Positions 1 to 52,578 of a DNA stretch of 52,578 nt are shown one piece after another. Source of the DNA: Hallerella porci (lineage in GTDB: Bacteria > Fibrobacterota > Fibrobacteria > Fibrobacterales > Fibrobacteraceae); assembly GCF_003148885.1 (NCBI RefSeq), contig NZ_QGHD01000004.1:95208-147785 (forward strand), written 5' to 3'. Within the stretch, counting starts at the first letter, position 1. Each line of letters starts with the position of its first letter. The position numbers and the translations under genes are program-made. The notes under the pieces were generated by a model. It did not search any database and was not told where the DNA came from. It was given only the letters and a program-made list of their open reading frames with translations.

Positions 1-233
1 AAGCTATCGTAACAAACGCTATATTCTGCATTATATTTCAAATTTTCCGCCATCCAAATTTGATCGCCTATCGTCGTATATTTGTAAACTTGTCCGTCGC
101 GGTCATCGATAAATGTGCCTCGCCCACTTTCCGGGCAAACATCTCCTGCAGAAAATCCAGAGCTTGAATCCGAACAGGCAAAGAACAAAACAGAAATAAA
201 ACTAAATGCAAGAATTTCAAAAAACTTTTTCAT
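1..233 (-). CDS. FISUMP-domain lipoprotein, partial (runs off left edge)
   Basis: This is the N-terminal part of a second FISUMP lipoprotein; its C-terminus lies beyond the left edge. The translation starts MKKFFEILAFSF and reaches a lipobox ending in FFACS, so a lipid-anchored Cys is expected. A serine-rich linker follows, then the FISUMP start with GTFIDDRDGQVYKYTTIG and QIWMAENL. Two ATGs are adjacent, at 236 and 233. The upstream AGGAG is better spaced for 233, which I chose; the 236 ATG overlaps the stop of the preceding gene by one base. It is a close paralogue of that gene and the last visible gene of the operon. FISUMP proteins are abundant in Fibrobacter and their biochemical function is unknown. 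Confidence 0.85.
   Translation of the reverse strand, partial: MKKFFEILAFSFISVLFFACSDSSSGFSAGDVCPESGRGTFIDDRDGQVYKYTTIGDQIWMAENLKYNAEYSVCYDS
41..119 (-). repeat. FISUMP paralogue direct repeat, copy A
   Basis: This 79-base stretch encodes the conserved FISUMP opening (GTFIDxRDGQVYKYTTIG through MAENL). It matches 745-823 with few differences in the same orientation, marking a tandem gene duplication. Confidence 0.8.
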
Positions 234-235
234 CA

Positions 236-943
236 TCACTCCTTGATGCAGCGAATAGACATTTTGTTAGATCCATTATGAACCAAAGAAAATGTTCGTC
301 CAGATAAAATGCCTGCTTTTATTGATACTGTTGAATCGGAATAAATATTTGGAGTTGAACTACAAAAAAATGCACTTTCCCCAACCCCTTGAATTTTAAA
401 ATGTTTATTCGAAAAACCGGCTGGCAGAACACTAAAACCACACGAATCTCCAGCATAATACATCGAATACTCCCAAAATAAATTTGATCGTAATCTTAAT
501 CCATATTCAGATTCAAATTTTCCATCAACCAACCTAGTATTTTCTCCGCCAATCGTATTCATCAGTGTCAGCCAATCTTCTTCAGAAGGCACACGCCACC
601 CCGCTGGACAAACAGTTGCCACTAAATTTGAATCAAGATTGCCAAAATCTTCTTCATTTTCAATTAGCGCATACAACCTTCCAAAAATTTCGCAATAATT
701 TTCGACATTATCAGCGCAATAACTATGCGGCGAATCGTAATTCAAATTTTCTGCCATCCAAATTTGATTGCCAATCGTCGTATATTTGTAAACTTGCCCG
801 TCACGCTCATCGATAAATGTGCCGCGTAAATTTTCCGGGCAAATGCTCGCCGCATCAAAATCGCTAGCACTACTGCTATTTTCGGAGCATGCGATCGCAC
901 AAAGGCAAATCGCCAACAGTCCAAACCTCAAAATAAATTGCAT
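236..943 (-). CDS. FISUMP-domain lipoprotein
   Basis: A 235-residue lipoprotein. An N-terminal hydrophobic signal (MQFILRFGLLAICLC) ends in the lipobox AIAC, followed by a Ser/Asp-rich linker. The rest is a FISUMP domain: GTFIDERDGQVYKYTTIG and QIWMAENLNYD at about 43-70, a Cys-containing middle with GRLYA, CPAGWRVPSEEDW near 110-125, and a C-terminus ending in SIRCIKE. The CPxGWxxPxxxDW signature is typical of the family. Paired cysteines suggest disulfides outside the cytoplasm. The gene starts 9 bp after the stop of the giant upstream gene and its own stop touches the start of the next FISUMP gene, so co-expression is very likely. Function is unknown; a role at the cell surface beside the CBM3-bearing protein is inference from context. 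Confidence 0.9.
   Translation of the reverse strand: MQFILRFGLLAICLCAIACSENSSSASDFDAASICPENLRGTFIDERDGQVYKYTTIGNQIWMAENLNYDSPHSYCADNVENYCEIFGRLYALIENEEDFGNLDSNLVATVCPAGWRVPSEEDWLTLMNTIGGENTRLVDGKFESEYGLRLRSNLFWEYSMYYAGDSCGFSVLPAGFSNKHFKIQGVGESAFFCSSTPNIYSDSTVSIKAGILSGRTFSLVHNGSNKMSIRCIKE
745..823 (-). repeat. FISUMP paralogue direct repeat, copy B
   Basis: Partner of the repeat at 41-119, encoding the same conserved FISUMP opening in the neighbouring paralogue. Confidence 0.8.
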
Positions 944-952
944 AAAGTTTCC

Positions 953-3900
953 TTAGTGAAAAAGTTCCCAGGTTAAAATTTCTGTTCCTTTGCGTAAGAC
1001 CAAATACGATCCCGGAAATTCCCGATTATTTACAGAAACAGAATGTTCTCCCGCATTCCAAAATCCGTAATACAAAGTTTCGAGAGGAATTCCTACTGCG
1101 TTGACTAATTCTAACGTATAAGTCGCGGGTTCTGCAATTTTGACAATCACCTCTTTACCCATACGGTGCAACAAATCTGCTTTTTTATTTTCCGATGATT
1201 TCGGCGCAGAGAATTGCGGCTGCGGAGCAAAACCAAATAAAATATTTCCTTGCAAATCTAAAGCCACAATTGAATCGGCAACGTTCCAATCTTGCGTCAA
1301 CGCAGCGTGAGAAGGATCATTATTCGCATTCCAATTTCCTTGCCAATTTTCATAATGCAAAGCAAATTGAACGCCATTTCCAAAATCCGATTTTTCTTTC
1401 GGATTTAAAATTTCATTTTCATAGATAAAGGAAACATAATACAAATCACCGCCAGCATACACAACACTTTGTTTTGCAAAAGGATTATTATAAACATCAA
1501 TAATCGCATTCAATGTATCGCGATAATAATAGCGAGTTTCAAAACCTTGAATTGCTGCAGACCCAATATTTTCAACAAGCATCGTGATATTGCTAGATTG
1601 ATTTAAATCATTTGATACATCTTTTGCAAGAACTCGAACCGATTTCTTTGATTCTTTGGCAACGCCATCTTCATCAAAACAGGCGAATTCATTTAAAGCA
1701 TGTCCCATTTCATCTAGCAACAAAACTCCAGTTGCATCGCCATTTTCATTTTTCAATGAACTTGGATCATCATCAGTATTCCATGGGAAATAATAATCGT
1801 TTCGATGCAATCCCATTTTAGGTCCTTCGCCAAAATACGGAGAACCATAAGCGGGAATATTTTCATTGAATGTCAATTCCGCATAATAAACACTGCCCGC
1901 ATCAGAAGAAATCGTCATCGGTAAATTCGGATAAAAACTTACCGCTTGCACATCTTCGCCTTCTCCGCGATAATAATAGCGCAACCGCGTCCCTGCAAAA
2001 ATTTCATTCGTCAAATTTTTGATTTTTACTTTTGGGCGCGCCCAAGTTTTATCTTCAGGATTTTCAAAATCCATCTCGACTTGAACTTTCGGCGTTTCTG
2101 TTTTCCAATCGCCAGCGCCATAATCCACATTTTCAGGAGAAATTTCTTTTTCGGAATTGACTAATGCAATGCCTGCAATGCTTAAATTTCCCAACGGACG
2201 AATTTCAATTTGCGTTTCTGTATTCGAAAGTCCAAGCGTTAGACCTTCGACTTTTTGGCTTTCAAAAAGTCCAGTTGAATGCATTGTATAAGTTCCTCGA
2301 ATACCACCATTGACGAAAATTTCAACCTTTGATTCCTCGCCGACGAAATTTCGCAAAAGTAAATATAAGTTATAATTCCCTGTTTTAGGATAAACATTCC
2401 ATGTAAAAAATCCTAAACCTGACGAATTTTTCTGCCGCACAAATCGCCGTCCCGGCGCAGCGCACGATTGATCAATCGTCAAATCGTTCAATTTTAAATC
2501 CGCAGCACGCGCTGTATAAATTTCATCGCGCTCTAAATTCAAAATGCCTTCATACAAATTCCGAATTTGCTCCGCATTCAACGCTGCCGTGTAAAAGCGC
2601 AAATCTTTGATTTGACCGACCGCAGCAATTTTCGGCGAACGATTTCCCAAAATAAATTTTCCATTTCCGCTATAAATAAATTCTTTGGCAAAGGATAAAC
2701 TTTGTACAAATTCACCATTTTTATAGAGCGAAACTTTTTTCCGATTCATCACAAACACAAAATGTTCAAACGCTTTCGGATTTCGGGCAGCATTAAAATA
2801 TTTTCGTTCGCTGCCGTTTTCTACAAAATATTTTTTCTCGGGATTCAGTCCAATTCCAAAGGCATTTTCACCATTCTTTCCAACAATCGAATATTCTTGT
2901 TTTTTAGAATTGTAACCCGCCTTAAAATTCATTTCAAGAGAAAATTCATGAATCGAATCGGCGCGAGAAATTTTCGCAGTCATCGTTTCATCCGTCGGCG
3001 CATACAGATAAAGGCTCGAGCCAAAAAGCCAACGCTTAGAAATTTTTGACAAATCAAAATTTTTTCCCGATTCTAAAATTTCAAAACCGGTTTCTCCCGC
3101 GCCTTCGGAAAGCGGCCACCAATACGCAAGCGACATCGGATACGGATAAAGTTTCGGCGTTTCAATTTCTGTTTTCACAAAATTATGGCCGTAATCTTCG
3201 GCAAGAATTTTGATGACCGCTTTGCAGCCGATGCATTTATTTAACGATTTTCTATCGAGAACGAAATCTTCGGCTAAAATTTTTTCATCAGAAACAACAC
3301 GACTTTCAATTAGATTTCCGGCGAAGTAAAAATTATAAGTGACTTTCGCAATGCCGCTTTCCTTTTCGTTTAGCGAAATATCTGTTTGAATTAAACGGTC
3401 GTTTCCGCTTTCTAAAACTTCGTATTCCACATTTTCAAATTGCGGCGCAATCGAATCAATTCGAATATACGGACCCATTTTTTGAATCGAAGAATTGTCT
3501 TCGCCGTAGAATAAAATTTGAGAGCGGTAAATTTCTGCGGACTCTGAAATATCGGAGTTACGCATTTTCCATGCAATTGGATTTGCAGAAACTTCTTGAT
3601 GCTCCGCCACTAAATTGTTAGAAGCATAAAGTTGCAGCAAGTAATTACTTTTTCCGCGACAAGGATAAGGCAATTCAAGATAACCATTTGAAGTTCCCGC
3701 CCAAATGGTGTCCAAATTAAAATCATTGCAAACTAAATTTTCAACTTTTGCAGAATCGGAATTTTTCAATTTTACATTCTTGAACAAACTCGAATCCATC
3801 GCAAAGAAAGTGGAAAAAGTTTTCGTCTTCGCCACAATTTTTACAAATGCCCAATTTTCATTTTCACTGGAGGCATTTCCTTGTTCATCCAAGTAGCCCG

Positions 3901-6900
3901 CGATTTGCGTTTCTAGCGGAATGATTTTTTTCGTTTCAAAATTCGGTTTATAAATTTTTAAATTCTGCGGATTTTGCTTTTGTTTTTCCAGAGAAATTCT
4001 ATCGATTTGAAATTCGACTTGCGGCCAATTCTTTTCATCGTCACCGAAATCATGCGACGGCAACACTTCTAAAATCGGGCCTGTTATTTCTAAATTTTCA
4101 AAAGCGTTAAAATTATAATCGCTAAGTCCAATCGTTCGAACAGTCACATCTGTCGGATTTTCCCAAGCATTTTTCGAAAAATGAATGGACAAATTGCGAT
4201 ACATCGAATGAACAATCGTATCGTTTTCATTCACCAATTTTCCAACATGCAAATCAAATTTTCTGAAATAAGTTTGATTACTTTTGGAGCCGTAAGTCAA
4301 GAAAAACGAAGTATTTCCTTGCAAACGATTCATTTCCAATTGATACAAAATCGGAAGCGAATCTTTCGGCTGCTTTTCTTGAACGCCTTTCGTTATCGGA
4401 TACAGCGCACCATCTTTGCTATAATACAATTCCCAATTTTGATTTTCACCGGGCACGCGTCCGCGAATCGTTGCGATTTCTTCGATCCGAGAATTTAACG
4501 GAATTTGATTTTTTGAAATTTCAAAAACTTTTTTTATTGAATCATATTTGGATTTTAAATAGGGATGAATTGTACGCGAATCCGAGCGTAAAAACAAAGA
4601 ATCATCGGAAACTTTTAATTGTTTAAACCATAAACTCGAATAAATTGAATCTTTCAAATTTTGTTTCGCTACATTTTCCAAAGGAACATTTTGCGCAAAA
4701 CTTTTGTCTTTTATTTTTTTATCCAGCGAATAAATGTAACGCCAAACCACGCTAGAATCAACGCCGACATTGGTAATTTTCCAAGTGGAATTATCCGTTT
4801 CAATTTTCCAATCCGAAGAATCCGCTTTGACAAGTTTTAAATTTCCGGATGCATGAATCGCATCATTTGGAGAATGATCCAATTGGAAGGTGCGCAAATT
4901 TTGAAACGGAACTTGCCAAAGTTTTTCACGCGTTTGATAATGATTCGGTTTTAGCGTATACGAAAATGTTGAATCGGCAAAATTTTTCTGCGGTAAATTT
5001 TGCAAATTCCAAATTGCCGAAGAATTAGCGAGCGACGAATCCGTTACCGGATTTCGCATAAGTTGCACTTGACAAAAAACGCTAGTGCATAAATTCAACC
5101 AAAGCGAATCATTCCAATCATTCAAACCGAAATGTACGCGTGAAAGAAAATTCGGATAATAGCGCACTGTTGAAAATTTTTCTGTTTGCGGAAGAATAAT
5201 AGAATCCAACGATTTCGTATACGGATACGGCACACGGAAACTAGAATCCTGCTGAATTGCCGAACTCGGATTTAAAATCGGCGCCACGTCGAAAAGAATA
5301 TTCAGCGGAGAAATTCCCAAAGCAACAGAAGTTGAAACTTGCGAATCTTGAATATTAGAAATTACACTTCCATAAGCGTGGAAATTTGAATCGCGCACAG
5401 TTACCGCATACGAATTTTCCGTGTTGAAAAATTTCACATCAAAATTTGACTGAATATATTTTCCACTTAATTCATCGGCAAAGAGAAGCGGATTCGTTTC
5501 CGTCTTTCGCATTTTCAAACGAGCCGCTTCCACTGCGGTCAAATCTTCGCCCTTGGAATCGTACTTCCACGAAATGCCATCAAAGAAATTGGGAGAATTT
5601 TGGTCGGATTCAAAATAGCCTTCATTTCCAAAAAGCGTTTTATTCGTCGGATCAAATCGCACAAACCGATTTGCCAAATTATTGTAACCCCACTTCGGAT
5701 TCCAATATTCCTGTTTTACTTGTAAATGGAGTTTGACTTTGATATCACCTGCAGCTTTATATTGATGGCAACTAAAATGTTTAGCCTTAAACGATGTTCC
5801 AAACTGTTTTTTCTTTAATGGAACTGCGCGTATTTCAAGCATATTATAATGCGGATTCTCTAATTTTAATGAATCTTCCTTTTCTTCTTTGGGCGTTTTA
5901 GATCCACAAATAGAAGTTTCTACTTGCTTATCATTAACAGAACAAACTTGTTTTGCTGAATAAATTGGAAAAAATACCGCCATCGAATCTTGATAATTAA
6001 AAAAGCCACGATCATGCCAATATACTACTTGCCCCCCAAAATTATTAAACCAATAGTAAAGTTTTTTATGTTCATCATAAATATTACTATTTAAAATATT
6101 TGTTAATTGATAATCATCACTCTCATTTTTCAATTCCTCGTTTGCATATCCCCAAAATATATCATTGTCTAATTTCTGTCTGAGTATTTTATAAACATCT
6201 CTCGGGAAAATTTTAACTTCCATCACAGAAGTATAAGGTTCTGATGATTCCTTATAGCCAACAATGTTTAAATCAGCATCTAAATTGATTTCAAAAATTC
6301 CACTTATGCTAGAATTTTCATTCAATGTTAATGTATCAATTTTAATTCGATAAGGATAACTTTTATTTTTTAAAAAACACATTCGATCACCATTATCATT
6401 CCCTCCTCGTAAATAAAAATCATACCCCTGCGATGCCAACAGCACAGCTACAGTCACCGGAAATTCGCTTCGATGCCGATGAATGCCTACGCTGTAGCGG
6501 TACTTTTTATAAACCGCAGGATATTGATAGCCATTTTTCAAATCCCACTTGTAATGAAAAGTTCTTTCTTTTTCAGCTAAAAATTTTGAAGTTACGTTGG
6601 TGCGTAATTCATAATCTAAATTTCCTTCGAAACGATTATCACCATTTTTATCGATGTAAGATTCATCGATAAATAATGCAGCCGGAAATTCCGAATTCAC
6701 ATCGCCTTCATCCCAATTTGCGCCCGGCGCTTCGACTAATCCGCCGGCAAATTTCACATTAAACGCATATTCTTTTTCATCTAAAATTTTTCCGTTAACA
6801 TCCTTGGCAGTGATTTTCAAATAATGCATTCCCATTTCTGTTTCTGCAAAATGATTATCCGTTTCGCCGTTCCAAGTTAATTTATATGCACTTCGAGATG

Positions 6901-9900
6901 TTCCCGCCGCAAGATATTTATTTTGAAGAAGAGTTTTAATTTTTTCTTTTTTGGCATTTAAAATTTCTGCGTTAATAAAACTTGAACGTCCGACAATTCC
7001 AAATTCATAACCAAGTCTTGCAAGTTGCATTTGCAAACTCGTCGAATCCACAAAGCCAATGTACACGGTGCCCGTATCGTTCATATCGCTTACAATTTTT
7101 GTCGCTGCCGCATTCATGAGCCACGAAATTGTATCGCTAAATAAATTTCCGGGATTCGATTTGGAATAAGCTAAAATTTTCAAACGAGACTGATTTCCAT
7201 TCGGGTAAAGTCCCGTTTGCGTGAGTCCATGAAACGGGATTTTAATTTGATATTCCGACGGATGAATATAAAGAACTCCGCCAAAAACTTTCAATTCTTC
7301 GGAAGAAAATTTTCCCGAATAAATTTTATCTTGCGCATTTTCAACACTTGATAAATCAATTACGAAAGATTCATTCGTTTGAATTTGAATAAACAAACTA
7401 TCTTGCAAATTAAATTTTGAAATGCGATTATACGCAGGAATTTCTGTCGAGTTAATTTTTATCGCCGGCACATTTACGCTATCATTGATTTCGTTTGGCT
7501 TTGCATTCAAAAATTTCACATTTTGATTCAAATATTTAATCGATAAATTCGCATCCAATCGCCCATTCGACGCGGAATCAAAAATTCCTTGAGCGTTTCC
7601 TTTCCAAAGTAAATTCCACACATCATTTGAATCTTGCCAAACCGTCAAGCCTTCATTTTCAAAATTTGGTTTTGTGCAGAAAGGCGATACAAAAACAGGA
7701 TTAAAATATTCACTCTTCGCGGGCACAAAAACAGAATCATTCAAGACTTCAAGTTTTGCGTTAAGCACCCAATTTGTCGTATCCAATTCATCTTTTTTGA
7801 ATTCAAATTTTACGGTATCTAAGTCGCCGACAATTTGATTTTTCGGAATTGAATACGCAATTCGTGGAACTTGCAACTTCGGTAAATTTTCAGAATAAAT
7901 CACCAAACTTTTTTCCGTTGAAACCCACTCACAAGAATCTTTGCAAGCTCGCGTCGAAAGCCTTAAAATATATTCGCCATCGTTGAAATTTTCTGCATTC
8001 CAAATCGCTAAATCTTGCTTTTTTACATCAACAGTTGACTTTAAATAATCAATTTTATTCTGCGTGAAAATGGAATCTTTTGCTGCGCGATATTCAATTT
8101 TAAATTCGGCAAAATTATCGTTTGCATGCAATTCGGGATTTGGTGCAATTCCCGAAATCAAAATTTTCCCCGAATAATAATTTTGAATCGAATCATTCGG
8201 ATAAGTAATTTCGGGATAACGTTTCCCAATCGAAATGAGCGTATGATTTTTTTCAAAATTTCCTGCTTGGTCCAAGCATCCAAAATGAATGTTGTAAAGT
8301 CCGTTTTTCCAATTTGATTTTAAATTCTGTGGAACTTCCACCGTAAAATAATTTTCTTTTGCATTTGCTTTTTTCGCAAAAATCCATTGTGAAAATTTTT
8401 CATCCTTTTCACTTTGCATGTAACATTGCAAATCGGATTGATTGATTTCTAAATCACGGCTTTGATTGAGTTTTACAGTCAATAAATTCAATTGACTTGC
8501 GCTATCAAAGACAATATCATTGGCGAAAATACTTTCAATATCCGGTGATGTTCTATCAACTTTTAAATTTTCGAAAATTTGATTTTCAAAAATATTTCCG
8601 GCGTCATCGATAATTTGCACATTGACATTATACAAACCGTCTTCTAATCGATTCGCCATCGGTTCTTCAAAAGTAAAATCTAACGAATTATTTTTCAGCG
8701 TTGCGAAATTCAAATACGATTTTTTCTTTTGCTGCAATGCATCTTCAAAAATTAAATTCACTTGTAAATCAGCGGAATCCATAACAGTCAATTTTTTCTG
8801 AATCTGAAACGCAATTTTCAAAGTATCGTCATCGTTCAAAATATTTTCATTCCTCTTCAACGATGGCTTATTTTGCAAAAATTCATTTTTCGCAAATTTC
8901 AGTTTCAAAGAATTCTTTGCAATCGTCGGAATTTCATTATCAATAAGCACAAATGATTCAACCATTGTGCCGTTAATGCCTTCGATAAAATTTCCATTTT
9001 GATTGACGACGAAATTCCAAACGTCTTCAGAAAATCTTAAGCTGTCTAATTTCTTTCCGATTTCAAAATTCGGCTTTGTATAATCAAACGCTTGCGCTAA
9101 AATTTTTACTTTGCCCGAAAATTTATTTTTCATCGGAAATTTAAAGTCATAATACTCTTCTGCTTTGTGCGAAGTTTTTAAAAGCGTTACCGTATCTTGA
9201 TTTGAAATCGCAAGCACGCGCAACGCCCGAATTGAACGATTCGAAAGAGTATCCAGCGATTTGACAAATCCAATCGGTTGCGTTTCACGACCATTCAACA
9301 AATTTTTCGTCAACTCCATTTTAAAATGTGGCGCCGTTTTATCCACAGTAATAAAACTCTTATAAGAATTTTTCTGCGGCTTTACATTTTCACTCAGCGT
9401 ATTTTTCGTACAATAAATCCATTCGATGAAATATTCGCCTTCGGACAAATTCAGCGATTTTAAATTCGCACTCAATGCATAAATATTTTCATTTTTCTTT
9501 TCCACATTTAATTTGACGCTATCAATGAAAATCAAAGTTGAATCCAATCGCGAAATTTTTGCGTACGCAGAATTTGCAACTATCGGATAATCTAAATTAT
9601 TCAGTGTCCCCGAAATTTCTTCTAAACTCGAAATGACATCAAACGATTTGGGAAATTTTTCTTCAAACAAAATATCCGTTACCTGAAAATAAAAACTCAA
9701 TTTTTGACTTCCGACAAATCCCAATTTATTCATCATCGAAACATACAAAACATTCACGTCATCTTCTTCTAGCGCAGAAAGCGTCACCTTATCATTCTTT
9801 TTTAATTTTCGATTGACTTTATCTAAAACATCTTGATTCAAAGAAATTTTAAATTGTCCATTTTTTAGAATCGGGCTTGTGCTTAATGTATCCACCGCTT

Positions 9901-12244
9901 GATAATCATACGAAACGCCGTAATGCAAAATCCATTTTCCATTCGTCATGCGCTGAAATGCAATCTGAATTTTCGTGTTAAAATCTAAACGAATCCACCA
10001 CAAACTATCCGTTTCTAAATCATCAATTTGAAAATGAAATTCTTGAATAAAATCCGTTACCGCAATCGCATCGACATTTGAAAATTTCACTCGCTTATAA
10101 ATGCGAGAATTTTGCTTTTCAAATTCCACTTTTTGAATCGGAATTTTTCCATTTTCAATTTGTTTTTCGCTTGATTTTTTTTCAAAATTTTCTTTTGAAA
10201 TTTTCAAATGAATCGCAGAAGAATCGAGATTTTGATTTTCCTTTTTTAAAAGAAGAGGAATGATGGAATCATTTTGAATTTCGCTCACGATTGAAATTTT
10301 CGGTTCATAAAACAAAAAATTTTCTAAGTCGCTATAATAAACGGTGATTTTATTTTTGCTATCAAAACTTGAAACTTCTACTTTATTTGAATCCTTAAAA
10401 GATTCGTTCACTGCCATGTACTTTGTATTTTTTAAAACCTCAGCTTTTTTAAGAACAGATTTTGTTCTGCTCGCATTTTCAGTGAGCATCGCGATGTTAA
10501 CGCCAAATTCTGCAGCTTGACAAATCGCCTTATATTGTCTCCCCAAAAAATTTAGAGCATTGCAAGCTGCTTTTAATCCCACATCCACTTTTTTGCGAGT
10601 ACTTTCCAATTTTCCAATATCCGAAATTAAATTTTGATATTCTTTTAAATTTTCATATTCTTTATATTTTTCCGCAATATCATTCAGCGGATAACCAAAG
10701 CGCGGTGCGTTTTGAAAGACCGCTACATTTTTTGCCATCGCGCTATAATTGGGAACATCGAACGAACCTTCGTCAAAAAAATTCACCGCATAATTCGATA
10801 AATTTTGCGCCGTTAAATTCATTCCACTTTTTAAATTTCCTGCGGCGTTTTTGATTTCGTCAAATTGATTCACATATTCTAAAATGCTCGAATACAATTC
10901 CGATTTAAATCCATCGGGAATAATTTTTTCGATGAACGATAAAATCTTCAAAATATTTTGCGGAATTTTTCCGCTATCAAATTCCAATTCTCGAATTGCA
11001 TTTAATGCATCCACATATTGATTGAATTCGCCTAATTTCAACTCACTTAATTTATCTGAAATTTGATTTTTCAATTCATCGGCTATTTTTCCTTTTGCTA
11101 AAATTTCTTGCGCCGATTTTTTTGCATTCGAAATTAACTCACTTTCATTGGGCAAACCTTTAAAAATTTGCTGCAAAGAATCGGCCAAAATCGCTTCTAA
11201 TTTTTCTTGCGGAATATGATTTTTACTTTGATCAAAATAATCCGCTAAAGTCCTACGGCCATTTCCAATTGTCGGCATTCCATACGAATAAATCAAATTG
11301 TAATTCGGCTGCAAAAATGAATTTTGAATTTCTCTCGAATTTAAAAGCTGTGTGCTGCCCAAATAATTTTCCACCGGAATATTTTTCGCTTTTGCATTTT
11401 CGATTAACGTCTTATATTTCAAATCGTTCAAATCCGCATCTTGTGCCAAGTACCACAAAGATTGATTCGATTCATTGAAATGGGAAAATACTTCTGGATT
11501 TTTCAAAAATTTTTCGGCAGAATCATCCAATTTTAACGCGGCATAATTCACCGCTTTCGATGCAAGCGTCAACATAAATTCTTGAAATAAGCTGCTTTTA
11601 TCTAACAAATATCCCGTTAGCGCAACCGACATCAGCGACGCGACATCGCCTGCATTTTTCTTTTGCTTAATCGCATTCAAATTTTGATTGAACAACGCTT
11701 GATCTGCAAAACCCGTGCCTTCGTGCGGCGTGTTGAAAAATAAAACTTGAACAAATTCACCTTGATAATTTTTACTTTGAATGTATTCTCGAACAGCTAA
11801 ACCGCTTGCGCCTTCAACAACTAAAATAAATTGCAGCGGAACCATTTCGGGATTTTGCGATTTTAATTTTTCAAAATTTGATTTTGAATTTTTCTTTTTC
11901 CAATTTTTCAGTTCTACATTTTCTGAATTTTCAAACCAATTTTTTTGCGCTAAATCTAAAATTGAATTTTCCGCTTTCGAAAATTCCTGTGCAAATTCAA
12001 TCGGCGATATTTCTCTTAAATCATAACTTGTGCAATAAACGGAACCTTTTTCCCGCGCAATTTTTTCTTCTACATAATTTTTTAAGGAAGAATTCCAACA
12101 AGTTTTTGCGTTTGATGTTTCTGTGTTTAATAAAATGTAAATCGCAGAATTATTTGATGCCATCGCATTCGCCGTGCAAATAGACGCGCAGACGAAAACC
12201 AAGCTCCAAAAGAGCTTTCTTCCATAACCCAAACTGTTTTTCAT
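953..12244 (-). CDS. Giant secreted multidomain protein with lipase-like N-terminus, Ig-like repeats, LamG and CBM3-like modules
   Basis: A 3763-residue exported protein. I start it at the ATG at 12244, two bases after the activator stop. There GGAGAA is well spaced and the product opens with a clear signal peptide (MKNSLGYGRKLFWSLVF to ANA); an in-frame ATG 18 codons upstream would bury the signal. Residues about 135-180 resemble an alpha/beta-hydrolase lipase: VVEGASGLAVREYI, then NTPHEGTG. The nucleophile elbow is shortened compared with GHSMGG, so activity is doubtful. The middle has several Ig-like segments opening with VDKTAP or VDRTSP and one FlgD-like W-NGE unit. Near the C-terminus are a LamG/concanavalin-like domain (about 3036-3233), a CBM6-like beta-sandwich (about 3240-3365), and two CBM3-like modules (about 3390-3520 and 3530-3670) with VKIKN, RYYYR and N-NDPS motifs. 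The final about 80 residues end in GSYLVLRKG, resembling type IX secretion sorting domains. It probably acts on the cell surface; the substrate is unknown. Confidence 0.85.
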   Translation of the reverse strand: MKNSLGYGRKLFWSLVFVCASICTANAMASNNSAIYILLNTETSNAKTCWNSSLKNYVEEKIAREKGSVYCTSYDLREISPIEFAQEFSKAENSILDLAQKNWFENSENVELKNWKKKNSKSNFEKLKSQNPEMVPLQFILVVEGASGLAVREYIQSKNYQGEFVQVLFFNTPHEGTGFADQALFNQNLNAIKQKKNAGDVASLMSVALTGYLLDKSSLFQEFMLTLASKAVNYAALKLDDSAEKFLKNPEVFSHFNESNQSLWYLAQDADLNDLKYKTLIENAKAKNIPVENYLGSTQLLNSREIQNSFLQPNYNLIYSYGMPTIGNGRRTLADYFDQSKNHIPQEKLEAILADSLQQIFKGLPNESELISNAKKSAQEILAKGKIADELKNQISDKLSELKLGEFNQYVDALNAIRELEFDSGKIPQNILKILSFIEKIIPDGFKSELYSSILEYVNQFDEIKNAAGNLKSGMNLTAQNLSNYAVNFFDEGSFDVPNYSAMAKNVAVFQNAPRFGYPLNDIAEKYKEYENLKEYQNLISDIGKLESTRKKVDVGLKAACNALNFLGRQYKAICQAAEFGVNIAMLTENASRTKSVLKKAEVLKNTKYMAVNESFKDSNKVEVSSFDSKNKITVYYSDLENFLFYEPKISIVSEIQNDSIIPLLLKKENQNLDSSAIHLKISKENFEKKSSEKQIENGKIPIQKVEFEKQNSRIYKRVKFSNVDAIAVTDFIQEFHFQIDDLETDSLWWIRLDFNTKIQIAFQRMTNGKWILHYGVSYDYQAVDTLSTSPILKNGQFKISLNQDVLDKVNRKLKKNDKVTLSALEEDDVNVLYVSMMNKLGFVGSQKLSFYFQVTDILFEEKFPKSFDVISSLEEISGTLNNLDYPIVANSAYAKISRLDSTLIFIDSVKLNVEKKNENIYALSANLKSLNLSEGEYFIEWIYCTKNTLSENVKPQKNSYKSFITVDKTAPHFKMELTKNLLNGRETQPIGFVKSLDTLSNRSIRALRVLAISNQDTVTLLKTSHKAEEYYDFKFPMKNKFSGKVKILAQAFDYTKPNFEIGKKLDSLRFSEDVWNFVVNQNGNFIEGINGTMVESFVLIDNEIPTIAKNSLKLKFAKNEFLQNKPSLKRNENILNDDDTLKIAFQIQKKLTVMDSADLQVNLIFEDALQQKKKSYLNFATLKNNSLDFTFEEPMANRLEDGLYNVNVQIIDDAGNIFENQIFENLKVDRTSPDIESIFANDIVFDSASQLNLLTVKLNQSRDLEINQSDLQCYMQSEKDEKFSQWIFAKKANAKENYFTVEVPQNLKSNWKNGLYNIHFGCLDQAGNFEKNHTLISIGKRYPEITYPNDSIQNYYSGKILISGIAPNPELHANDNFAEFKIEYRAAKDSIFTQNKIDYLKSTVDVKKQDLAIWNAENFNDGEYILRLSTRACKDSCEWVSTEKSLVIYSENLPKLQVPRIAYSIPKNQIVGDLDTVKFEFKKDELDTTNWVLNAKLEVLNDSVFVPAKSEYFNPVFVSPFCTKPNFENEGLTVWQDSNDVWNLLWKGNAQGIFDSASNGRLDANLSIKYLNQNVKFLNAKPNEINDSVNVPAIKINSTEIPAYNRISKFNLQDSLFIQIQTNESFVIDLSSVENAQDKIYSGKFSSEELKVFGGVLYIHPSEYQIKIPFHGLTQTGLYPNGNQSRLKILAYSKSNPGNLFSDTISWLMNAAATKIVSDMNDTGTVYIGFVDSTSLQMQLARLGYEFGIVGRSSFINAEILNAKKEKIKTLLQNKYLAAGTSRSAYKLTWNGETDNHFAETEMGMHYLKITAKDVNGKILDEKEYAFNVKFAGGLVEAPGANWDEGDVNSEFPAALFIDESYIDKNGDNRFEGNLDYELRTNVTSKFLAEKERTFHYKWDLKNGYQYPAVYKKYRYSVGIHRHRSEFPVTVAVLLASQGYDFYLRGGNDNGDRMCFLKNKSYPYRIKIDTLTLNENSSISGIFEINLDADLNIVGYKESSEPYTSVMEVKIFPRDVYKILRQKLDNDIFWGYANEELKNESDDYQLTNILNSNIYDEHKKLYYWFNNFGGQVVYWHDRGFFNYQDSMAVFFPIYSAKQVCSVNDKQVETSICGSKTPKEEKEDSLKLENPHYNMLEIRAVPLKKKQFGTSFKAKHFSCHQYKAAGDIKVKLHLQVKQEYWNPKWGYNNLANRFVRFDPTNKTLFGNEGYFESDQNSPNFFDGISWKYDSKGEDLTAVEAARLKMRKTETNPLLFADELSGKYIQSNFDVKFFNTENSYAVTVRDSNFHAYGSVISNIQDSQVSTSVALGISPLNILFDVAPILNPSSAIQQDSSFRVPYPYTKSLDSIILPQTEKFSTVRYYPNFLSRVHFGLNDWNDSLWLNLCTSVFCQVQLMRNPVTDSSLANSSAIWNLQNLPQKNFADSTFSYTLKPNHYQTREKLWQVPFQNLRTFQLDHSPNDAIHASGNLKLVKADSSDWKIETDNSTWKITNVGVDSSVVWRYIYSLDKKIKDKSFAQNVPLENVAKQNLKDSIYSSLWFKQLKVSDDSLFLRSDSRTIHPYLKSKYDSIKKVFEISKNQIPLNSRIEEIATIRGRVPGENQNWELYYSKDGALYPITKGVQEKQPKDSLPILYQLEMNRLQGNTSFFLTYGSKSNQTYFRKFDLHVGKLVNENDTIVHSMYRNLSIHFSKNAWENPTDVTVRTIGLSDYNFNAFENLEITGPILEVLPSHDFGDDEKNWPQVEFQIDRISLEKQKQNPQNLKIYKPNFETKKIIPLETQIAGYLDEQGNASSENENWAFVKIVAKTKTFSTFFAMDSSLFKNVKLKNSDSAKVENLVCNDFNLDTIWAGTSNGYLELPYPCRGKSNYLLQLYASNNLVAEHQEVSANPIAWKMRNSDISESAEIYRSQILFYGEDNSSIQKMGPYIRIDSIAPQFENVEYEVLESGNDRLIQTDISLNEKESGIAKVTYNFYFAGNLIESRVVSDEKILAEDFVLDRKSLNKCIGCKAVIKILAEDYGHNFVKTEIETPKLYPYPMSLAYWWPLSEGAGETGFEILESGKNFDLSKISKRWLFGSSLYLYAPTDETMTAKISRADSIHEFSLEMNFKAGYNSKKQEYSIVGKNGENAFGIGLNPEKKYFVENGSERKYFNAARNPKAFEHFVFVMNRKKVSLYKNGEFVQSLSFAKEFIYSGNGKFILGNRSPKIAAVGQIKDLRFYTAALNAEQIRNLYEGILNLERDEIYTARAADLKLNDLTIDQSCAAPGRRFVRQKNSSGLGFFTWNVYPKTGNYNLYLLLRNFVGEESKVEIFVNGGIRGTYTMHSTGLFESQKVEGLTLGLSNTETQIEIRPLGNLSIAGIALVNSEKEISPENVDYGAGDWKTETPKVQVEMDFENPEDKTWARPKVKIKNLTNEIFAGTRLRYYYRGEGEDVQAVSFYPNLPMTISSDAGSVYYAELTFNENIPAYGSPYFGEGPKMGLHRNDYYFPWNTDDDPSSLKNENGDATGVLLLDEMGHALNEFACFDEDGVAKESKKSVRVLAKDVSNDLNQSSNITMLVENIGSAAIQGFETRYYYRDTLNAIIDVYNNPFAKQSVVYAGGDLYYVSFIYENEILNPKEKSDFGNGVQFALHYENWQGNWNANNDPSHAALTQDWNVADSIVALDLQGNILFGFAPQPQFSAPKSSENKKADLLHRMGKEVIVKIAEPATYTLELVNAVGIPLETLYYGFWNAGEHSVSVNNREFPGSYLVLRKGTEILTWELFH

Positions 12245-12246
12245 TT

Positions 12247-13161
12247 TTAGTTCTCCAAATTCCTCAGTTGTTGATTGTGAATTTTTATTTGATAACAAAG
12301 TGAGCCGCGGCTAATTCCCAGCCGTGCTGCCGCCTTTGTTTTGTTGTTTCCGCATTGCAAAAGTGTTTCTTGAATACTTTTCCAAGCGGGAGTTTTTACG
12401 CTGCGATATAATGACGCAGACAATTCCTGCACATGAATATTTTGTAATGAACGAAAATCCCACGGTTCACTCGACAAAATATCGTCCAAAGTTTCGCCCA
12501 AATTTTGCAAAAGCTGAAATCGTTCTAATACATTTTTCAGTTGCCGCACATTTCCGGGCCACGGAAATTGACACAAACTTTTTAATTCACTTTCTGTTAA
12601 ATTTCGCGAAGACAATTCCCGCCAAATTTCTACTGCGATTGTGCGCAATTCATCGATCCGTTCACGCAGCGGGAGCAATCGAATTGGGAACACATTTAAT
12701 CGGAAGAATAAATCCTCGCGGAATTTCCCTGCACACACCGCTGCTTGTAAATTGCGATGCGTTGCACAAATCAATCGAAAGTCCACCGGAATACTTTGCT
12801 GCGAACCGACCGGCGTCACCGAGCGTTCTTGTAAAATGCGCAGTAAACGCGTTTGAATTTCGAGAGGAAGTTCACCGATTTCATCGAGAAAAAGTGTGCC
12901 GTGATCTGCCGCGCGGACAAATCCTTGCTGATTAGAAACCGCTCCTGTAAAAGCGCCTCGGCACGAGCCTTCAAAAAGACTTTCCACAAGTCCGGGGCTA
13001 ATTGCGCCACAATTTACCGCGACAAATGCGCCTTGCGCACGATCGCTCATCGCATGCAATCGCCTCGCCATCACTTCCTTTCCTGTCCCCGATTCTCCAC
13101 AAAGAAGAACCGGAATGGAAGACCGCGCTGCGATCTCTAAAAGTTTTTTGGAATCCGCCAT
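12247..13161 (-). CDS. Sigma54-dependent activator with AAA+ and Fis-type HTH domains, no sensor domain
   Basis: A 304-residue bacterial enhancer-binding protein. Visible are Walker A GESGTGKE (22-29), the sigma54-contacting loop GAFTGA (69-74), Walker B LFLDEI (90-95) and the arginine-finger segment FREDLFFRLNVFPI. A C-terminal Fis-type helix-turn-helix includes NNKTKAAARLGISRGSL. Known members use ATP to open sigma54 promoters. No receiver, GAF or PAS domain precedes the AAA+ module, so the layout is PspF-like and control must come from a partner or from expression level. The ATG at 13161 has a strong AAGGAG. Its stop lies two bases before the start of the giant secreted-protein gene, so it shares that transcript and may regulate its own operon. 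No sigma54 -24/-12 site was found just upstream. Confidence 0.93.
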   Translation of the reverse strand: MADSKKLLEIAARSSIPVLLCGESGTGKEVMARRLHAMSDRAQGAFVAVNCGAISPGLVESLFEGSCRGAFTGAVSNQQGFVRAADHGTLFLDEIGELPLEIQTRLLRILQERSVTPVGSQQSIPVDFRLICATHRNLQAAVCAGKFREDLFFRLNVFPIRLLPLRERIDELRTIAVEIWRELSSRNLTESELKSLCQFPWPGNVRQLKNVLERFQLLQNLGETLDDILSSEPWDFRSLQNIHVQELSASLYRSVKTPAWKSIQETLLQCGNNKTKAAARLGISRGSLCYQIKIHNQQLRNLEN

Positions 13162-13200
13162 TTTTCTCCTTTTTCAGGTTCATTTTCAAAAAACGCGTAT

Positions 13201-13229
13201 CTATTACTATAGACGCTTTAATCAGTCAA
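13201..13229 (-). promoter_or_regulatory. Candidate sigma70-type promoter for the activator/giant-protein operon
   Basis: On the minus strand TTGACT (13229-13224) and TAATAG (13206-13201) are separated by 17 bases, about 40 bases upstream of the activator ATG. The -10 match is moderate. It sits in the short divergent gap shared with lysC. Confidence 0.45.
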
Positions 13230-13291
13230 AATGTTTCAATTGTTTTCTATTTTTTACAAAAAAACGTTTTTTTTACAAAAGGAACATCTCC

Positions 13292-14614
13292 ATGGCAGAT
13301 CGCATCGTTTGCAAATTCGGCGGAAGCTCTGTTGCAGAAGCCGGTCAGTTTCAAAAAGTAAAAGCAATTGTCGAAGCCGACAAGCGCCGCAAAGTCGTCG
13401 TCGTTTCCGCTCCGGGAAAACGTAACCCGAAAGAAACAAAGCTTACCGATCTTCTTTATACGACCTACGATCTCGCTTCCAAAAATTTGGATTTTTCTGT
13501 TCCTTGGAAAATGATTTGCGATCGCTACTTGGATATTGCAAAAGATTTGAATTTGGAAACGAAAATTGGCGATGACCTCGCTGTTCTCGAATCGAAATTG
13601 AAAAATGAATGCGATAAAATTACCATCGACTTTCTCGTTTCGCGCGGAGAATTTTTATGCGCCCGCTTGATGGCAGAATATCTCGGAGCAAAATTCGTCG
13701 ATTCGTATGATCTCATCGCCTTTGACGAACGTTATCGCATTACGCCGAAAAGTTATGAAACCATCGCTGAAATTCTTTCCGATGAAGAGCAACTTTTCGT
13801 CGTTCCGGGATTTTATGGCGAAGGCCCGCACAAACAAGTGAAAACTTTCTCGCGCGGCGGTTCGGATATTTCGGGCGCCGTTTTGGCAAACGGCATCAAT
13901 GCGATTACCTACGAAAACTGGACCGATGTTTCGGGCATGCTCATGACGGATCCGCGAATCGTAGAAAATCCAAAGCCGATCAGCTATGTGAGTTACCGCG
14001 AAATTCGCGAACTTTCGTATTCGGGAGCAAGCGTTCTCCACGATGAATCGATTGCACCGTGCCGCGCTAAAAATATTCCGATTAACATTCGCAACACAAA
14101 TCGTCCCGAAGATGCGGGAACAATTATCGGGCCAACTCCCGAAAAAACAGATTTCCCGATTACAGGAATTGCGGGACGTAAAGGCTTCTCGATGATTTAC
14201 ATTGAGAAGAGCATGATGAATAAAGAAGTCGGCTTCGGTCGCCGCGTTCTCGCCATTCTCGAAGGCGAAGGACTTTCTTACGAACTCAGCCCGAGCGGCA
14301 TTGACTCGATGTCTATCGTCGTCGATTCCAAAAGTTTAGATGCTGTAAAGGATGCTGTTCTCGAAGATATTCTTTTGCAAATGCATCCCGACCGCGTGAA
14401 AGTTTTCCCGGGAATCAGTCTCGTTGCAACAGTCGGCCACGGTATGACAAACCAGATTGGAATTGCTGCAAAGCTTTTCTCTGCACTTGCCGAAAAAGAC
14501 ATCAACATTCGCATTATCGATCAGGGTTCTTCGCAAATTAACATTCTCGTCGGCGTGGACGATGCGAATATGGAAAATGCAATTCGTGCAATTTACAGCG
14601 CATTCGTGAAGTAA
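13292..14614 (+). CDS. lysC: Aspartate kinase
   Basis: A 440-residue monofunctional aspartokinase, the first step of the lysine/threonine/methionine pathway (aspartate plus ATP to 4-phosphoaspartate). The start is the ATG at 13292, preceded by AAAGGAAC, which gives the classic N-terminus MADRIVCKFGGSSVAEAG. An open frame extends further upstream but that extension does not look like the family. Kinase motifs include KFGGSSV (about 8-14), SRGEFL, FSRGGSDISGA and ENWTDVSGMLMTDPR. The C-terminal third has two ACT regulatory units (around TGIAGRKGFSMIYIE and SLVATVGHGM), so feedback control by lysine or threonine is likely. The next gene starts two bases after the stop, tying this amino-acid gene to aryl polyene genes in one operon. 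Confidence 0.95.
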   Translation: MADRIVCKFGGSSVAEAGQFQKVKAIVEADKRRKVVVVSAPGKRNPKETKLTDLLYTTYDLASKNLDFSVPWKMICDRYLDIAKDLNLETKIGDDLAVLESKLKNECDKITIDFLVSRGEFLCARLMAEYLGAKFVDSYDLIAFDERYRITPKSYETIAEILSDEEQLFVVPGFYGEGPHKQVKTFSRGGSDISGAVLANGINAITYENWTDVSGMLMTDPRIVENPKPISYVSYREIRELSYSGASVLHDESIAPCRAKNIPINIRNTNRPEDAGTIIGPTPEKTDFPITGIAGRKGFSMIYIEKSMMNKEVGFGRRVLAILEGEGLSYELSPSGIDSMSIVVDSKSLDAVKDAVLEDILLQMHPDRVKVFPGISLVATVGHGMTNQIGIAAKLFSALAEKDINIRIIDQGSSQINILVGVDDANMENAIRAIYSAFVK

Positions 14615-14616
14615 TT

Positions 14617-15705
14617 ATGTTTGATCATTATTACACCGACGAAATGGATGCGGTGAACGCAAAATTTGAGGCGCAAAAAATTGCGTTTGCGCCTCTTTCG
14701 TTCCAAGCGGCAAAAGCGCTTCGGAATTTAGGCATTTTGGAACTTGTGAGCAAATCCCGCAAAAAAGGTATCACCGTCAAAGAAATTGCAGATAAATTAA
14801 ATTTATCCGAATACGGCGTTTCTGTTTTGATGGAAATGGGACTTGGCATGTCGATTTTTAAACTCAAAGAATCGACAACGGAAGATCTCATTTACACGCT
14901 TTCGAAAGTGGGATTTTTCTTACTCGCAGACGATATGACGCGCGTCAATATGGATTTTTCAGAAGACGTTTGCTACCAAGGCGCAGACGATTTAGAAAAA
15001 TCAATTCGCACAGGAAAGCCCGAAGGCTTAAAACATTTTGGTAATTGGACGACCGTTTACGAAGGACTTTCGCAAACGAGCGATCAGTTCAAAAAAAGTT
15101 GGTTTGGATTTGATCATTTTTATTCGGATTTAGCGTTTCCAGAAGCGCTTCCGATTGTATTTGAAAAACCGGTGAAACGCCTTTTTGATATCGGCGGCAA
15201 TACGGCGAAATGGGCAATTCAATGTTGCAAATTTAAAAGCGATGTTCAAGTTTCGATTATTGATTTGCCAGGGCAAACTGCAGTCGCCAAAGAAAATGCA
15301 AAAAAGGCGGGATTTGAAAATCGCATCGACACGATTTCGTGCAATGTATTAGATTCTGAAACGAAATTTCCAGAAGGCGCAAATGCCGTTTGGATGAGTC
15401 AATTTTTAGATTGTTTTTCGCTTCATCAAATCACAAAAATTTTGACGAAAATTTATCCGGCGGTAAATTCTGAAACGGATATTTATGTGCTTGAACCGAT
15501 TTGGGATAAGCAACGTTTTGAAGCGGCTTCGTATTCGCTGCAAGCGACTTCGCTTTATTTTACTTGCATCGCAAACGGCAATAGCAAAATGTATCGCTAT
15601 AAAGAATTGAAAGATGCCGTGGAAGCCGGCGGATTTCATTTAGAAGAAGCGCATCACAATTTAGGAATCAACAGTTATTCGCTTTTGCGTTTTCGTAAAA
15701 AATGA
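14617..15705 (+). CDS. SAM-dependent O-methyltransferase-like protein of the aryl polyene locus
   Basis: A 362-residue class I methyltransferase of the small-molecule type. The N-terminal about 90 residues form a winged-helix dimerisation region (VKEIADKLNLSEYGVSVLMEMG). The SAM-binding domain has the glycine motif LFDIGGNTAKWAIQCC, followed by IIDLPGQTAVAKENAKKAG and a C-terminal FxxIYPAVNSETDIYVLEP segment. In known aryl polyene clusters a methyltransferase of this kind decorates the aromatic head group; that role here is inferred from the neighbours. It begins two bases after lysC and overlaps the next gene by four bases (ATGA), indicating translational coupling. Confidence 0.8.
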   Translation: MFDHYYTDEMDAVNAKFEAQKIAFAPLSFQAAKALRNLGILELVSKSRKKGITVKEIADKLNLSEYGVSVLMEMGLGMSIFKLKESTTEDLIYTLSKVGFFLLADDMTRVNMDFSEDVCYQGADDLEKSIRTGKPEGLKHFGNWTTVYEGLSQTSDQFKKSWFGFDHFYSDLAFPEALPIVFEKPVKRLFDIGGNTAKWAIQCCKFKSDVQVSIIDLPGQTAVAKENAKKAGFENRIDTISCNVLDSETKFPEGANAVWMSQFLDCFSLHQITKILTKIYPAVNSETDIYVLEPIWDKQRFEAASYSLQATSLYFTCIANGNSKMYRYKELKDAVEAGGFHLEEAHHNLGINSYSLLRFRKK

Positions 15706-16304
15706 ATTTATACGTCAAAAAATTTTCGGCGTGGACATCGGAAGACTTGCCTAAACTTCCCTACGTTTCAATGCTTTTTAGAAGGCGCTTAAGCGCGATT
15801 ACTAAAATGGTCGTTGAAACGGTGCACGCCGTTTCCGAAAATTTAGAACCGGTTCATGTGACGTTTGCTTCTGAATTTGGAGAAATTGTAAGACAGCATA
15901 AAATTTCTGAAGGCATTTTAGAAACAAGCGAAGTGATGCCTGCGCAATTTAGTTTATCTGTTTTTAATGCGCCCGTTTCGGCAGCATCCATTGTCGAAAA
16001 AAATATGCAAGGTTACAGCGCCATTTTTGGTGGCATTTATTCTTTTGAAAATGGTTTGAAAGAAGCGTGCGCGCCTTTAATTTCTGGTCGCGAAACAGAA
16101 CGCATGTTTGTTTTTGCTGATGAACGCATTCCAGAAGATTATCAAAAAATTGCGCCTTATCCCAATCCGATTTGCGCACTTGCATTACGCATTTCGACTC
16201 AAAAAGAAAATTCCATTTGCGAATTAGATTTCTCTAAATTGCCCGAATTTTCAACCGCCGCAGAACAAGCTCTTTACTTTTTAAACCATCGATTGCCCAA
16301 GTGA
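15702..16304 (+). CDS. Ketoacyl synthase N-terminal-like / chain-length-factor-like protein (APE)
   Basis: A 200-residue protein matching the short 'beta-ketoacyl synthase N-terminal-like' family (the Ketoacyl-synt_2 type) found in aryl polyene clusters. Recognisable features are the early LPYVSMLFRRRLSAITKM segment and the SLSVFNAPVSAASI segment near 88-101, which echoes the ketosynthase fold. No active-site Cys-His-His set is present, so it should not condense by itself. Known homologues act as a chain-length-factor-like partner of a true ketosynthase. It overlaps the methyltransferase stop by four bases and the next start by four bases (GTGA). Confidence 0.8.
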   Translation: MNLYVKKFSAWTSEDLPKLPYVSMLFRRRLSAITKMVVETVHAVSENLEPVHVTFASEFGEIVRQHKISEGILETSEVMPAQFSLSVFNAPVSAASIVEKNMQGYSAIFGGIYSFENGLKEACAPLISGRETERMFVFADERIPEDYQKIAPYPNPICALALRISTQKENSICELDFSKLPEFSTAAEQALYFLNHRLPK

Positions 16305-17107
16305 ATTTAACGCAAAGAATCATTTATATTTGGCGTTTAATTGCTAAAGTTTTTGTGTACGCCATTTACGGGATTTGCAGTTCCCTTTATATGATTTTAT
16401 TCCCCGTTATTTTTACTTTGTCTGGATTTTCAAAAAAAAGATTTCGAAATATTGCGCGCACAATCAATTTTTATTTTTTCCAATTTTTTGTTTTCTTGAT
16501 GAAATTGCTCGGCATTTTAACTGTCAATATCAAAAATAAAAATCGTTTAAAAGAAATTCACAGTTGCGTTGTTGTTGCAAATCATCCGTCTTTTTTAGAT
16601 GTCTTAATTTTATTTTCGTTAATTCCCAAAGCAAATTGCATTGTAAAAGGAACTCTTTCCAAAACGCCTTTTGTAAATGCGATTGTGAATTTATTTTTTA
16701 TCCCGAATACGCTTCCGTTTGAAACGCAATTACAAGATGCAAAAATCGGAATGGACGCTGGCGAAACTCTAATTATTTTCCCAGAAGGAACGCGCACAAT
16801 TCCCAAAGAACCTTTGCATTTTAAAAAAGGCGCTGCACGATTTGCTTTATTTGCGGACAAAAATATTCAACCTATTTATATCGGCGGAAACGAAAAAATC
16901 GGCATTCGAAAGCACGATAAATTTTTCAGCTTTCATCCGACAAGTCGCTATCATTACAACCTTGAAATTTTAGACCCCATCACACTTGAAAAATTTAAAG
17001 CACACCCCGAACCTTCTGCAATTTCACTTTTAACAAATGAAATGCAAAAAATTCTAGAAGCGTGCCGCGAAAATGATTCAGAATTAAAATCCGATTTTTC
17101 AATTTAA
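16301..17107 (+). CDS. PlsC-like 1-acylglycerol-phosphate acyltransferase family protein (APE)
   Basis: A 268-residue membrane-associated acyltransferase of the PlsC/LPLAT family. It has an N-terminal hydrophobic region (about 8-75), the catalytic HX4D box NHPSFLD (H95, D100) and the substrate motif FPEGTR (160-165). Family members move acyl chains to glycerol-phosphate lipids; in an aryl polyene locus it may help join the polyene to its lipid anchor. The start is GTG at 16301, inside a GTGA overlap with the preceding stop and without a strong Shine-Dalgarno, so translation is probably coupled. Its TAA stop (17105-17107) interlocks with the stop of the convergent ketosynthase. Confidence 0.85.
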   Translation: MNLTQRIIYIWRLIAKVFVYAIYGICSSLYMILFPVIFTLSGFSKKRFRNIARTINFYFFQFFVFLMKLLGILTVNIKNKNRLKEIHSCVVVANHPSFLDVLILFSLIPKANCIVKGTLSKTPFVNAIVNLFFIPNTLPFETQLQDAKIGMDAGETLIIFPEGTRTIPKEPLHFKKGAARFALFADKNIQPIYIGGNEKIGIRKHDKFFSFHPTSRYHYNLEILDPITLEKFKAHPEPSAISLLTNEMQKILEACRENDSELKSDFSI

Positions 17108-18327
17108 ATGCGCTTAAAAATAAGCGACGTATTGATTCCTCCGAACGCAAAATTATTGCTCATAAAATATTCAATATCCATTTCGCGCCCTGTGCCTGTG
17201 ATGTAATCTAATTCACCACATTCGGGATCCACATTTTTAAGATTCAAATTCGGACTGAACCATTTTTTGTTCATCATCTGAATACTTTCCCAAGCTTCAA
17301 TTGCGCCGCAAGCGCCCAGCGTGTGTCCCACATAACTTTTTAAACTGCTGATGGGAACTGCGCGCCCTTTAAAAGCGCCGTATGTCGCTTGCGTTTCTGC
17401 GATGTCGCCGAATTTGGTTGCTGTTCCGTGTCCATTGACATAACCGATAGCATCAGGCGAAATTCCTGCATTTTTAATAGCCAATTCCAAAGCGATTTGC
17501 ATCGTTTCTTTTTTCGGCTGCGTCAAATGATTGCCATCGGTATTGGTTCCAAAGCCGACGACTTCTGCATAAATTTTTGCGCCGCGCGCTTTTGCGTGTT
17601 CATATTCTTCTAAAATTAAAGAGCCTGCGCCTTCACCGATTACAAGGCCATCGCGGTCTCGGTCATAAGAGGCGGGAGTAATTTCGGGAGTGTCATTTTT
17701 TACGCTCGTTGCAAATAAAATATCAAAGACCGCAGAACCTGTCGGATTCAATTCTTCGGCACCGCCTGCAATCATCACATCTTGCATTCCTTGCATGATA
17801 TTTTCGTAGGCATAGCCAATCGATAAACTTCCGGCAGTGCACGCGGTATTCGTTGTAATCAAACGTCCCGTCAGTCCAAGCAAAACGCTAATGTTTACTG
17901 CGCACGTTTGTGGCATGCAGCGAATGTAACTCGTAGCCGTAATTTTTGTCGAATCATTAAACATAATCATCGACATAAATTCTTTAATGGCTTCGAAATT
18001 TCCCATCGATGAGCCATACGCTACGCCGATGCGTCCTGCTTTTAATTCGGGATCATTCAAATCGTATCCCGCACAAGTTAACGCACGTTCTGCTGAAGCT
18101 ACAGCCATATGAGCAACGCGTCCCATTCCGCGCATTTTTTTACGAGGAAATTCGGGCAAGTCAAACAAAATCGGAGCAGCAAGGCGCGTGTTAATTTGTT
18201 TGTAACAATCCCATTCCGGCATGCACTTAACGCAATTTTTAAATTCATGCAAGCGATTAAAAATCACTTCATCGTCCATTCCCAAAGGGGAAATGCTCGA
18301 TCCACCTGTTACAACAACGCGACGCAT
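17104..18327 (-). CDS. 3-oxoacyl-ACP synthase (FabF-type ketosynthase) of the aryl polyene locus
   Basis: A 407-residue type II ketosynthase that condenses malonyl-ACP with the growing polyene. The active-site set is complete: C163 in TNTACTAGSLS, H300 in NGHGTAT, K330, and H335 in SYVGHTLGACGA. The C-terminus has the usual NNFAFGGINTSLIF. Length and order fit FabF. It is one of two full ketosynthases in the operon; with the chain-length-factor-like protein on the opposite strand it probably forms the elongating pair. Its ATG overlaps the ketoreductase stop by one base (TAATG). Its stop is interlocked with that of the convergent PlsC-like gene. Confidence 0.92.
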   Translation of the reverse strand: MRRVVVTGGSSISPLGMDDEVIFNRLHEFKNCVKCMPEWDCYKQINTRLAAPILFDLPEFPRKKMRGMGRVAHMAVASAERALTCAGYDLNDPELKAGRIGVAYGSSMGNFEAIKEFMSMIMFNDSTKITATSYIRCMPQTCAVNISVLLGLTGRLITTNTACTAGSLSIGYAYENIMQGMQDVMIAGGAEELNPTGSAVFDILFATSVKNDTPEITPASYDRDRDGLVIGEGAGSLILEEYEHAKARGAKIYAEVVGFGTNTDGNHLTQPKKETMQIALELAIKNAGISPDAIGYVNGHGTATKFGDIAETQATYGAFKGRAVPISSLKSYVGHTLGACGAIEAWESIQMMNKKWFSPNLNLKNVDPECGELDYITGTGREMDIEYFMSNNFAFGGINTSLIFKRI

Positions 18328-19046
18328 TAAGCTAATCCTCCGTTTACAGAAATGACTTGGCGAGTAATGTAAGCTGCACCATCTGAAAGCAAGAATAAAA
18401 CGGTTGCAGCAACTTCTTCAGGTTTTCCGACACGTTTCATCGGAATCGAAGGTAAAATCATATCGAGTGGAGCATCCTTAATCATTTCCGTTTCGATTAA
18501 GCCTGGAGCGACACTGTTTACCGTAATATTTCTTGAAGCCAGTTCGACCGCAAGCGCTTTACTTGCAGCAATTAAGCCGCCTTTGCTTGCGCTATAATTG
18601 ACTTGTCCGCGATTTCCAATAATGCCCGAAACCGAAGCAATCGTTATAATGCGCCCTTTGCGTTTTCTGCACATCGGCATCACAATCGGTTGCAACACAT
18701 TGTAAAATCCGTTTAAATTCACATCGATGACTTTATCCCAATAATCTTCTGTCATCGCAGGGAATGCGGTATCTTTGCAAATTCCCGAAGACAAAACGAC
18801 TCCGTAATAAGCGCCATTTTCAGAAATATCTTTTTCTAAAACTTCTCTGCAATTTTTCCGATCCGTCAAATTAAATTGCATCAACTGAATTTTATCGCTG
18901 AAAGTTTCTGCGAGCTCTTTTAATTTTTCTGCGTGACTATTGTAATGCGCCACAACGGAATAGCCCGCTTCTAAAACAGCTTTCGTAATCGCAAAGCCAA
19001 TGCCTCCGCTTGCACCCGTTACTAAAATGCGTTTTTCGTTTTCCAT
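18327..19046 (-). CDS. FabG-type 3-oxoacyl-ACP reductase (APE)
   Basis: A 239-residue short-chain dehydrogenase that should reduce the 3-keto group after each condensation using NADPH. The cofactor motif GASGGIGFAI is at residues 10-19. The catalytic set is visible as the Ser of IASVSGI and the YSASK box (VNYSASKGG), with IRPG replaced by VAPGLIETEM. The C-terminus TRQVISVNGGLA is typical of FabG. It has a good AGGAG and starts one base after the dehydratase stop. Its position between dehydratase and ketosynthase fits a dedicated polyene reductase rather than the housekeeping FabG. Confidence 0.92.
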   Translation of the reverse strand: MENEKRILVTGASGGIGFAITKAVLEAGYSVVAHYNSHAEKLKELAETFSDKIQLMQFNLTDRKNCREVLEKDISENGAYYGVVLSSGICKDTAFPAMTEDYWDKVIDVNLNGFYNVLQPIVMPMCRKRKGRIITIASVSGIIGNRGQVNYSASKGGLIAASKALAVELASRNITVNSVAPGLIETEMIKDAPLDMILPSIPMKRVGKPEEVAATVLFLLSDGAAYITRQVISVNGGLA

Positions 19047-19047
19047 T

Positions 19048-19512
19048 TTATACTCCTAAAACTTGTTTCGGATCATCGACTTCAATCGTGTTCATCGTTG
19101 CCGTTGCGATGAGTTTATCGTTTACAAAAGCGCGCCCTTCAAAAGTGACCGCTTTATCCATACGAACCAACTGCTTTACCCAAAGCCGAACCGTTTCGCC
19201 ATTACGAAAAACATTTTCATACGCTTGAAAATTGGTGACGCTTAAAATGAATCCCATTTTCGGCGGAAGATTCATTTTTTTACAAACGATTCCGATTAAA
19301 ACAGAAACGCTCTGCGCCATATATTCAAAAGCAATCCAAACCGGAACGCCGTCGTAAATATCTTCGTAAAACATGCTTTTTTCATTTACATCAACTTCGG
19401 TTTCGGCGATAAAATTTTCCACATCGTATGACACCACACGCGAAAGCAAATGCATTTTTCCTTTGTGCGGAACAAGCTCCGAAACTTTTTCATGCGTATC
19501 AAATTCAGTCAT
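19048..19512 (-). CDS. 3-hydroxyacyl-ACP dehydratase, hotdog fold (ApeP-like)
   Basis: A 154-residue single-hotdog protein of the FabA/FabZ-related dehydratase type found in aryl polyene clusters. It opens with MTEFDTHEKVSELVPHKGKM; His16 in the PHKGKM loop is the probable catalytic base. The central helix reads WIAFEYMAQSVSV. Dehydration of 3-hydroxyacyl-ACP after each cycle produces the conjugated double bonds. Upstream in-frame codons exist, but they lie inside the ketosynthase gene. GGGGA sits just before the adjacent ATGs at 19515 and 19512, and I chose 19512 for spacing. It overlaps the ketosynthase stop by eight bases. A second dehydratase-like domain is fused to the AMP ligase of this operon. 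Confidence 0.85.
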   Translation of the reverse strand: MTEFDTHEKVSELVPHKGKMHLLSRVVSYDVENFIAETEVDVNEKSMFYEDIYDGVPVWIAFEYMAQSVSVLIGIVCKKMNLPPKMGFILSVTNFQAYENVFRNGETVRLWVKQLVRMDKAVTFEGRAFVNDKLIATATMNTIEVDDPKQVLGV

Positions 19513-20683
19513 CATTTTTCCCCAAAATAAGCGACACATTGCAGCCGCCAAAACCAAATGAATTGCTCATGCAAATATTTAAACGCGCAGAAGTTTCACC
19601 TTTTTTCACCAAATGAATTTGAGGAATTTCTAAATCGCGCTCGCCATCAAAATGATGCACCGGCAAAAAATGTTCCGCATTTTTTTTGTCTAAAGTTAAA
19701 CAACAAAATGCAGCTTCTAATGCGCCCGAAGCTCCAAGCGTGTGCCCCGTTAATCCTTTCGTTGAACTACACGGAACATCGCAACCAAAAACGCGATTCA
19801 CCGCGACACTTTCCATCGCATCGTTTAACTTTGTTCCGGTGCCGTGTAAATTGATGTAATCGATTTCCGTAGATTTGATTTTCGCATCGTCTAAAGCTTT
19901 TTGAATTGCTAATACAGCGCCTTCGCCATCGGCTCTTGGAGCGGTGACATGATCGGCATCTGCACTTTCACCAATTCCTAAAATTTCAAATTTTGCATTT
20001 TCTTTCTTTTTTGAAATTAAAAAGAATGCGGCGCCGTCGCCAATCGTTAAACCCGAACGATTTTTGCTAAATGGATTTGCCGGATTCATCGAAACCGCTT
20101 CTAAAGAATCGAAGCCGAGCACAACGGTTTCGGTTTCAATATCCACTCCGCCGACAATTGCCGCGTCGCAAAATCCCGCTTCAATCCAATTTCGCGCCGA
20201 AGCAAACGCCGATGCACTCGAAGCACACGCTGATGAATGTGTAAAAATCGGGCCTTTGATTTGAAATCTATCCGCAATAAATTCTGCGGCGAAATCCGCC
20301 TGTTGCATTTTCAAGCGATAATTTTTCGGATAATTATTTGTTTCTTTAAATTCTTGCAAAGCGCTGAGCGATGCTTCGGAACCGTTATCGCTTGAGCCCA
20401 CAAAAATTCCAATGCGTTCGTTTCCAAATTCTTGAACGGCTTTTTCAATGGATTTTTCCATTTGCAAAAGTACGGATTCGCTTAAACGATTGACGTGATT
20501 TTCGTAAAATGAATTTTTCACATGCGGTAAATTTTCAAGCGCAATCGGAGCGACATAACGCAATTTTTCGCCATATTTTTTTTGAACAAATTTTGGCGGA
20601 AGTTTATTTTTTAACGCATTCCAAATCGTTTCTTTTTCAAATCCCAAAGCGCACGCAAGCGCAAAATCTTGAATGTACAACAT
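19505..20683 (-). CDS. Second 3-oxoacyl-ACP synthase of the aryl polyene locus
   Basis: A 392-residue ketosynthase with an intact active site: C153 in HSSACASSAS, H280 in LHGTGT, K309, and H314 in LTGHTLGASG. The C-terminal SNSFGFGGCNVSLIL is family-typical. It is clearly different in sequence from the other ketosynthase of the operon, as in known aryl polyene clusters, where one enzyme starts and another extends the chain. Which does which cannot be told here. Its ATG overlaps the lipoprotein stop by one base, and its 3' end overlaps the dehydratase start. Confidence 0.92.
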   Translation of the reverse strand: MLYIQDFALACALGFEKETIWNALKNKLPPKFVQKKYGEKLRYVAPIALENLPHVKNSFYENHVNRLSESVLLQMEKSIEKAVQEFGNERIGIFVGSSDNGSEASLSALQEFKETNNYPKNYRLKMQQADFAAEFIADRFQIKGPIFTHSSACASSASAFASARNWIEAGFCDAAIVGGVDIETETVVLGFDSLEAVSMNPANPFSKNRSGLTIGDGAAFFLISKKKENAKFEILGIGESADADHVTAPRADGEGAVLAIQKALDDAKIKSTEIDYINLHGTGTKLNDAMESVAVNRVFGCDVPCSSTKGLTGHTLGASGALEAAFCCLTLDKKNAEHFLPVHHFDGERDLEIPQIHLVKKGETSARLNICMSNSFGFGGCNVSLILGKNDD

Positions 20684-21270
20684 TATTCTTTTCCTCGTTC
20701 GATTTGGTATTCGTATTTGCGAATGAGATTTTCAAAGCGAATTTGATTTTTTGATTTTTCCATTTTCATGAGAAGCGTATCATTCTCAGAAAGTGTGCGC
20801 ACGAAAACATCTTCGTTTTTCAATTCTTTAAATTCCAATCCAACTTTTTTAAAATGCTTTTCCAAAACATTTTTCGGATAATACACAAATTGAATGTCCG
20901 CGATTATATATTCGGGTTTTACTTTTTTTGCATCCATCCATTTGCTTGTAAAAATCAACGAATCTTTTGTGTAAACTAAATTGGCGATTTCGTTTCCCAT
21001 CGAACTAAAAATCATTAAATGGATGAGCGAATCATTTAATTGCATCCACGACATTCCTGTGATTTTTTTTTCACCATAATGCCCTTGCATCTGTTGATTT
21101 TCTTCGAGAGAATTTTCAAAAAATTCTGGCGAAATGAGTTCTCCCGATTTGGAATTGGAATAATACACCACTGCATTTTCTTTTAAACTTTTCGAAGACG
21201 ATGCGCACGCGCTAAGCATCCAAACAGTAGCGGCTAAAACGAAAAGCATGCAGCGTGAAAAATTTCGCAT
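20683..21270 (-). CDS. APE-locus lipoprotein (DUF3261-like)
   Basis: A 195-residue lipoprotein with signal MRNFSRCMLFVLAATVWML and lipobox SACA (Cys22). The mature part holds beta-strand-rich segments such as MSWMQLNDSLIHLMIFS and IIADIQFVYYPK. It matches in size and position the small DUF3261-type lipoproteins of aryl polyene clusters. These are thought to work with the LolA-like carrier in moving product to the outer membrane; that is inference from context. I use the ATG at 21270 rather than the TTG one codon upstream. The Shine-Dalgarno is weak. Confidence 0.75.
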   Translation of the reverse strand: MRNFSRCMLFVLAATVWMLSACASSSKSLKENAVVYYSNSKSGELISPEFFENSLEENQQMQGHYGEKKITGMSWMQLNDSLIHLMIFSSMGNEIANLVYTKDSLIFTSKWMDAKKVKPEYIIADIQFVYYPKNVLEKHFKKVGLEFKELKNEDVFVRTLSENDTLLMKMEKSKNQIRFENLIRKYEYQIERGKE

Positions 21271-21319
21271 CAAGTTAATTATAGAAATTTAATTTAAATT
21301 CCTTTGGATTTTTGTTCGT

Positions 21320-23614
21320 TCAATTTCTCGTAAACGGCGAAAGTAAAAAGCAAGCCGAAATTCCTAAAAGAACGGTTAAACCTAAAACAGAAACCGGCAC
21401 GAAACTGCTCAAAGAAAGAGTTCCAAATGAGAAAAGCGTCGTGAGAGTTGAAAGCAAAACCGCAAAAGCGGTAGAGTCCGAATGGTCGGCCGAATCTTTA
21501 AAGAATAACGAATAATCGATGCCAATGCCAAGCACTAAAATCAGTCCTGTGATAGCGAAAAAGTTCACGGGAATTTCTAAATAGCCGAGCATTGAAAGGG
21601 TAAACAAACACGCTAAAATCGGAGCGCGCACAATGCGAAGTGAATCTCGCCAAGTGTAAACAAACGAAAGAATAAAGAACACCGCAAAATACGCAAATGC
21701 AACCAACGCAAGCGCAGAAACCGAAAGTTCCGTGAGCGCAGAATTGATCGTTTTCATTTTGTTGACCGCAAAAATTCCGTTTTCTGTGTCTTCAAAATTT
21801 TCCGCATTAAATTCTTCGCTTAAATGAAGCGGCATCACAGCGCTATAAAATTTTCCGTTGATTTCTCCAATCCAAAGCATCTCTTTTAAATTTTTAAATT
21901 GCATTGGCAATTCTTGATTTTCAGAAATGCCGCCGAATAATGCTGCGGGATTTTTTTGCGGGCGAATTTTCAACGCTTTGCAAAGTTTTTTATAACGCAG
22001 CGGAAGAGTGTGACGCAAAACAGAATCCATTTGCGCGCGCCGTTTTTCGGAAGGCACAAATTGCGAATACGCTAAAAAAGATTTTAGCAAAGAATCTTTT
22101 TCGGCTGCTTTTAATTTTTCGGCAAGCAATTCTTCTTTTTCTAAAACTTCTTCTTGTGAATTTCCAGTCACGATAAAATAAGTCGGAGAAATTCCCGTAT
22201 TCATCCATTTGGCAACGCGCATTTCGCTTTCGCCCAAATCTTTGGAAACTTGATAAAGTGCGCGAATATCGGTGCGCACATTCATCTTAGAAAATCCAGG
22301 AATCAATGCAGCAATTAAAACTGCAAAAATCAAATAGCGCGGAATTTTCGGAATGCGTTCTAATTTTGAATATCCCGCTAAAATGAGTTGCGGAAATTTC
22401 AACGAGAATTTTTTACGCGTTTTCATCTTTTCAGAAACTTTCGGGAAAACCAAAAGCACAGAAAGTAATGCGCTCAAAAGACCGATCATCGAGAAAAACG
22501 CCATTTGACGAAGCACCGGAAAATCAACGATCATGAGCGCAACATAACTGAGTTCCGTCGTCATGAATCCGAGCAAAATACTTTTCACTTGGGCATTTTT
22601 ATCGGCGAAATGATGCAGCGCATAATCAATGCTCACGCCGATGACACTTGTTCCAAATACAAATGTGAAAATATGAATTTCATGAAATGCGGCTAAAGTC
22701 GCGCCCGTTGCCGCAAGAATCGCAATCAAAATGGACGAAAGAATCGCAATGATTGGAACCGCTGAACGAAACACAATCAAAAGCAAAGCGAAAACGACAA
22801 CCGTTGAAATGCACGAAATCCAAGCGACTTCTTTTTGCGCTTTTTTAGAACTCGCATAACTATGAAACGGAACGCCCGAACGCATCACCGATAAATTCGG
22901 ATGCGCTTTTTTTAGCAGATCAATTTTATTTTCTAACGCAGCGATTACGTGATCATCCGAAGCAAAATCCGATACGTTACTTGCCATTTCTGCATTCACA
23001 AAAATATAAGTCTTCCCCGAATCTTCAACGGTAAACATTCCGTTTCGAAGTGTTAAATTCCCCGACAACAAAGGATTTTTTAGAACAAGTCTATCTTCCA
23101 CATTTTGCGCTAACAAATACGGATCTTCATGCAAATGTTTTAAATCGGCAATTGCAAAAGAGCCGTAAACATGCGCAAGCGATTGATTCAAAAAATAATT
23201 TGCCCGCGCCGAATCTTTCATTTTTAAAATGGCGGGATCTTGTAATGCAAATCGATTTTCAAAAAGATAATTCGAAACTTCTTCGTATGATGACGAATCG
23301 ATTTTCCATGTTGCAAATTCAATTTGTTTACTTTCTAAAAGAAGTTGCCCGATTTCATTTGCCGAAGCTTCTGCCGTTGAAAAATTGGAGTCGCCGACAA
23401 AAATCATTAAATGCGACGCAGAGCGCAGCGAAAGTTCCGATTCCGCCGTTTGAATTTCTGTATTCGATTCCGAAATCGGAAGCATCGAATATAAACTTTT
23501 ATCGATTTTCCACGGATACGCAATGACGACTGCGACGATTAACGCCAAATGCAAAATCGCCCAAAGCGCCATATTAAAATAGCGCTGTTTACTTAATTGA
23601 TTATCGGAATTCAT
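21320..23614 (-). CDS. MMPL/RND-family exporter of the aryl polyene locus
   Basis: A 764-residue inner-membrane transporter. It has the MMPL layout twice over: an N-terminal transmembrane helix (about 12-33), a periplasmic domain (about 35-240), a helix bundle (about 250-400) with GVSIDYALHHFADK, a second periplasmic domain (about 430-620), and a second bundle with LGIGIDYSLFFKDS. The paired G-(S/I)-IDY motifs are the proton-relay signature of the family. Homologues in aryl polyene and xanthomonadin loci export the pigment or its lipid conjugate. Its start lies inside the 3' end of the LolA-like gene (14-base overlap). A 49-base gap separates it from the lipoprotein downstream. Confidence 0.9.
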   Translation of the reverse strand: MNSDNQLSKQRYFNMALWAILHLALIVAVVIAYPWKIDKSLYSMLPISESNTEIQTAESELSLRSASHLMIFVGDSNFSTAEASANEIGQLLLESKQIEFATWKIDSSSYEEVSNYLFENRFALQDPAILKMKDSARANYFLNQSLAHVYGSFAIADLKHLHEDPYLLAQNVEDRLVLKNPLLSGNLTLRNGMFTVEDSGKTYIFVNAEMASNVSDFASDDHVIAALENKIDLLKKAHPNLSVMRSGVPFHSYASSKKAQKEVAWISCISTVVVFALLLIVFRSAVPIIAILSSILIAILAATGATLAAFHEIHIFTFVFGTSVIGVSIDYALHHFADKNAQVKSILLGFMTTELSYVALMIVDFPVLRQMAFFSMIGLLSALLSVLLVFPKVSEKMKTRKKFSLKFPQLILAGYSKLERIPKIPRYLIFAVLIAALIPGFSKMNVRTDIRALYQVSKDLGESEMRVAKWMNTGISPTYFIVTGNSQEEVLEKEELLAEKLKAAEKDSLLKSFLAYSQFVPSEKRRAQMDSVLRHTLPLRYKKLCKALKIRPQKNPAALFGGISENQELPMQFKNLKEMLWIGEINGKFYSAVMPLHLSEEFNAENFEDTENGIFAVNKMKTINSALTELSVSALALVAFAYFAVFFILSFVYTWRDSLRIVRAPILACLFTLSMLGYLEIPVNFFAITGLILVLGIGIDYSLFFKDSADHSDSTAFAVLLSTLTTLFSFGTLSLSSFVPVSVLGLTVLLGISACFLLSPFTRN

Positions 23615-24182
23615 ACGTCAAAATATTTCCTTCGCCATCGACGATTTCCATTTTTTCTAAAACTTTTTTTCCAGAAAGAGAAATGGTTGCGATTGCTTTT
23701 TTCACCGCATTTTCTTTCGGCGTTAATCCAATATTCCACTTTCCTTTTTCCGAAACAAAGTAAGCCTGAAAACGTTCTTGAATTGCTGACGTATCACCGC
23801 AAAAAACCGCTTGAAATGTTTTTGCGATTTCACGAAAGATTGCATTATCTGCTGCGTTCATTTCGGATTTTGAACCGTCCGCAAATGTTTGCACAATTTT
23901 TGTTTTCGAAATTTCAAGTTTCGACGCAAACGGTTTTTGCGTGTCAAACACAATTCCGTCTTCCGCAGAAATTTCATATTTGCCCGAAGATTCAAAAGTG
24001 CGATCAATTTTTGGCACAAATCTTTTTTGCTTAAAACTGCCGTGCATTTTTTCTGTTTTTGCAAATATTTGCATTACTTGCAAAACTTCTTGCGATTGAA
24101 AATCGGCGGGAGAATTCCACAAGTCCGCTTCGGCAAAAAGAAACGCCGACGAAAAAAATATCCACGCAAAAATTTTACGCAT
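23601..24182 (-). CDS. LolA-like outer-membrane lipoprotein carrier protein (APE)
   Basis: A 193-residue periplasmic protein with a signal peptide (MRKIFAWIFFSSAFLFAEA). The mature domain has LolA-like features: an early helix (VLQVMQIFAKTEKMHGSFKQKRF), followed by strands with SSGKYEISAEDGIVFDT and a C-terminal KAIATISLSGKKVLEKMEI. LolA shields a lipid chain while crossing the periplasm. The copy in an aryl polyene locus probably carries the lipid-linked polyene. The gene overlaps the thioesterase upstream by eight bases and the exporter downstream by 14. Confidence 0.82.
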   Translation of the reverse strand: MRKIFAWIFFSSAFLFAEADLWNSPADFQSQEVLQVMQIFAKTEKMHGSFKQKRFVPKIDRTFESSGKYEISAEDGIVFDTQKPFASKLEISKTKIVQTFADGSKSEMNAADNAIFREIAKTFQAVFCGDTSAIQERFQAYFVSEKGKWNIGLTPKENAVKKAIATISLSGKKVLEKMEIVDGEGNILTYEFR

Positions 24183-24612
24183 GATTTTCCTCTGCCAAAT
24201 ATTTGTCCACGCGTTCTACAAAATCTTTGGGCGAACCGATCATCGATTCGTGCGTTTTGACATTTACCGCCATCTGCGTGCTCTCGGCTTTTGTAATGAC
24301 TTTTCCTGTTTCTTCATCGATGAATTTATAACTGATTTTCATGCAGACATCATATTCTTCGAGAGTCGTTTCGATGCGAAATTTTTGCATAAAATGCAGC
24401 GGTCGAATATACTTAATATGCAACTGCACAACAGGCCAAACATATCCCGCTTTTTCCATTTCAAAATACGTGTAACGAATTTTGCTCAACAAATCACAGC
24501 GCGCCGTTTCCATATACTTCACATAATTGCCGTGCCACGCAATATTCATCGGATCTAAATCGTAAAATTGCACTTGAATTTTTGTAATCGCTTTTACTTT
24601 TTGGGAACTCAC
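24175..24612 (-). CDS. 4-hydroxybenzoyl-CoA-thioesterase-type hotdog protein (APE)
   Basis: A 145-residue thioesterase of the 4HBT/YbgC class. The signature FYDLDPMNIAWHGNYVKYME places the catalytic Asp at residue 20, matching the second Asp of the FGDCDPAGIV motif. It should cleave or transfer an acyl thioester, possibly releasing the polyene from ACP. The start is GTG, in a GTGA overlap with the upstream acyltransferase, with GGAG at good distance. Confidence 0.88.
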   Translation of the reverse strand: MSSQKVKAITKIQVQFYDLDPMNIAWHGNYVKYMETARCDLLSKIRYTYFEMEKAGYVWPVVQLHIKYIRPLHFMQKFRIETTLEEYDVCMKISYKFIDEETGKVITKAESTQMAVNVKTHESMIGSPKDFVERVDKYLAEENHA

Positions 24613-25568
24613 GATGATTCTCCTTTTTGCCAGAAGTCGTAAAAATTATACCATTGATAGGGATGTTTCAAGCAAAACTTTTCCAAGTAAGATACAAATT
24701 CATTGGCAAGTTCTGCTGTTTTCTGTTTTTGTTCCGAGCGTTTTCCGTTCCATTCTACTTGAGAACGAATCACATGAAATTCGTATGGCGATGTGATGTC
24801 TAAATCTTTTTTGCGAAAAGCAAAAATAAAATAGATGGGCGCTTTTAAAATGCCCGCAAGAGTAAATGCGCCTTCGGGAAATTCTGCGGTTTCTCCTAAA
24901 AATTTTAATGGAATCATTCGATTTTGAAAATGCGCAGAAGTCCTATCGCCAGCGATGGCGACTAAATTTCCCGTTTCAATTTTTTCACGCATTTGAATTG
25001 CCGTTTCAACGCCGATTTCATTTGCGTTAAAACTATTTTGCAGCAATTCCGGATTGAGTTTTTGAAGAATCGCATTAAAATTTTTTGTGCCCAAAAAATC
25101 AATGACAGGAAAAACTTGAAATTTTCGAATCGTGTGTTCTTTCTGATAACTCGTAAGCGAGCGCGTCGCTTCAATATTTCCTAAATGCGAGCACAAAATA
25201 AATGCACCATTTCCCGCATTTAACTTTTCAACCAATTCCTGCAAATTATCATTTTGCGTTTCGAGTTCAGACAAATTCATCTTTCCCGCCCAACCGCGAA
25301 TTTTTTCAATCATCGAAAGAGCGAAAGCTAAAATATGTTTGTAAACAGCAAACGCGGGCACTTTTTGATTTTTGATTGCAAAGACATGCTGCAAATAATG
25401 GCGAGAACGCCGCCGCACAGGAGCTGCGCCTAAATAAAAGAAAAAAACGACGACAGCGGTAATGCATTCCACGCATTTCCGCGGAAGATGCACCGTTGCC
25501 CACAACATAAACCGCAGTTTCCAAGCGGGTTCTGCCGTTTCTTTTATCTGTGACCAGTGTTCTTCCAT
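24609..25568 (-). CDS. LpxL-type lysophospholipid/lipid A acyltransferase family protein (APE)
   Basis: A 319-residue membrane acyltransferase of the HtrB/LpxL family. It has an N-terminal hydrophobic stretch (about 31-50), the catalytic HX4E box in SHLGNIEA (H128, E133), and the later GDRTSAH segment. In aryl polyene clusters such enzymes are thought to help attach the polyene to a lipid. A second acyltransferase of a different family (PlsC-like) is encoded on the opposite strand, so the locus has two lipid-acylation steps. The start at 25568 lies within the 3' end of the glycosyltransferase gene. Confidence 0.87.
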   Translation of the reverse strand: MEEHWSQIKETAEPAWKLRFMLWATVHLPRKCVECITAVVVFFFYLGAAPVRRRSRHYLQHVFAIKNQKVPAFAVYKHILAFALSMIEKIRGWAGKMNLSELETQNDNLQELVEKLNAGNGAFILCSHLGNIEATRSLTSYQKEHTIRKFQVFPVIDFLGTKNFNAILQKLNPELLQNSFNANEIGVETAIQMREKIETGNLVAIAGDRTSAHFQNRMIPLKFLGETAEFPEGAFTLAGILKAPIYFIFAFRKKDLDITSPYEFHVIRSQVEWNGKRSEQKQKTAELANEFVSYLEKFCLKHPYQWYNFYDFWQKGESS

Positions 25569-26347
25569 TTATGTTCACCCATTTTCTGCTGACGTGATTT
25601 TCGAAATTCTGCAGCGCGTTTTTTCGCCACAAGAAGTTTCGGCAATCGCAAAAGCATGCCGCAACAAAGACGCGTATGCAGCCAAGAAATATCGATGTTA
25701 TCGTGCAACATTCGGAAATTGGAAATGCCGTGTTCCGGATAATTGACTTTCACCGGATAAGAAAACATGCTTACTCCCGCCCACGAAAGTCGCACTAAAA
25801 TTTCAATATCAAATCCCATGCGCAGCGAACGCAAATTTTCTAAAATCGGCATCGTTTGCAAAATCGGATAAATGCGAAATCCGCACATCGCATCGGGAAC
25901 TCGCCGAGAAAGCGTTTCAATCTTCACCCAAAAATTGGTAATCTTTCGACCTTGTTCACGGCTCTTTGGCACAGACGCATTGTACTGCGGAAAACCTGCG
26001 ATCAAACTTTTAAAATGCCTCCGCGATTCTTTGAGAAAAAACGGAATGGCTGCGGGATGATGTTGTCCATCGGCGTCAATTTGAAGCGCATGCGTAAATC
26101 CTTCTTTGTGCGCTTCGCGCATTGCAGTGCGAACAGCTGCGCCCTTTCCCAAATTAGAGCTGTGCGAAATCACCGTCACATCGGGAAATGATTCGGCGAC
26201 TTTATTGAGCACTTGCAAATCTTCGGGAGAATTTCCATCGTCCACAATAAACACGGGCAAATTTTGTTCTTTTAAATTTTTCACCACCGACCAAACCGTA
26301 TTTGCATGATGATAAACGGGGACAATAGCGCAGGGCTTAAATTCCAT
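25544..26347 (-). CDS. Family 2 glycosyltransferase (APE)
   Basis: A 267-residue GT-A fold glycosyltransferase. It has the nucleotide-binding VDDGNS (36-40) and metal site DAD at 91-93 (IDADGQHH), followed by CGFRIYP and GFDIEILVR, typical of dolichyl-phosphate-mannose-synthase-like GT2 enzymes. In this operon it probably glycosylates the polyene or its lipid. I start it at the ATG at 26347, which overlaps the preceding stop by one base (TAATG) and has GGAG at the right distance. The in-frame codons upstream lie inside the preceding gene. Confidence 0.9.
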   Translation of the reverse strand: MEFKPCAIVPVYHHANTVWSVVKNLKEQNLPVFIVDDGNSPEDLQVLNKVAESFPDVTVISHSSNLGKGAAVRTAMREAHKEGFTHALQIDADGQHHPAAIPFFLKESRRHFKSLIAGFPQYNASVPKSREQGRKITNFWVKIETLSRRVPDAMCGFRIYPILQTMPILENLRSLRMGFDIEILVRLSWAGVSMFSYPVKVNYPEHGISNFRMLHDNIDISWLHTRLCCGMLLRLPKLLVAKKRAAEFRKSRQQKMGEHKWKNTGHR

Positions 26348-28641
26348 TACAACTCCTTTTTGAGCACAAGGGTGCCCGAAGCGCAAACTTTTTCACCTTC
26401 TAACAACATGCGAAATGCGAGTTTTCCCGTTTCTTCCGAAAATTTTTCTTCGATTAAAAACGGAACATTGGGAAAAATCGGATGCATAAATTTAATGCGG
26501 AGCATTCGATCTAAATGCGAATTGCGTTTTAAAAATCCGCGGAAAAATCGCAGCACTAAATCGATTTGCACAACCGCCGGCAACAATTTAAATTCGGGAA
26601 AATGTCCATTGTAATAATCACTCGTTTCAGGAATCACGCATTTGACCGTAAACGCATTTTCTTCGAGATGATAACGCAAAATTTTAAAATTGAAATTTTC
26701 TGGAATTTCAAATAATCGTTGAATGTCGCGCACTTTAATTTTTCCCATCACATCTTGCGGAAGTTCTTCTAAATAGCGCCACTTTTTTGGAAGCACGGTA
26801 TTTTCCAAAAATCCAGAAAGATGAGCGCGGAAATATTCATTGATTTCTTTTTTCGATAAATTTTGAAACTGCGATAATCCCGCTTCGTTTAAAACAATTG
26901 CCGCCGCTAAAAATTGGCGTTTACCCGTCATCGGAACCACGCGCACATCGCGGACTAATTTTGTTTCGCGCAGGCGATTTTCTACTTCGGGAAGCGAAAT
27001 GCGCTTTTCTTCAATTTTCACAATGGAATCTGCGCGCCCGCACAAAGTAAATTTTCCATCGTTTTCAATTTTCCCTAAATCGCCGGTTAAAAATCCTTCG
27101 GCATCTGTATAAGACGATTGAATTTTTAAGCAACCATTTTCTGCTAGCGAAATTTGATTGGGCGGAATCGGCGTCCACAAAATTTCTTCTCGAATATCAC
27201 GAGTCGCAATGGCGCCCGCTTCGGTGCAACCGTAAATTTCTTGAACGCCATTTCCCGAAAGCGTTAAAACTTGACTGGCGACATCATCGGGCAAAACGCC
27301 GCCCGCCGATAACCAAAACGGTTTCGTTTTAAAATGCAATGGCGTTTTACTAACCGCTAAGCGTTTTAAAAATGCGGGACTCGCCACAATGACTGCGGGC
27401 TCTTTTTCAATCTGCGCAATTTCTTCGGGAAATTCAAATCGCATTCGACGAATTGGAAGCCCCGCAGAAATCGGTAAAAAAATTGAAAACGCAAGTCCGT
27501 AAATATGATGATGATTCACCGTCGAATAGATATTTCGATTCGCAAAATTTTTGGCAAATCGTTTTGCTAAAGCCTCCGCTTCATTTTCAAATTGCATTCC
27601 TGTTTTTGCAATTTCTTTCGGCGCGCCCGTCGTTCCCGATGTAAAAATAGAAGCTTTGACCGTTTGAATATCAAATGTTTCCCACGATTTTTCCGCAGAA
27701 AATTTCTCTAACACTTGCGGAATTTGCAGCGCATTTTCTGCACCCGAATCATTTAAAAATCCGATATTTGATTTTTGAATTTCGCGGATAAATTCTGGTT
27801 TGCAATTTGCGGTAAGCAAAATTTTCTTTTGACTTTGAAAAAGCGCAAATAAGGCGACGATAAAATAATACGAGTCATCCGCATTTAAAATCCACGAATC
27901 GAAGGATTCTTTTTCTATCGCGGTGCGAAGTTTCGAGACATCGGTTTTCAAATCTTTCCACGTTTTATTTTCCGAAGCGATTCCATTTCCGCTAAATGCA
28001 ACCACTGCATTTTCCGGTCGCGAGTCTGCGCGGAGTTTTGAAAACGGGATGTAAGACTGCAGAGTTGATTGTTTCATTTTTCGCACTCCATATTCAACCA
28101 CAAACAAAATTCCCATGCAAATATAGGAGATTAAACCGTTGTAAAGAGACCAAATTTTTTCATCGGCGAGAAGAACGGTCCACATCGCGATGCTTCCGTT
28201 TACGATGAAAAATAGGCACCACGCAATCGTGACTTTTTTACAATAACTTTCCACCGAGAAAGCATCTGCCGAAAGTAAAATGCGTTTGTCCGCAAAAGTC
28301 GCCAGGCGAAAAATTAAATTCGGTTTTCGAAAAAGCGTTGCCGAAAAAATGCAAAGCATTCCTGCGTTCACAAGAACCGGATAAATTTTCACCAAAATTT
28401 CATTGTTAAACGCAAACGCTAAACTGCCACAAAGAAACAAGAAAATGCAAAAGCCAATTTCTTTTGCTTTCAAATGGCCTTGTTTTTTTGTTGAAGAAAA
28501 AAGATGAAACGCCGCAAGCAAAAGCAATAAAAGGCTTAGCTTACGCGGCGAAAGCCCCCAAAATCGGAGACCGCAAAATACCAGAACAGGATAAAGAACC
28601 GATAACGCGGCAAAAAAAATCTTGCCCGTTAACGATTTCAT
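26347..28641 (-). CDS. Triple fusion: membrane domain, AMP-dependent acyl ligase and ApeI-like dehydratase
   Basis: A 764-residue protein with three parts. Residues 1 to about 190 are hydrophobic, with several membrane helices (for example LSLLLLLLAAFHLF and CIFLFLCGSLAFAF), resembling the COG4648-type membrane proteins of aryl polyene clusters. Residues about 195-640 form an adenylating enzyme with the P-loop-like FTSGTTGAPKE near 330, the NHHHIYGL segment, EIYGCTEAG and the GDLGKIENDGKF hinge. It should load the aromatic acid starter onto ACP. Residues about 650-764 are a hotdog dehydratase with NGHFPEFKLLPAVVQIDL. The ATG overlaps the ACP stop (ATGA), which fits an ACP partner. Confidence 0.9.
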   Translation of the reverse strand: MKSLTGKIFFAALSVLYPVLVFCGLRFWGLSPRKLSLLLLLLAAFHLFSSTKKQGHLKAKEIGFCIFLFLCGSLAFAFNNEILVKIYPVLVNAGMLCIFSATLFRKPNLIFRLATFADKRILLSADAFSVESYCKKVTIAWCLFFIVNGSIAMWTVLLADEKIWSLYNGLISYICMGILFVVEYGVRKMKQSTLQSYIPFSKLRADSRPENAVVAFSGNGIASENKTWKDLKTDVSKLRTAIEKESFDSWILNADDSYYFIVALFALFQSQKKILLTANCKPEFIREIQKSNIGFLNDSGAENALQIPQVLEKFSAEKSWETFDIQTVKASIFTSGTTGAPKEIAKTGMQFENEAEALAKRFAKNFANRNIYSTVNHHHIYGLAFSIFLPISAGLPIRRMRFEFPEEIAQIEKEPAVIVASPAFLKRLAVSKTPLHFKTKPFWLSAGGVLPDDVASQVLTLSGNGVQEIYGCTEAGAIATRDIREEILWTPIPPNQISLAENGCLKIQSSYTDAEGFLTGDLGKIENDGKFTLCGRADSIVKIEEKRISLPEVENRLRETKLVRDVRVVPMTGKRQFLAAAIVLNEAGLSQFQNLSKKEINEYFRAHLSGFLENTVLPKKWRYLEELPQDVMGKIKVRDIQRLFEIPENFNFKILRYHLEENAFTVKCVIPETSDYYNGHFPEFKLLPAVVQIDLVLRFFRGFLKRNSHLDRMLRIKFMHPIFPNVPFLIEEKFSEETGKLAFRMLLEGEKVCASGTLVLKKEL

Positions 28642-28898
28642 TTTTTATCGAGAGAACCTTGAGCGGCGTCGAAAATTCCATCGACGACATCTTGTAAAGT
28701 CCGCATTTTTTTGAAGACTTCAGGATCCATATTTTTCGGAATATACTGTTTGAATTTAACGATTAAATCGACAGCATCAATGCTATCCAAATTCAAATCT
28801 TCGTATAATTTCGCTTCGGGAACCACTTTCTCGGGCTCCATTTCAAAATCGTTAATCAACGCTTCACGAATTTTTCCGTAGAGTTCTTGCTTGTCCAT
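28638..28898 (-). CDS. Acyl carrier protein 1 of the aryl polyene locus
   Basis: An 86-residue acidic ACP. The phosphopantetheine attachment site is Ser39 in LNLDSIDAVDLI, and helix packing fits the family. Known APE systems use two ACPs. This one directly precedes the AMP-ligase fusion, with a four-base overlap. No phosphopantetheinyl transferase is encoded in the window, so activation must come from elsewhere. Confidence 0.93.
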   Translation of the reverse strand: MDKQELYGKIREALINDFEMEPEKVVPEAKLYEDLNLDSIDAVDLIVKFKQYIPKNMDPEVFKKMRTLQDVVDGIFDAAQGSLDKK

Positions 28899-28901
28899 AA
28901 A

Positions 28902-29177
28902 TTAGTCCTTTTTATTTTCCCGGATGTATGCGGCAAGGGCATTCACGGAAGCAAAATGTTTACGGGTTTCTGCGTTGACGGTAGAAAATGTCACGCCAAA
29001 ATTATCCTTGATGGCAATTCCTAATTCCAAAGCGTCAATGCTATCGAGTTCAAGTCCTTTGCCTTCTTTATCTTTTCCAAAGAGAGGCGCATCGTCATCG
29101 ATATCCGCTGGGGTGATATCTTCTAATTCAAGCGCTTTGATCAGCACATCCTTGATTTGCAAATTCAAATCGGACAT
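28902..29177 (-). CDS. Acyl carrier protein 2 of the aryl polyene locus
   Basis: A 91-residue ACP, the first gene of the minus-strand APE operon. Ser46 in LELDSIDALELG is the 4'-phosphopantetheine site. I start it at the ATG at 29177 because GGAG lies just upstream and the product MSDLNLQIKDVL is a normal ACP opening; an earlier in-frame ATG adds an unlikely 14-residue extension. The two ACP genes are separated by three bases. An AT-rich region with a TATATT element lies about 30 bases upstream on this strand, but no convincing -35 was found. Confidence 0.92.
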   Translation of the reverse strand: MSDLNLQIKDVLIKALELEDITPADIDDDAPLFGKDKEGKGLELDSIDALELGIAIKDNFGVTFSTVNAETRKHFASVNALAAYIRENKKD

Positions 29178-29267
29178 AAAATCTCCAACAAAGTGATGTT
29201 CAAAATATAGTAAGTGCAACGCAAAAAATGATCCCGTTTCACGAGAAAATGAAGTGCAAAAGGTAAG

Positions 29268-29295
29268 AAAAAGGCGGCCTAAAAAAGAGACCGCC
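29268..29295 (-). terminator. Intrinsic terminator after aqpZ
   Basis: On the minus strand GGCGG (29295-29291) pairs with CCGCC (29277-29273) and is followed directly by TTTTT. It lies about 50 bases past the aquaporin stop and insulates the APE operon downstream. Confidence 0.75.
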
Positions 29296-29343
29296 CATTT
29301 TCATTTTATGCGTTACACACAAAGTAACTTTTTCGTCGAAAAA

Positions 29344-30090
29344 TTACTTTTCGTCTTTTCCGCATTTGCAGCACTTGCAGCAAGCGAGGAACTTGTAAGC
29401 AACACCGCCGATGACGCCGCCGAGAATCGGAGCGACCCAGAAGAGCCAAAGTTGCTTAATCGCTGTTCCGCCGACAAAAACTGCAACAGCCGTAGAACGA
29501 GCCGGGTTCACCGAAGTATTCGTTACCGGAATGCTGATGAGGTGAATGAGAGTTAAGCAAAGACCGATTGCGATCGGAGCAAAACCCGCCGGAGCGCGGC
29601 TATCTGTTGCGCCCATAATCACAAACAGGAAAACTGCAGTCAGCACCATTTCGATGAGGAATGCAGAACCCATTCCGAATGTTTTACCGCCAAATGCATT
29701 GCGGCCAGCTTCATTCAAAGAATCCGACCAACCGTTCGTTGCGAAGGCGCCGATGCCCGCGTTTAAATCGGGGCAAGCGATTGCATAAAGCACTGCTGCT
29801 GCGATAATGCCACCGATTACTTGTGCGATAATGTAAGCCGGAGCTTCTTTTGCAGAAAAACGTCCACCAGCGACCAAGCCCAAAGTTACAGCCGGATTCA
29901 AATGGCAACCCGAAATGTGGCCGATAGCGAAAGCCATTGTGAGAACGGTAAGGCCGAAAGCCAATGCAACACCGACATAGCCGATGCCAGTTGTCGGAAC
30001 ACCACAAGCGAGAACTGCTGCGCCGCAGCCACCGAAAACGAGCCAAAATGTACCGATTGCTTCTGCGATAGATCTTTTTGCGAGAGACAT
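29344..30090 (-). CDS. aqpZ: Aquaporin Z
   Basis: A 248-residue water channel. Both NPA boxes are present: HLNPAVT (NPA 65-67) and SVNPARS (NPA 195-197). The [15 protein letters not shown] stretch is an AqpZ signature, pointing to water rather than glycerol selectivity. Six membrane helices are evident. The ATG at 30090 follows AAAGGAG; the in-frame extension upstream runs into the lysA terminator and is rejected. The C-terminus is odd: the last helix is followed by a cysteine cluster ([12 protein letters not shown]) that normal AqpZ lacks. Confidence 0.93.
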
Positions 30091-30122
30091 TTTTTCTCCT
30101 TTGAAAATTTTGCCTTTAATAT

Positions 30123-30160
30123 AAAAAAGCCTCGATCCTTCTGAAAGAGGAATCCGAGGC
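30123..30160 (-). terminator. Intrinsic terminator after lysA
   Basis: On the minus strand GCCTC-GGAT-CCT pairs with AGGATC-GAGGC to form a long, slightly bulged hairpin (30160-30129) followed by TTTTTT. It lies 24 bases past the lysA stop and upstream of aqpZ. Confidence 0.82.
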
Positions 30161-30183
30161 AAATGTGATGTAGTTTACAGAGA

Positions 30184-31446
30184 TTAGAGAGCGATGATTT
30201 TTTCGTTTTCCATCAACTGTTCAAATGTCTGCCGTTCACGAATCACGTGCAATTCTCCATTTGAAAGAAGAATTTCCGGAGCGTAACGACGGCTATTATA
30301 ATTGCTCGACATCGCACTTCCGTAAGCACCTGCATCGTGCAAAACCAAGAAATCGCCGACTTTAGCTTCGGGCAATTTCCGCGTTACGACAAAGCCGCCT
30401 TCTTCTTGCGTAAAGACATCACCCGATTCGCAAAGCGGACCTGCGACGATGACATCTTTTTCGGAATCCAATTTGCGTCCATCTTTTGAAACAATGGAAA
30501 TCGCATGATAAGATCCGTAAAAAGACGGGCGCACGAGATCATTGAAGCCAGCGTCTACCAAATAGAACAATTTATCTTCTTGGAATTTTACCGCGCGAAT
30601 TTCGGCGACGAGCACAGCGCTTTCTGCGACCAAGTAACGTCCCGGTTCCACTTCGAGAGCGACATCATGTCCGATCGATTGCGCAATATCTTTGCGGGCT
30701 TTATCCCACAAATCGTAATATGCTTTTACATCGATGCGGTTTCCTTTTTCGCTTTCTTTATACGGAATCGGAAGTCCTCCGCCTGCAGAAATCACGCGGA
30801 GATGTGAACCTAAACGGCGCGAAGCGTCGCGCATGGCATCGCAAACTTTGGAAAGATGTTCAAAGTCCGAGCCGCTGCCGATATGCATGTGCAGACCCGT
30901 AATCCACATTCCGTTTGCCTGCGCCAACTTAACGCAATCTTTAATCTGCGAATGCCAAACGCCGTGTTTCGAAAGCGGTCCACCCGTATTCGTTTTTTGC
31001 GAATGACCGTGGCCAAATCCCGGATTCACGCGAAGAGTCAAATTTGATTTCACTCCTGCGTCAGCGAGTTGCTGAATCATATCCGCCGAGCCGACGTTCA
31101 CATGGATATTGTATTTCTTCACAAGTTCCAATGCGTCGCGGTCAAAAATATCCGCCGTGTAAACGATTTGCGGAACTTGCTTGTCGCTTTCGTCGCCTTT
31201 AAATCCTGCGCGTAAAGCGCGGACAATTTCACCAGCACTCACAGCATCCACTACAGCGCCACATTTTTTAATCAGCGAAATAATGGAAAGATTGGGGCAA
31301 GCTTTTTGAGCGAAACGAACTGTATCGAAGCACTTGAGTTCCTGAACACGCTTTTCGATAGTCGCCCGATCATAAAGCCAAAAAGGGGTGCCGTATTGCG
31401 CGACACCCTCTCGAATAATTTCGTCCGAAAAAATCGAATTAGACAT
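30184..31446 (-). CDS. lysA: Diaminopimelate decarboxylase
   Basis: A 420-residue PLP enzyme that converts meso-diaminopimelate to lysine. The PLP lysine is K48 in FAQKACPN. Other motifs are HMHIGSGSD, the phosphate loop GGGLPIPY, EPGRYLV and the active-site CESGDVF. I start it at the ATG at 31446 (MSNSIFSDEIIREG), overlapping the previous stop by eight bases; the long upstream in-frame extension lies inside that gene. It is downstream of the H1-like/CBM48 gene and ends at a strong terminator. Confidence 0.94.
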   Translation of the reverse strand: MSNSIFSDEIIREGVAQYGTPFWLYDRATIEKRVQELKCFDTVRFAQKACPNLSIISLIKKCGAVVDAVSAGEIVRALRAGFKGDESDKQVPQIVYTADIFDRDALELVKKYNIHVNVGSADMIQQLADAGVKSNLTLRVNPGFGHGHSQKTNTGGPLSKHGVWHSQIKDCVKLAQANGMWITGLHMHIGSGSDFEHLSKVCDAMRDASRRLGSHLRVISAGGGLPIPYKESEKGNRIDVKAYYDLWDKARKDIAQSIGHDVALEVEPGRYLVAESAVLVAEIRAVKFQEDKLFYLVDAGFNDLVRPSFYGSYHAISIVSKDGRKLDSEKDVIVAGPLCESGDVFTQEEGGFVVTRKLPEAKVGDFLVLHDAGAYGSAMSSNYNSRRYAPEILLSNGELHVIRERQTFEQLMENEKIIAL

Positions 31447-31981
31447 TCTTGACGCTATTTTCGCCACCCTGACCGTCAGGAACGCGGTCCGGATTTGCTT
31501 GGTCAATTTCCCAGCTTCCGTCAAAGACGAATTTATATTGGTAAGAACCTGCAGCAAGACTTGTTTTCAAAGTCCACACGCCTTGTTCCCCTTTTGTCAT
31601 CGCAGCCGGAGTCCAGTTGTTGAATTCGCCCGCGACTTCAACCTTTTGAGAATCGGGAGAATAAACGCTGAAGACGACTTCGGTCAATTCGACCTTGGAC
31701 GCTTTCTTCGCTTTCGGAGCTGCTTTGACAACTTTTGCCGCCTTCGGAGCCTTTGCGACTTTTGCAACAGTCTTTTCAACTTTCGCCAGTTTGACAGCTT
31801 TCGGAGCAGCCTTCGGTGCAGCTTTTGCGGCAACTTTAGAAGCAGCCTTATTTGCCACCTTTTCCACTTTCGCCGGCTTGACAGCCTTCGCTACCGTTTC
31901 TTTTTTCGGAGCGGTTTTTGCAGCCTTTGCAGGGGCTTTCTTGGCAGGAGCCTTTCTCACAGTTTTCGTTTGAGTTGACAT
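31439..31981 (-). CDS. Histone H1-like Lys/Ala-rich tail fused to a CBM48 glycogen-binding domain
   Basis: A 180-residue protein in two parts. Residues 1 to about 97 are a Lys/Ala/Pro repeat (KKAPAKAAK, AAPKAAPKA, VAKVAKAPKAAK) like bacterial histone H1 homologues and DNA-condensing tails. Residues about 98-175 form a compact CBM48/AMPK-type glycogen-binding domain: VFSVYSPDSQKVEVAGEFNNW, then GVWTLKTSLAAGSYQYKFVFDG and NPDRVPDGQGG. The FNxW and YxYKFxxDG motifs are carbohydrate-contact signatures. No signal peptide is seen, so it is cytoplasmic. A very strong GGAGG precedes the ATG, suggesting high expression. It overlaps lysA by eight bases. Function is unknown; linking glycogen to nucleic acid or polyanions is inference. 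Confidence 0.88.
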   Translation of the reverse strand: MSTQTKTVRKAPAKKAPAKAAKTAPKKETVAKAVKPAKVEKVANKAASKVAAKAAPKAAPKAVKLAKVEKTVAKVAKAPKAAKVVKAAPKAKKASKVELTEVVFSVYSPDSQKVEVAGEFNNWTPAAMTKGEQGVWTLKTSLAAGSYQYKFVFDGSWEIDQANPDRVPDGQGGENSVKNV

Positions 31982-32131
31982 CGATCAACCTCCTTTTATT
32001 GTGCATAAAATAATAGCAAATTAAACTCAAATTGTGTATTTCCTTTTTTTAGTTTTTGTTTTTAGAAATGCTTCAAAAGAGAACAAAAACTCTTTCTATT
32101 TTTTGCGAAAACTTTTTCCGGAAGAATTCTT

Positions 32132-32785
32132 ATGACAAAGCCTTCTGCAATCATTGCCCCGAGCGTTTTGAACGCAAACTTTCTCCGCTTACAAGATGAA
32201 ATTTCTGCGATAGAAAAAGGCGGCGCAGGACTCGTTCACTTAGATATTATGGATGGACATTTCGTTCCTAATATCAGTTTCGGTCCCGACATTTCGAAGC
32301 AAATCGGCAAAGCGTCCTCTCTTCCGATGGATTGCCATTTGATGATTAGCAATCCCGAAATGTTCGTTGATGAATTTGCCAAAGCAGGCGCGCGTTACAT
32401 TTCAATTCAAGCCGAATCAACGCATCACTTAGACCGCATTTTAAATCGCATTCGCGAACTCGGCGCAAAGCCCGCAGTAAGCATTAACCCTGCAACTCCC
32501 ATCGAAAATATCAAATGGGTTTTGGATACGGTCGATATGGTGCTCGTGATGTCGGTGAATCCAGGCTTCGGCGGACAAAGTTTAATTCCCTATTGCTTGG
32601 ATAAAATTCACGAATTGCGTTCTCTCAAACCGGAACTCGATATCGAAATTGACGGCGGCGTAAAATTGTCAAATATCCTCGATGCAAAAAAAGCGGGAGC
32701 CAATATCTTCGTCGTCGGCAGTGCGATTTTCAAAACAGAATCGCCCGAAGAAACTTGCCGTGAATTTGTGAATCAGGTGAAGTAA
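32132..32785 (+). CDS. rpe: Ribulose-phosphate 3-epimerase
   Basis: A 217-residue TIM-barrel enzyme of the pentose phosphate pathway that interconverts ribulose-5-phosphate and xylulose-5-phosphate. It shows the metal and catalytic segments LDIMDGHFVPNISFG, DCHLMI, MSVNPGFGGQ and IEIDGGV. Length and order are normal. GGAAGAA precedes the ATG. The Nudix/PNPOx gene follows after 14 bases and is probably co-transcribed. Confidence 0.96.
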   Translation: MTKPSAIIAPSVLNANFLRLQDEISAIEKGGAGLVHLDIMDGHFVPNISFGPDISKQIGKASSLPMDCHLMISNPEMFVDEFAKAGARYISIQAESTHHLDRILNRIRELGAKPAVSINPATPIENIKWVLDTVDMVLVMSVNPGFGGQSLIPYCLDKIHELRSLKPELDIEIDGGVKLSNILDAKKAGANIFVVGSAIFKTESPEETCREFVNQVK

Positions 32786-32799
32786 ATTTCTGCGGAGAA

Positions 32800-33759
32800 A
32801 TGATGTTAAACACATCCCTTTGCTACATCGAACAAAACGGTTCTTATCTGTTGCTTCACCGCGTAAAAAAGCAGAACGATATCAATCACGATAAATGGAT
32901 TGGAATCGGCGGGAAATTTGAAGAAGGCGAAAGCCCCGAAGATTGCGTGCGGCGAGAAGCCCGCGAAGAAACGGGACTCGAACTTTTAGATTTAAAATAC
33001 TGCGGAATCGTTACCTTCGTAAGCGACGGAATGAACGAAGTCGAATTTATGCATCTCTTTCGGGCGACAAAATTTTCGGGCGAATTGAAAGAATGCGACG
33101 AAGGCGTTTTAGAATGGATTCCCAAAGAAAAATTTGCAGAGCTTCCGCATTGGGATGGCGACCGCATTTTCTTAACTCTCATCGATCGCGAAGTTCCATT
33201 CTTTTCGTTAAAACTCACATATCGAGGGAACACTCTTACCGAAGCACTTCTCAACGAAAAGCCCGTTCAAGCTAGCGATTTCGCTTACGGTTCTCTTCCC
33301 GAATTTCCGCCGATGCGACGTCATGAACGCGAACTTTCCCGCGAAGATGCGATGGAAATTTTAACGCAAAATGAATACGGCATTCTTGCAACAGAAAATT
33401 CCATCGGTTATCCTTATGGAATTCCTTTGAGTTACGCCTTTGACGGGGAACATATTTGGTTTCACGGCGCAAAAGCGGGCGAAAAATTTAACGCCATTAC
33501 AAGAAATTCCCGCGTGAGTTTTACCGTTGTCCGCAACACAAAAATTCATCCGGAAAAATTCAGCACTGCCTTTGAAAGTTGCATTGTCTTCGGACGCGTT
33601 CGTATTCCCAAAGATCCCAAAATCGGTTTGCGTTTACTCGTCAAAAAATACAGCCCCGAATTTCAAGAAGCGGGCGATGCTTACATTGAACGCGCTCTGC
33701 ATAAAACCGGAGTTTTCCGCATTGACATTGAACACATTAGCGGGAAAAAACACGAATAA
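32800..33759 (+). CDS. Fusion of Nudix hydrolase and PNPOx-like flavin-binding domain
   Basis: A 319-residue two-domain protein. The N-terminal part is a MutT-like Nudix hydrolase with a perfect Nudix box at residues 38-60 (GKFEEGE, then REAREETGL), as in 8-oxo-dGTP diphosphatases. The C-terminal part, from about residue 175, is a split-barrel pyridoxamine-phosphate-oxidase-like domain: ILTQNEYGILATENSIGYPY, IWFHGAKAGEKFNAI and the SCIVFGRVRI strand, resembling NimA/flavin-nucleotide-binding proteins. One part would clean damaged nucleotides and the other might bind FMN; a shared redox role is inference. It follows rpe closely. Confidence 0.88.
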   Translation: MMLNTSLCYIEQNGSYLLLHRVKKQNDINHDKWIGIGGKFEEGESPEDCVRREAREETGLELLDLKYCGIVTFVSDGMNEVEFMHLFRATKFSGELKECDEGVLEWIPKEKFAELPHWDGDRIFLTLIDREVPFFSLKLTYRGNTLTEALLNEKPVQASDFAYGSLPEFPPMRRHERELSREDAMEILTQNEYGILATENSIGYPYGIPLSYAFDGEHIWFHGAKAGEKFNAITRNSRVSFTVVRNTKIHPEKFSTAFESCIVFGRVRIPKDPKIGLRLLVKKYSPEFQEAGDAYIERALHKTGVFRIDIEHISGKKHE

Positions 33760-33782
33760 TTTTTGTGAAAAAATTTTACGCA

Positions 33783-33810
33783 GCATCGCTCAAGCGATGC
33801 TTTTATTTTT
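33783..33810 (+). terminator. Intrinsic terminator after the Nudix/PNPOx gene
   Basis: GCATCGC (33783-33789) pairs with GCGATGC (33794-33800) around a four-base loop, followed by TTTTATTTTT. It lies 23 bases past the stop and runs into the 3' end of the convergent channel gene. Confidence 0.78.
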
Positions 33811-35536
33811 CATTTTTCACCGCTTTATCGTAAGCGTGTAAAATCGTCGCCGACGAAATCGTGCCCACAATTTTCCCGGCGGAATTTTTCACATAAACTT
33901 CGTTAATCGAATGTTTCAGCATAAACTTCATCGCCGAATGCAAATCAACGCTCGCGGGGAGAAGCGGCGAATGCGTCACGCAATCCGAAACCAAAAGCAC
34001 ATTGGCTCCGCCTTCAATCGAAACGATATTGCGCAAAACTAAACTCCAATCGAGAACGCCTAAATATTCTTCGTCATCAAAAACCGGATAGGTATGCATC
34101 GTCGCTGAATCTGTAAATTCCACATTAAATGTATCGATATCTTTTTCCGCTTCGTGAATTGTCTTCTTCGCATCCAAGCAAAGCACTTTTGATTTCTGCA
34201 TGACCGAGCCCACCGAAATTGTCCGCAGTAAATCGGGATCCATTTCTAAGCGATGCGCGGGCGACGAAAATTTGTTTAAAACTTGACTCCGATAAATTCC
34301 CCATTTGCGGCTAAACGCAACGTGGACAACTGCCGCAAGCATAATTCCCGGAAGCAGTTGATAGCTCCCCGTCATTTCGCAAACCATCACTACGCCGGCG
34401 AGCGGAGCCTTTGCTGCTCCCGCAAAAAATGCGCCCATTCCCACCAACGCCATCGCACCCGGTTCTTGTAAAACTCCGGGCAAAACCGTTTCGAAAGCAA
34501 CTGCAAAAGCAGCCCCGAGAACACCGCCGAGAAAAAGCGAAGGACCGAAAACGCCGCCAGCACCGCCGCTTCCCACCGTAAACGATGTCGCCATAATTTT
34601 AGCGATGACGAGTCCGAGCAAAAATAAAATCGATGGCGAATGTTCTGGATCGACGAGTCGCGTCATGCTTTCAACGTAATCCCAAGTGCCGCCCATCGCC
34701 TGCGGGAAAAAGAATGCAACAGCACCGCAGAGAATGCCTCCGATTGCGGGCTTTGCCCAATTCGGAATTTTCCACGCGGTGAAAAAATCTTCGACTTTAT
34801 AATAGAATTTGACGTAGAGATACGAAGCGGGAACGCAGAGAAGCCCGAGTAATGCGCAGCAAAAAAGATTCAAACTATTTACAAAATAAAAGTCGGGCAC
34901 ATTAAATGTCGGCGCTGTTCCAAAGACGCTCGAATAAACGGTAAAGCCGACAACCGAAGCGATAATTGAAGTTCCAAATGCGCTGCTTTCAAAATCTTCG
35001 CAGTAAAGAATTTCTACCGAAGTGAGCGCGCCCGCTAACGGCGCTTTAAAAATAGAACCCAATCCCGCAGCCATTCCTGCGAGTCCGAATTGACGCCGCA
35101 CCGCTCGAGTCATTTTGAAAAAGCGGCAAATGGTCGAAGCAATTCCCGAACCGATTTGCGACACCGGACCTTCAAAGCCCGCGCTTCCGCCGCTGCCGAG
35201 AGTAATCGTACTCGCCAAAAGTTTCACGGGCGCAACGCGTTTCCGCAGTACTCCGCCGCGATGATGAAACGCATAAATGGAGCGATCCGTTCCTTGCCCC
35301 GCTGCCTCAGGAGTTTTTGCAAAAACAAAAAGTAAAAGCCCGACTAAAAGTCCGCCGATCGCTGGCGCAAGAAAAAGAAACGGACCCGAAAAAGTTTTAT
35401 TCACAAACTCCGTCGTCGATTCCAAACAAATGCGAAATATTATGGCGACGCCACCGGTCACAAGTCCGATGAAAGCTGCCAAAAACATTTTTGGCATGTA
35501 AGAATTGATGATGAAAAGTCGGGAAATTTTTTTCAT
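33803..35536 (-). CDS. ClC-family chloride channel/transporter with C-terminal CBS pair
   Basis: A 577-residue membrane protein. The ClC signature motifs are GSGGSAGFEGP (about 113-123), whose Glu is the proton/gating glutamate, and GSGGAGGVFGPSL further on. About ten or more membrane helices fill residues 15-410. Two CBS-like units follow: VGSVMQKSKVLCLDAKKTIHEA, and VLLVSDCVTHSPLLPASVDLHSAM with GKIVGTISSATIL, which may bind nucleotides. The gating Glu suggests a Cl-/H+ antiporter more than a passive channel. It follows corA by six bases. Confidence 0.92.
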   Translation of the reverse strand: MKKISRLFIINSYMPKMFLAAFIGLVTGGVAIIFRICLESTTEFVNKTFSGPFLFLAPAIGGLLVGLLLFVFAKTPEAAGQGTDRSIYAFHHRGGVLRKRVAPVKLLASTITLGSGGSAGFEGPVSQIGSGIASTICRFFKMTRAVRRQFGLAGMAAGLGSIFKAPLAGALTSVEILYCEDFESSAFGTSIIASVVGFTVYSSVFGTAPTFNVPDFYFVNSLNLFCCALLGLLCVPASYLYVKFYYKVEDFFTAWKIPNWAKPAIGGILCGAVAFFFPQAMGGTWDYVESMTRLVDPEHSPSILFLLGLVIAKIMATSFTVGSGGAGGVFGPSLFLGGVLGAAFAVAFETVLPGVLQEPGAMALVGMGAFFAGAAKAPLAGVVMVCEMTGSYQLLPGIMLAAVVHVAFSRKWGIYRSQVLNKFSSPAHRLEMDPDLLRTISVGSVMQKSKVLCLDAKKTIHEAEKDIDTFNVEFTDSATMHTYPVFDDEEYLGVLDWSLVLRNIVSIEGGANVLLVSDCVTHSPLLPASVDLHSAMKFMLKHSINEVYVKNSAGKIVGTISSATILHAYDKAVKNEK

Positions 35537-35542
35537 CGGAAG

Positions 35543-36463
35543 CTACTTGCGTTTTCGCCAAACAAAGAGAACGCCAGCCACCGATAGAACGAAAATCGCC
35601 ACGATAATCCAAAACGAATACGGATTATTTTCGCCCAGTCCAAATGGAAATTTCACATTCATGCCGAAGATACTCGCGACGAAAGTCGGAATGGTAATCG
35701 CAATCGTGATAATGTTTAGTGTTCGCATTAACACGTTCATATTGTTGTTCACCACACTCGCCCGCGCATCCATTAACGATGCCAAAATGTTTGCGTAAAT
35801 TTCGGCCTGCTGCAAACTTTGCCGATTTTCAATCACCACGTCATCTAAGAGCTCGCGTTCGTTTTCGTTAAACTGCATGCCGCGACCCATCTGCAATTTT
35901 TTGAGCAACGCTTCGTTCGAATTGAGCGCGCTCACGTAATAAATCAAGCCCTTATTGAGAGTGAACATATATTGCAGATATTTATTGTCGAGAGTATTCT
36001 GCAATTTATCTTCGAGTTCTTCGCTAATCCGATTCATAATCTTCAAGTGCTCGTTGAAGTGGTAAACGGAATAGTTCAAAAGTTTAATGACAAATGTATT
36101 GAGGCTGTCGATTTTAGAGAAACGGCGGGAATCCATCAGCGGAATTTCTGCATCCGAAAGGAGAAGCACCCAGTCTTCGAACAAGAAAATTCCAAAAGAC
36201 TCCACGCGGAATTCAAAATTATCTTCGGAAGTATAATTGCGCGGTTTCTTAAAAACGATGGTGGTAAAATCATCATCGTATTCCACACGCGAAAGTTCGT
36301 CATTATCGAATGCAGAAGCAATCGTATGTTCTGCAATCTCATATTTTTTGACAAGAGCGCCCCGCTGTTCCTGGCTCGGGCTGCCCATCAACACGATGTC
36401 TGCGGAATCTTCGTCCGAAGCCTTCGTGATGCGGCCATTCTCAATTTTATAATACTTGAGCAT
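35543..36463 (-). CDS. corA: CorA-type divalent cation transporter
   Basis: A 306-residue magnesium/cobalt channel. It has a large cytoplasmic N-terminal domain, long helices (about 130-245), and two C-terminal transmembrane helices. The selectivity motif GMN (267-269, in FVASIFGMNV) ends the first of these. The tail ends in basic WRKRK. It sits six bases upstream of the ClC gene, so magnesium and chloride movement may be co-expressed. Confidence 0.94.
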   Translation of the reverse strand: MLKYYKIENGRITKASDEDSADIVLMGSPSQEQRGALVKKYEIAEHTIASAFDNDELSRVEYDDDFTTIVFKKPRNYTSEDNFEFRVESFGIFLFEDWVLLLSDAEIPLMDSRRFSKIDSLNTFVIKLLNYSVYHFNEHLKIMNRISEELEDKLQNTLDNKYLQYMFTLNKGLIYYVSALNSNEALLKKLQMGRGMQFNENERELLDDVVIENRQSLQQAEIYANILASLMDARASVVNNNMNVLMRTLNIITIAITIPTFVASIFGMNVKFPFGLGENNPYSFWIIVAIFVLSVAGVLFVWRKRK

Positions 36464-36514
36464 AAAAGCCTCTCTTGTATTATGAACGCCTACAATTTTT
36501 TTTGCACCCCAAAA

Positions 36515-36546
36515 ATAAAAAAGACCGAGGACAATGCCTAGGTCTT
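36515..36546 (-). terminator. Intrinsic terminator after secDF
   Basis: On the minus strand AAGACCTAGG (36546-36537) pairs with CCTCGGTCTT (36530-36521) around a six-base loop, with one mismatch, followed by a T-rich run. It lies about 20 bases past the secDF stop. Confidence 0.75.
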
Positions 36547-36568
36547 TTATGAGAAATGTTTGTAAAAA

Positions 36569-39163
36569 TTACACGAGACGGCGCACGTGATTGTGGAACC
36601 AGACGACGAACGGTGAACAGATAAACACCGAGGAGTAAGTTCCGACGAGAGTACCGAACGACATCACCAAACCGAAGTCGCGAATCGAAGAACCGCCCAT
36701 CACAGCAAGAATCACGCAAACAAAGAATGTCGTGCCCGAAGTAATCACCGTACGGCTAAAGCACTGCGAAACCGAAGCGTCCACCGTTTCTGCAAAATTG
36801 GCCGAACCGTGGAGACGAACATTTTCACGAATGCGGTCGTAGTTCACAATCGTATCGTTCACCGAGTAACCGATCATCGTAAGGAATGCCGCGACCATTG
36901 CGCCGTCGACCGAAAGACCGAGAAGCGAAACAAAGCCAATCGTGAGCATCGTATCGTGTACCAGGCCGAGAACTGCGCCAAGACCGAAGCCAAGACCGAG
37001 TTTGCCAAAGCGGAACCACACATAAAGGCAAATGGCGAGCCAAGCGAGAAGCACCGAGAGAAGTGCGTTAAAGCGAAGTTCTTCGCCGATCGTCGCACCG
37101 ACTTCGTCTCTCGACAAAATCTGCACGCGTTCGTCCGAGTCAATAGCCTTAATCACGTCAGCGCCTTGTTCGCTCTTCACCACAACTTCATAAGTGTTCT
37201 GCAAAGAGGTTCCGCCGACTACGCGAACCATTCCATTTTTCACATTGAACTTGGAAAGTACATCATTCAAGTCCTTGATATGATCCACGTCATCGTTATA
37301 TTGCACGCGGAACACAGTACCACCGGTAAAGTCGATGCTGAAATTGAAGCCTTTGAAAATAGAGAGTGCAAGAGCAATCACAACGCAAATGACCGAGAGT
37401 CCGACGAAAATCTTCGACTTGCTCGTAATCGGGAGATGTGCATTATTGAGAGCCGGAACACCACCGCCAATAGAAATCGTGTTGGTATCTTGCTTGGCGA
37501 GTTTCATATCGAAAATCGCACGCGTAATGGTAAGAGCGGTAAACATCGAAGCGGCAATACCGATCATCAAAGTTAAACCGAAGCCCTTCACCGAGCCAGT
37601 ACCAATCTTATAAAGAATAAGAGCCGTTAAGAACGTCGTCAAGTTCGAGTCGAAAATTGCGCTGAATGCACGTTCATAACCCTTCGCAATCGCTGCGCGA
37701 GCCTTGTTGCCAGCGCGGAGTTCTTCACGAATACGTTCGAAGATAATCACGTTTGCGTCGATAGACATACCGACGGTTAACACCATACCTGCGATACCCG
37801 GGAGAGTTAATGTAGCTCCAAATGCCGAGAGAACTGCTGCGGTAATCAAAGCGTTGCAAACAAGACCGACACTTGCGATTAAACCACCAAAGCGGTAGTA
37901 CATAATCATAAAGATAACGGTAATAATAAGACCGATCAAAGCCGAGCCAAAACCGCTGCGGATATTGTCTTCACCGAGAGTTGCACCGATTGTGCGGCTT
38001 TCGATAATATTCATCGGAGCCTTGAGAGCGCCCGAACGAAGAACGACTGCGAGACGGTTTGCTTCCGCCATGTCATCGAGGCCGGTAATTTGCGCTTCAC
38101 CATTCGGAATGCGGTCGCGAATCACCGGAGCGCTGATCACTTGATCGTCGAGGACAATCGCCATTTGCTTGCCGATATTGGCAGCGGTAATTGCCCCAAA
38201 ACGTTTCGGACCAATTCCTGCAAATTTGAGGCTAACTGCAACTTCGCCCGAGTTCGTTCCATCGCTTACGCGGTACGGACGCGCATCGGAAACATATTCA
38301 CCGCTCATTTCAGCGCGGCGCTTCAACAAATACAAACGCTTTGCCTTAATCTGCGTGCCATTCGGCTTTTCAAAGCCCGAGCCCCAAGCAAAGACGACAT
38401 CGTGCGGAATCAAAGTTTGCACGGTGCGATCGTTCAAGATGCGCTTAATCGTTTCAATTTGTTCTTGGGCAACGAAACCGCCGTTTCCAAACGACATATA
38501 AAGAGCCGAGAGAGCGGTTCCCTTATTGACTTCTTCCGAACCAGCAGCCGCAGTCGTATCAGCCTTAGCGGTATCCACTTTATTCGCGTTACCTGCGAAA
38601 AGTTCTGCATCCGAAAGCGTATCGGCTTTTGCGGTTTCCGTCTTGGCAACCGTCGAATCAACCTTTGCACTGTCCTTGATTTCGCCGCGACCGAGCAAAT
38701 AATTATCGATGAGCGAAACGACTTGTCCGAACTTTTCTTGTTCAGCGAGAATCTTAAATTCCAACTTGGCGGTGCTTCCGACCAAAGCCTTCGCCGTCGA
38801 ATCGTCCACGCCCGCTAGTTCAACATTGATGCGGTCATTGCCCGACGGAGAAATCTGCGGTTCAGAAAGACCGAACTGGTCAACACGGTTGCGGACAATT
38901 TCCAGCGATTGTTGCTGAATGTCTTTAATGTCTTCGTCTTTGAGACCTTTGCTATCGATTTGAAGCGTAATGCTTGTACCGCCAGCAAGATCCAACCCAA
39001 AGTTCATTGCCTTTGCAGCAACCTTCGGATTTTGCTTCACAAAATCCTTCTTCGCATCACCCGATTTTGAGTGAACTTGGATGGACGGAATAATCGACCA
39101 AGCAGCAAGAAGGATGACTACGAGTATAATGAACTCGCGCATACCAAATAATTTTTTCTTCAT
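36569..39163 (-). CDS. secDF: SecD-SecF fused protein-export subunit
   Basis: An 864-residue one-piece SecDF, the proton-driven partner of SecYEG that pulls proteins across the membrane. The SecD half shows FGLDLAGGTS (55-64), a large periplasmic domain, and TIGATLGEDNIRSG before its helix bundle. The SecF half starts near residue 585 with FSIDFTGGTVFRV and ends with the second bundle (SVNDTIVNYDRIREN). An Ala/Asp/Thr/Lys-rich low-complexity insertion (about 160-215, repeating KxDTAKADT-type units) lies in the periplasmic domain and is unusual. No yajC is next to it. Confidence 0.95.
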   Translation of the reverse strand: MKKKLFGMREFIILVVILLAAWSIIPSIQVHSKSGDAKKDFVKQNPKVAAKAMNFGLDLAGGTSITLQIDSKGLKDEDIKDIQQQSLEIVRNRVDQFGLSEPQISPSGNDRINVELAGVDDSTAKALVGSTAKLEFKILAEQEKFGQVVSLIDNYLLGRGEIKDSAKVDSTVAKTETAKADTLSDAELFAGNANKVDTAKADTTAAAGSEEVNKGTALSALYMSFGNGGFVAQEQIETIKRILNDRTVQTLIPHDVVFAWGSGFEKPNGTQIKAKRLYLLKRRAEMSGEYVSDARPYRVSDGTNSGEVAVSLKFAGIGPKRFGAITAANIGKQMAIVLDDQVISAPVIRDRIPNGEAQITGLDDMAEANRLAVVLRSGALKAPMNIIESRTIGATLGEDNIRSGFGSALIGLIITVIFMIMYYRFGGLIASVGLVCNALITAAVLSAFGATLTLPGIAGMVLTVGMSIDANVIIFERIREELRAGNKARAAIAKGYERAFSAIFDSNLTTFLTALILYKIGTGSVKGFGLTLMIGIAASMFTALTITRAIFDMKLAKQDTNTISIGGGVPALNNAHLPITSKSKIFVGLSVICVVIALALSIFKGFNFSIDFTGGTVFRVQYNDDVDHIKDLNDVLSKFNVKNGMVRVVGGTSLQNTYEVVVKSEQGADVIKAIDSDERVQILSRDEVGATIGEELRFNALLSVLLAWLAICLYVWFRFGKLGLGFGLGAVLGLVHDTMLTIGFVSLLGLSVDGAMVAAFLTMIGYSVNDTIVNYDRIRENVRLHGSANFAETVDASVSQCFSRTVITSGTTFFVCVILAVMGGSSIRDFGLVMSFGTLVGTYSSVFICSPFVVWFHNHVRRLV

Positions 39164-39262
39164 CTGAACATTTTCCTTAAAGGCATAAGAAACCTAAAGA
39201 TGCGACCAAAATTAGAAAGTTTTTAATTCTTCGTCGAAGAAAATAAGCCAAAAGCGTGCCAT

Positions 39263-40696
39263 TTACGCTTGCAAAGTCCGCTTCGTCAAAACGATTCCGC
39301 CTTTTTCTACAAAATAGCCCGCGACGCCTTCTATCGGCGATTTTCCGCGTTCATAGACAATTTCTGTCCGCGCAGCAATTCCCGGCAAAGGAACAGCACC
39401 TGGGAAGCCAAGTCGCAATTCGACGAAAGTTTTCCCAAGTTGACGACAAAGTAAAATGCCTTGTCCTTCGGGACGAATCGTTAATGTTCCCTGAATCATC
39501 GCCGGTTCGCGTTTGCGGAAAGCCAAAAATGTCTGCATTAAACGGAATGTTTCGGAATTTTCGCCTTGCGGTAAATTCTGCCACGGAAAACAGCGACGAT
39601 TATCGGGATCTTTTCCACCTTCCATTTCAATTTCATCGCCATAATAAAGCGAAATCGCATCCGGCAAGCACAAAAGTAATGCCCAAGCGAGCAGAGAACG
39701 TTCCGGATTTTTCCCCGCTAAAGTCCGAAGCCTTGCCGTATCGTGGCTTCCAAAAAGATTCATTTGCACGCCGAAAAGTTTCCGCGCAAACAATTCTTGC
39801 AATTCGTGACAGAAAGAATTCAAATCCATTCCCGCGGTAAACAAATCCGTCGTATCGCCGGTTGAAGCCGCATCTTTGGACTGCATGCCTTCGGGGAAAA
39901 GAAAATTCAGTGCGAGTCTTCGCACGGGATAATTCATCACGCCGTCAAATTGATCGCCCGCAAGCCACCGCGACGGATCTTCCCAAATTTCGCCGACGAT
40001 ATACGCTTCGGGATTTAACTTTTTGACGCGAATGCGAAATTCTCGCCAAAAAGAATCGTCGTCAATTTCGTTTGGAACATCTAAACGCCAGCCGTCGATG
40101 CCGCGGCGAATCCAATATTCGGCGACGTGCAGCAAATATTCGCGGACTTCCAAATTTTCGGTATTGAATTTCGGAAGCGCAGGCATTCCCCACCAACATT
40201 CATAATTCGGTTTTCCCGAATACGCTTTCACCGGAAAAGAATGAAAATGAAACCAGCCTTTGAACGGCGAAGCTTCGCCCTCTTCCATCGCGCTCACAAA
40301 CGGAAAAAATCCGCGGGAACAATGATTGAAAACGCCATCCAAAATAATCCGCATGCCGCGCTTGTGCACCTCGGAAACGAGTTCATCAAAATCGGCGAGA
40401 GTGCCTAAAACCGGATCGATTTGCAAATAATCAATCGTATGATAACGATGATTTGCAGCACTTTTAAAAATCGGGCAAAGATAAAGTGCATTCGCTCCGA
40501 GATTTTGGATATAATCCAACTTTTCAATGATGCCGCGGAGATTTCCTCCACAAAATCCATTCACTTCGGGAGTAGCGCCCCAGTTGCGGAAAGTTCCCGC
40601 CGAAACATAAGCGGGAGAACGCGCAAACCGTTCGGGAAAAATTTGATAAAATACCGCCGATTTGACCCAGTCCGGACAAAGCGAATGATCTGTCAT
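39263..40696 (-). CDS. GH13 alpha-amylase-family glycoside hydrolase
   Basis: A 477-residue cytoplasmic GH13 enzyme without signal peptide, of the neopullulanase/cyclomaltodextrinase/maltogenic type. Conserved regions are DGVFNHCSRGF (120-130), the nucleophile Asp206 in GWRLDVPNE, the acid Glu236 in IVGEIWED and Asp319 in FGSHDT. The N-terminal dimerisation domain of classical neopullulanases is missing. It should cut maltodextrins or glycogen-derived oligosaccharides. It begins ten bases after the malQ stop and is co-directional, so the two should act in one alpha-glucan pathway. A weak hairpin (39227-39241) lies downstream. Confidence 0.92.
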   Translation of the reverse strand: MTDHSLCPDWVKSAVFYQIFPERFARSPAYVSAGTFRNWGATPEVNGFCGGNLRGIIEKLDYIQNLGANALYLCPIFKSAANHRYHTIDYLQIDPVLGTLADFDELVSEVHKRGMRIILDGVFNHCSRGFFPFVSAMEEGEASPFKGWFHFHSFPVKAYSGKPNYECWWGMPALPKFNTENLEVREYLLHVAEYWIRRGIDGWRLDVPNEIDDDSFWREFRIRVKKLNPEAYIVGEIWEDPSRWLAGDQFDGVMNYPVRRLALNFLFPEGMQSKDAASTGDTTDLFTAGMDLNSFCHELQELFARKLFGVQMNLFGSHDTARLRTLAGKNPERSLLAWALLLCLPDAISLYYGDEIEMEGGKDPDNRRCFPWQNLPQGENSETFRLMQTFLAFRKREPAMIQGTLTIRPEGQGILLCRQLGKTFVELRLGFPGAVPLPGIAARTEIVYERGKSPIEGVAGYFVEKGGIVLTKRTLQA

Positions 40697-40706
40697 GGAA
40701 ACCTAC

Positions 40707-42677
40707 TTAACGCAGAGAGCGATTCGTGCGTTCGCTTGTAAGATTCGAAATTTCCGCAGAAAGCGCAGAATTGTCGGCGAGTTCTTCGAGAGAACACGGC
40801 ATTTTATACGCCCAATTTTGCGGGCCCACAGTTCCCGGAGTATTCACCCGTTCATCGTTTGGATTCGCAGGCGTCCAGCGCGAACTGAGCGCTAAATAAT
40901 CTTGAATCGGCGGAATGCAGAAAAGACTATTCGACTTGAAAATGTTGCGGATTAAAAGCTTCACCAAATCCGGCGTTAATGCCTGCGGCGCATCGCCTTC
41001 GAAATACAGATGATGCTTCCAGAAAAGATTCTTGTCAAAGTCGCCTTCTTGCCAAAGCCCGAGAAGAGTCGAAGTATCGTGCACGCTCGTCGTCGAAACA
41101 GAAAGCCGCGGATATTCCGAAACTTCGTAATACGGCTGATACGGAGCGTCCCAATTTCTTGCCCAACGTTCTACGCGAAGCGAATTGATTTGCAATTCGC
41201 GGAGAACGGTCGGAACGCAATGCGGAACTGCGCCCAAGTCTTCGGCGCAGACGACCATATCGGTTTCTTTTGCCAAAACCGAAAGCAATTTTTTGCCGTT
41301 TGCGTACCAAAGATTTTCTTGAGCCGCTTCGTTTGCGTGCAACAAATCGCTGAGTTTCTTTTGCTCGTTCGAAGGAAGAGTTCCGAGAACCGGAGCGTTA
41401 TACCAATACCAGAACGGATAATACGCATTCGCCGGAGTTCCCGGCACAAAAATGCGGTTCCATTGCACTTTCAAAAGCGCATCTTTCACCGATTGTTCTT
41501 CGTCCGAATCGATGATCGCACTTTCGCAATCGCAATCTTTTTTGAAAACGTAACGGTCGCTTGAATACGGCAATAATTCAAAGAATTTACCAATGCAGCG
41601 ATCGGTTTCGCCGCCCAAAAATCCGCGGAGTTGATCCTTCGAATAATTCGGACGCTGCAAATATTCCACCGTTTCTTTTTTAAATCCCGCTGCCGAAAGG
41701 GCTTCGAGAGTGAGCGGAATCGCGGGCGAAAAATGCCCGAGAATGCCGGTGCGTTCGTTCTGCGGAATTGCCCAAATGCGGAAAAATCCGAGGACGTGGT
41801 CAATGCGGTAAGCGTGATAAAATTTACTCGCTTGCGCTAAACGATCCTTCCACCATTTGAAATTTTCGCTTTCGATAACATCCCAGCGGTAAGTCGGAAA
41901 TCCCCAATTTTGTCCGCTGTAGCTGAACATATCAGGAGGTGCGCCCGCCCGATCGTCGAGAGAAAAGTATTGGCGATTAAACCAAACGTCAGCGCTATCT
42001 TCGTTGATGAGAATCGGAATATCGCCTTTCAAACGCACGCCCATTTCCGTGAGTTTATTCGATGCGATTTTGAATTGCCCTTCGGCTTCGAACTGCATCC
42101 AACATTGGAAAAGTGCATCTTTCCGCGATTTGCGGAAAAGTGTGCTCAAACGCAACGCCGTCGGATTTTGTTCTTCTTTCCAACTGCGCCAGCTCGATTC
42201 GCCATTTTTTTCTTTGAGCATCGCATAAACAGCGTAAGGCTTGACCCACGGATTCGCTTCAATCCATTTTGTGAGCGCGACATTTTTTTCGAGCATCGCA
42301 TAATTCGCATCGAAAATTTTGCGCAAAATCGTGCGCTTTTCGCGGGCAATTTCCGAATAATGCACTTTCGGGTCTGCGGCAAACTTTTTCTGCAGCGCAG
42401 AAATTTCCTTTGCAAAATCTTCGGCTCCGTGAATAATCTGCAGCCGAATAAAAGCGGGATTTAACGCAAACGCGCTTCGCGCACTATACGGCGATGATTC
42501 AAAACCCGTATCATTGACCGGGAGAATTTGAATAATGCTTAAACCGCACTTTTTCGCCCAGGCGCCAAACGGAACCAAGTCCAAAAATTCGCCGATACCA
42601 ACGCTGTCTTGAGAATGCAAAGAGAAAACGGGGACAGCGACACCGCTTTGAAAGCTCGAAATTTCACCATAACGCAT
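40707..42677 (-). CDS. malQ: 4-alpha-glucanotransferase
   Basis: A 656-residue GH77 enzyme (amylomaltase) that moves glucan segments between maltodextrins. The N-terminal VPVFSLHSQDSVGIGEFLDL and LPVNDTGFESSPYSARSAFALNP are family signatures. The catalytic nucleophile is in YRIDHVLGFF, the acid in VVCAEDLGAVPHCV, and the third carboxylate in TTSVHDTSTLLG. It is longer than the roughly 500-residue short form, with an insertion in the central part. It heads the two-gene operon with the GH13 enzyme. Confidence 0.94.
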   Translation of the reverse strand: MRYGEISSFQSGVAVPVFSLHSQDSVGIGEFLDLVPFGAWAKKCGLSIIQILPVNDTGFESSPYSARSAFALNPAFIRLQIIHGAEDFAKEISALQKKFAADPKVHYSEIAREKRTILRKIFDANYAMLEKNVALTKWIEANPWVKPYAVYAMLKEKNGESSWRSWKEEQNPTALRLSTLFRKSRKDALFQCWMQFEAEGQFKIASNKLTEMGVRLKGDIPILINEDSADVWFNRQYFSLDDRAGAPPDMFSYSGQNWGFPTYRWDVIESENFKWWKDRLAQASKFYHAYRIDHVLGFFRIWAIPQNERTGILGHFSPAIPLTLEALSAAGFKKETVEYLQRPNYSKDQLRGFLGGETDRCIGKFFELLPYSSDRYVFKKDCDCESAIIDSDEEQSVKDALLKVQWNRIFVPGTPANAYYPFWYWYNAPVLGTLPSNEQKKLSDLLHANEAAQENLWYANGKKLLSVLAKETDMVVCAEDLGAVPHCVPTVLRELQINSLRVERWARNWDAPYQPYYEVSEYPRLSVSTTSVHDTSTLLGLWQEGDFDKNLFWKHHLYFEGDAPQALTPDLVKLLIRNIFKSNSLFCIPPIQDYLALSSRWTPANPNDERVNTPGTVGPQNWAYKMPCSLEELADNSALSAEISNLTSERTNRSLR

Positions 42678-42760
42678 ACCTCAAAGATAAATCATTTTAG
42701 AGCGAAATGATGCTTAAAAAAATGTGAAATCAATAGCCAGACTTTTCGCAGGATTTGCAC

Positions 42761-42794
42761 AAAAAAATTCCGCAAGAATTCAATTCCTGCGGAA
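42761..42794 (-). terminator. Intrinsic terminator after the AT-hook gene
   Basis: On the minus strand a long stem, TTCCGCA with an AT-rich inner part pairing to TGCGGAA (42794-42768), is followed by TTTTTTT (42767-42761). It lies 17 bases past the stop. Confidence 0.8.
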
Positions 42795-42810
42795 CATTTC
42801 GTTTCAAATT

Positions 42811-43710
42811 TTAACCGATTAAGTCTTCGGGACGCGGATATTTCCGTGGACGTCCCCGTTTCCGCTTGACCGGAACTGGCTTTCCATCGGGACCGATTTG
42901 CATCGGGCGAAGGCTCACCCCTGCCGCTGCGGCTGCAGCCCCGGCAACTGCTAACGCAGAACCCGGTTTGAAAAGCGCGGACAAATCGAGTTCGGGCTTT
43001 TCGGCAATCGCTTCGCCCGGTTGAACGCCGCTTGCGGCGGCCGCTGCGAGAGCTGCTTTTTGCGCTGCCAACGCTGCTTCTGCCAAGTGTTTTCGGACAA
43101 TTTCTTGCTGACGCTTCGCTTCTTCTTCGGCGCGTTTCTTCGCCAAATCCGCTTCGGAAATAATTTCTGTCTGTGTAGCGCCGAATTTTGCGCTACCAAA
43201 AGAACCGACGAGAACGCGACCCGAACTTTGACGCGGCGGAAGAGCCGAAGCGGGCTTACTTTCCATCACCGGATTCGGTGCCGAAGCCATTTTTTTGATT
43301 TGACTCGGCACAAAAAGCGGCTTTTTCGGTGGCGGAACAGAACGCTGATACGAATTTTGCGACCGGAAAGGCGTTTCGGACGAAAAATTTTGATCAAAAC
43401 GGCGCGGAGACGACGAATAATGCGCACCATTATCGTTCATAAAACGATTTTCATAGTCCGACATTTTCGGCATCGGGCGCGAAGAACGGTTAAAAGAATT
43501 CCGTTTTTCGTACTGTTCTGCAATTTTGCGGATGCGTTCTTGCTCTTTGGCAAGTTTTTTCGCTTCGCGTTCTTTCTTAGAAGGGCGGAAACGATCCCGT
43601 TTTTCTTCGTCAACGGGATGTAACGCTAAAATTTCGTCGTCGGAAAGTCCTCGCAATTCTGCAGGAACTTCAACAATTGGAAGATCTTCTTGTGATATTT
43701 TATCTGTCAT
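42811..43710 (-). CDS. Uncharacterised low-complexity protein with C-terminal AT-hook
   Basis: A 299-residue protein of no recognised enzyme family. Residues about 35-75 are highly charged and probably coiled-coil (KKEREAKKLAKEQERIRK). The middle is Ser/Pro/Asn-rich and likely disordered. A second charged helix is around residues 185-215 (LAKKRAEEEAKRQQEIVRKH), followed by alanine-rich runs. The C-terminus carries KRKRGRPRKYPRPEDL: the GRP core flanked by basic residues is a classic AT-hook for the DNA minor groove. No signal peptide. A chromatin-organising or regulatory role is inference. Confidence 0.75.
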   Translation of the reverse strand: MTDKISQEDLPIVEVPAELRGLSDDEILALHPVDEEKRDRFRPSKKEREAKKLAKEQERIRKIAEQYEKRNSFNRSSRPMPKMSDYENRFMNDNGAHYSSSPRRFDQNFSSETPFRSQNSYQRSVPPPKKPLFVPSQIKKMASAPNPVMESKPASALPPRQSSGRVLVGSFGSAKFGATQTEIISEADLAKKRAEEEAKRQQEIVRKHLAEAALAAQKAALAAAAASGVQPGEAIAEKPELDLSALFKPGSALAVAGAAAAAAGVSLRPMQIGPDGKPVPVKRKRGRPRKYPRPEDLIG

Positions 43711-43824
43711 GGGATGTAAAAATGCAAAAAAACGGTATTTTTAGACATCTGAACATGATTTAATTTAAAAAAACTATTTGTCAAGGTCTAGAAATTATTT
43801 GAAATGTGTTGTATTTTTTAGGCA

Positions 43825-44487
43825 ATGCTTCGATTTACACAAGATATCATTTTAGCCCTTCGGGCACAAGCCAATGAAGAAGAAGCTCGCATTATGTCTA
43901 AAAGCATGCGCGATTCCTTCGATTTCTTAGGAGTAAAAGTCATTAAGCGTCGCGAAGCCACTTACCCAATCTTCGACAAGAACCCGCCCAAAGACGGCGA
44001 CGAACTTGCCGCAAGAGTCACGGATATGTGGGCTCAGCCGTATCGCGAAGTGCAATACGCCGCTTGTGATTACCTTTTTAAGCACAAAAATCTTCTCGGT
44101 GCGCAACATCTCAACTTTTTGAAGATGCTCATCAAGACGCGTCCATGGAAAGATACCGTTGACACGATTTCGACGAGCATTCTCGGAAATCTCGCGTGGA
44201 GAATCCCGCCCATTCGTCAAAAAATTGCGACATGGATCCGCGATCCCAACATTTGGGTACGCCGCAGCGTGATTTTGTTCCAATTACAATACCGCGATCA
44301 CACCGACTGGAATTTGCTCAAGTCGTGCTGTTTACACTGCGCAAAAGACGAAAACGATTACATCCGCACTAGTATCGGACGCGCGCTTTCGGAATATGCT
44401 CGCATCAACCCAAATGAAGTCCGTCACTTTGTGATGAACACAGAACTTGCACCGCAAACTTCGCAAGAAGTCTTACGCAATATTTAA
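43825..44487 (+). CDS. AlkD-like DNA glycosylase (HEAT repeats)
   Basis: A 220-residue all-helical protein of the AlkC/AlkD DNA alkylation repair family. Typical segments are YREVQYAACDYLF, the WKDTVDTISTSILG helix whose Trp and Asp line the catalytic pocket, and WIRDPNIWVRRSVILFQL followed by KDENDYIRTSIGRALSEYA. Members remove positively charged alkylated bases. The ATG at 43825 has only a weak AGG upstream, but the N-terminus is in family register. The gene is divergent from the AT-hook gene and convergent with metY. Confidence 0.9.
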   Translation: MLRFTQDIILALRAQANEEEARIMSKSMRDSFDFLGVKVIKRREATYPIFDKNPPKDGDELAARVTDMWAQPYREVQYAACDYLFKHKNLLGAQHLNFLKMLIKTRPWKDTVDTISTSILGNLAWRIPPIRQKIATWIRDPNIWVRRSVILFQLQYRDHTDWNLLKSCCLHCAKDENDYIRTSIGRALSEYARINPNEVRHFVMNTELAPQTSQEVLRNI

Positions 44488-44514
44488 CTTTTTCCATTTC
44501 AACTTGAAAAAAAA

Positions 44515-44540
44515 GAGTTTCCGAAGGAAACTCTTTTTTT
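44515..44540 (+). terminator. Bidirectional intrinsic terminator between alkD-like gene and metY
   Basis: GAGTTTCC pairs with GGAAACTC around a GAA loop (44515-44533), followed by seven T and preceded by a run of A. It can therefore end transcription from both converging units. Confidence 0.85.
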
Positions 44541-44587
44541 AATGAGAAGTTCGAAATGAGAAATGTCCGCAGGTCCCGCCTAACTTA

Positions 44588-45892
44588 TCATTTCTCATGA
44601 AACGCAACGTCAAAGCTTTGCTTCAAGTCTTCGATTAAATCGTTTGCATCTTCTAAGCCGACGGATAACCGAATCGTTTCGGGTAAAATATCTGCAGCTT
44701 TTTGGAGCTTCGGATTTAATTCGATATGCGTTGTGACCGAAGGATTGATGATTAAAGATTTTGCATCGCCGATATTTGCTTGCAAACTAAACACTTTCAC
44801 CGCTTCCAAAAATTTTCGTCTGGTGTTCGCGTCGCCTTTTAAGCCAAAACTTAAAATCGCGCCCGCTCCCTTCGGAAAATATTTTTTTGCCAAAGCAGCG
44901 TAGCGGCTCCCTTTTGCATGCGGATGTTTCACCCACAAAACTTCGGGACGCGTTTCCAAAAATTCGACAATTTTTTCGGCGTTCGAAACTTGCTTTGCGA
45001 TGCGTTCGGAAAGAGTTTCAATTCCAAGAATCACTAAGTATGCGCTGAATGGAGCAATGCACGCACCCAAATAATTCAAATAAATGGAACGGATGCGGCC
45101 TGTGAAAGGAGTTTCGGGGAAAACTTCTTGATACGAGCGCAACTTTTGCTGTTGCGAACGCAAGAAATACGGCTTCCCTGAAAACTGCGGAAACTTTCCG
45201 TTGTTCCAATCGAACTTGTTATTTTCCACAATTGCGCCTGCGACGACATTTCCGTGTCCGCTTAAACCTTTCGTCGCCGAATACACCACAACGTCTGCGC
45301 CAAAGTCAAATGGATTTAACAAGTAAGGCGTTGCAATCGTGTTGTCGACAATCAAAGGAATGTTGTGCTTGTGGGCAACCCGCGCAATTTCTTCGATGTC
45401 TAAAATCGTCGCATTCGGATTTGAAATACTTTCGATGAAAATCACCTTCGTATCTTCTCGAATAGATTTTTCAAAAGAAGAAACATCGTCAGGGTCTTCG
45501 ACCAAATCGTATTTCACACCGAATTCGGAAAAGACTTGTTCCAAGCTATCGACCGAACCGCCATACGAACGCGCCGTCGCCAAAATGCGGCCCGAGCCCG
45601 CAGTCACATTGAGCAAAGCGTAAGTCACCGCAGCCATTCCCGAAGCGAGCGAAACCGCACCCGTTGCCCCTTTGTGTAGCGCAATCAAACGCGCTTCTAA
45701 CGCATCCGAAGTCGGATTCGAAAGTCGCGTGTATAAAGCATCCGAAGAATCGAAATAAAACAAATCATCGGAGCGCTTCACCGTTTCAAGCGTGTAAGCT
45801 GTCGTCTGATAAATCGGCACCGAGACCGCGTGATTATGATCTTTGGGATCATAGCCCGCATGAAGTTTTAATGTATCAAATGAATAACTCAT
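44588..45892 (-). CDS. metY: O-acetylhomoserine sulfhydrylase-type PLP enzyme (MetY-like)
   Basis: A 434-residue member of the Cys/Met-metabolism PLP family. The opening FDTLKLHAGYDPKDHNHAVSV and the length fit O-acetylhomoserine aminocarboxypropyltransferase (MetY). The PLP lysine is K208 in SATKGLSGHG, with YTRLSNPT and SLASGMAAVTYAL upstream. It should make homocysteine from an O-acylhomoserine and sulfide. It is the last gene of an operon with an aminotransferase and a sulfonate-type importer, suggesting use of sulfur freed from an imported compound. Confidence 0.88.
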   Translation of the reverse strand: MSYSFDTLKLHAGYDPKDHNHAVSVPIYQTTAYTLETVKRSDDLFYFDSSDALYTRLSNPTSDALEARLIALHKGATGAVSLASGMAAVTYALLNVTAGSGRILATARSYGGSVDSLEQVFSEFGVKYDLVEDPDDVSSFEKSIREDTKVIFIESISNPNATILDIEEIARVAHKHNIPLIVDNTIATPYLLNPFDFGADVVVYSATKGLSGHGNVVAGAIVENNKFDWNNGKFPQFSGKPYFLRSQQQKLRSYQEVFPETPFTGRIRSIYLNYLGACIAPFSAYLVILGIETLSERIAKQVSNAEKIVEFLETRPEVLWVKHPHAKGSRYAALAKKYFPKGAGAILSFGLKGDANTRRKFLEAVKVFSLQANIGDAKSLIINPSVTTHIELNPKLQKAADILPETIRLSVGLEDANDLIEDLKQSFDVAFHEK

Positions 45893-45900
45893 CGAGCCTC

Positions 45901-47244
45901 CTAGACTAAGTCATCGGCAAATTCAGAAATCGCTTTGTCCAAGCGCACAAAGATTTCGTCGATTTGTTCTTTCGTAATAATTAACGGCGGCGCGACGAGA
46001 ATCGTGGAGCCTCCGCCCATCGTCAAAAGCCCGTACTTATTGCGCAAATCCGGAATCAAATTGCCGAGGAAAGCTTCGCCGTTTTTGTTTTTGCGAATGA
46101 CGTCTTTATGATCTTTGCTGTAGCTAAATTCAATCGCACCGAAAAGTCCAATCGAACGCACATCGCCCACAGATTTATGCTTTGCTTTGAGTTCTGCAAG
46201 TTTCTGCTTTAAATAAGGTTCAAGTTCGAGCACGTGTTCTTTGACATTTAAGCGTTTGTATTCCTTAATGCAAGCAAGTGCTGCAGCAACGCCGAGCGGA
46301 TGCGTGTTATAAGTAAGTCCCGCCGTAAAAGAATTCTGCGCATAATATTCGCCGATTTCTTTACTCACCAAGACGCCGCCGAGAGGCGCATACGCACTGT
46401 TTACGCCTTTTGCAAACGTGATGATATCAGGTTCAACATCTTCGCGCTGGCAGGCAAACCAATCGCCGCTGCGCAAGAATCCGCTCATCACTTCATCGCA
46501 GACAAGCAAGATGCCATACTTCTTCGTAATTTCGCGAAGGCCTTTCAAATATCCCTTCGGATACAAATAGACGCCGTTACTTCCCGTGACCGATTCAATG
46601 AAAAGGGCTGCGATGGTATCGGGACCTTCTTGCTGAATTTGATATTCGGTGCGAGCCAAGAAATGCTTCGTCGCTTCTTCTTCAGTTTTGAATTTAATGT
46701 CGTAGCCGTAAAGATGCGGCGCCGGGAATTTGATAAATCCAGGAATCGTCGGGAAAAGACTTGCGCGATCGCTTTCGCCCGTTAAACTGCTTGCTCCATA
46801 AGAGCTTCCGTGATACGATTCATACTTCGATAAAATTTTATCGCGGCCGGTAAATGCTTTGGCAAATCGAATTGCAAATTCATTCGCTTCGGAACCACCC
46901 AAAGTGAAAAGCACTTTGCCCATATTCTTCGGAGCGATTTCTTCAATCAAAAGCTTCGAAAGTTCGCCCGCTTCATCAAAGGCGTGGCGCGGCGCAATAT
47001 AAGCCAAACGTTCTGCCTGCTTTTGAATTGCAGCGATAATATTTTTGTTGTTAAATCCGATGTTCACATTCACCAGCTGCGAAGAAACATCGATGTATTC
47101 TTTTCCCTTTTCATCGTAAACGTAAATGCCATTTGCATGATCGATGTGAAAAGGTTTGTAATCTTTATGCGGAGCATTCGCAAAGGAAAACAGATTGTAT
47201 TTGCGAGCCGATTCGTAATCGTTAATAGAATTTGTCTGTGTCAT
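45901..47244 (-). CDS. Class III (omega-type) aminotransferase
   Basis: A 447-residue PLP enzyme. Key parts are LGGSEANEFAIRFAK (115-129), YHGSSYGASSLTG, the cofactor Asp250-Glu251 in LLVCDEVMSGF, and the PLP lysine K279 in TFAKGVNSAYAPLGG. Class III members transaminate terminal amino groups of taurine, beta-alanine, GABA and similar compounds. The adjacent sulfonate-type ABC importer makes taurine or a related aminosulfonate a reasonable but unproven substrate. Eight bases separate it from metY. Confidence 0.88.
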   Translation of the reverse strand: MTQTNSINDYESARKYNLFSFANAPHKDYKPFHIDHANGIYVYDEKGKEYIDVSSQLVNVNIGFNNKNIIAAIQKQAERLAYIAPRHAFDEAGELSKLLIEEIAPKNMGKVLFTLGGSEANEFAIRFAKAFTGRDKILSKYESYHGSSYGASSLTGESDRASLFPTIPGFIKFPAPHLYGYDIKFKTEEEATKHFLARTEYQIQQEGPDTIAALFIESVTGSNGVYLYPKGYLKGLREITKKYGILLVCDEVMSGFLRSGDWFACQREDVEPDIITFAKGVNSAYAPLGGVLVSKEIGEYYAQNSFTAGLTYNTHPLGVAAALACIKEYKRLNVKEHVLELEPYLKQKLAELKAKHKSVGDVRSIGLFGAIEFSYSKDHKDVIRKNKNGEAFLGNLIPDLRNKYGLLTMGGGSTILVAPPLIITKEQIDEIFVRLDKAISEFADDLV

Positions 47245-47259
47245 GTTTTATCTCCTTGG

Positions 47260-48054
47260 TTAAATAAAATATTCGGGGTTAGGCTTTACTCTTGCCAGAT
47301 TAAAGCGTTCTAAAATTTTCTTGCGCAGTTTTAAGAATTCTTCACTTCCGCGGTTGCGCGGGAAAGTTTCATCAATTGTTAAAACTTCGCTTATGCGCCC
47401 TGGGCGCGGTGTCATAATCACAATGCGATTTGACAAATAAATTGCCTCGTCAATATCGTGAGTGACAAGAATCATCGTCGTGTTATTCTTTTGTTTCAAA
47501 TTCAAAAGCAAGTCTTGAATTTCGGCACGCGTAAACGAATCAAGAGCGCCCATCGGTTCATCGAGAAGCAAAACTTCGGGGTCGTTGATTAACGCCCGCG
47601 CAATCGCTACGCGCTGCGCCATGCCGCCGCTGATTTGATGCGGATAATTTTTTTCAAAACCGACGAGTCCAATTTTTTCAATAAATTCTTGCACCCGATT
47701 GGCGTTTTCCTTAAAGACTTTTCGCACTTTCAAACCGAGCGCAATATTTTCTTCGACGGTGAGCCATTCAAATAAGCAGCCTTGTTGAAAAACATAACCG
47801 CGCTTCGAATCCGTTCCTTTTACCGATTTTCCGTCGAGTAAAATTTCTCCGCTTTGCACCGCATCAAGCCCTGCTATTAAACGCAAAAGCGTTGTCTTTC
47901 CGCAGCCCGATGCACCGAGAATCGAAATAAATTCGCCGCGATGAACATTCAAATTGATGTCTTTCAAAATCAATTTTTGTTCACCCGTTTTTTCGTTTTC
48001 AAAAGAACGGTTCACTTGGCGAATGGATAAAACTTCATCTAAAATTTCATTCAT
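47260..48054 (-). CDS. ABC importer ATPase, nitrate/sulfonate/taurine type
   Basis: A 264-residue ATP-binding subunit of the TauB/SsuB/NrtD class. Walker A GASGCGKTT (47-55), a Q-loop in YVFQQGCLFEWLTV, the ABC signature ISGGMAQR, Walker B VLLLDEP and the H-loop VTHDIDEA are all present. It powers the adjacent permease. Nine bases separate it from the permease and 15 from the aminotransferase. Confidence 0.93.
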   Translation of the reverse strand: MNEILDEVLSIRQVNRSFENEKTGEQKLILKDINLNVHRGEFISILGASGCGKTTLLRLIAGLDAVQSGEILLDGKSVKGTDSKRGYVFQQGCLFEWLTVEENIALGLKVRKVFKENANRVQEFIEKIGLVGFEKNYPHQISGGMAQRVAIARALINDPEVLLLDEPMGALDSFTRAEIQDLLLNLKQKNNTTMILVTHDIDEAIYLSNRIVIMTPRPGRISEVLTIDETFPRNRGSEEFLKLRKKILERFNLARVKPNPEYFI

Positions 48055-48063
48055 GAAAAACTC

Positions 48064-49044
48064 CTAGCGAACGATTCCTTTTTGATAACGCAGCACATAA
48101 TTTTGAATCGCAGAAACCACTTTCAAAATCGCGCCGAATAAAATTGCCATCACGAGAATTGCAGCAAAAACTTTGTAGTAAGCACTCCAAACTTTTGACG
48201 TGTTAATGTAGTAGCCAAGTCCGCCCGGCTGCCCCATCATTTCGGCCATCACAAGAGTCGTAAACGAAAATGCGCTAGCCGTTGTAATGCCTGTAAAAAT
48301 TTGCGGCATCGCATGTGGAATCGCCACATGAAAAATTTGGAAAAATGAATTGGCTCCAAAAGTTTTGGCGAGTTCAAATTTCGCTTTCGGCGTCGAAAGA
48401 ACGCCTTCGGCTGTCATCGTCGCAACCGGAAACCAAGCGCAAATCGCAATCAAAAATGTCGCCGCCAAAAACGAAGTCGGAAAAAGCGTCAAAGCAAAAG
48501 GCATCCACGCAACCGCAGGAATTACCCCGCTCACATTTAAAATCGGATTTACCCAATAACGAAATTTCGGAAACCATCCAATCAAAACTCCCGTGAGAAT
48601 TCCCAAAAGAACACCGCTTAAAAATCCCGCAAAGAAAAGCCGAATCGAATACAGCGTATTTTGCAAAACAAAAGCGCCATCGCCTAAGAACGCATCGAGA
48701 ATCACCGCGGGGCCCGGGAAAAACGGCTGCGGCAAAATCAAAAATTTCGTTCCCAACAAATCCCAGAGCGCAAGAAAAATTCCCAACGCAAAACGAAACT
48801 GCGCATGCGAATTAAACTTTTGAATTTTATAACGCGGAACTTTTCTCACATATAAAACAATCGTCGCCACCGCATAATACACGATAATCAACGCCAAAAC
48901 AAATCGATACGCATCGTTATCGTTAATCAAAAATCCAAAGTAATCATACGATTTCAAATTCACGCCTTGGGCAACTTGCGGCACAAAGGCGTTTACCAAA
49001 ATCGCAATCAAAAATCCAAGAATACTCAGCACAAAACTTTTCAC
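48064..49044 (-). CDS. ABC importer permease, nitrate/sulfonate/taurine type
   Basis: A 326-residue inner-membrane permease of the TauC/SsuC class. Two N-terminal helices (about 5-25 and 45-68) are extra compared with the usual about 260 residues. The standard bundle follows, with the EAA loop ELAKTFGANSFFQIFHVAIPHAMPQ, split here into ELAKTFGANSFF and the IPHAMPQIFTG end. The start is GTG at 49044 with GGAG only two bases away, so a slightly later start is possible. It is the first gene of its operon; no periplasmic binding protein is encoded nearby. Confidence 0.88.
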   Translation of the reverse strand: MKSFVLSILGFLIAILVNAFVPQVAQGVNLKSYDYFGFLINDNDAYRFVLALIIVYYAVATIVLYVRKVPRYKIQKFNSHAQFRFALGIFLALWDLLGTKFLILPQPFFPGPAVILDAFLGDGAFVLQNTLYSIRLFFAGFLSGVLLGILTGVLIGWFPKFRYWVNPILNVSGVIPAVAWMPFALTLFPTSFLAATFLIAICAWFPVATMTAEGVLSTPKAKFELAKTFGANSFFQIFHVAIPHAMPQIFTGITTASAFSFTTLVMAEMMGQPGGLGYYINTSKVWSAYYKVFAAILVMAILFGAILKVVSAIQNYVLRYQKGIVR

Positions 49045-49094
49045 AATCCAACTCCGTCCAGTTTCAAAAAATTTTTAGGCAAAAAATTCCTAAC

Positions 49095-49114
49095 GTTACA
49101 AGCGCACTTGTAAC
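49095..49114. repeat. Perfect 8-bp inverted repeat upstream of the importer operon
   Basis: GTTACAAG and CTTGTAAC flank the four-base centre CGCA. It sits between the predicted promoter (49175-49203) and the permease start, in the transcribed leader. It could be a repressor operator or an RNA hairpin. The rest of the 49045-49306 gap holds no gene that I can see. Confidence 0.5.
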
Positions 49115-49174
49115 TTCAAAAAATTTCGTCTTCAAATTTCTGTTAAAGTTTCAGTTCTTTCTTTTGACGCGCAA

Positions 49175-49203
49175 AATATAGACGCGAAAATTCATCTTGT
49201 CCA
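49175..49203 (-). promoter_or_regulatory. Candidate sigma70-type promoter of the importer/aminotransferase/metY operon
   Basis: On the minus strand TGGACA (49203-49198) and TATATT (49180-49175) are spaced by 17 bases. The expected leader is about 120 bases and includes the inverted repeat at 49095-49114. Confidence 0.5.
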
Positions 49204-49300
49204 ATACTATCTTTTTATGCCATGTTATAAAAATTTGTTATAGCAAATAAGGGGGCTGTGTATCAGCATTACAGGAAATATTACGAGGTGAGGGAAAATT

Positions 49301-49324
49301 CAAAAAGCCGCCCTTTCGGGCGGC
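49301..49324 (-). terminator. Intrinsic terminator after the GNAT remnant
   Basis: GCCGCCC pairs with GGGCGGC around a four-base loop (49307-49324). On the minus strand it is followed by TTTTTG; the plus-strand side has TTTCTTT, so it may work both ways. Confidence 0.75.
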
Positions 49325-49358
49325 TTTCTTTAATTCCATTTTGAATAGTCTTCGCATT

Positions 49359-49661
49359 TCATTCCCCAAATTTCACCGGCTTCGCTTCTCGATGTTCGCC
49401 GATTAATTTTTCCATCCAAATCATATCATACCACGTGTGAAATTTATAGCCGCTTTTGTGAAATGTGCCAACAAGAGTAAATCCCATTTTTTCGTGAAAA
49501 TATTTGCTGTCATTGGTCAAATGCGAATCTTCTTTTTCAGAAACCGCGATGCACGCATTCATATTGAGAATTCCCATTTTCCGAAGAGAATTTTCTAACG
49601 ATAAATAGAGCGATTTTCCAATTCCTTTTCGGCGGGAATTTTCTTGTAAAAATCTACAGCT
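49359..49661 (-). pseudogene. Truncated GNAT acetyltransferase remnant
   Basis: About 100 codons of an N-acetyltransferase C-terminal half. Reading upstream of the first ATG (49577), the frame stays open to a stop at 49662-49664 and gives NSRRKGIGKSLYLSLE, the acetyl-CoA-binding motif A. The end reads FHEKMGFTLVGTFHKSGYKF and DMIWMEKLI, as in phosphinothricin-type acetyltransferases. The N-terminal about 75 residues are missing, so it is probably dead. It marks the edge of the accessory region. Confidence 0.65.
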
Positions 49662-49749
49662 TTAGAACATTCTTTCAATCGTCAAAAGAAATATCGATTT
49701 AAAAACAAATCAAAATTAACCATTTAAGTAAATTTATAAACTTTTTAGA

Positions 49750-49778
49750 TTGACATTCAATGCTAAATTGATTATATT
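49750..49778 (+). promoter_or_regulatory. Canonical sigma70 promoter of the HTH/ImmA pair
   Basis: TTGACA (49750-49755) and TATATT (49773-49778) are spaced by exactly 17 bases, 30 bases upstream of the ATG. AGGAG lies at 49796-49800. Confidence 0.85.
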
Positions 49779-49788
49779 TCCATTGAAT
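49755..49788. promoter_or_regulatory. Inverted repeat bracketing the -10 element, likely autoregulator operator
   Basis: ATTCAATG (49755-49762) and CATTGAAT (49781-49788) are perfect inverted arms on either side of the -10 box. That placement is expected of an operator for the HTH protein encoded just downstream; this link is inference. Confidence 0.55.
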
Positions 49789-49807
49789 TCCAAACAGGAG
49801 ACACATT

Positions 49808-50167
49808 ATGGTATCATCTTTTGGCAAATTTTTACGGAATCTTAGAATGGATTTAGGCGAACTGCTACTTAACATGGCATGCAAGCTTGAAGTGTCCCCA
49901 GCTTTTCTTTCCAGCGTAGAAAATGGAAAGCGTAAAATTCCCGAAAATTGGTTATCAAAAATCAAAAAGTTATACAAGCTTAATGACGCTCAAGTCGCAA
50001 AGATGAAAGAAGCTTTTTATGATTCAAACAATGAAGTCGAAATTGGCTTAGAAAATTTACGGGAAAACCAAAGAAATTTAGCAATCGCTTTTGCTCGTAA
50101 ATTGGAAACAATTCCCGATCAAGACATCCATAAAATTTTAAGAATTTTAGATAAGGAGAAAAATTAG
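49808..50167 (+). CDS. XRE-family HTH regulator paired with ImmA-type peptidase
   Basis: A 119-residue DNA-binding protein. The N-terminal helix-turn-helix (about 5-60) reads FGKFLRNLRMDLG, then MACKLEVSPAFLSSVENGKRKIP, the usual XRE recognition pattern. A helical C-terminal half follows, with NQRNLAIAFARKLETI. It overlaps the metallopeptidase gene by one base (TAGTG). Such pairs occur in integrative elements and stress switches, where the peptidase cleaves the regulator; some also act as toxin-antitoxin pairs. Confidence 0.88.
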   Translation: MVSSFGKFLRNLRMDLGELLLNMACKLEVSPAFLSSVENGKRKIPENWLSKIKKLYKLNDAQVAKMKEAFYDSNNEVEIGLENLRENQRNLAIAFARKLETIPDQDIHKILRILDKEKN

Positions 50168-50694
50168 TGAATTTCAAAGCAACAGCTTTATCTATAAAAG
50201 ATATTAGACAAATTGTCAAATTAATCCGCAAAAAATGTGGCCTTGAAAATTGCCATAATATTCCAGTTTGTGAACTGTTTGAATGGGTTTTAAACAAACT
50301 ATTCGATGAAGTGGAATGGGAAATTGTTCCTAAATCAAAAATGGCTGAAGAAGGCATAACCTTCACTGGGCTTCATTGTATAAAAATAAGAGAAGATGTT
50401 TACATCAATGCTTGTCAAGGGGACGGCAGAGCTCGTTTTACAATCATGCATGAAATCGGACATTTTATTTTACATGATCCAACCCGTGTTGCTTTATGTA
50501 GGCTTGCACCAGGAGAAAGGCTTCGCGCATTTGAAGACCCCGAATGGCAGGCAGACACTTTTGCTGCAGAATTTTTAATGGATTTAGACCTTATCAAAGG
50601 TATGGAATATAAGCAGATTTCTGCTGTTTGCGGAGTAACATTTAGAGCTGCCCAAACAAGAATTGCGAAATTACAAAAGGAGGGTTCTAACTAA
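50167..50694 (+). CDS. ImmA/IrrE-family zinc metallopeptidase
   Basis: A 175-residue protein with the zinc site HEIGH at 95-99 (IMHEIGHFILHD) and a downstream acidic helix DPEWQADTFAAEFLM that supplies the third ligand. These are hallmarks of the ImmA/IrrE (COG2856) family. ImmA cleaves the repressor of ICEBs1, so the neighbouring HTH protein is the likely substrate. The start is GTG at 50167 with AAGGAG upstream and a one-base overlap with the regulator stop. The last codons (AKLQKEGSN) also appear as an orphan fragment at 51719-51754. Confidence 0.9.
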   Translation: MNFKATALSIKDIRQIVKLIRKKCGLENCHNIPVCELFEWVLNKLFDEVEWEIVPKSKMAEEGITFTGLHCIKIREDVYINACQGDGRARFTIMHEIGHFILHDPTRVALCRLAPGERLRAFEDPEWQADTFAAEFLMDLDLIKGMEYKQISAVCGVTFRAAQTRIAKLQKEGSN

Positions 50695-51162
50695 AAAACA
50701 CCACCCATTTTAAAATTTAAACAAGTCCTGTACAGCGAATACAGGCTATTAAGAAACTGCATCAGCAGATTTTAGTTAACGACTAACTGATCTGTCTTGA
50801 TGTTCAAACATTTTATTGTCGTAAAACGACAAAGGTATTTTATGTCAAGACAATTCTTTGACAAATTAAGGCGTTGTGTACCTTCTACTTTTGAGGAGGA
50901 TTCACATGGGAACAAGTAAACCGGGGCGCTATATGAATACAAAAGGAAGCGCCCAAACGATGAGTCAATTTGCACTGATTCATGCATCAGAAGGTAGATT
51001 TACCAAACCGCAGAAGTCTGCAATAAAATTACGACTTGCTGCTGGTGGACATAGTCAAAAAGGATTAGAGTTGCTTGAAAAATATGGAATAAAGTATAAC
51101 ATTGTAAAAACCTATCCTAATGGAGTTCGTGTAGGAAATATTCCTAATCATCAAGCAAAACG
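50661..51162 (+). repeat. Direct duplication containing leader and EndoU 5' half, copy 1
   Basis: This segment, from the ImmA 3' end through the leader into the EndoU gene, is repeated at 51721-52223, shifted by about 1060 bases. Coding parts are nearly identical and the leader has scattered changes. Confidence 0.85.
50727..50852 (+). ncRNA. Structured leader upstream of EndoU toxin, copy 1
   Basis: Three hairpins can be drawn. The first is CCTGTA/TACAGG (50727-50745). The second is CAGAT..AGTTA/TAACT..ATCTG (50766-50794). The third is a nested one, with outer TGTCTTGA/TCAAGACA (50793-50800 and 50845-50852) and inner TTGTCGT/ACGACAA with loop AAA (50816-50832). Copy 2 keeps all of them with compensating changes. 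There is no clear intrinsic terminator. It could be a regulatory leader, a small RNA or a DNA recombination site. Confidence 0.5.
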
Positions 51163-51373
51163 TAAGCGATTAGGTATAAGCCAAACATGGTTTCCATCAT
51201 CTTGGAATGAAAAGAAGATTAAGCGAGCGGCAGAACATGTTGCTCGATTATACAGAAACCGCAATGCCCCAGACGGATTAACTATATTCGGAACATATAA
51301 AGGTGTTCGTGTGGGGGTTATGAAAACGAACGGACAAATCGCAACAGCTTTTCCTGACAAATTTCAACCTTGA
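50906..51373 (+). CDS. EndoU-type nuclease toxin, intact copy
   Basis: A 155-residue basic protein resembling the bacterial EndoU nuclease domain of polymorphic and contact-dependent toxins. Landmarks are GGHSQKGLELLEKYGI (His49), NGVRVGNIPNH (His82), SQTWFPSSW and the C-terminal GTYKGVRVGVMKTNGQIATAF. EndoU enzymes cut RNA with two His and a Lys; exact residues cannot be fixed here. The N-terminus MGTSKPGRYMNTKGS has no signal peptide or secretion domain, so this is a stand-alone toxin cassette. The ATG at 50906 follows a strong GAGGAGGA; the upstream in-frame codons are leader. A small acidic gene follows after eight bases. Confidence 0.8.
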   Translation: MGTSKPGRYMNTKGSAQTMSQFALIHASEGRFTKPQKSAIKLRLAAGGHSQKGLELLEKYGIKYNIVKTYPNGVRVGNIPNHQAKRKRLGISQTWFPSSWNEKKIKRAAEHVARLYRNRNAPDGLTIFGTYKGVRVGVMKTNGQIATAFPDKFQP

Positions 51374-51381
51374 GGATTAAA

Positions 51382-51714
51382 ATGATTGATGTTAAAGAAT
51401 ACAAAGCAATCATTGCAGAACGCAAAAGAATCGCAGTCGAAACTGATGATAATTGGGACTACGGCATCGAAATGTGCTGGAATAAATTGATAGACATGCT
51501 GACAAAAGATATCAATGAAACGATTGATTTTCTTGAAAATGTTTGCAGTCCCGACGAAATCAATTGGACGAGTGAAATTTTTGAAGACATCGTTCAAAAA
51601 ACAAACTCAAAAGAATTCGTCGCAGCGCTTCATCGAATTTACGAAAAGATGCCTGAAGATGTAAAGCAATCTATCGCAGTCGATATAAAGTATGCCGATT
51701 TATCCTTAGATTAA
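51382..51714 (+). CDS. Putative immunity protein for the EndoU toxin
   Basis: A 110-residue, strongly acidic, probably all-helical protein (TDDNWDYGIEMCW, DINETIDFLENV, SPDEINWTSEIFEDIV). I do not recognise a named family. Its size, charge opposite to the basic toxin, and position eight bases downstream make an immunity role likely; this is inference. The ATG at 51382 follows GAGG; an upstream TTG is less likely. No second copy follows the truncated toxin in the window. Confidence 0.65.
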   Translation: MIDVKEYKAIIAERKRIAVETDDNWDYGIEMCWNKLIDMLTKDINETIDFLENVCSPDEINWTSEIFEDIVQKTNSKEFVAALHRIYEKMPEDVKQSIAVDIKYADLSLD

Positions 51715-51718
51715 ATCA

Positions 51719-51754
51719 AAAATCGCAAAATTACAAAAGGAGGAATCTAACTAA
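51719..51754 (+). pseudogene. Orphan 3' end of an ImmA gene (duplication scar)
   Basis: In frame with the ImmA tail, this reads KIAKLQKEESN and a stop, almost the same as the RIAKLQKEGSN end of the intact gene, but nothing of the rest is present. It shows that the second toxin unit was copied together with the tail of an ImmA gene. Confidence 0.7.
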
Positions 51755-52223
51755 AATTATCATCCATTTTAGAGTTTAAACAAGAACTGTACAGCGAATA
51801 CAGTCAATTAGTAAAAAACATCAGCAGATTTTAGTTAACGACTAACTGATTTGTCTTGATGTTCAAACATTTTGATCGTCGTAAAACGACGAAAGGATTT
51901 TTATATCAAGACAAATCGTTGACAGATTAAGCCTTTGTGTACCTTCTACTTTTGAGGAGGATTCACATGGGAACAAGTAAACCGGGGCGCTATATGAATA
52001 CGAAAGGAAGCGCCAGAACAATGAGTCAATTTGCATTGGTTCATGCATCAGAAGGCAGATTTACCAAACCGCAGAAGTCTGCAATAAAATTACGACTTGC
52101 TGCTGGTGGACATAGTCAAAAAGGATTAGAGTTGCTCCAAAAATACGGAATAGAGTATAACATCGTAAAAATATATTCAAATGGAGTTCGCGTTGGAAAT
52201 ATTCCAAACCACAAAGAAAAGCA
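51721..52223 (+). repeat. Direct duplication, copy 2
   Basis: Second copy of the segment at 50661-51162. Homology stops at about 52223, where an IS256-type end begins. Confidence 0.85.
51786..51915 (+). ncRNA. Structured leader upstream of EndoU toxin, copy 2
   Basis: Same three hairpins as copy 1. The first stem is ACTGTA/TACAGT (C-G became A-T). The second keeps pairing with a G-C to G-U change. The nested inner stem is TCGTCGT/ACGACGA (T-A became C-G). The outer stem is longer: TTTGTCTTGAT/ATCAAGACAAA. Confidence 0.5.
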
Positions 52224-52239
52224 CGGTTCTGTCAAATAA
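51967..52239 (+). pseudogene. EndoU toxin second copy, truncated by IS256-type end
   Basis: The first about 80 residues match the intact EndoU gene almost exactly (MGTSKPGRYMNTKGSA, AAGGHSQKGLELL, NGVRVGNIPNH). The frame then runs into foreign sequence (KEKHGSVK and stop). The WFP and GTYKGVRVG parts are lost, so the product should be inactive. It has the same strong ribosome binding site. Confidence 0.8.
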
Positions 52240-52578
52240 ACTGTGTCATTTAGTTTTTGTTAGCTAAAAAAAGAGCTTTGAAATTTCAAAATTGAAGAAG
52301 CGAAAAGCAAAATCAAAGCGTTGTTTTTTCAACTCGATTTTGTCTTTGCGACAACTTCAAATTTCTCCTTTTGAAGCAATTCAAATATAATAAGAAATGA
52401 TAAAATTGTCATTCCTTGTTTGAAAAATCATCCAATTAAAGTTTTTGTGTTTCCGTTTGGGGGCGGAGAAAATTCATTTTGGAATTGGTCTTTGGAAACA
52501 CGGATTCTATTGCGTCCGGAAAGCCTGAAAGTCCGTCTACACAAGCGATGAGAATGTCTTCCACTCCGCGATTTTTCA
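52225..52578 (-). mobile_element. Remnant of an IS256-family insertion sequence, partial
   Basis: Homology between the toxin copies stops at about 52223. The sequence then reads GGTTCTGTC, with CTGTGTC 15 bases further on, resembling IS256-family terminal repeats. A transposase fragment follows on the minus strand. The stretch 52250-52435 holds no gene that I recognise. The other end lies beyond the window. Confidence 0.55.
52436..52578 (-). pseudogene. IS256-family (Mutator-type) transposase fragment
   Basis: Reading from the right edge, the frame gives [20 protein letters not shown] followed by [10 protein letters not shown], the hallmark segment around the second catalytic Asp of IS256 transposases. 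After VFPKT it departs from the family ([16 protein letters not shown], stop). The roughly 150 C-terminal residues with the catalytic Glu are therefore missing and the enzyme is dead. The N-terminal part lies beyond the window. Confidence 0.8.

Follow-up and report, generated by a model that had tools for sequence, protein, structure and literature searches.

What might a small bacterial protein do that carries a strongly basic, histone-H1-like tail in front of a glycogen-binding domain? The question is raised by an open reading frame between lysA and rpe in a window of Hallerella porci DNA (the whole stretch analysed, 52.6 kb; Table 1), where the initial annotation had described a Lys/Ala/Pro repeat of about 97 residues joined to a CBM48 module and led by a very strong ribosome-binding site. 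Both descriptions were confirmed. Lysine (~28%) and alanine (~29%) dominate residues 1-97, a Lys/Ala/Pro/Val/Thr stretch that AlphaFold predicts to be disordered (mostly pLDDT <50), and Pfam assigns residues 98-172 to the CBM48 type with scores above the cut-offs. The ribosome-binding site AAGGAGGT is the sole copy found when both strands of the window were scanned, and it is kept in relatives from the same genus, with close relatives showing the extended form AAGGAGGTTGAT. A chance or spurious reading frame was rejected because the architecture recurs, in the same frame, in relatives, and the protein is conserved in frame across the family. Searches for other elements yielded zero Rfam matches within the window, and promoter and terminator scans gave signals barely above shuffles.

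Table 1. Features of the tailed CBM48 locus, with positions in the window
Feature	Position	Strand	Remarks
lysA, diaminopimelate decarboxylase	30184..31446	minus	ATG lies in an 8-nt overlap with the end of the tailed gene, stop included
Overlap of lysA and the tailed gene, ATGTCTAA	31446-31439	minus	8 nt
Tailed CBM48 protein, open reading frame	31439..31981	minus	180 aa + stop; ATG start
AMPK-beta-type glycogen-binding CBM48 module	31442..31690	minus	residues 98-180; Pfam, AlphaFold, Foldseek
Lys/Ala/Pro-rich disordered tail	31691..31981	minus	residues 1-97; net charge ~+25; contains PAKKA
Very strong ribosome-binding site, AAGGAGGT	31988..31995	minus	6 nt 5' of the ATG
rpe, ribulose-phosphate 3-epimerase	32132..32785	plus	divergent conserved neighbour, upstream

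The folded half of the protein could be assigned with good scores to known glycogen-binding domains. Pfam matched residues 98-172 to AMPK1_CBM (PF16561; E 4e-12, 46.5 bits against a cut-off of 26.8) and to CBM_48 (PF02922; E 5e-11, 43.3 bits against 22.4), both cut-offs being the curated gathering values. The AlphaFold model of the module has pLDDT >90 along most of its length, and its top Foldseek matches in the PDB were the plant glucan phosphatase SEX4 and AMPK glycogen-binding domains (~1.0-1.7 Å), with a beta-sandwich fold matching 1z0n and 4cfe. The module thus shares with the glycogen-binding domain of the AMPK beta subunit (PF16561) both the fold, over ~80 columns, and the glucan contacts; unlike AMPK beta, the protein has no kinase partner region and carries a basic tail. 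In AMPK, glycogen binding is lost with the substitutions W100G and K126Q and reduced with W133L (PMC6274970). A phmmer comparison with rat AMPK beta1 aligned these three contact residues with W123, K150 and W157 of the module, respectively. N175 is, by its position in the module, the equivalent of AMPK N150, which we take to be a further glycogen contact; among relatives W123, K150 and N175 never vary and W157 hardly does. As the AMPK fold and all four contacts are kept, the protein can be predicted by homology, with good confidence, to bind glycogen.

Other identities for the protein were considered. No GH13 catalytic domain is present in its 180 residues, and the NCBIfam matches of the module to GlgB-type profiles were weak and far under their cut-offs, which argues that the protein is not an enzyme. 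Identity as a linker histone H1 was rejected, as there was no match to the winged-helix linker-histone domain and CBM48 is the only folded domain. Pfam likewise gave no match to the phasin family.

The gene content of the genomes was examined for the polymers that such a protein could serve. The Fibrobacter lineage stores much glycogen, and GlgB and a GlgA-like enzyme are both present in the genome. The GlgA-like enzyme (G000:C38:16058-17440) scores 166 bits over the full profile, for which the curated cut-off is 328, and the glycogen synthase of Fibrobacteraceae appears from its sequence to be divergent. Two order-level relatives from family f2 have the tailed gene with no strong GlgA match, which counts against a glycogen tether; GlgA is a weakly informative discriminator here, since every genome yields some glycosyltransferase match. 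The PHA synthase PhaC was not found in 41 genomes (the organism's own and 40 relatives), and PHA was rejected as the cargo on this ground. With no PHA synthase and a module that points to glycogen, glycogen is the cargo indicated. PPK1 is present in the genome, so that polyphosphate is possible as a partner of the tail.

The tail was found at all 67 of the named Fibrobacterota loci examined. Taken together with the one in the window, the 68 tails range from 36 to 116 residues in length (some being short, at 36-45), from 22 to 40% in lysine and from +10 to +36 in net charge, with arginine almost absent and acidic and large hydrophobic residues few. The initial annotation had raised the possibility that the tail is a variable spacer in homologues, and this held for its length, which was unequal in 228 of 239 close pairs (module length was unequal in none), but of all residues lysine was the best conserved, and strong basicity was common to every tail. 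Although inflated by kinship, because they are drawn from related and non-independent sequences, the counts of substitutions at aligned tail positions in these pairs (Lys 6.5%, Ala 16%, Pro 25%, Thr 42%) and of motifs in the 68 tails relative to shuffles (PAKKA, 50 observed vs 5.0 and present in 41 tails; KAAPK, 62 vs 5.2; AAKP/KPAA, 143 vs 37) all indicate constraint. KKK is depleted in the same tails (2 observed vs 99, subject to the same inflation), an avoidance whose cause may lie in translation and not in binding.

If the tail were a low-complexity spacer, under no selection and binding nothing, this would fit the unequal lengths and the fact that tails cannot be aligned between genera; we regard this reading as very unlikely given that lysine changes most slowly, that net charge is kept in 68 of 68 tails and that ordered motifs exceed the shuffles. 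The tail cannot be called a free spacer, because its charge and spacing persist as sequence and length drift, and such drift is expected of disordered tails that bind polyanions. Lysine-rich tails bind polyanions non-specifically, and this tail likely binds a polyanion as well.

The parallel that fits both halves of the protein, and which the initial annotation had missed, lies in the granule proteins PhaF, PhaM and AlgP, each of which combines a granule-associated part with a histone-H1-like tail bearing KPAA or PAKKA motifs (PMC9239181; PMC13052382; PMC9049629). In PhaM, the lysines of the PAKKA motifs hold PHB on the nucleoid (PMC9049629); for PhaF and AlgP granules, the presumed nucleoid anchors are the KPAA tails (PMC9239181). 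PhaF of Pseudomonas putida and PhaM of Ralstonia eutropha resemble the tailed CBM48 protein in being small and bipartite, with a granule part and a disordered Lys/Ala/Pro tail carrying PAKKA or AAKP/KPAA motifs, and their tails bind DNA non-specifically; their granule part, however, is a phasin or hydrophobic helix with PHA as cargo, whereas that of the Fibrobacter-group protein is a CBM48 module directed at glycogen. AlgP of Pseudomonas aeruginosa has a similar histone-H1-like KPAA tail and is required for granule spacing, but its granules are of polyphosphate and its helical N-terminal domain is unrelated. The tail is C-terminal in all three and N-terminal in the tailed CBM48 protein, a point against an equivalent function. 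In architecture (granule domain plus Lys/Ala/Pro tail) and in its PAKKA/KPAA motifs, the protein nonetheless has the predicted features of a granule-to-nucleoid tether.

We therefore give an even chance to the reading that this is a two-headed tether of glycogen granules, a glycogen 'phasin', with CBM48 on glycogen and the tail on a polyanion, most likely chromosomal DNA. The C-terminal module would attach to the glycogen surface and the N-terminal disordered tail would grip the polyanion non-specifically, so that a granule bearing many copies would be attached to the nucleoid. Granules tethered in this way would be held apart and shared between daughter cells, as PHA granules are by PhaF and PhaM and polyphosphate granules by AlgP. 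The initial annotation had suggested a tether between glycogen and nucleic acid or polyphosphate, or an organiser of glycogen granules, and this stands as the best-supported reading on the grounds of architecture, conservation, contacts and tail charge; beyond it, we infer DNA as the partner of the tail and the positioning and segregation of granules as the role.

RNA, ribosomes or polyphosphate would be equally plausible partners of a basic disordered tail, and the protein may instead connect glycogen with polyphosphate granules or the translation machinery, or drive mixed condensates. This alternative, which we consider unlikely while taking it seriously, draws on the presence of PPK1, on the lack of specificity of lysine-rich tails and on AlgP, which with its similar tail is located on polyphosphate granules (PMC9239181). 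It is weakened by the motifs of the tail, which best match those reported as DNA anchors of granules, and by a neighbourhood that shows no polyphosphate or ribosome link.

Slightly less likely in our judgement is a scaffold in which DNA is uninvolved, the CBM48 module presenting glucans and the tail recruiting a glycogen enzyme or keeping the surface soluble through charge repulsion. Its models are plant PTST2 and PTST3, which are likewise non-catalytic carbohydrate-binding scaffolds that help alpha-glucan granules start at a set place, and which act through the partners SS4 and MFP1 rather than through a basic tail; PTST2 functions in the initiation of starch, the place of which is determined by its partner MFP1 (PMC10801857). 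That the conserved property of the tail is its charge, and that related Fibrobacterota join CBM48 to very different partners, would suit such a scaffold. The tail, however, contains neither a coiled coil nor a conserved interaction motif, and repulsion would not need the enrichment of PAKKA-type motifs.

The genomic neighbourhood was examined for further indications of function. No glycogen genes adjoin the tailed gene, whose neighbours are lysA and rpe, and this is a point against the tether. In most of the family, a gene with a lysine-rich tail directly precedes a gene of lysine biosynthesis: lysA is found downstream in the same orientation at 53 of the 67 named loci (some of the others end too early to judge), and a divergent rpe lies upstream at 45 of the 67. 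The overlap with lysA in the window, which had also escaped the initial annotation, implies that translation of the two genes is coupled in this genus. Translation of a lysine-rich tail just 5' of lysA could couple lysine supply to lysA translation, and both the overlap and the recurrence of lysA would suit a regulatory upstream gene of this kind. We consider it very unlikely, as in many genomes of the F. succinogenes type the spacing is ~50-1800 nt, the copies in family f4 have no lysA nearby, and the conserved glycogen module would be left unexplained. Because the spacing to lysA grows to 1.8 kb and the f4 copies have neither lysA nor rpe nearby, the position reads as a housekeeping location with no functional link.

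Two other gene arrangements were observed in the window. An AMP-ligase/ApeI-like fusion at 26347-29219 stands beside two acyl-carrier-protein-like genes and looks like part of an aryl-polyene/lipid cluster, and the reading frame beside rpe at 32800-33759 reads by eye as a fusion of a Nudix hydrolase with a flavin/PNPOx-like domain.

The tailed protein is restricted to a single lineage, a further feature that was missing from the initial annotation. When 41 genomes were searched, 16 of 17 genera had matches, the best of these matches sharing the two-part layout, and the module profile matched strongly (E 3e-23 or better) in 102 of 111 genomes of the Fibrobacteraceae family, each of the nine without a match being at most 84% complete. 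Fibrobacter intestinalis ATCC 43854 is among the named relatives with the tailed gene, as are many F. succinogenes MAGs. Tailed forms occur in families f1, f2 and f4, and none was found in f3 by the module profile search. The genome itself has one tailed copy, its only other CBM48 lying in an 811-aa frame taken as GlgB. A single scan of GTDB contigs, run with one pattern that distant tailed proteins could escape, returned tailed proteins from Fibrobacterota only and otherwise amylase-type enzymes. The tail is not a common genomic module, since a query with the tail alone against its own genome gave no match but itself up to an E of 10.

Stand-alone CBM48 proteins of ~100 aa are widespread in Bacteroidota and also occur in other classes of Fibrobacterota; they have the same small non-catalytic module and, unlike the protein described here, those examined carry a short N-terminus and no Lys/Ala tail. 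Spread of the tail to other phyla was rejected, as the one-pattern GTDB scan gave tailed proteins from Fibrobacterota only and the ~15 short Bacteroidota proteins examined were all tailless. The simplest history is that the class with tailed forms descends from an ancestor in which a ~100-aa CBM48 protein had acquired the tail. Since tail charge and glycogen contacts are kept, and the short CBM48 proteins examined elsewhere are tailless, a granule tether specific to Fibrobacteria is suggested.

Different CBM48 layouts were also seen in this phylum. In a same-class relative (locus L182, G039:C111:19700-21300), a 243-aa protein has amphipathic, apolipoprotein-like helices in place of the Lys/Ala tail before CBM48 (a weak Pfam match to PF01442, E 4e-4, under its cut-off), and may represent a second type of coat protein for glycogen granules. 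At four loci in other Fibrobacterota (L026, L180, L184 and L185), a Cys-rich, anti-sigma-factor-like N-terminus and an apparent membrane helix, both assigned by eye, precede a C-terminal CBM48, a layout that suggests a membrane-bound glucan sensor.

Finally, the pairing had been put forward as one without a described function, and this agrees with the open-access literature searched, in which no glycogen protein of this kind is described. A 2025 review on organelle positioning leaves glycogen unmentioned. Nucleoid tethers are known for PHA and polyphosphate granules, and an equivalent for glycogen was not found in that literature. Glycogen in E. coli phase-separates into condensates that are inherited at the old pole and shove nucleoids aside (PMC12706056). 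For cells with large glycogen stores, a link from glycogen to the nucleoid would counter both this old-pole inheritance and the displacement of nucleoids. Tentatively, and at just short of an even chance, the protein may be the first bacterial glycogen-to-nucleoid tether, by which Fibrobacteria would have independently assembled a glycogen organelle that is attached to the chromosome and evenly inherited. As glycogen is a very common bacterial carbon store, a conserved single-gene candidate makes its placement and sharing testable, and suggests that the use of a disordered tail has been repeated for a third storage polymer.
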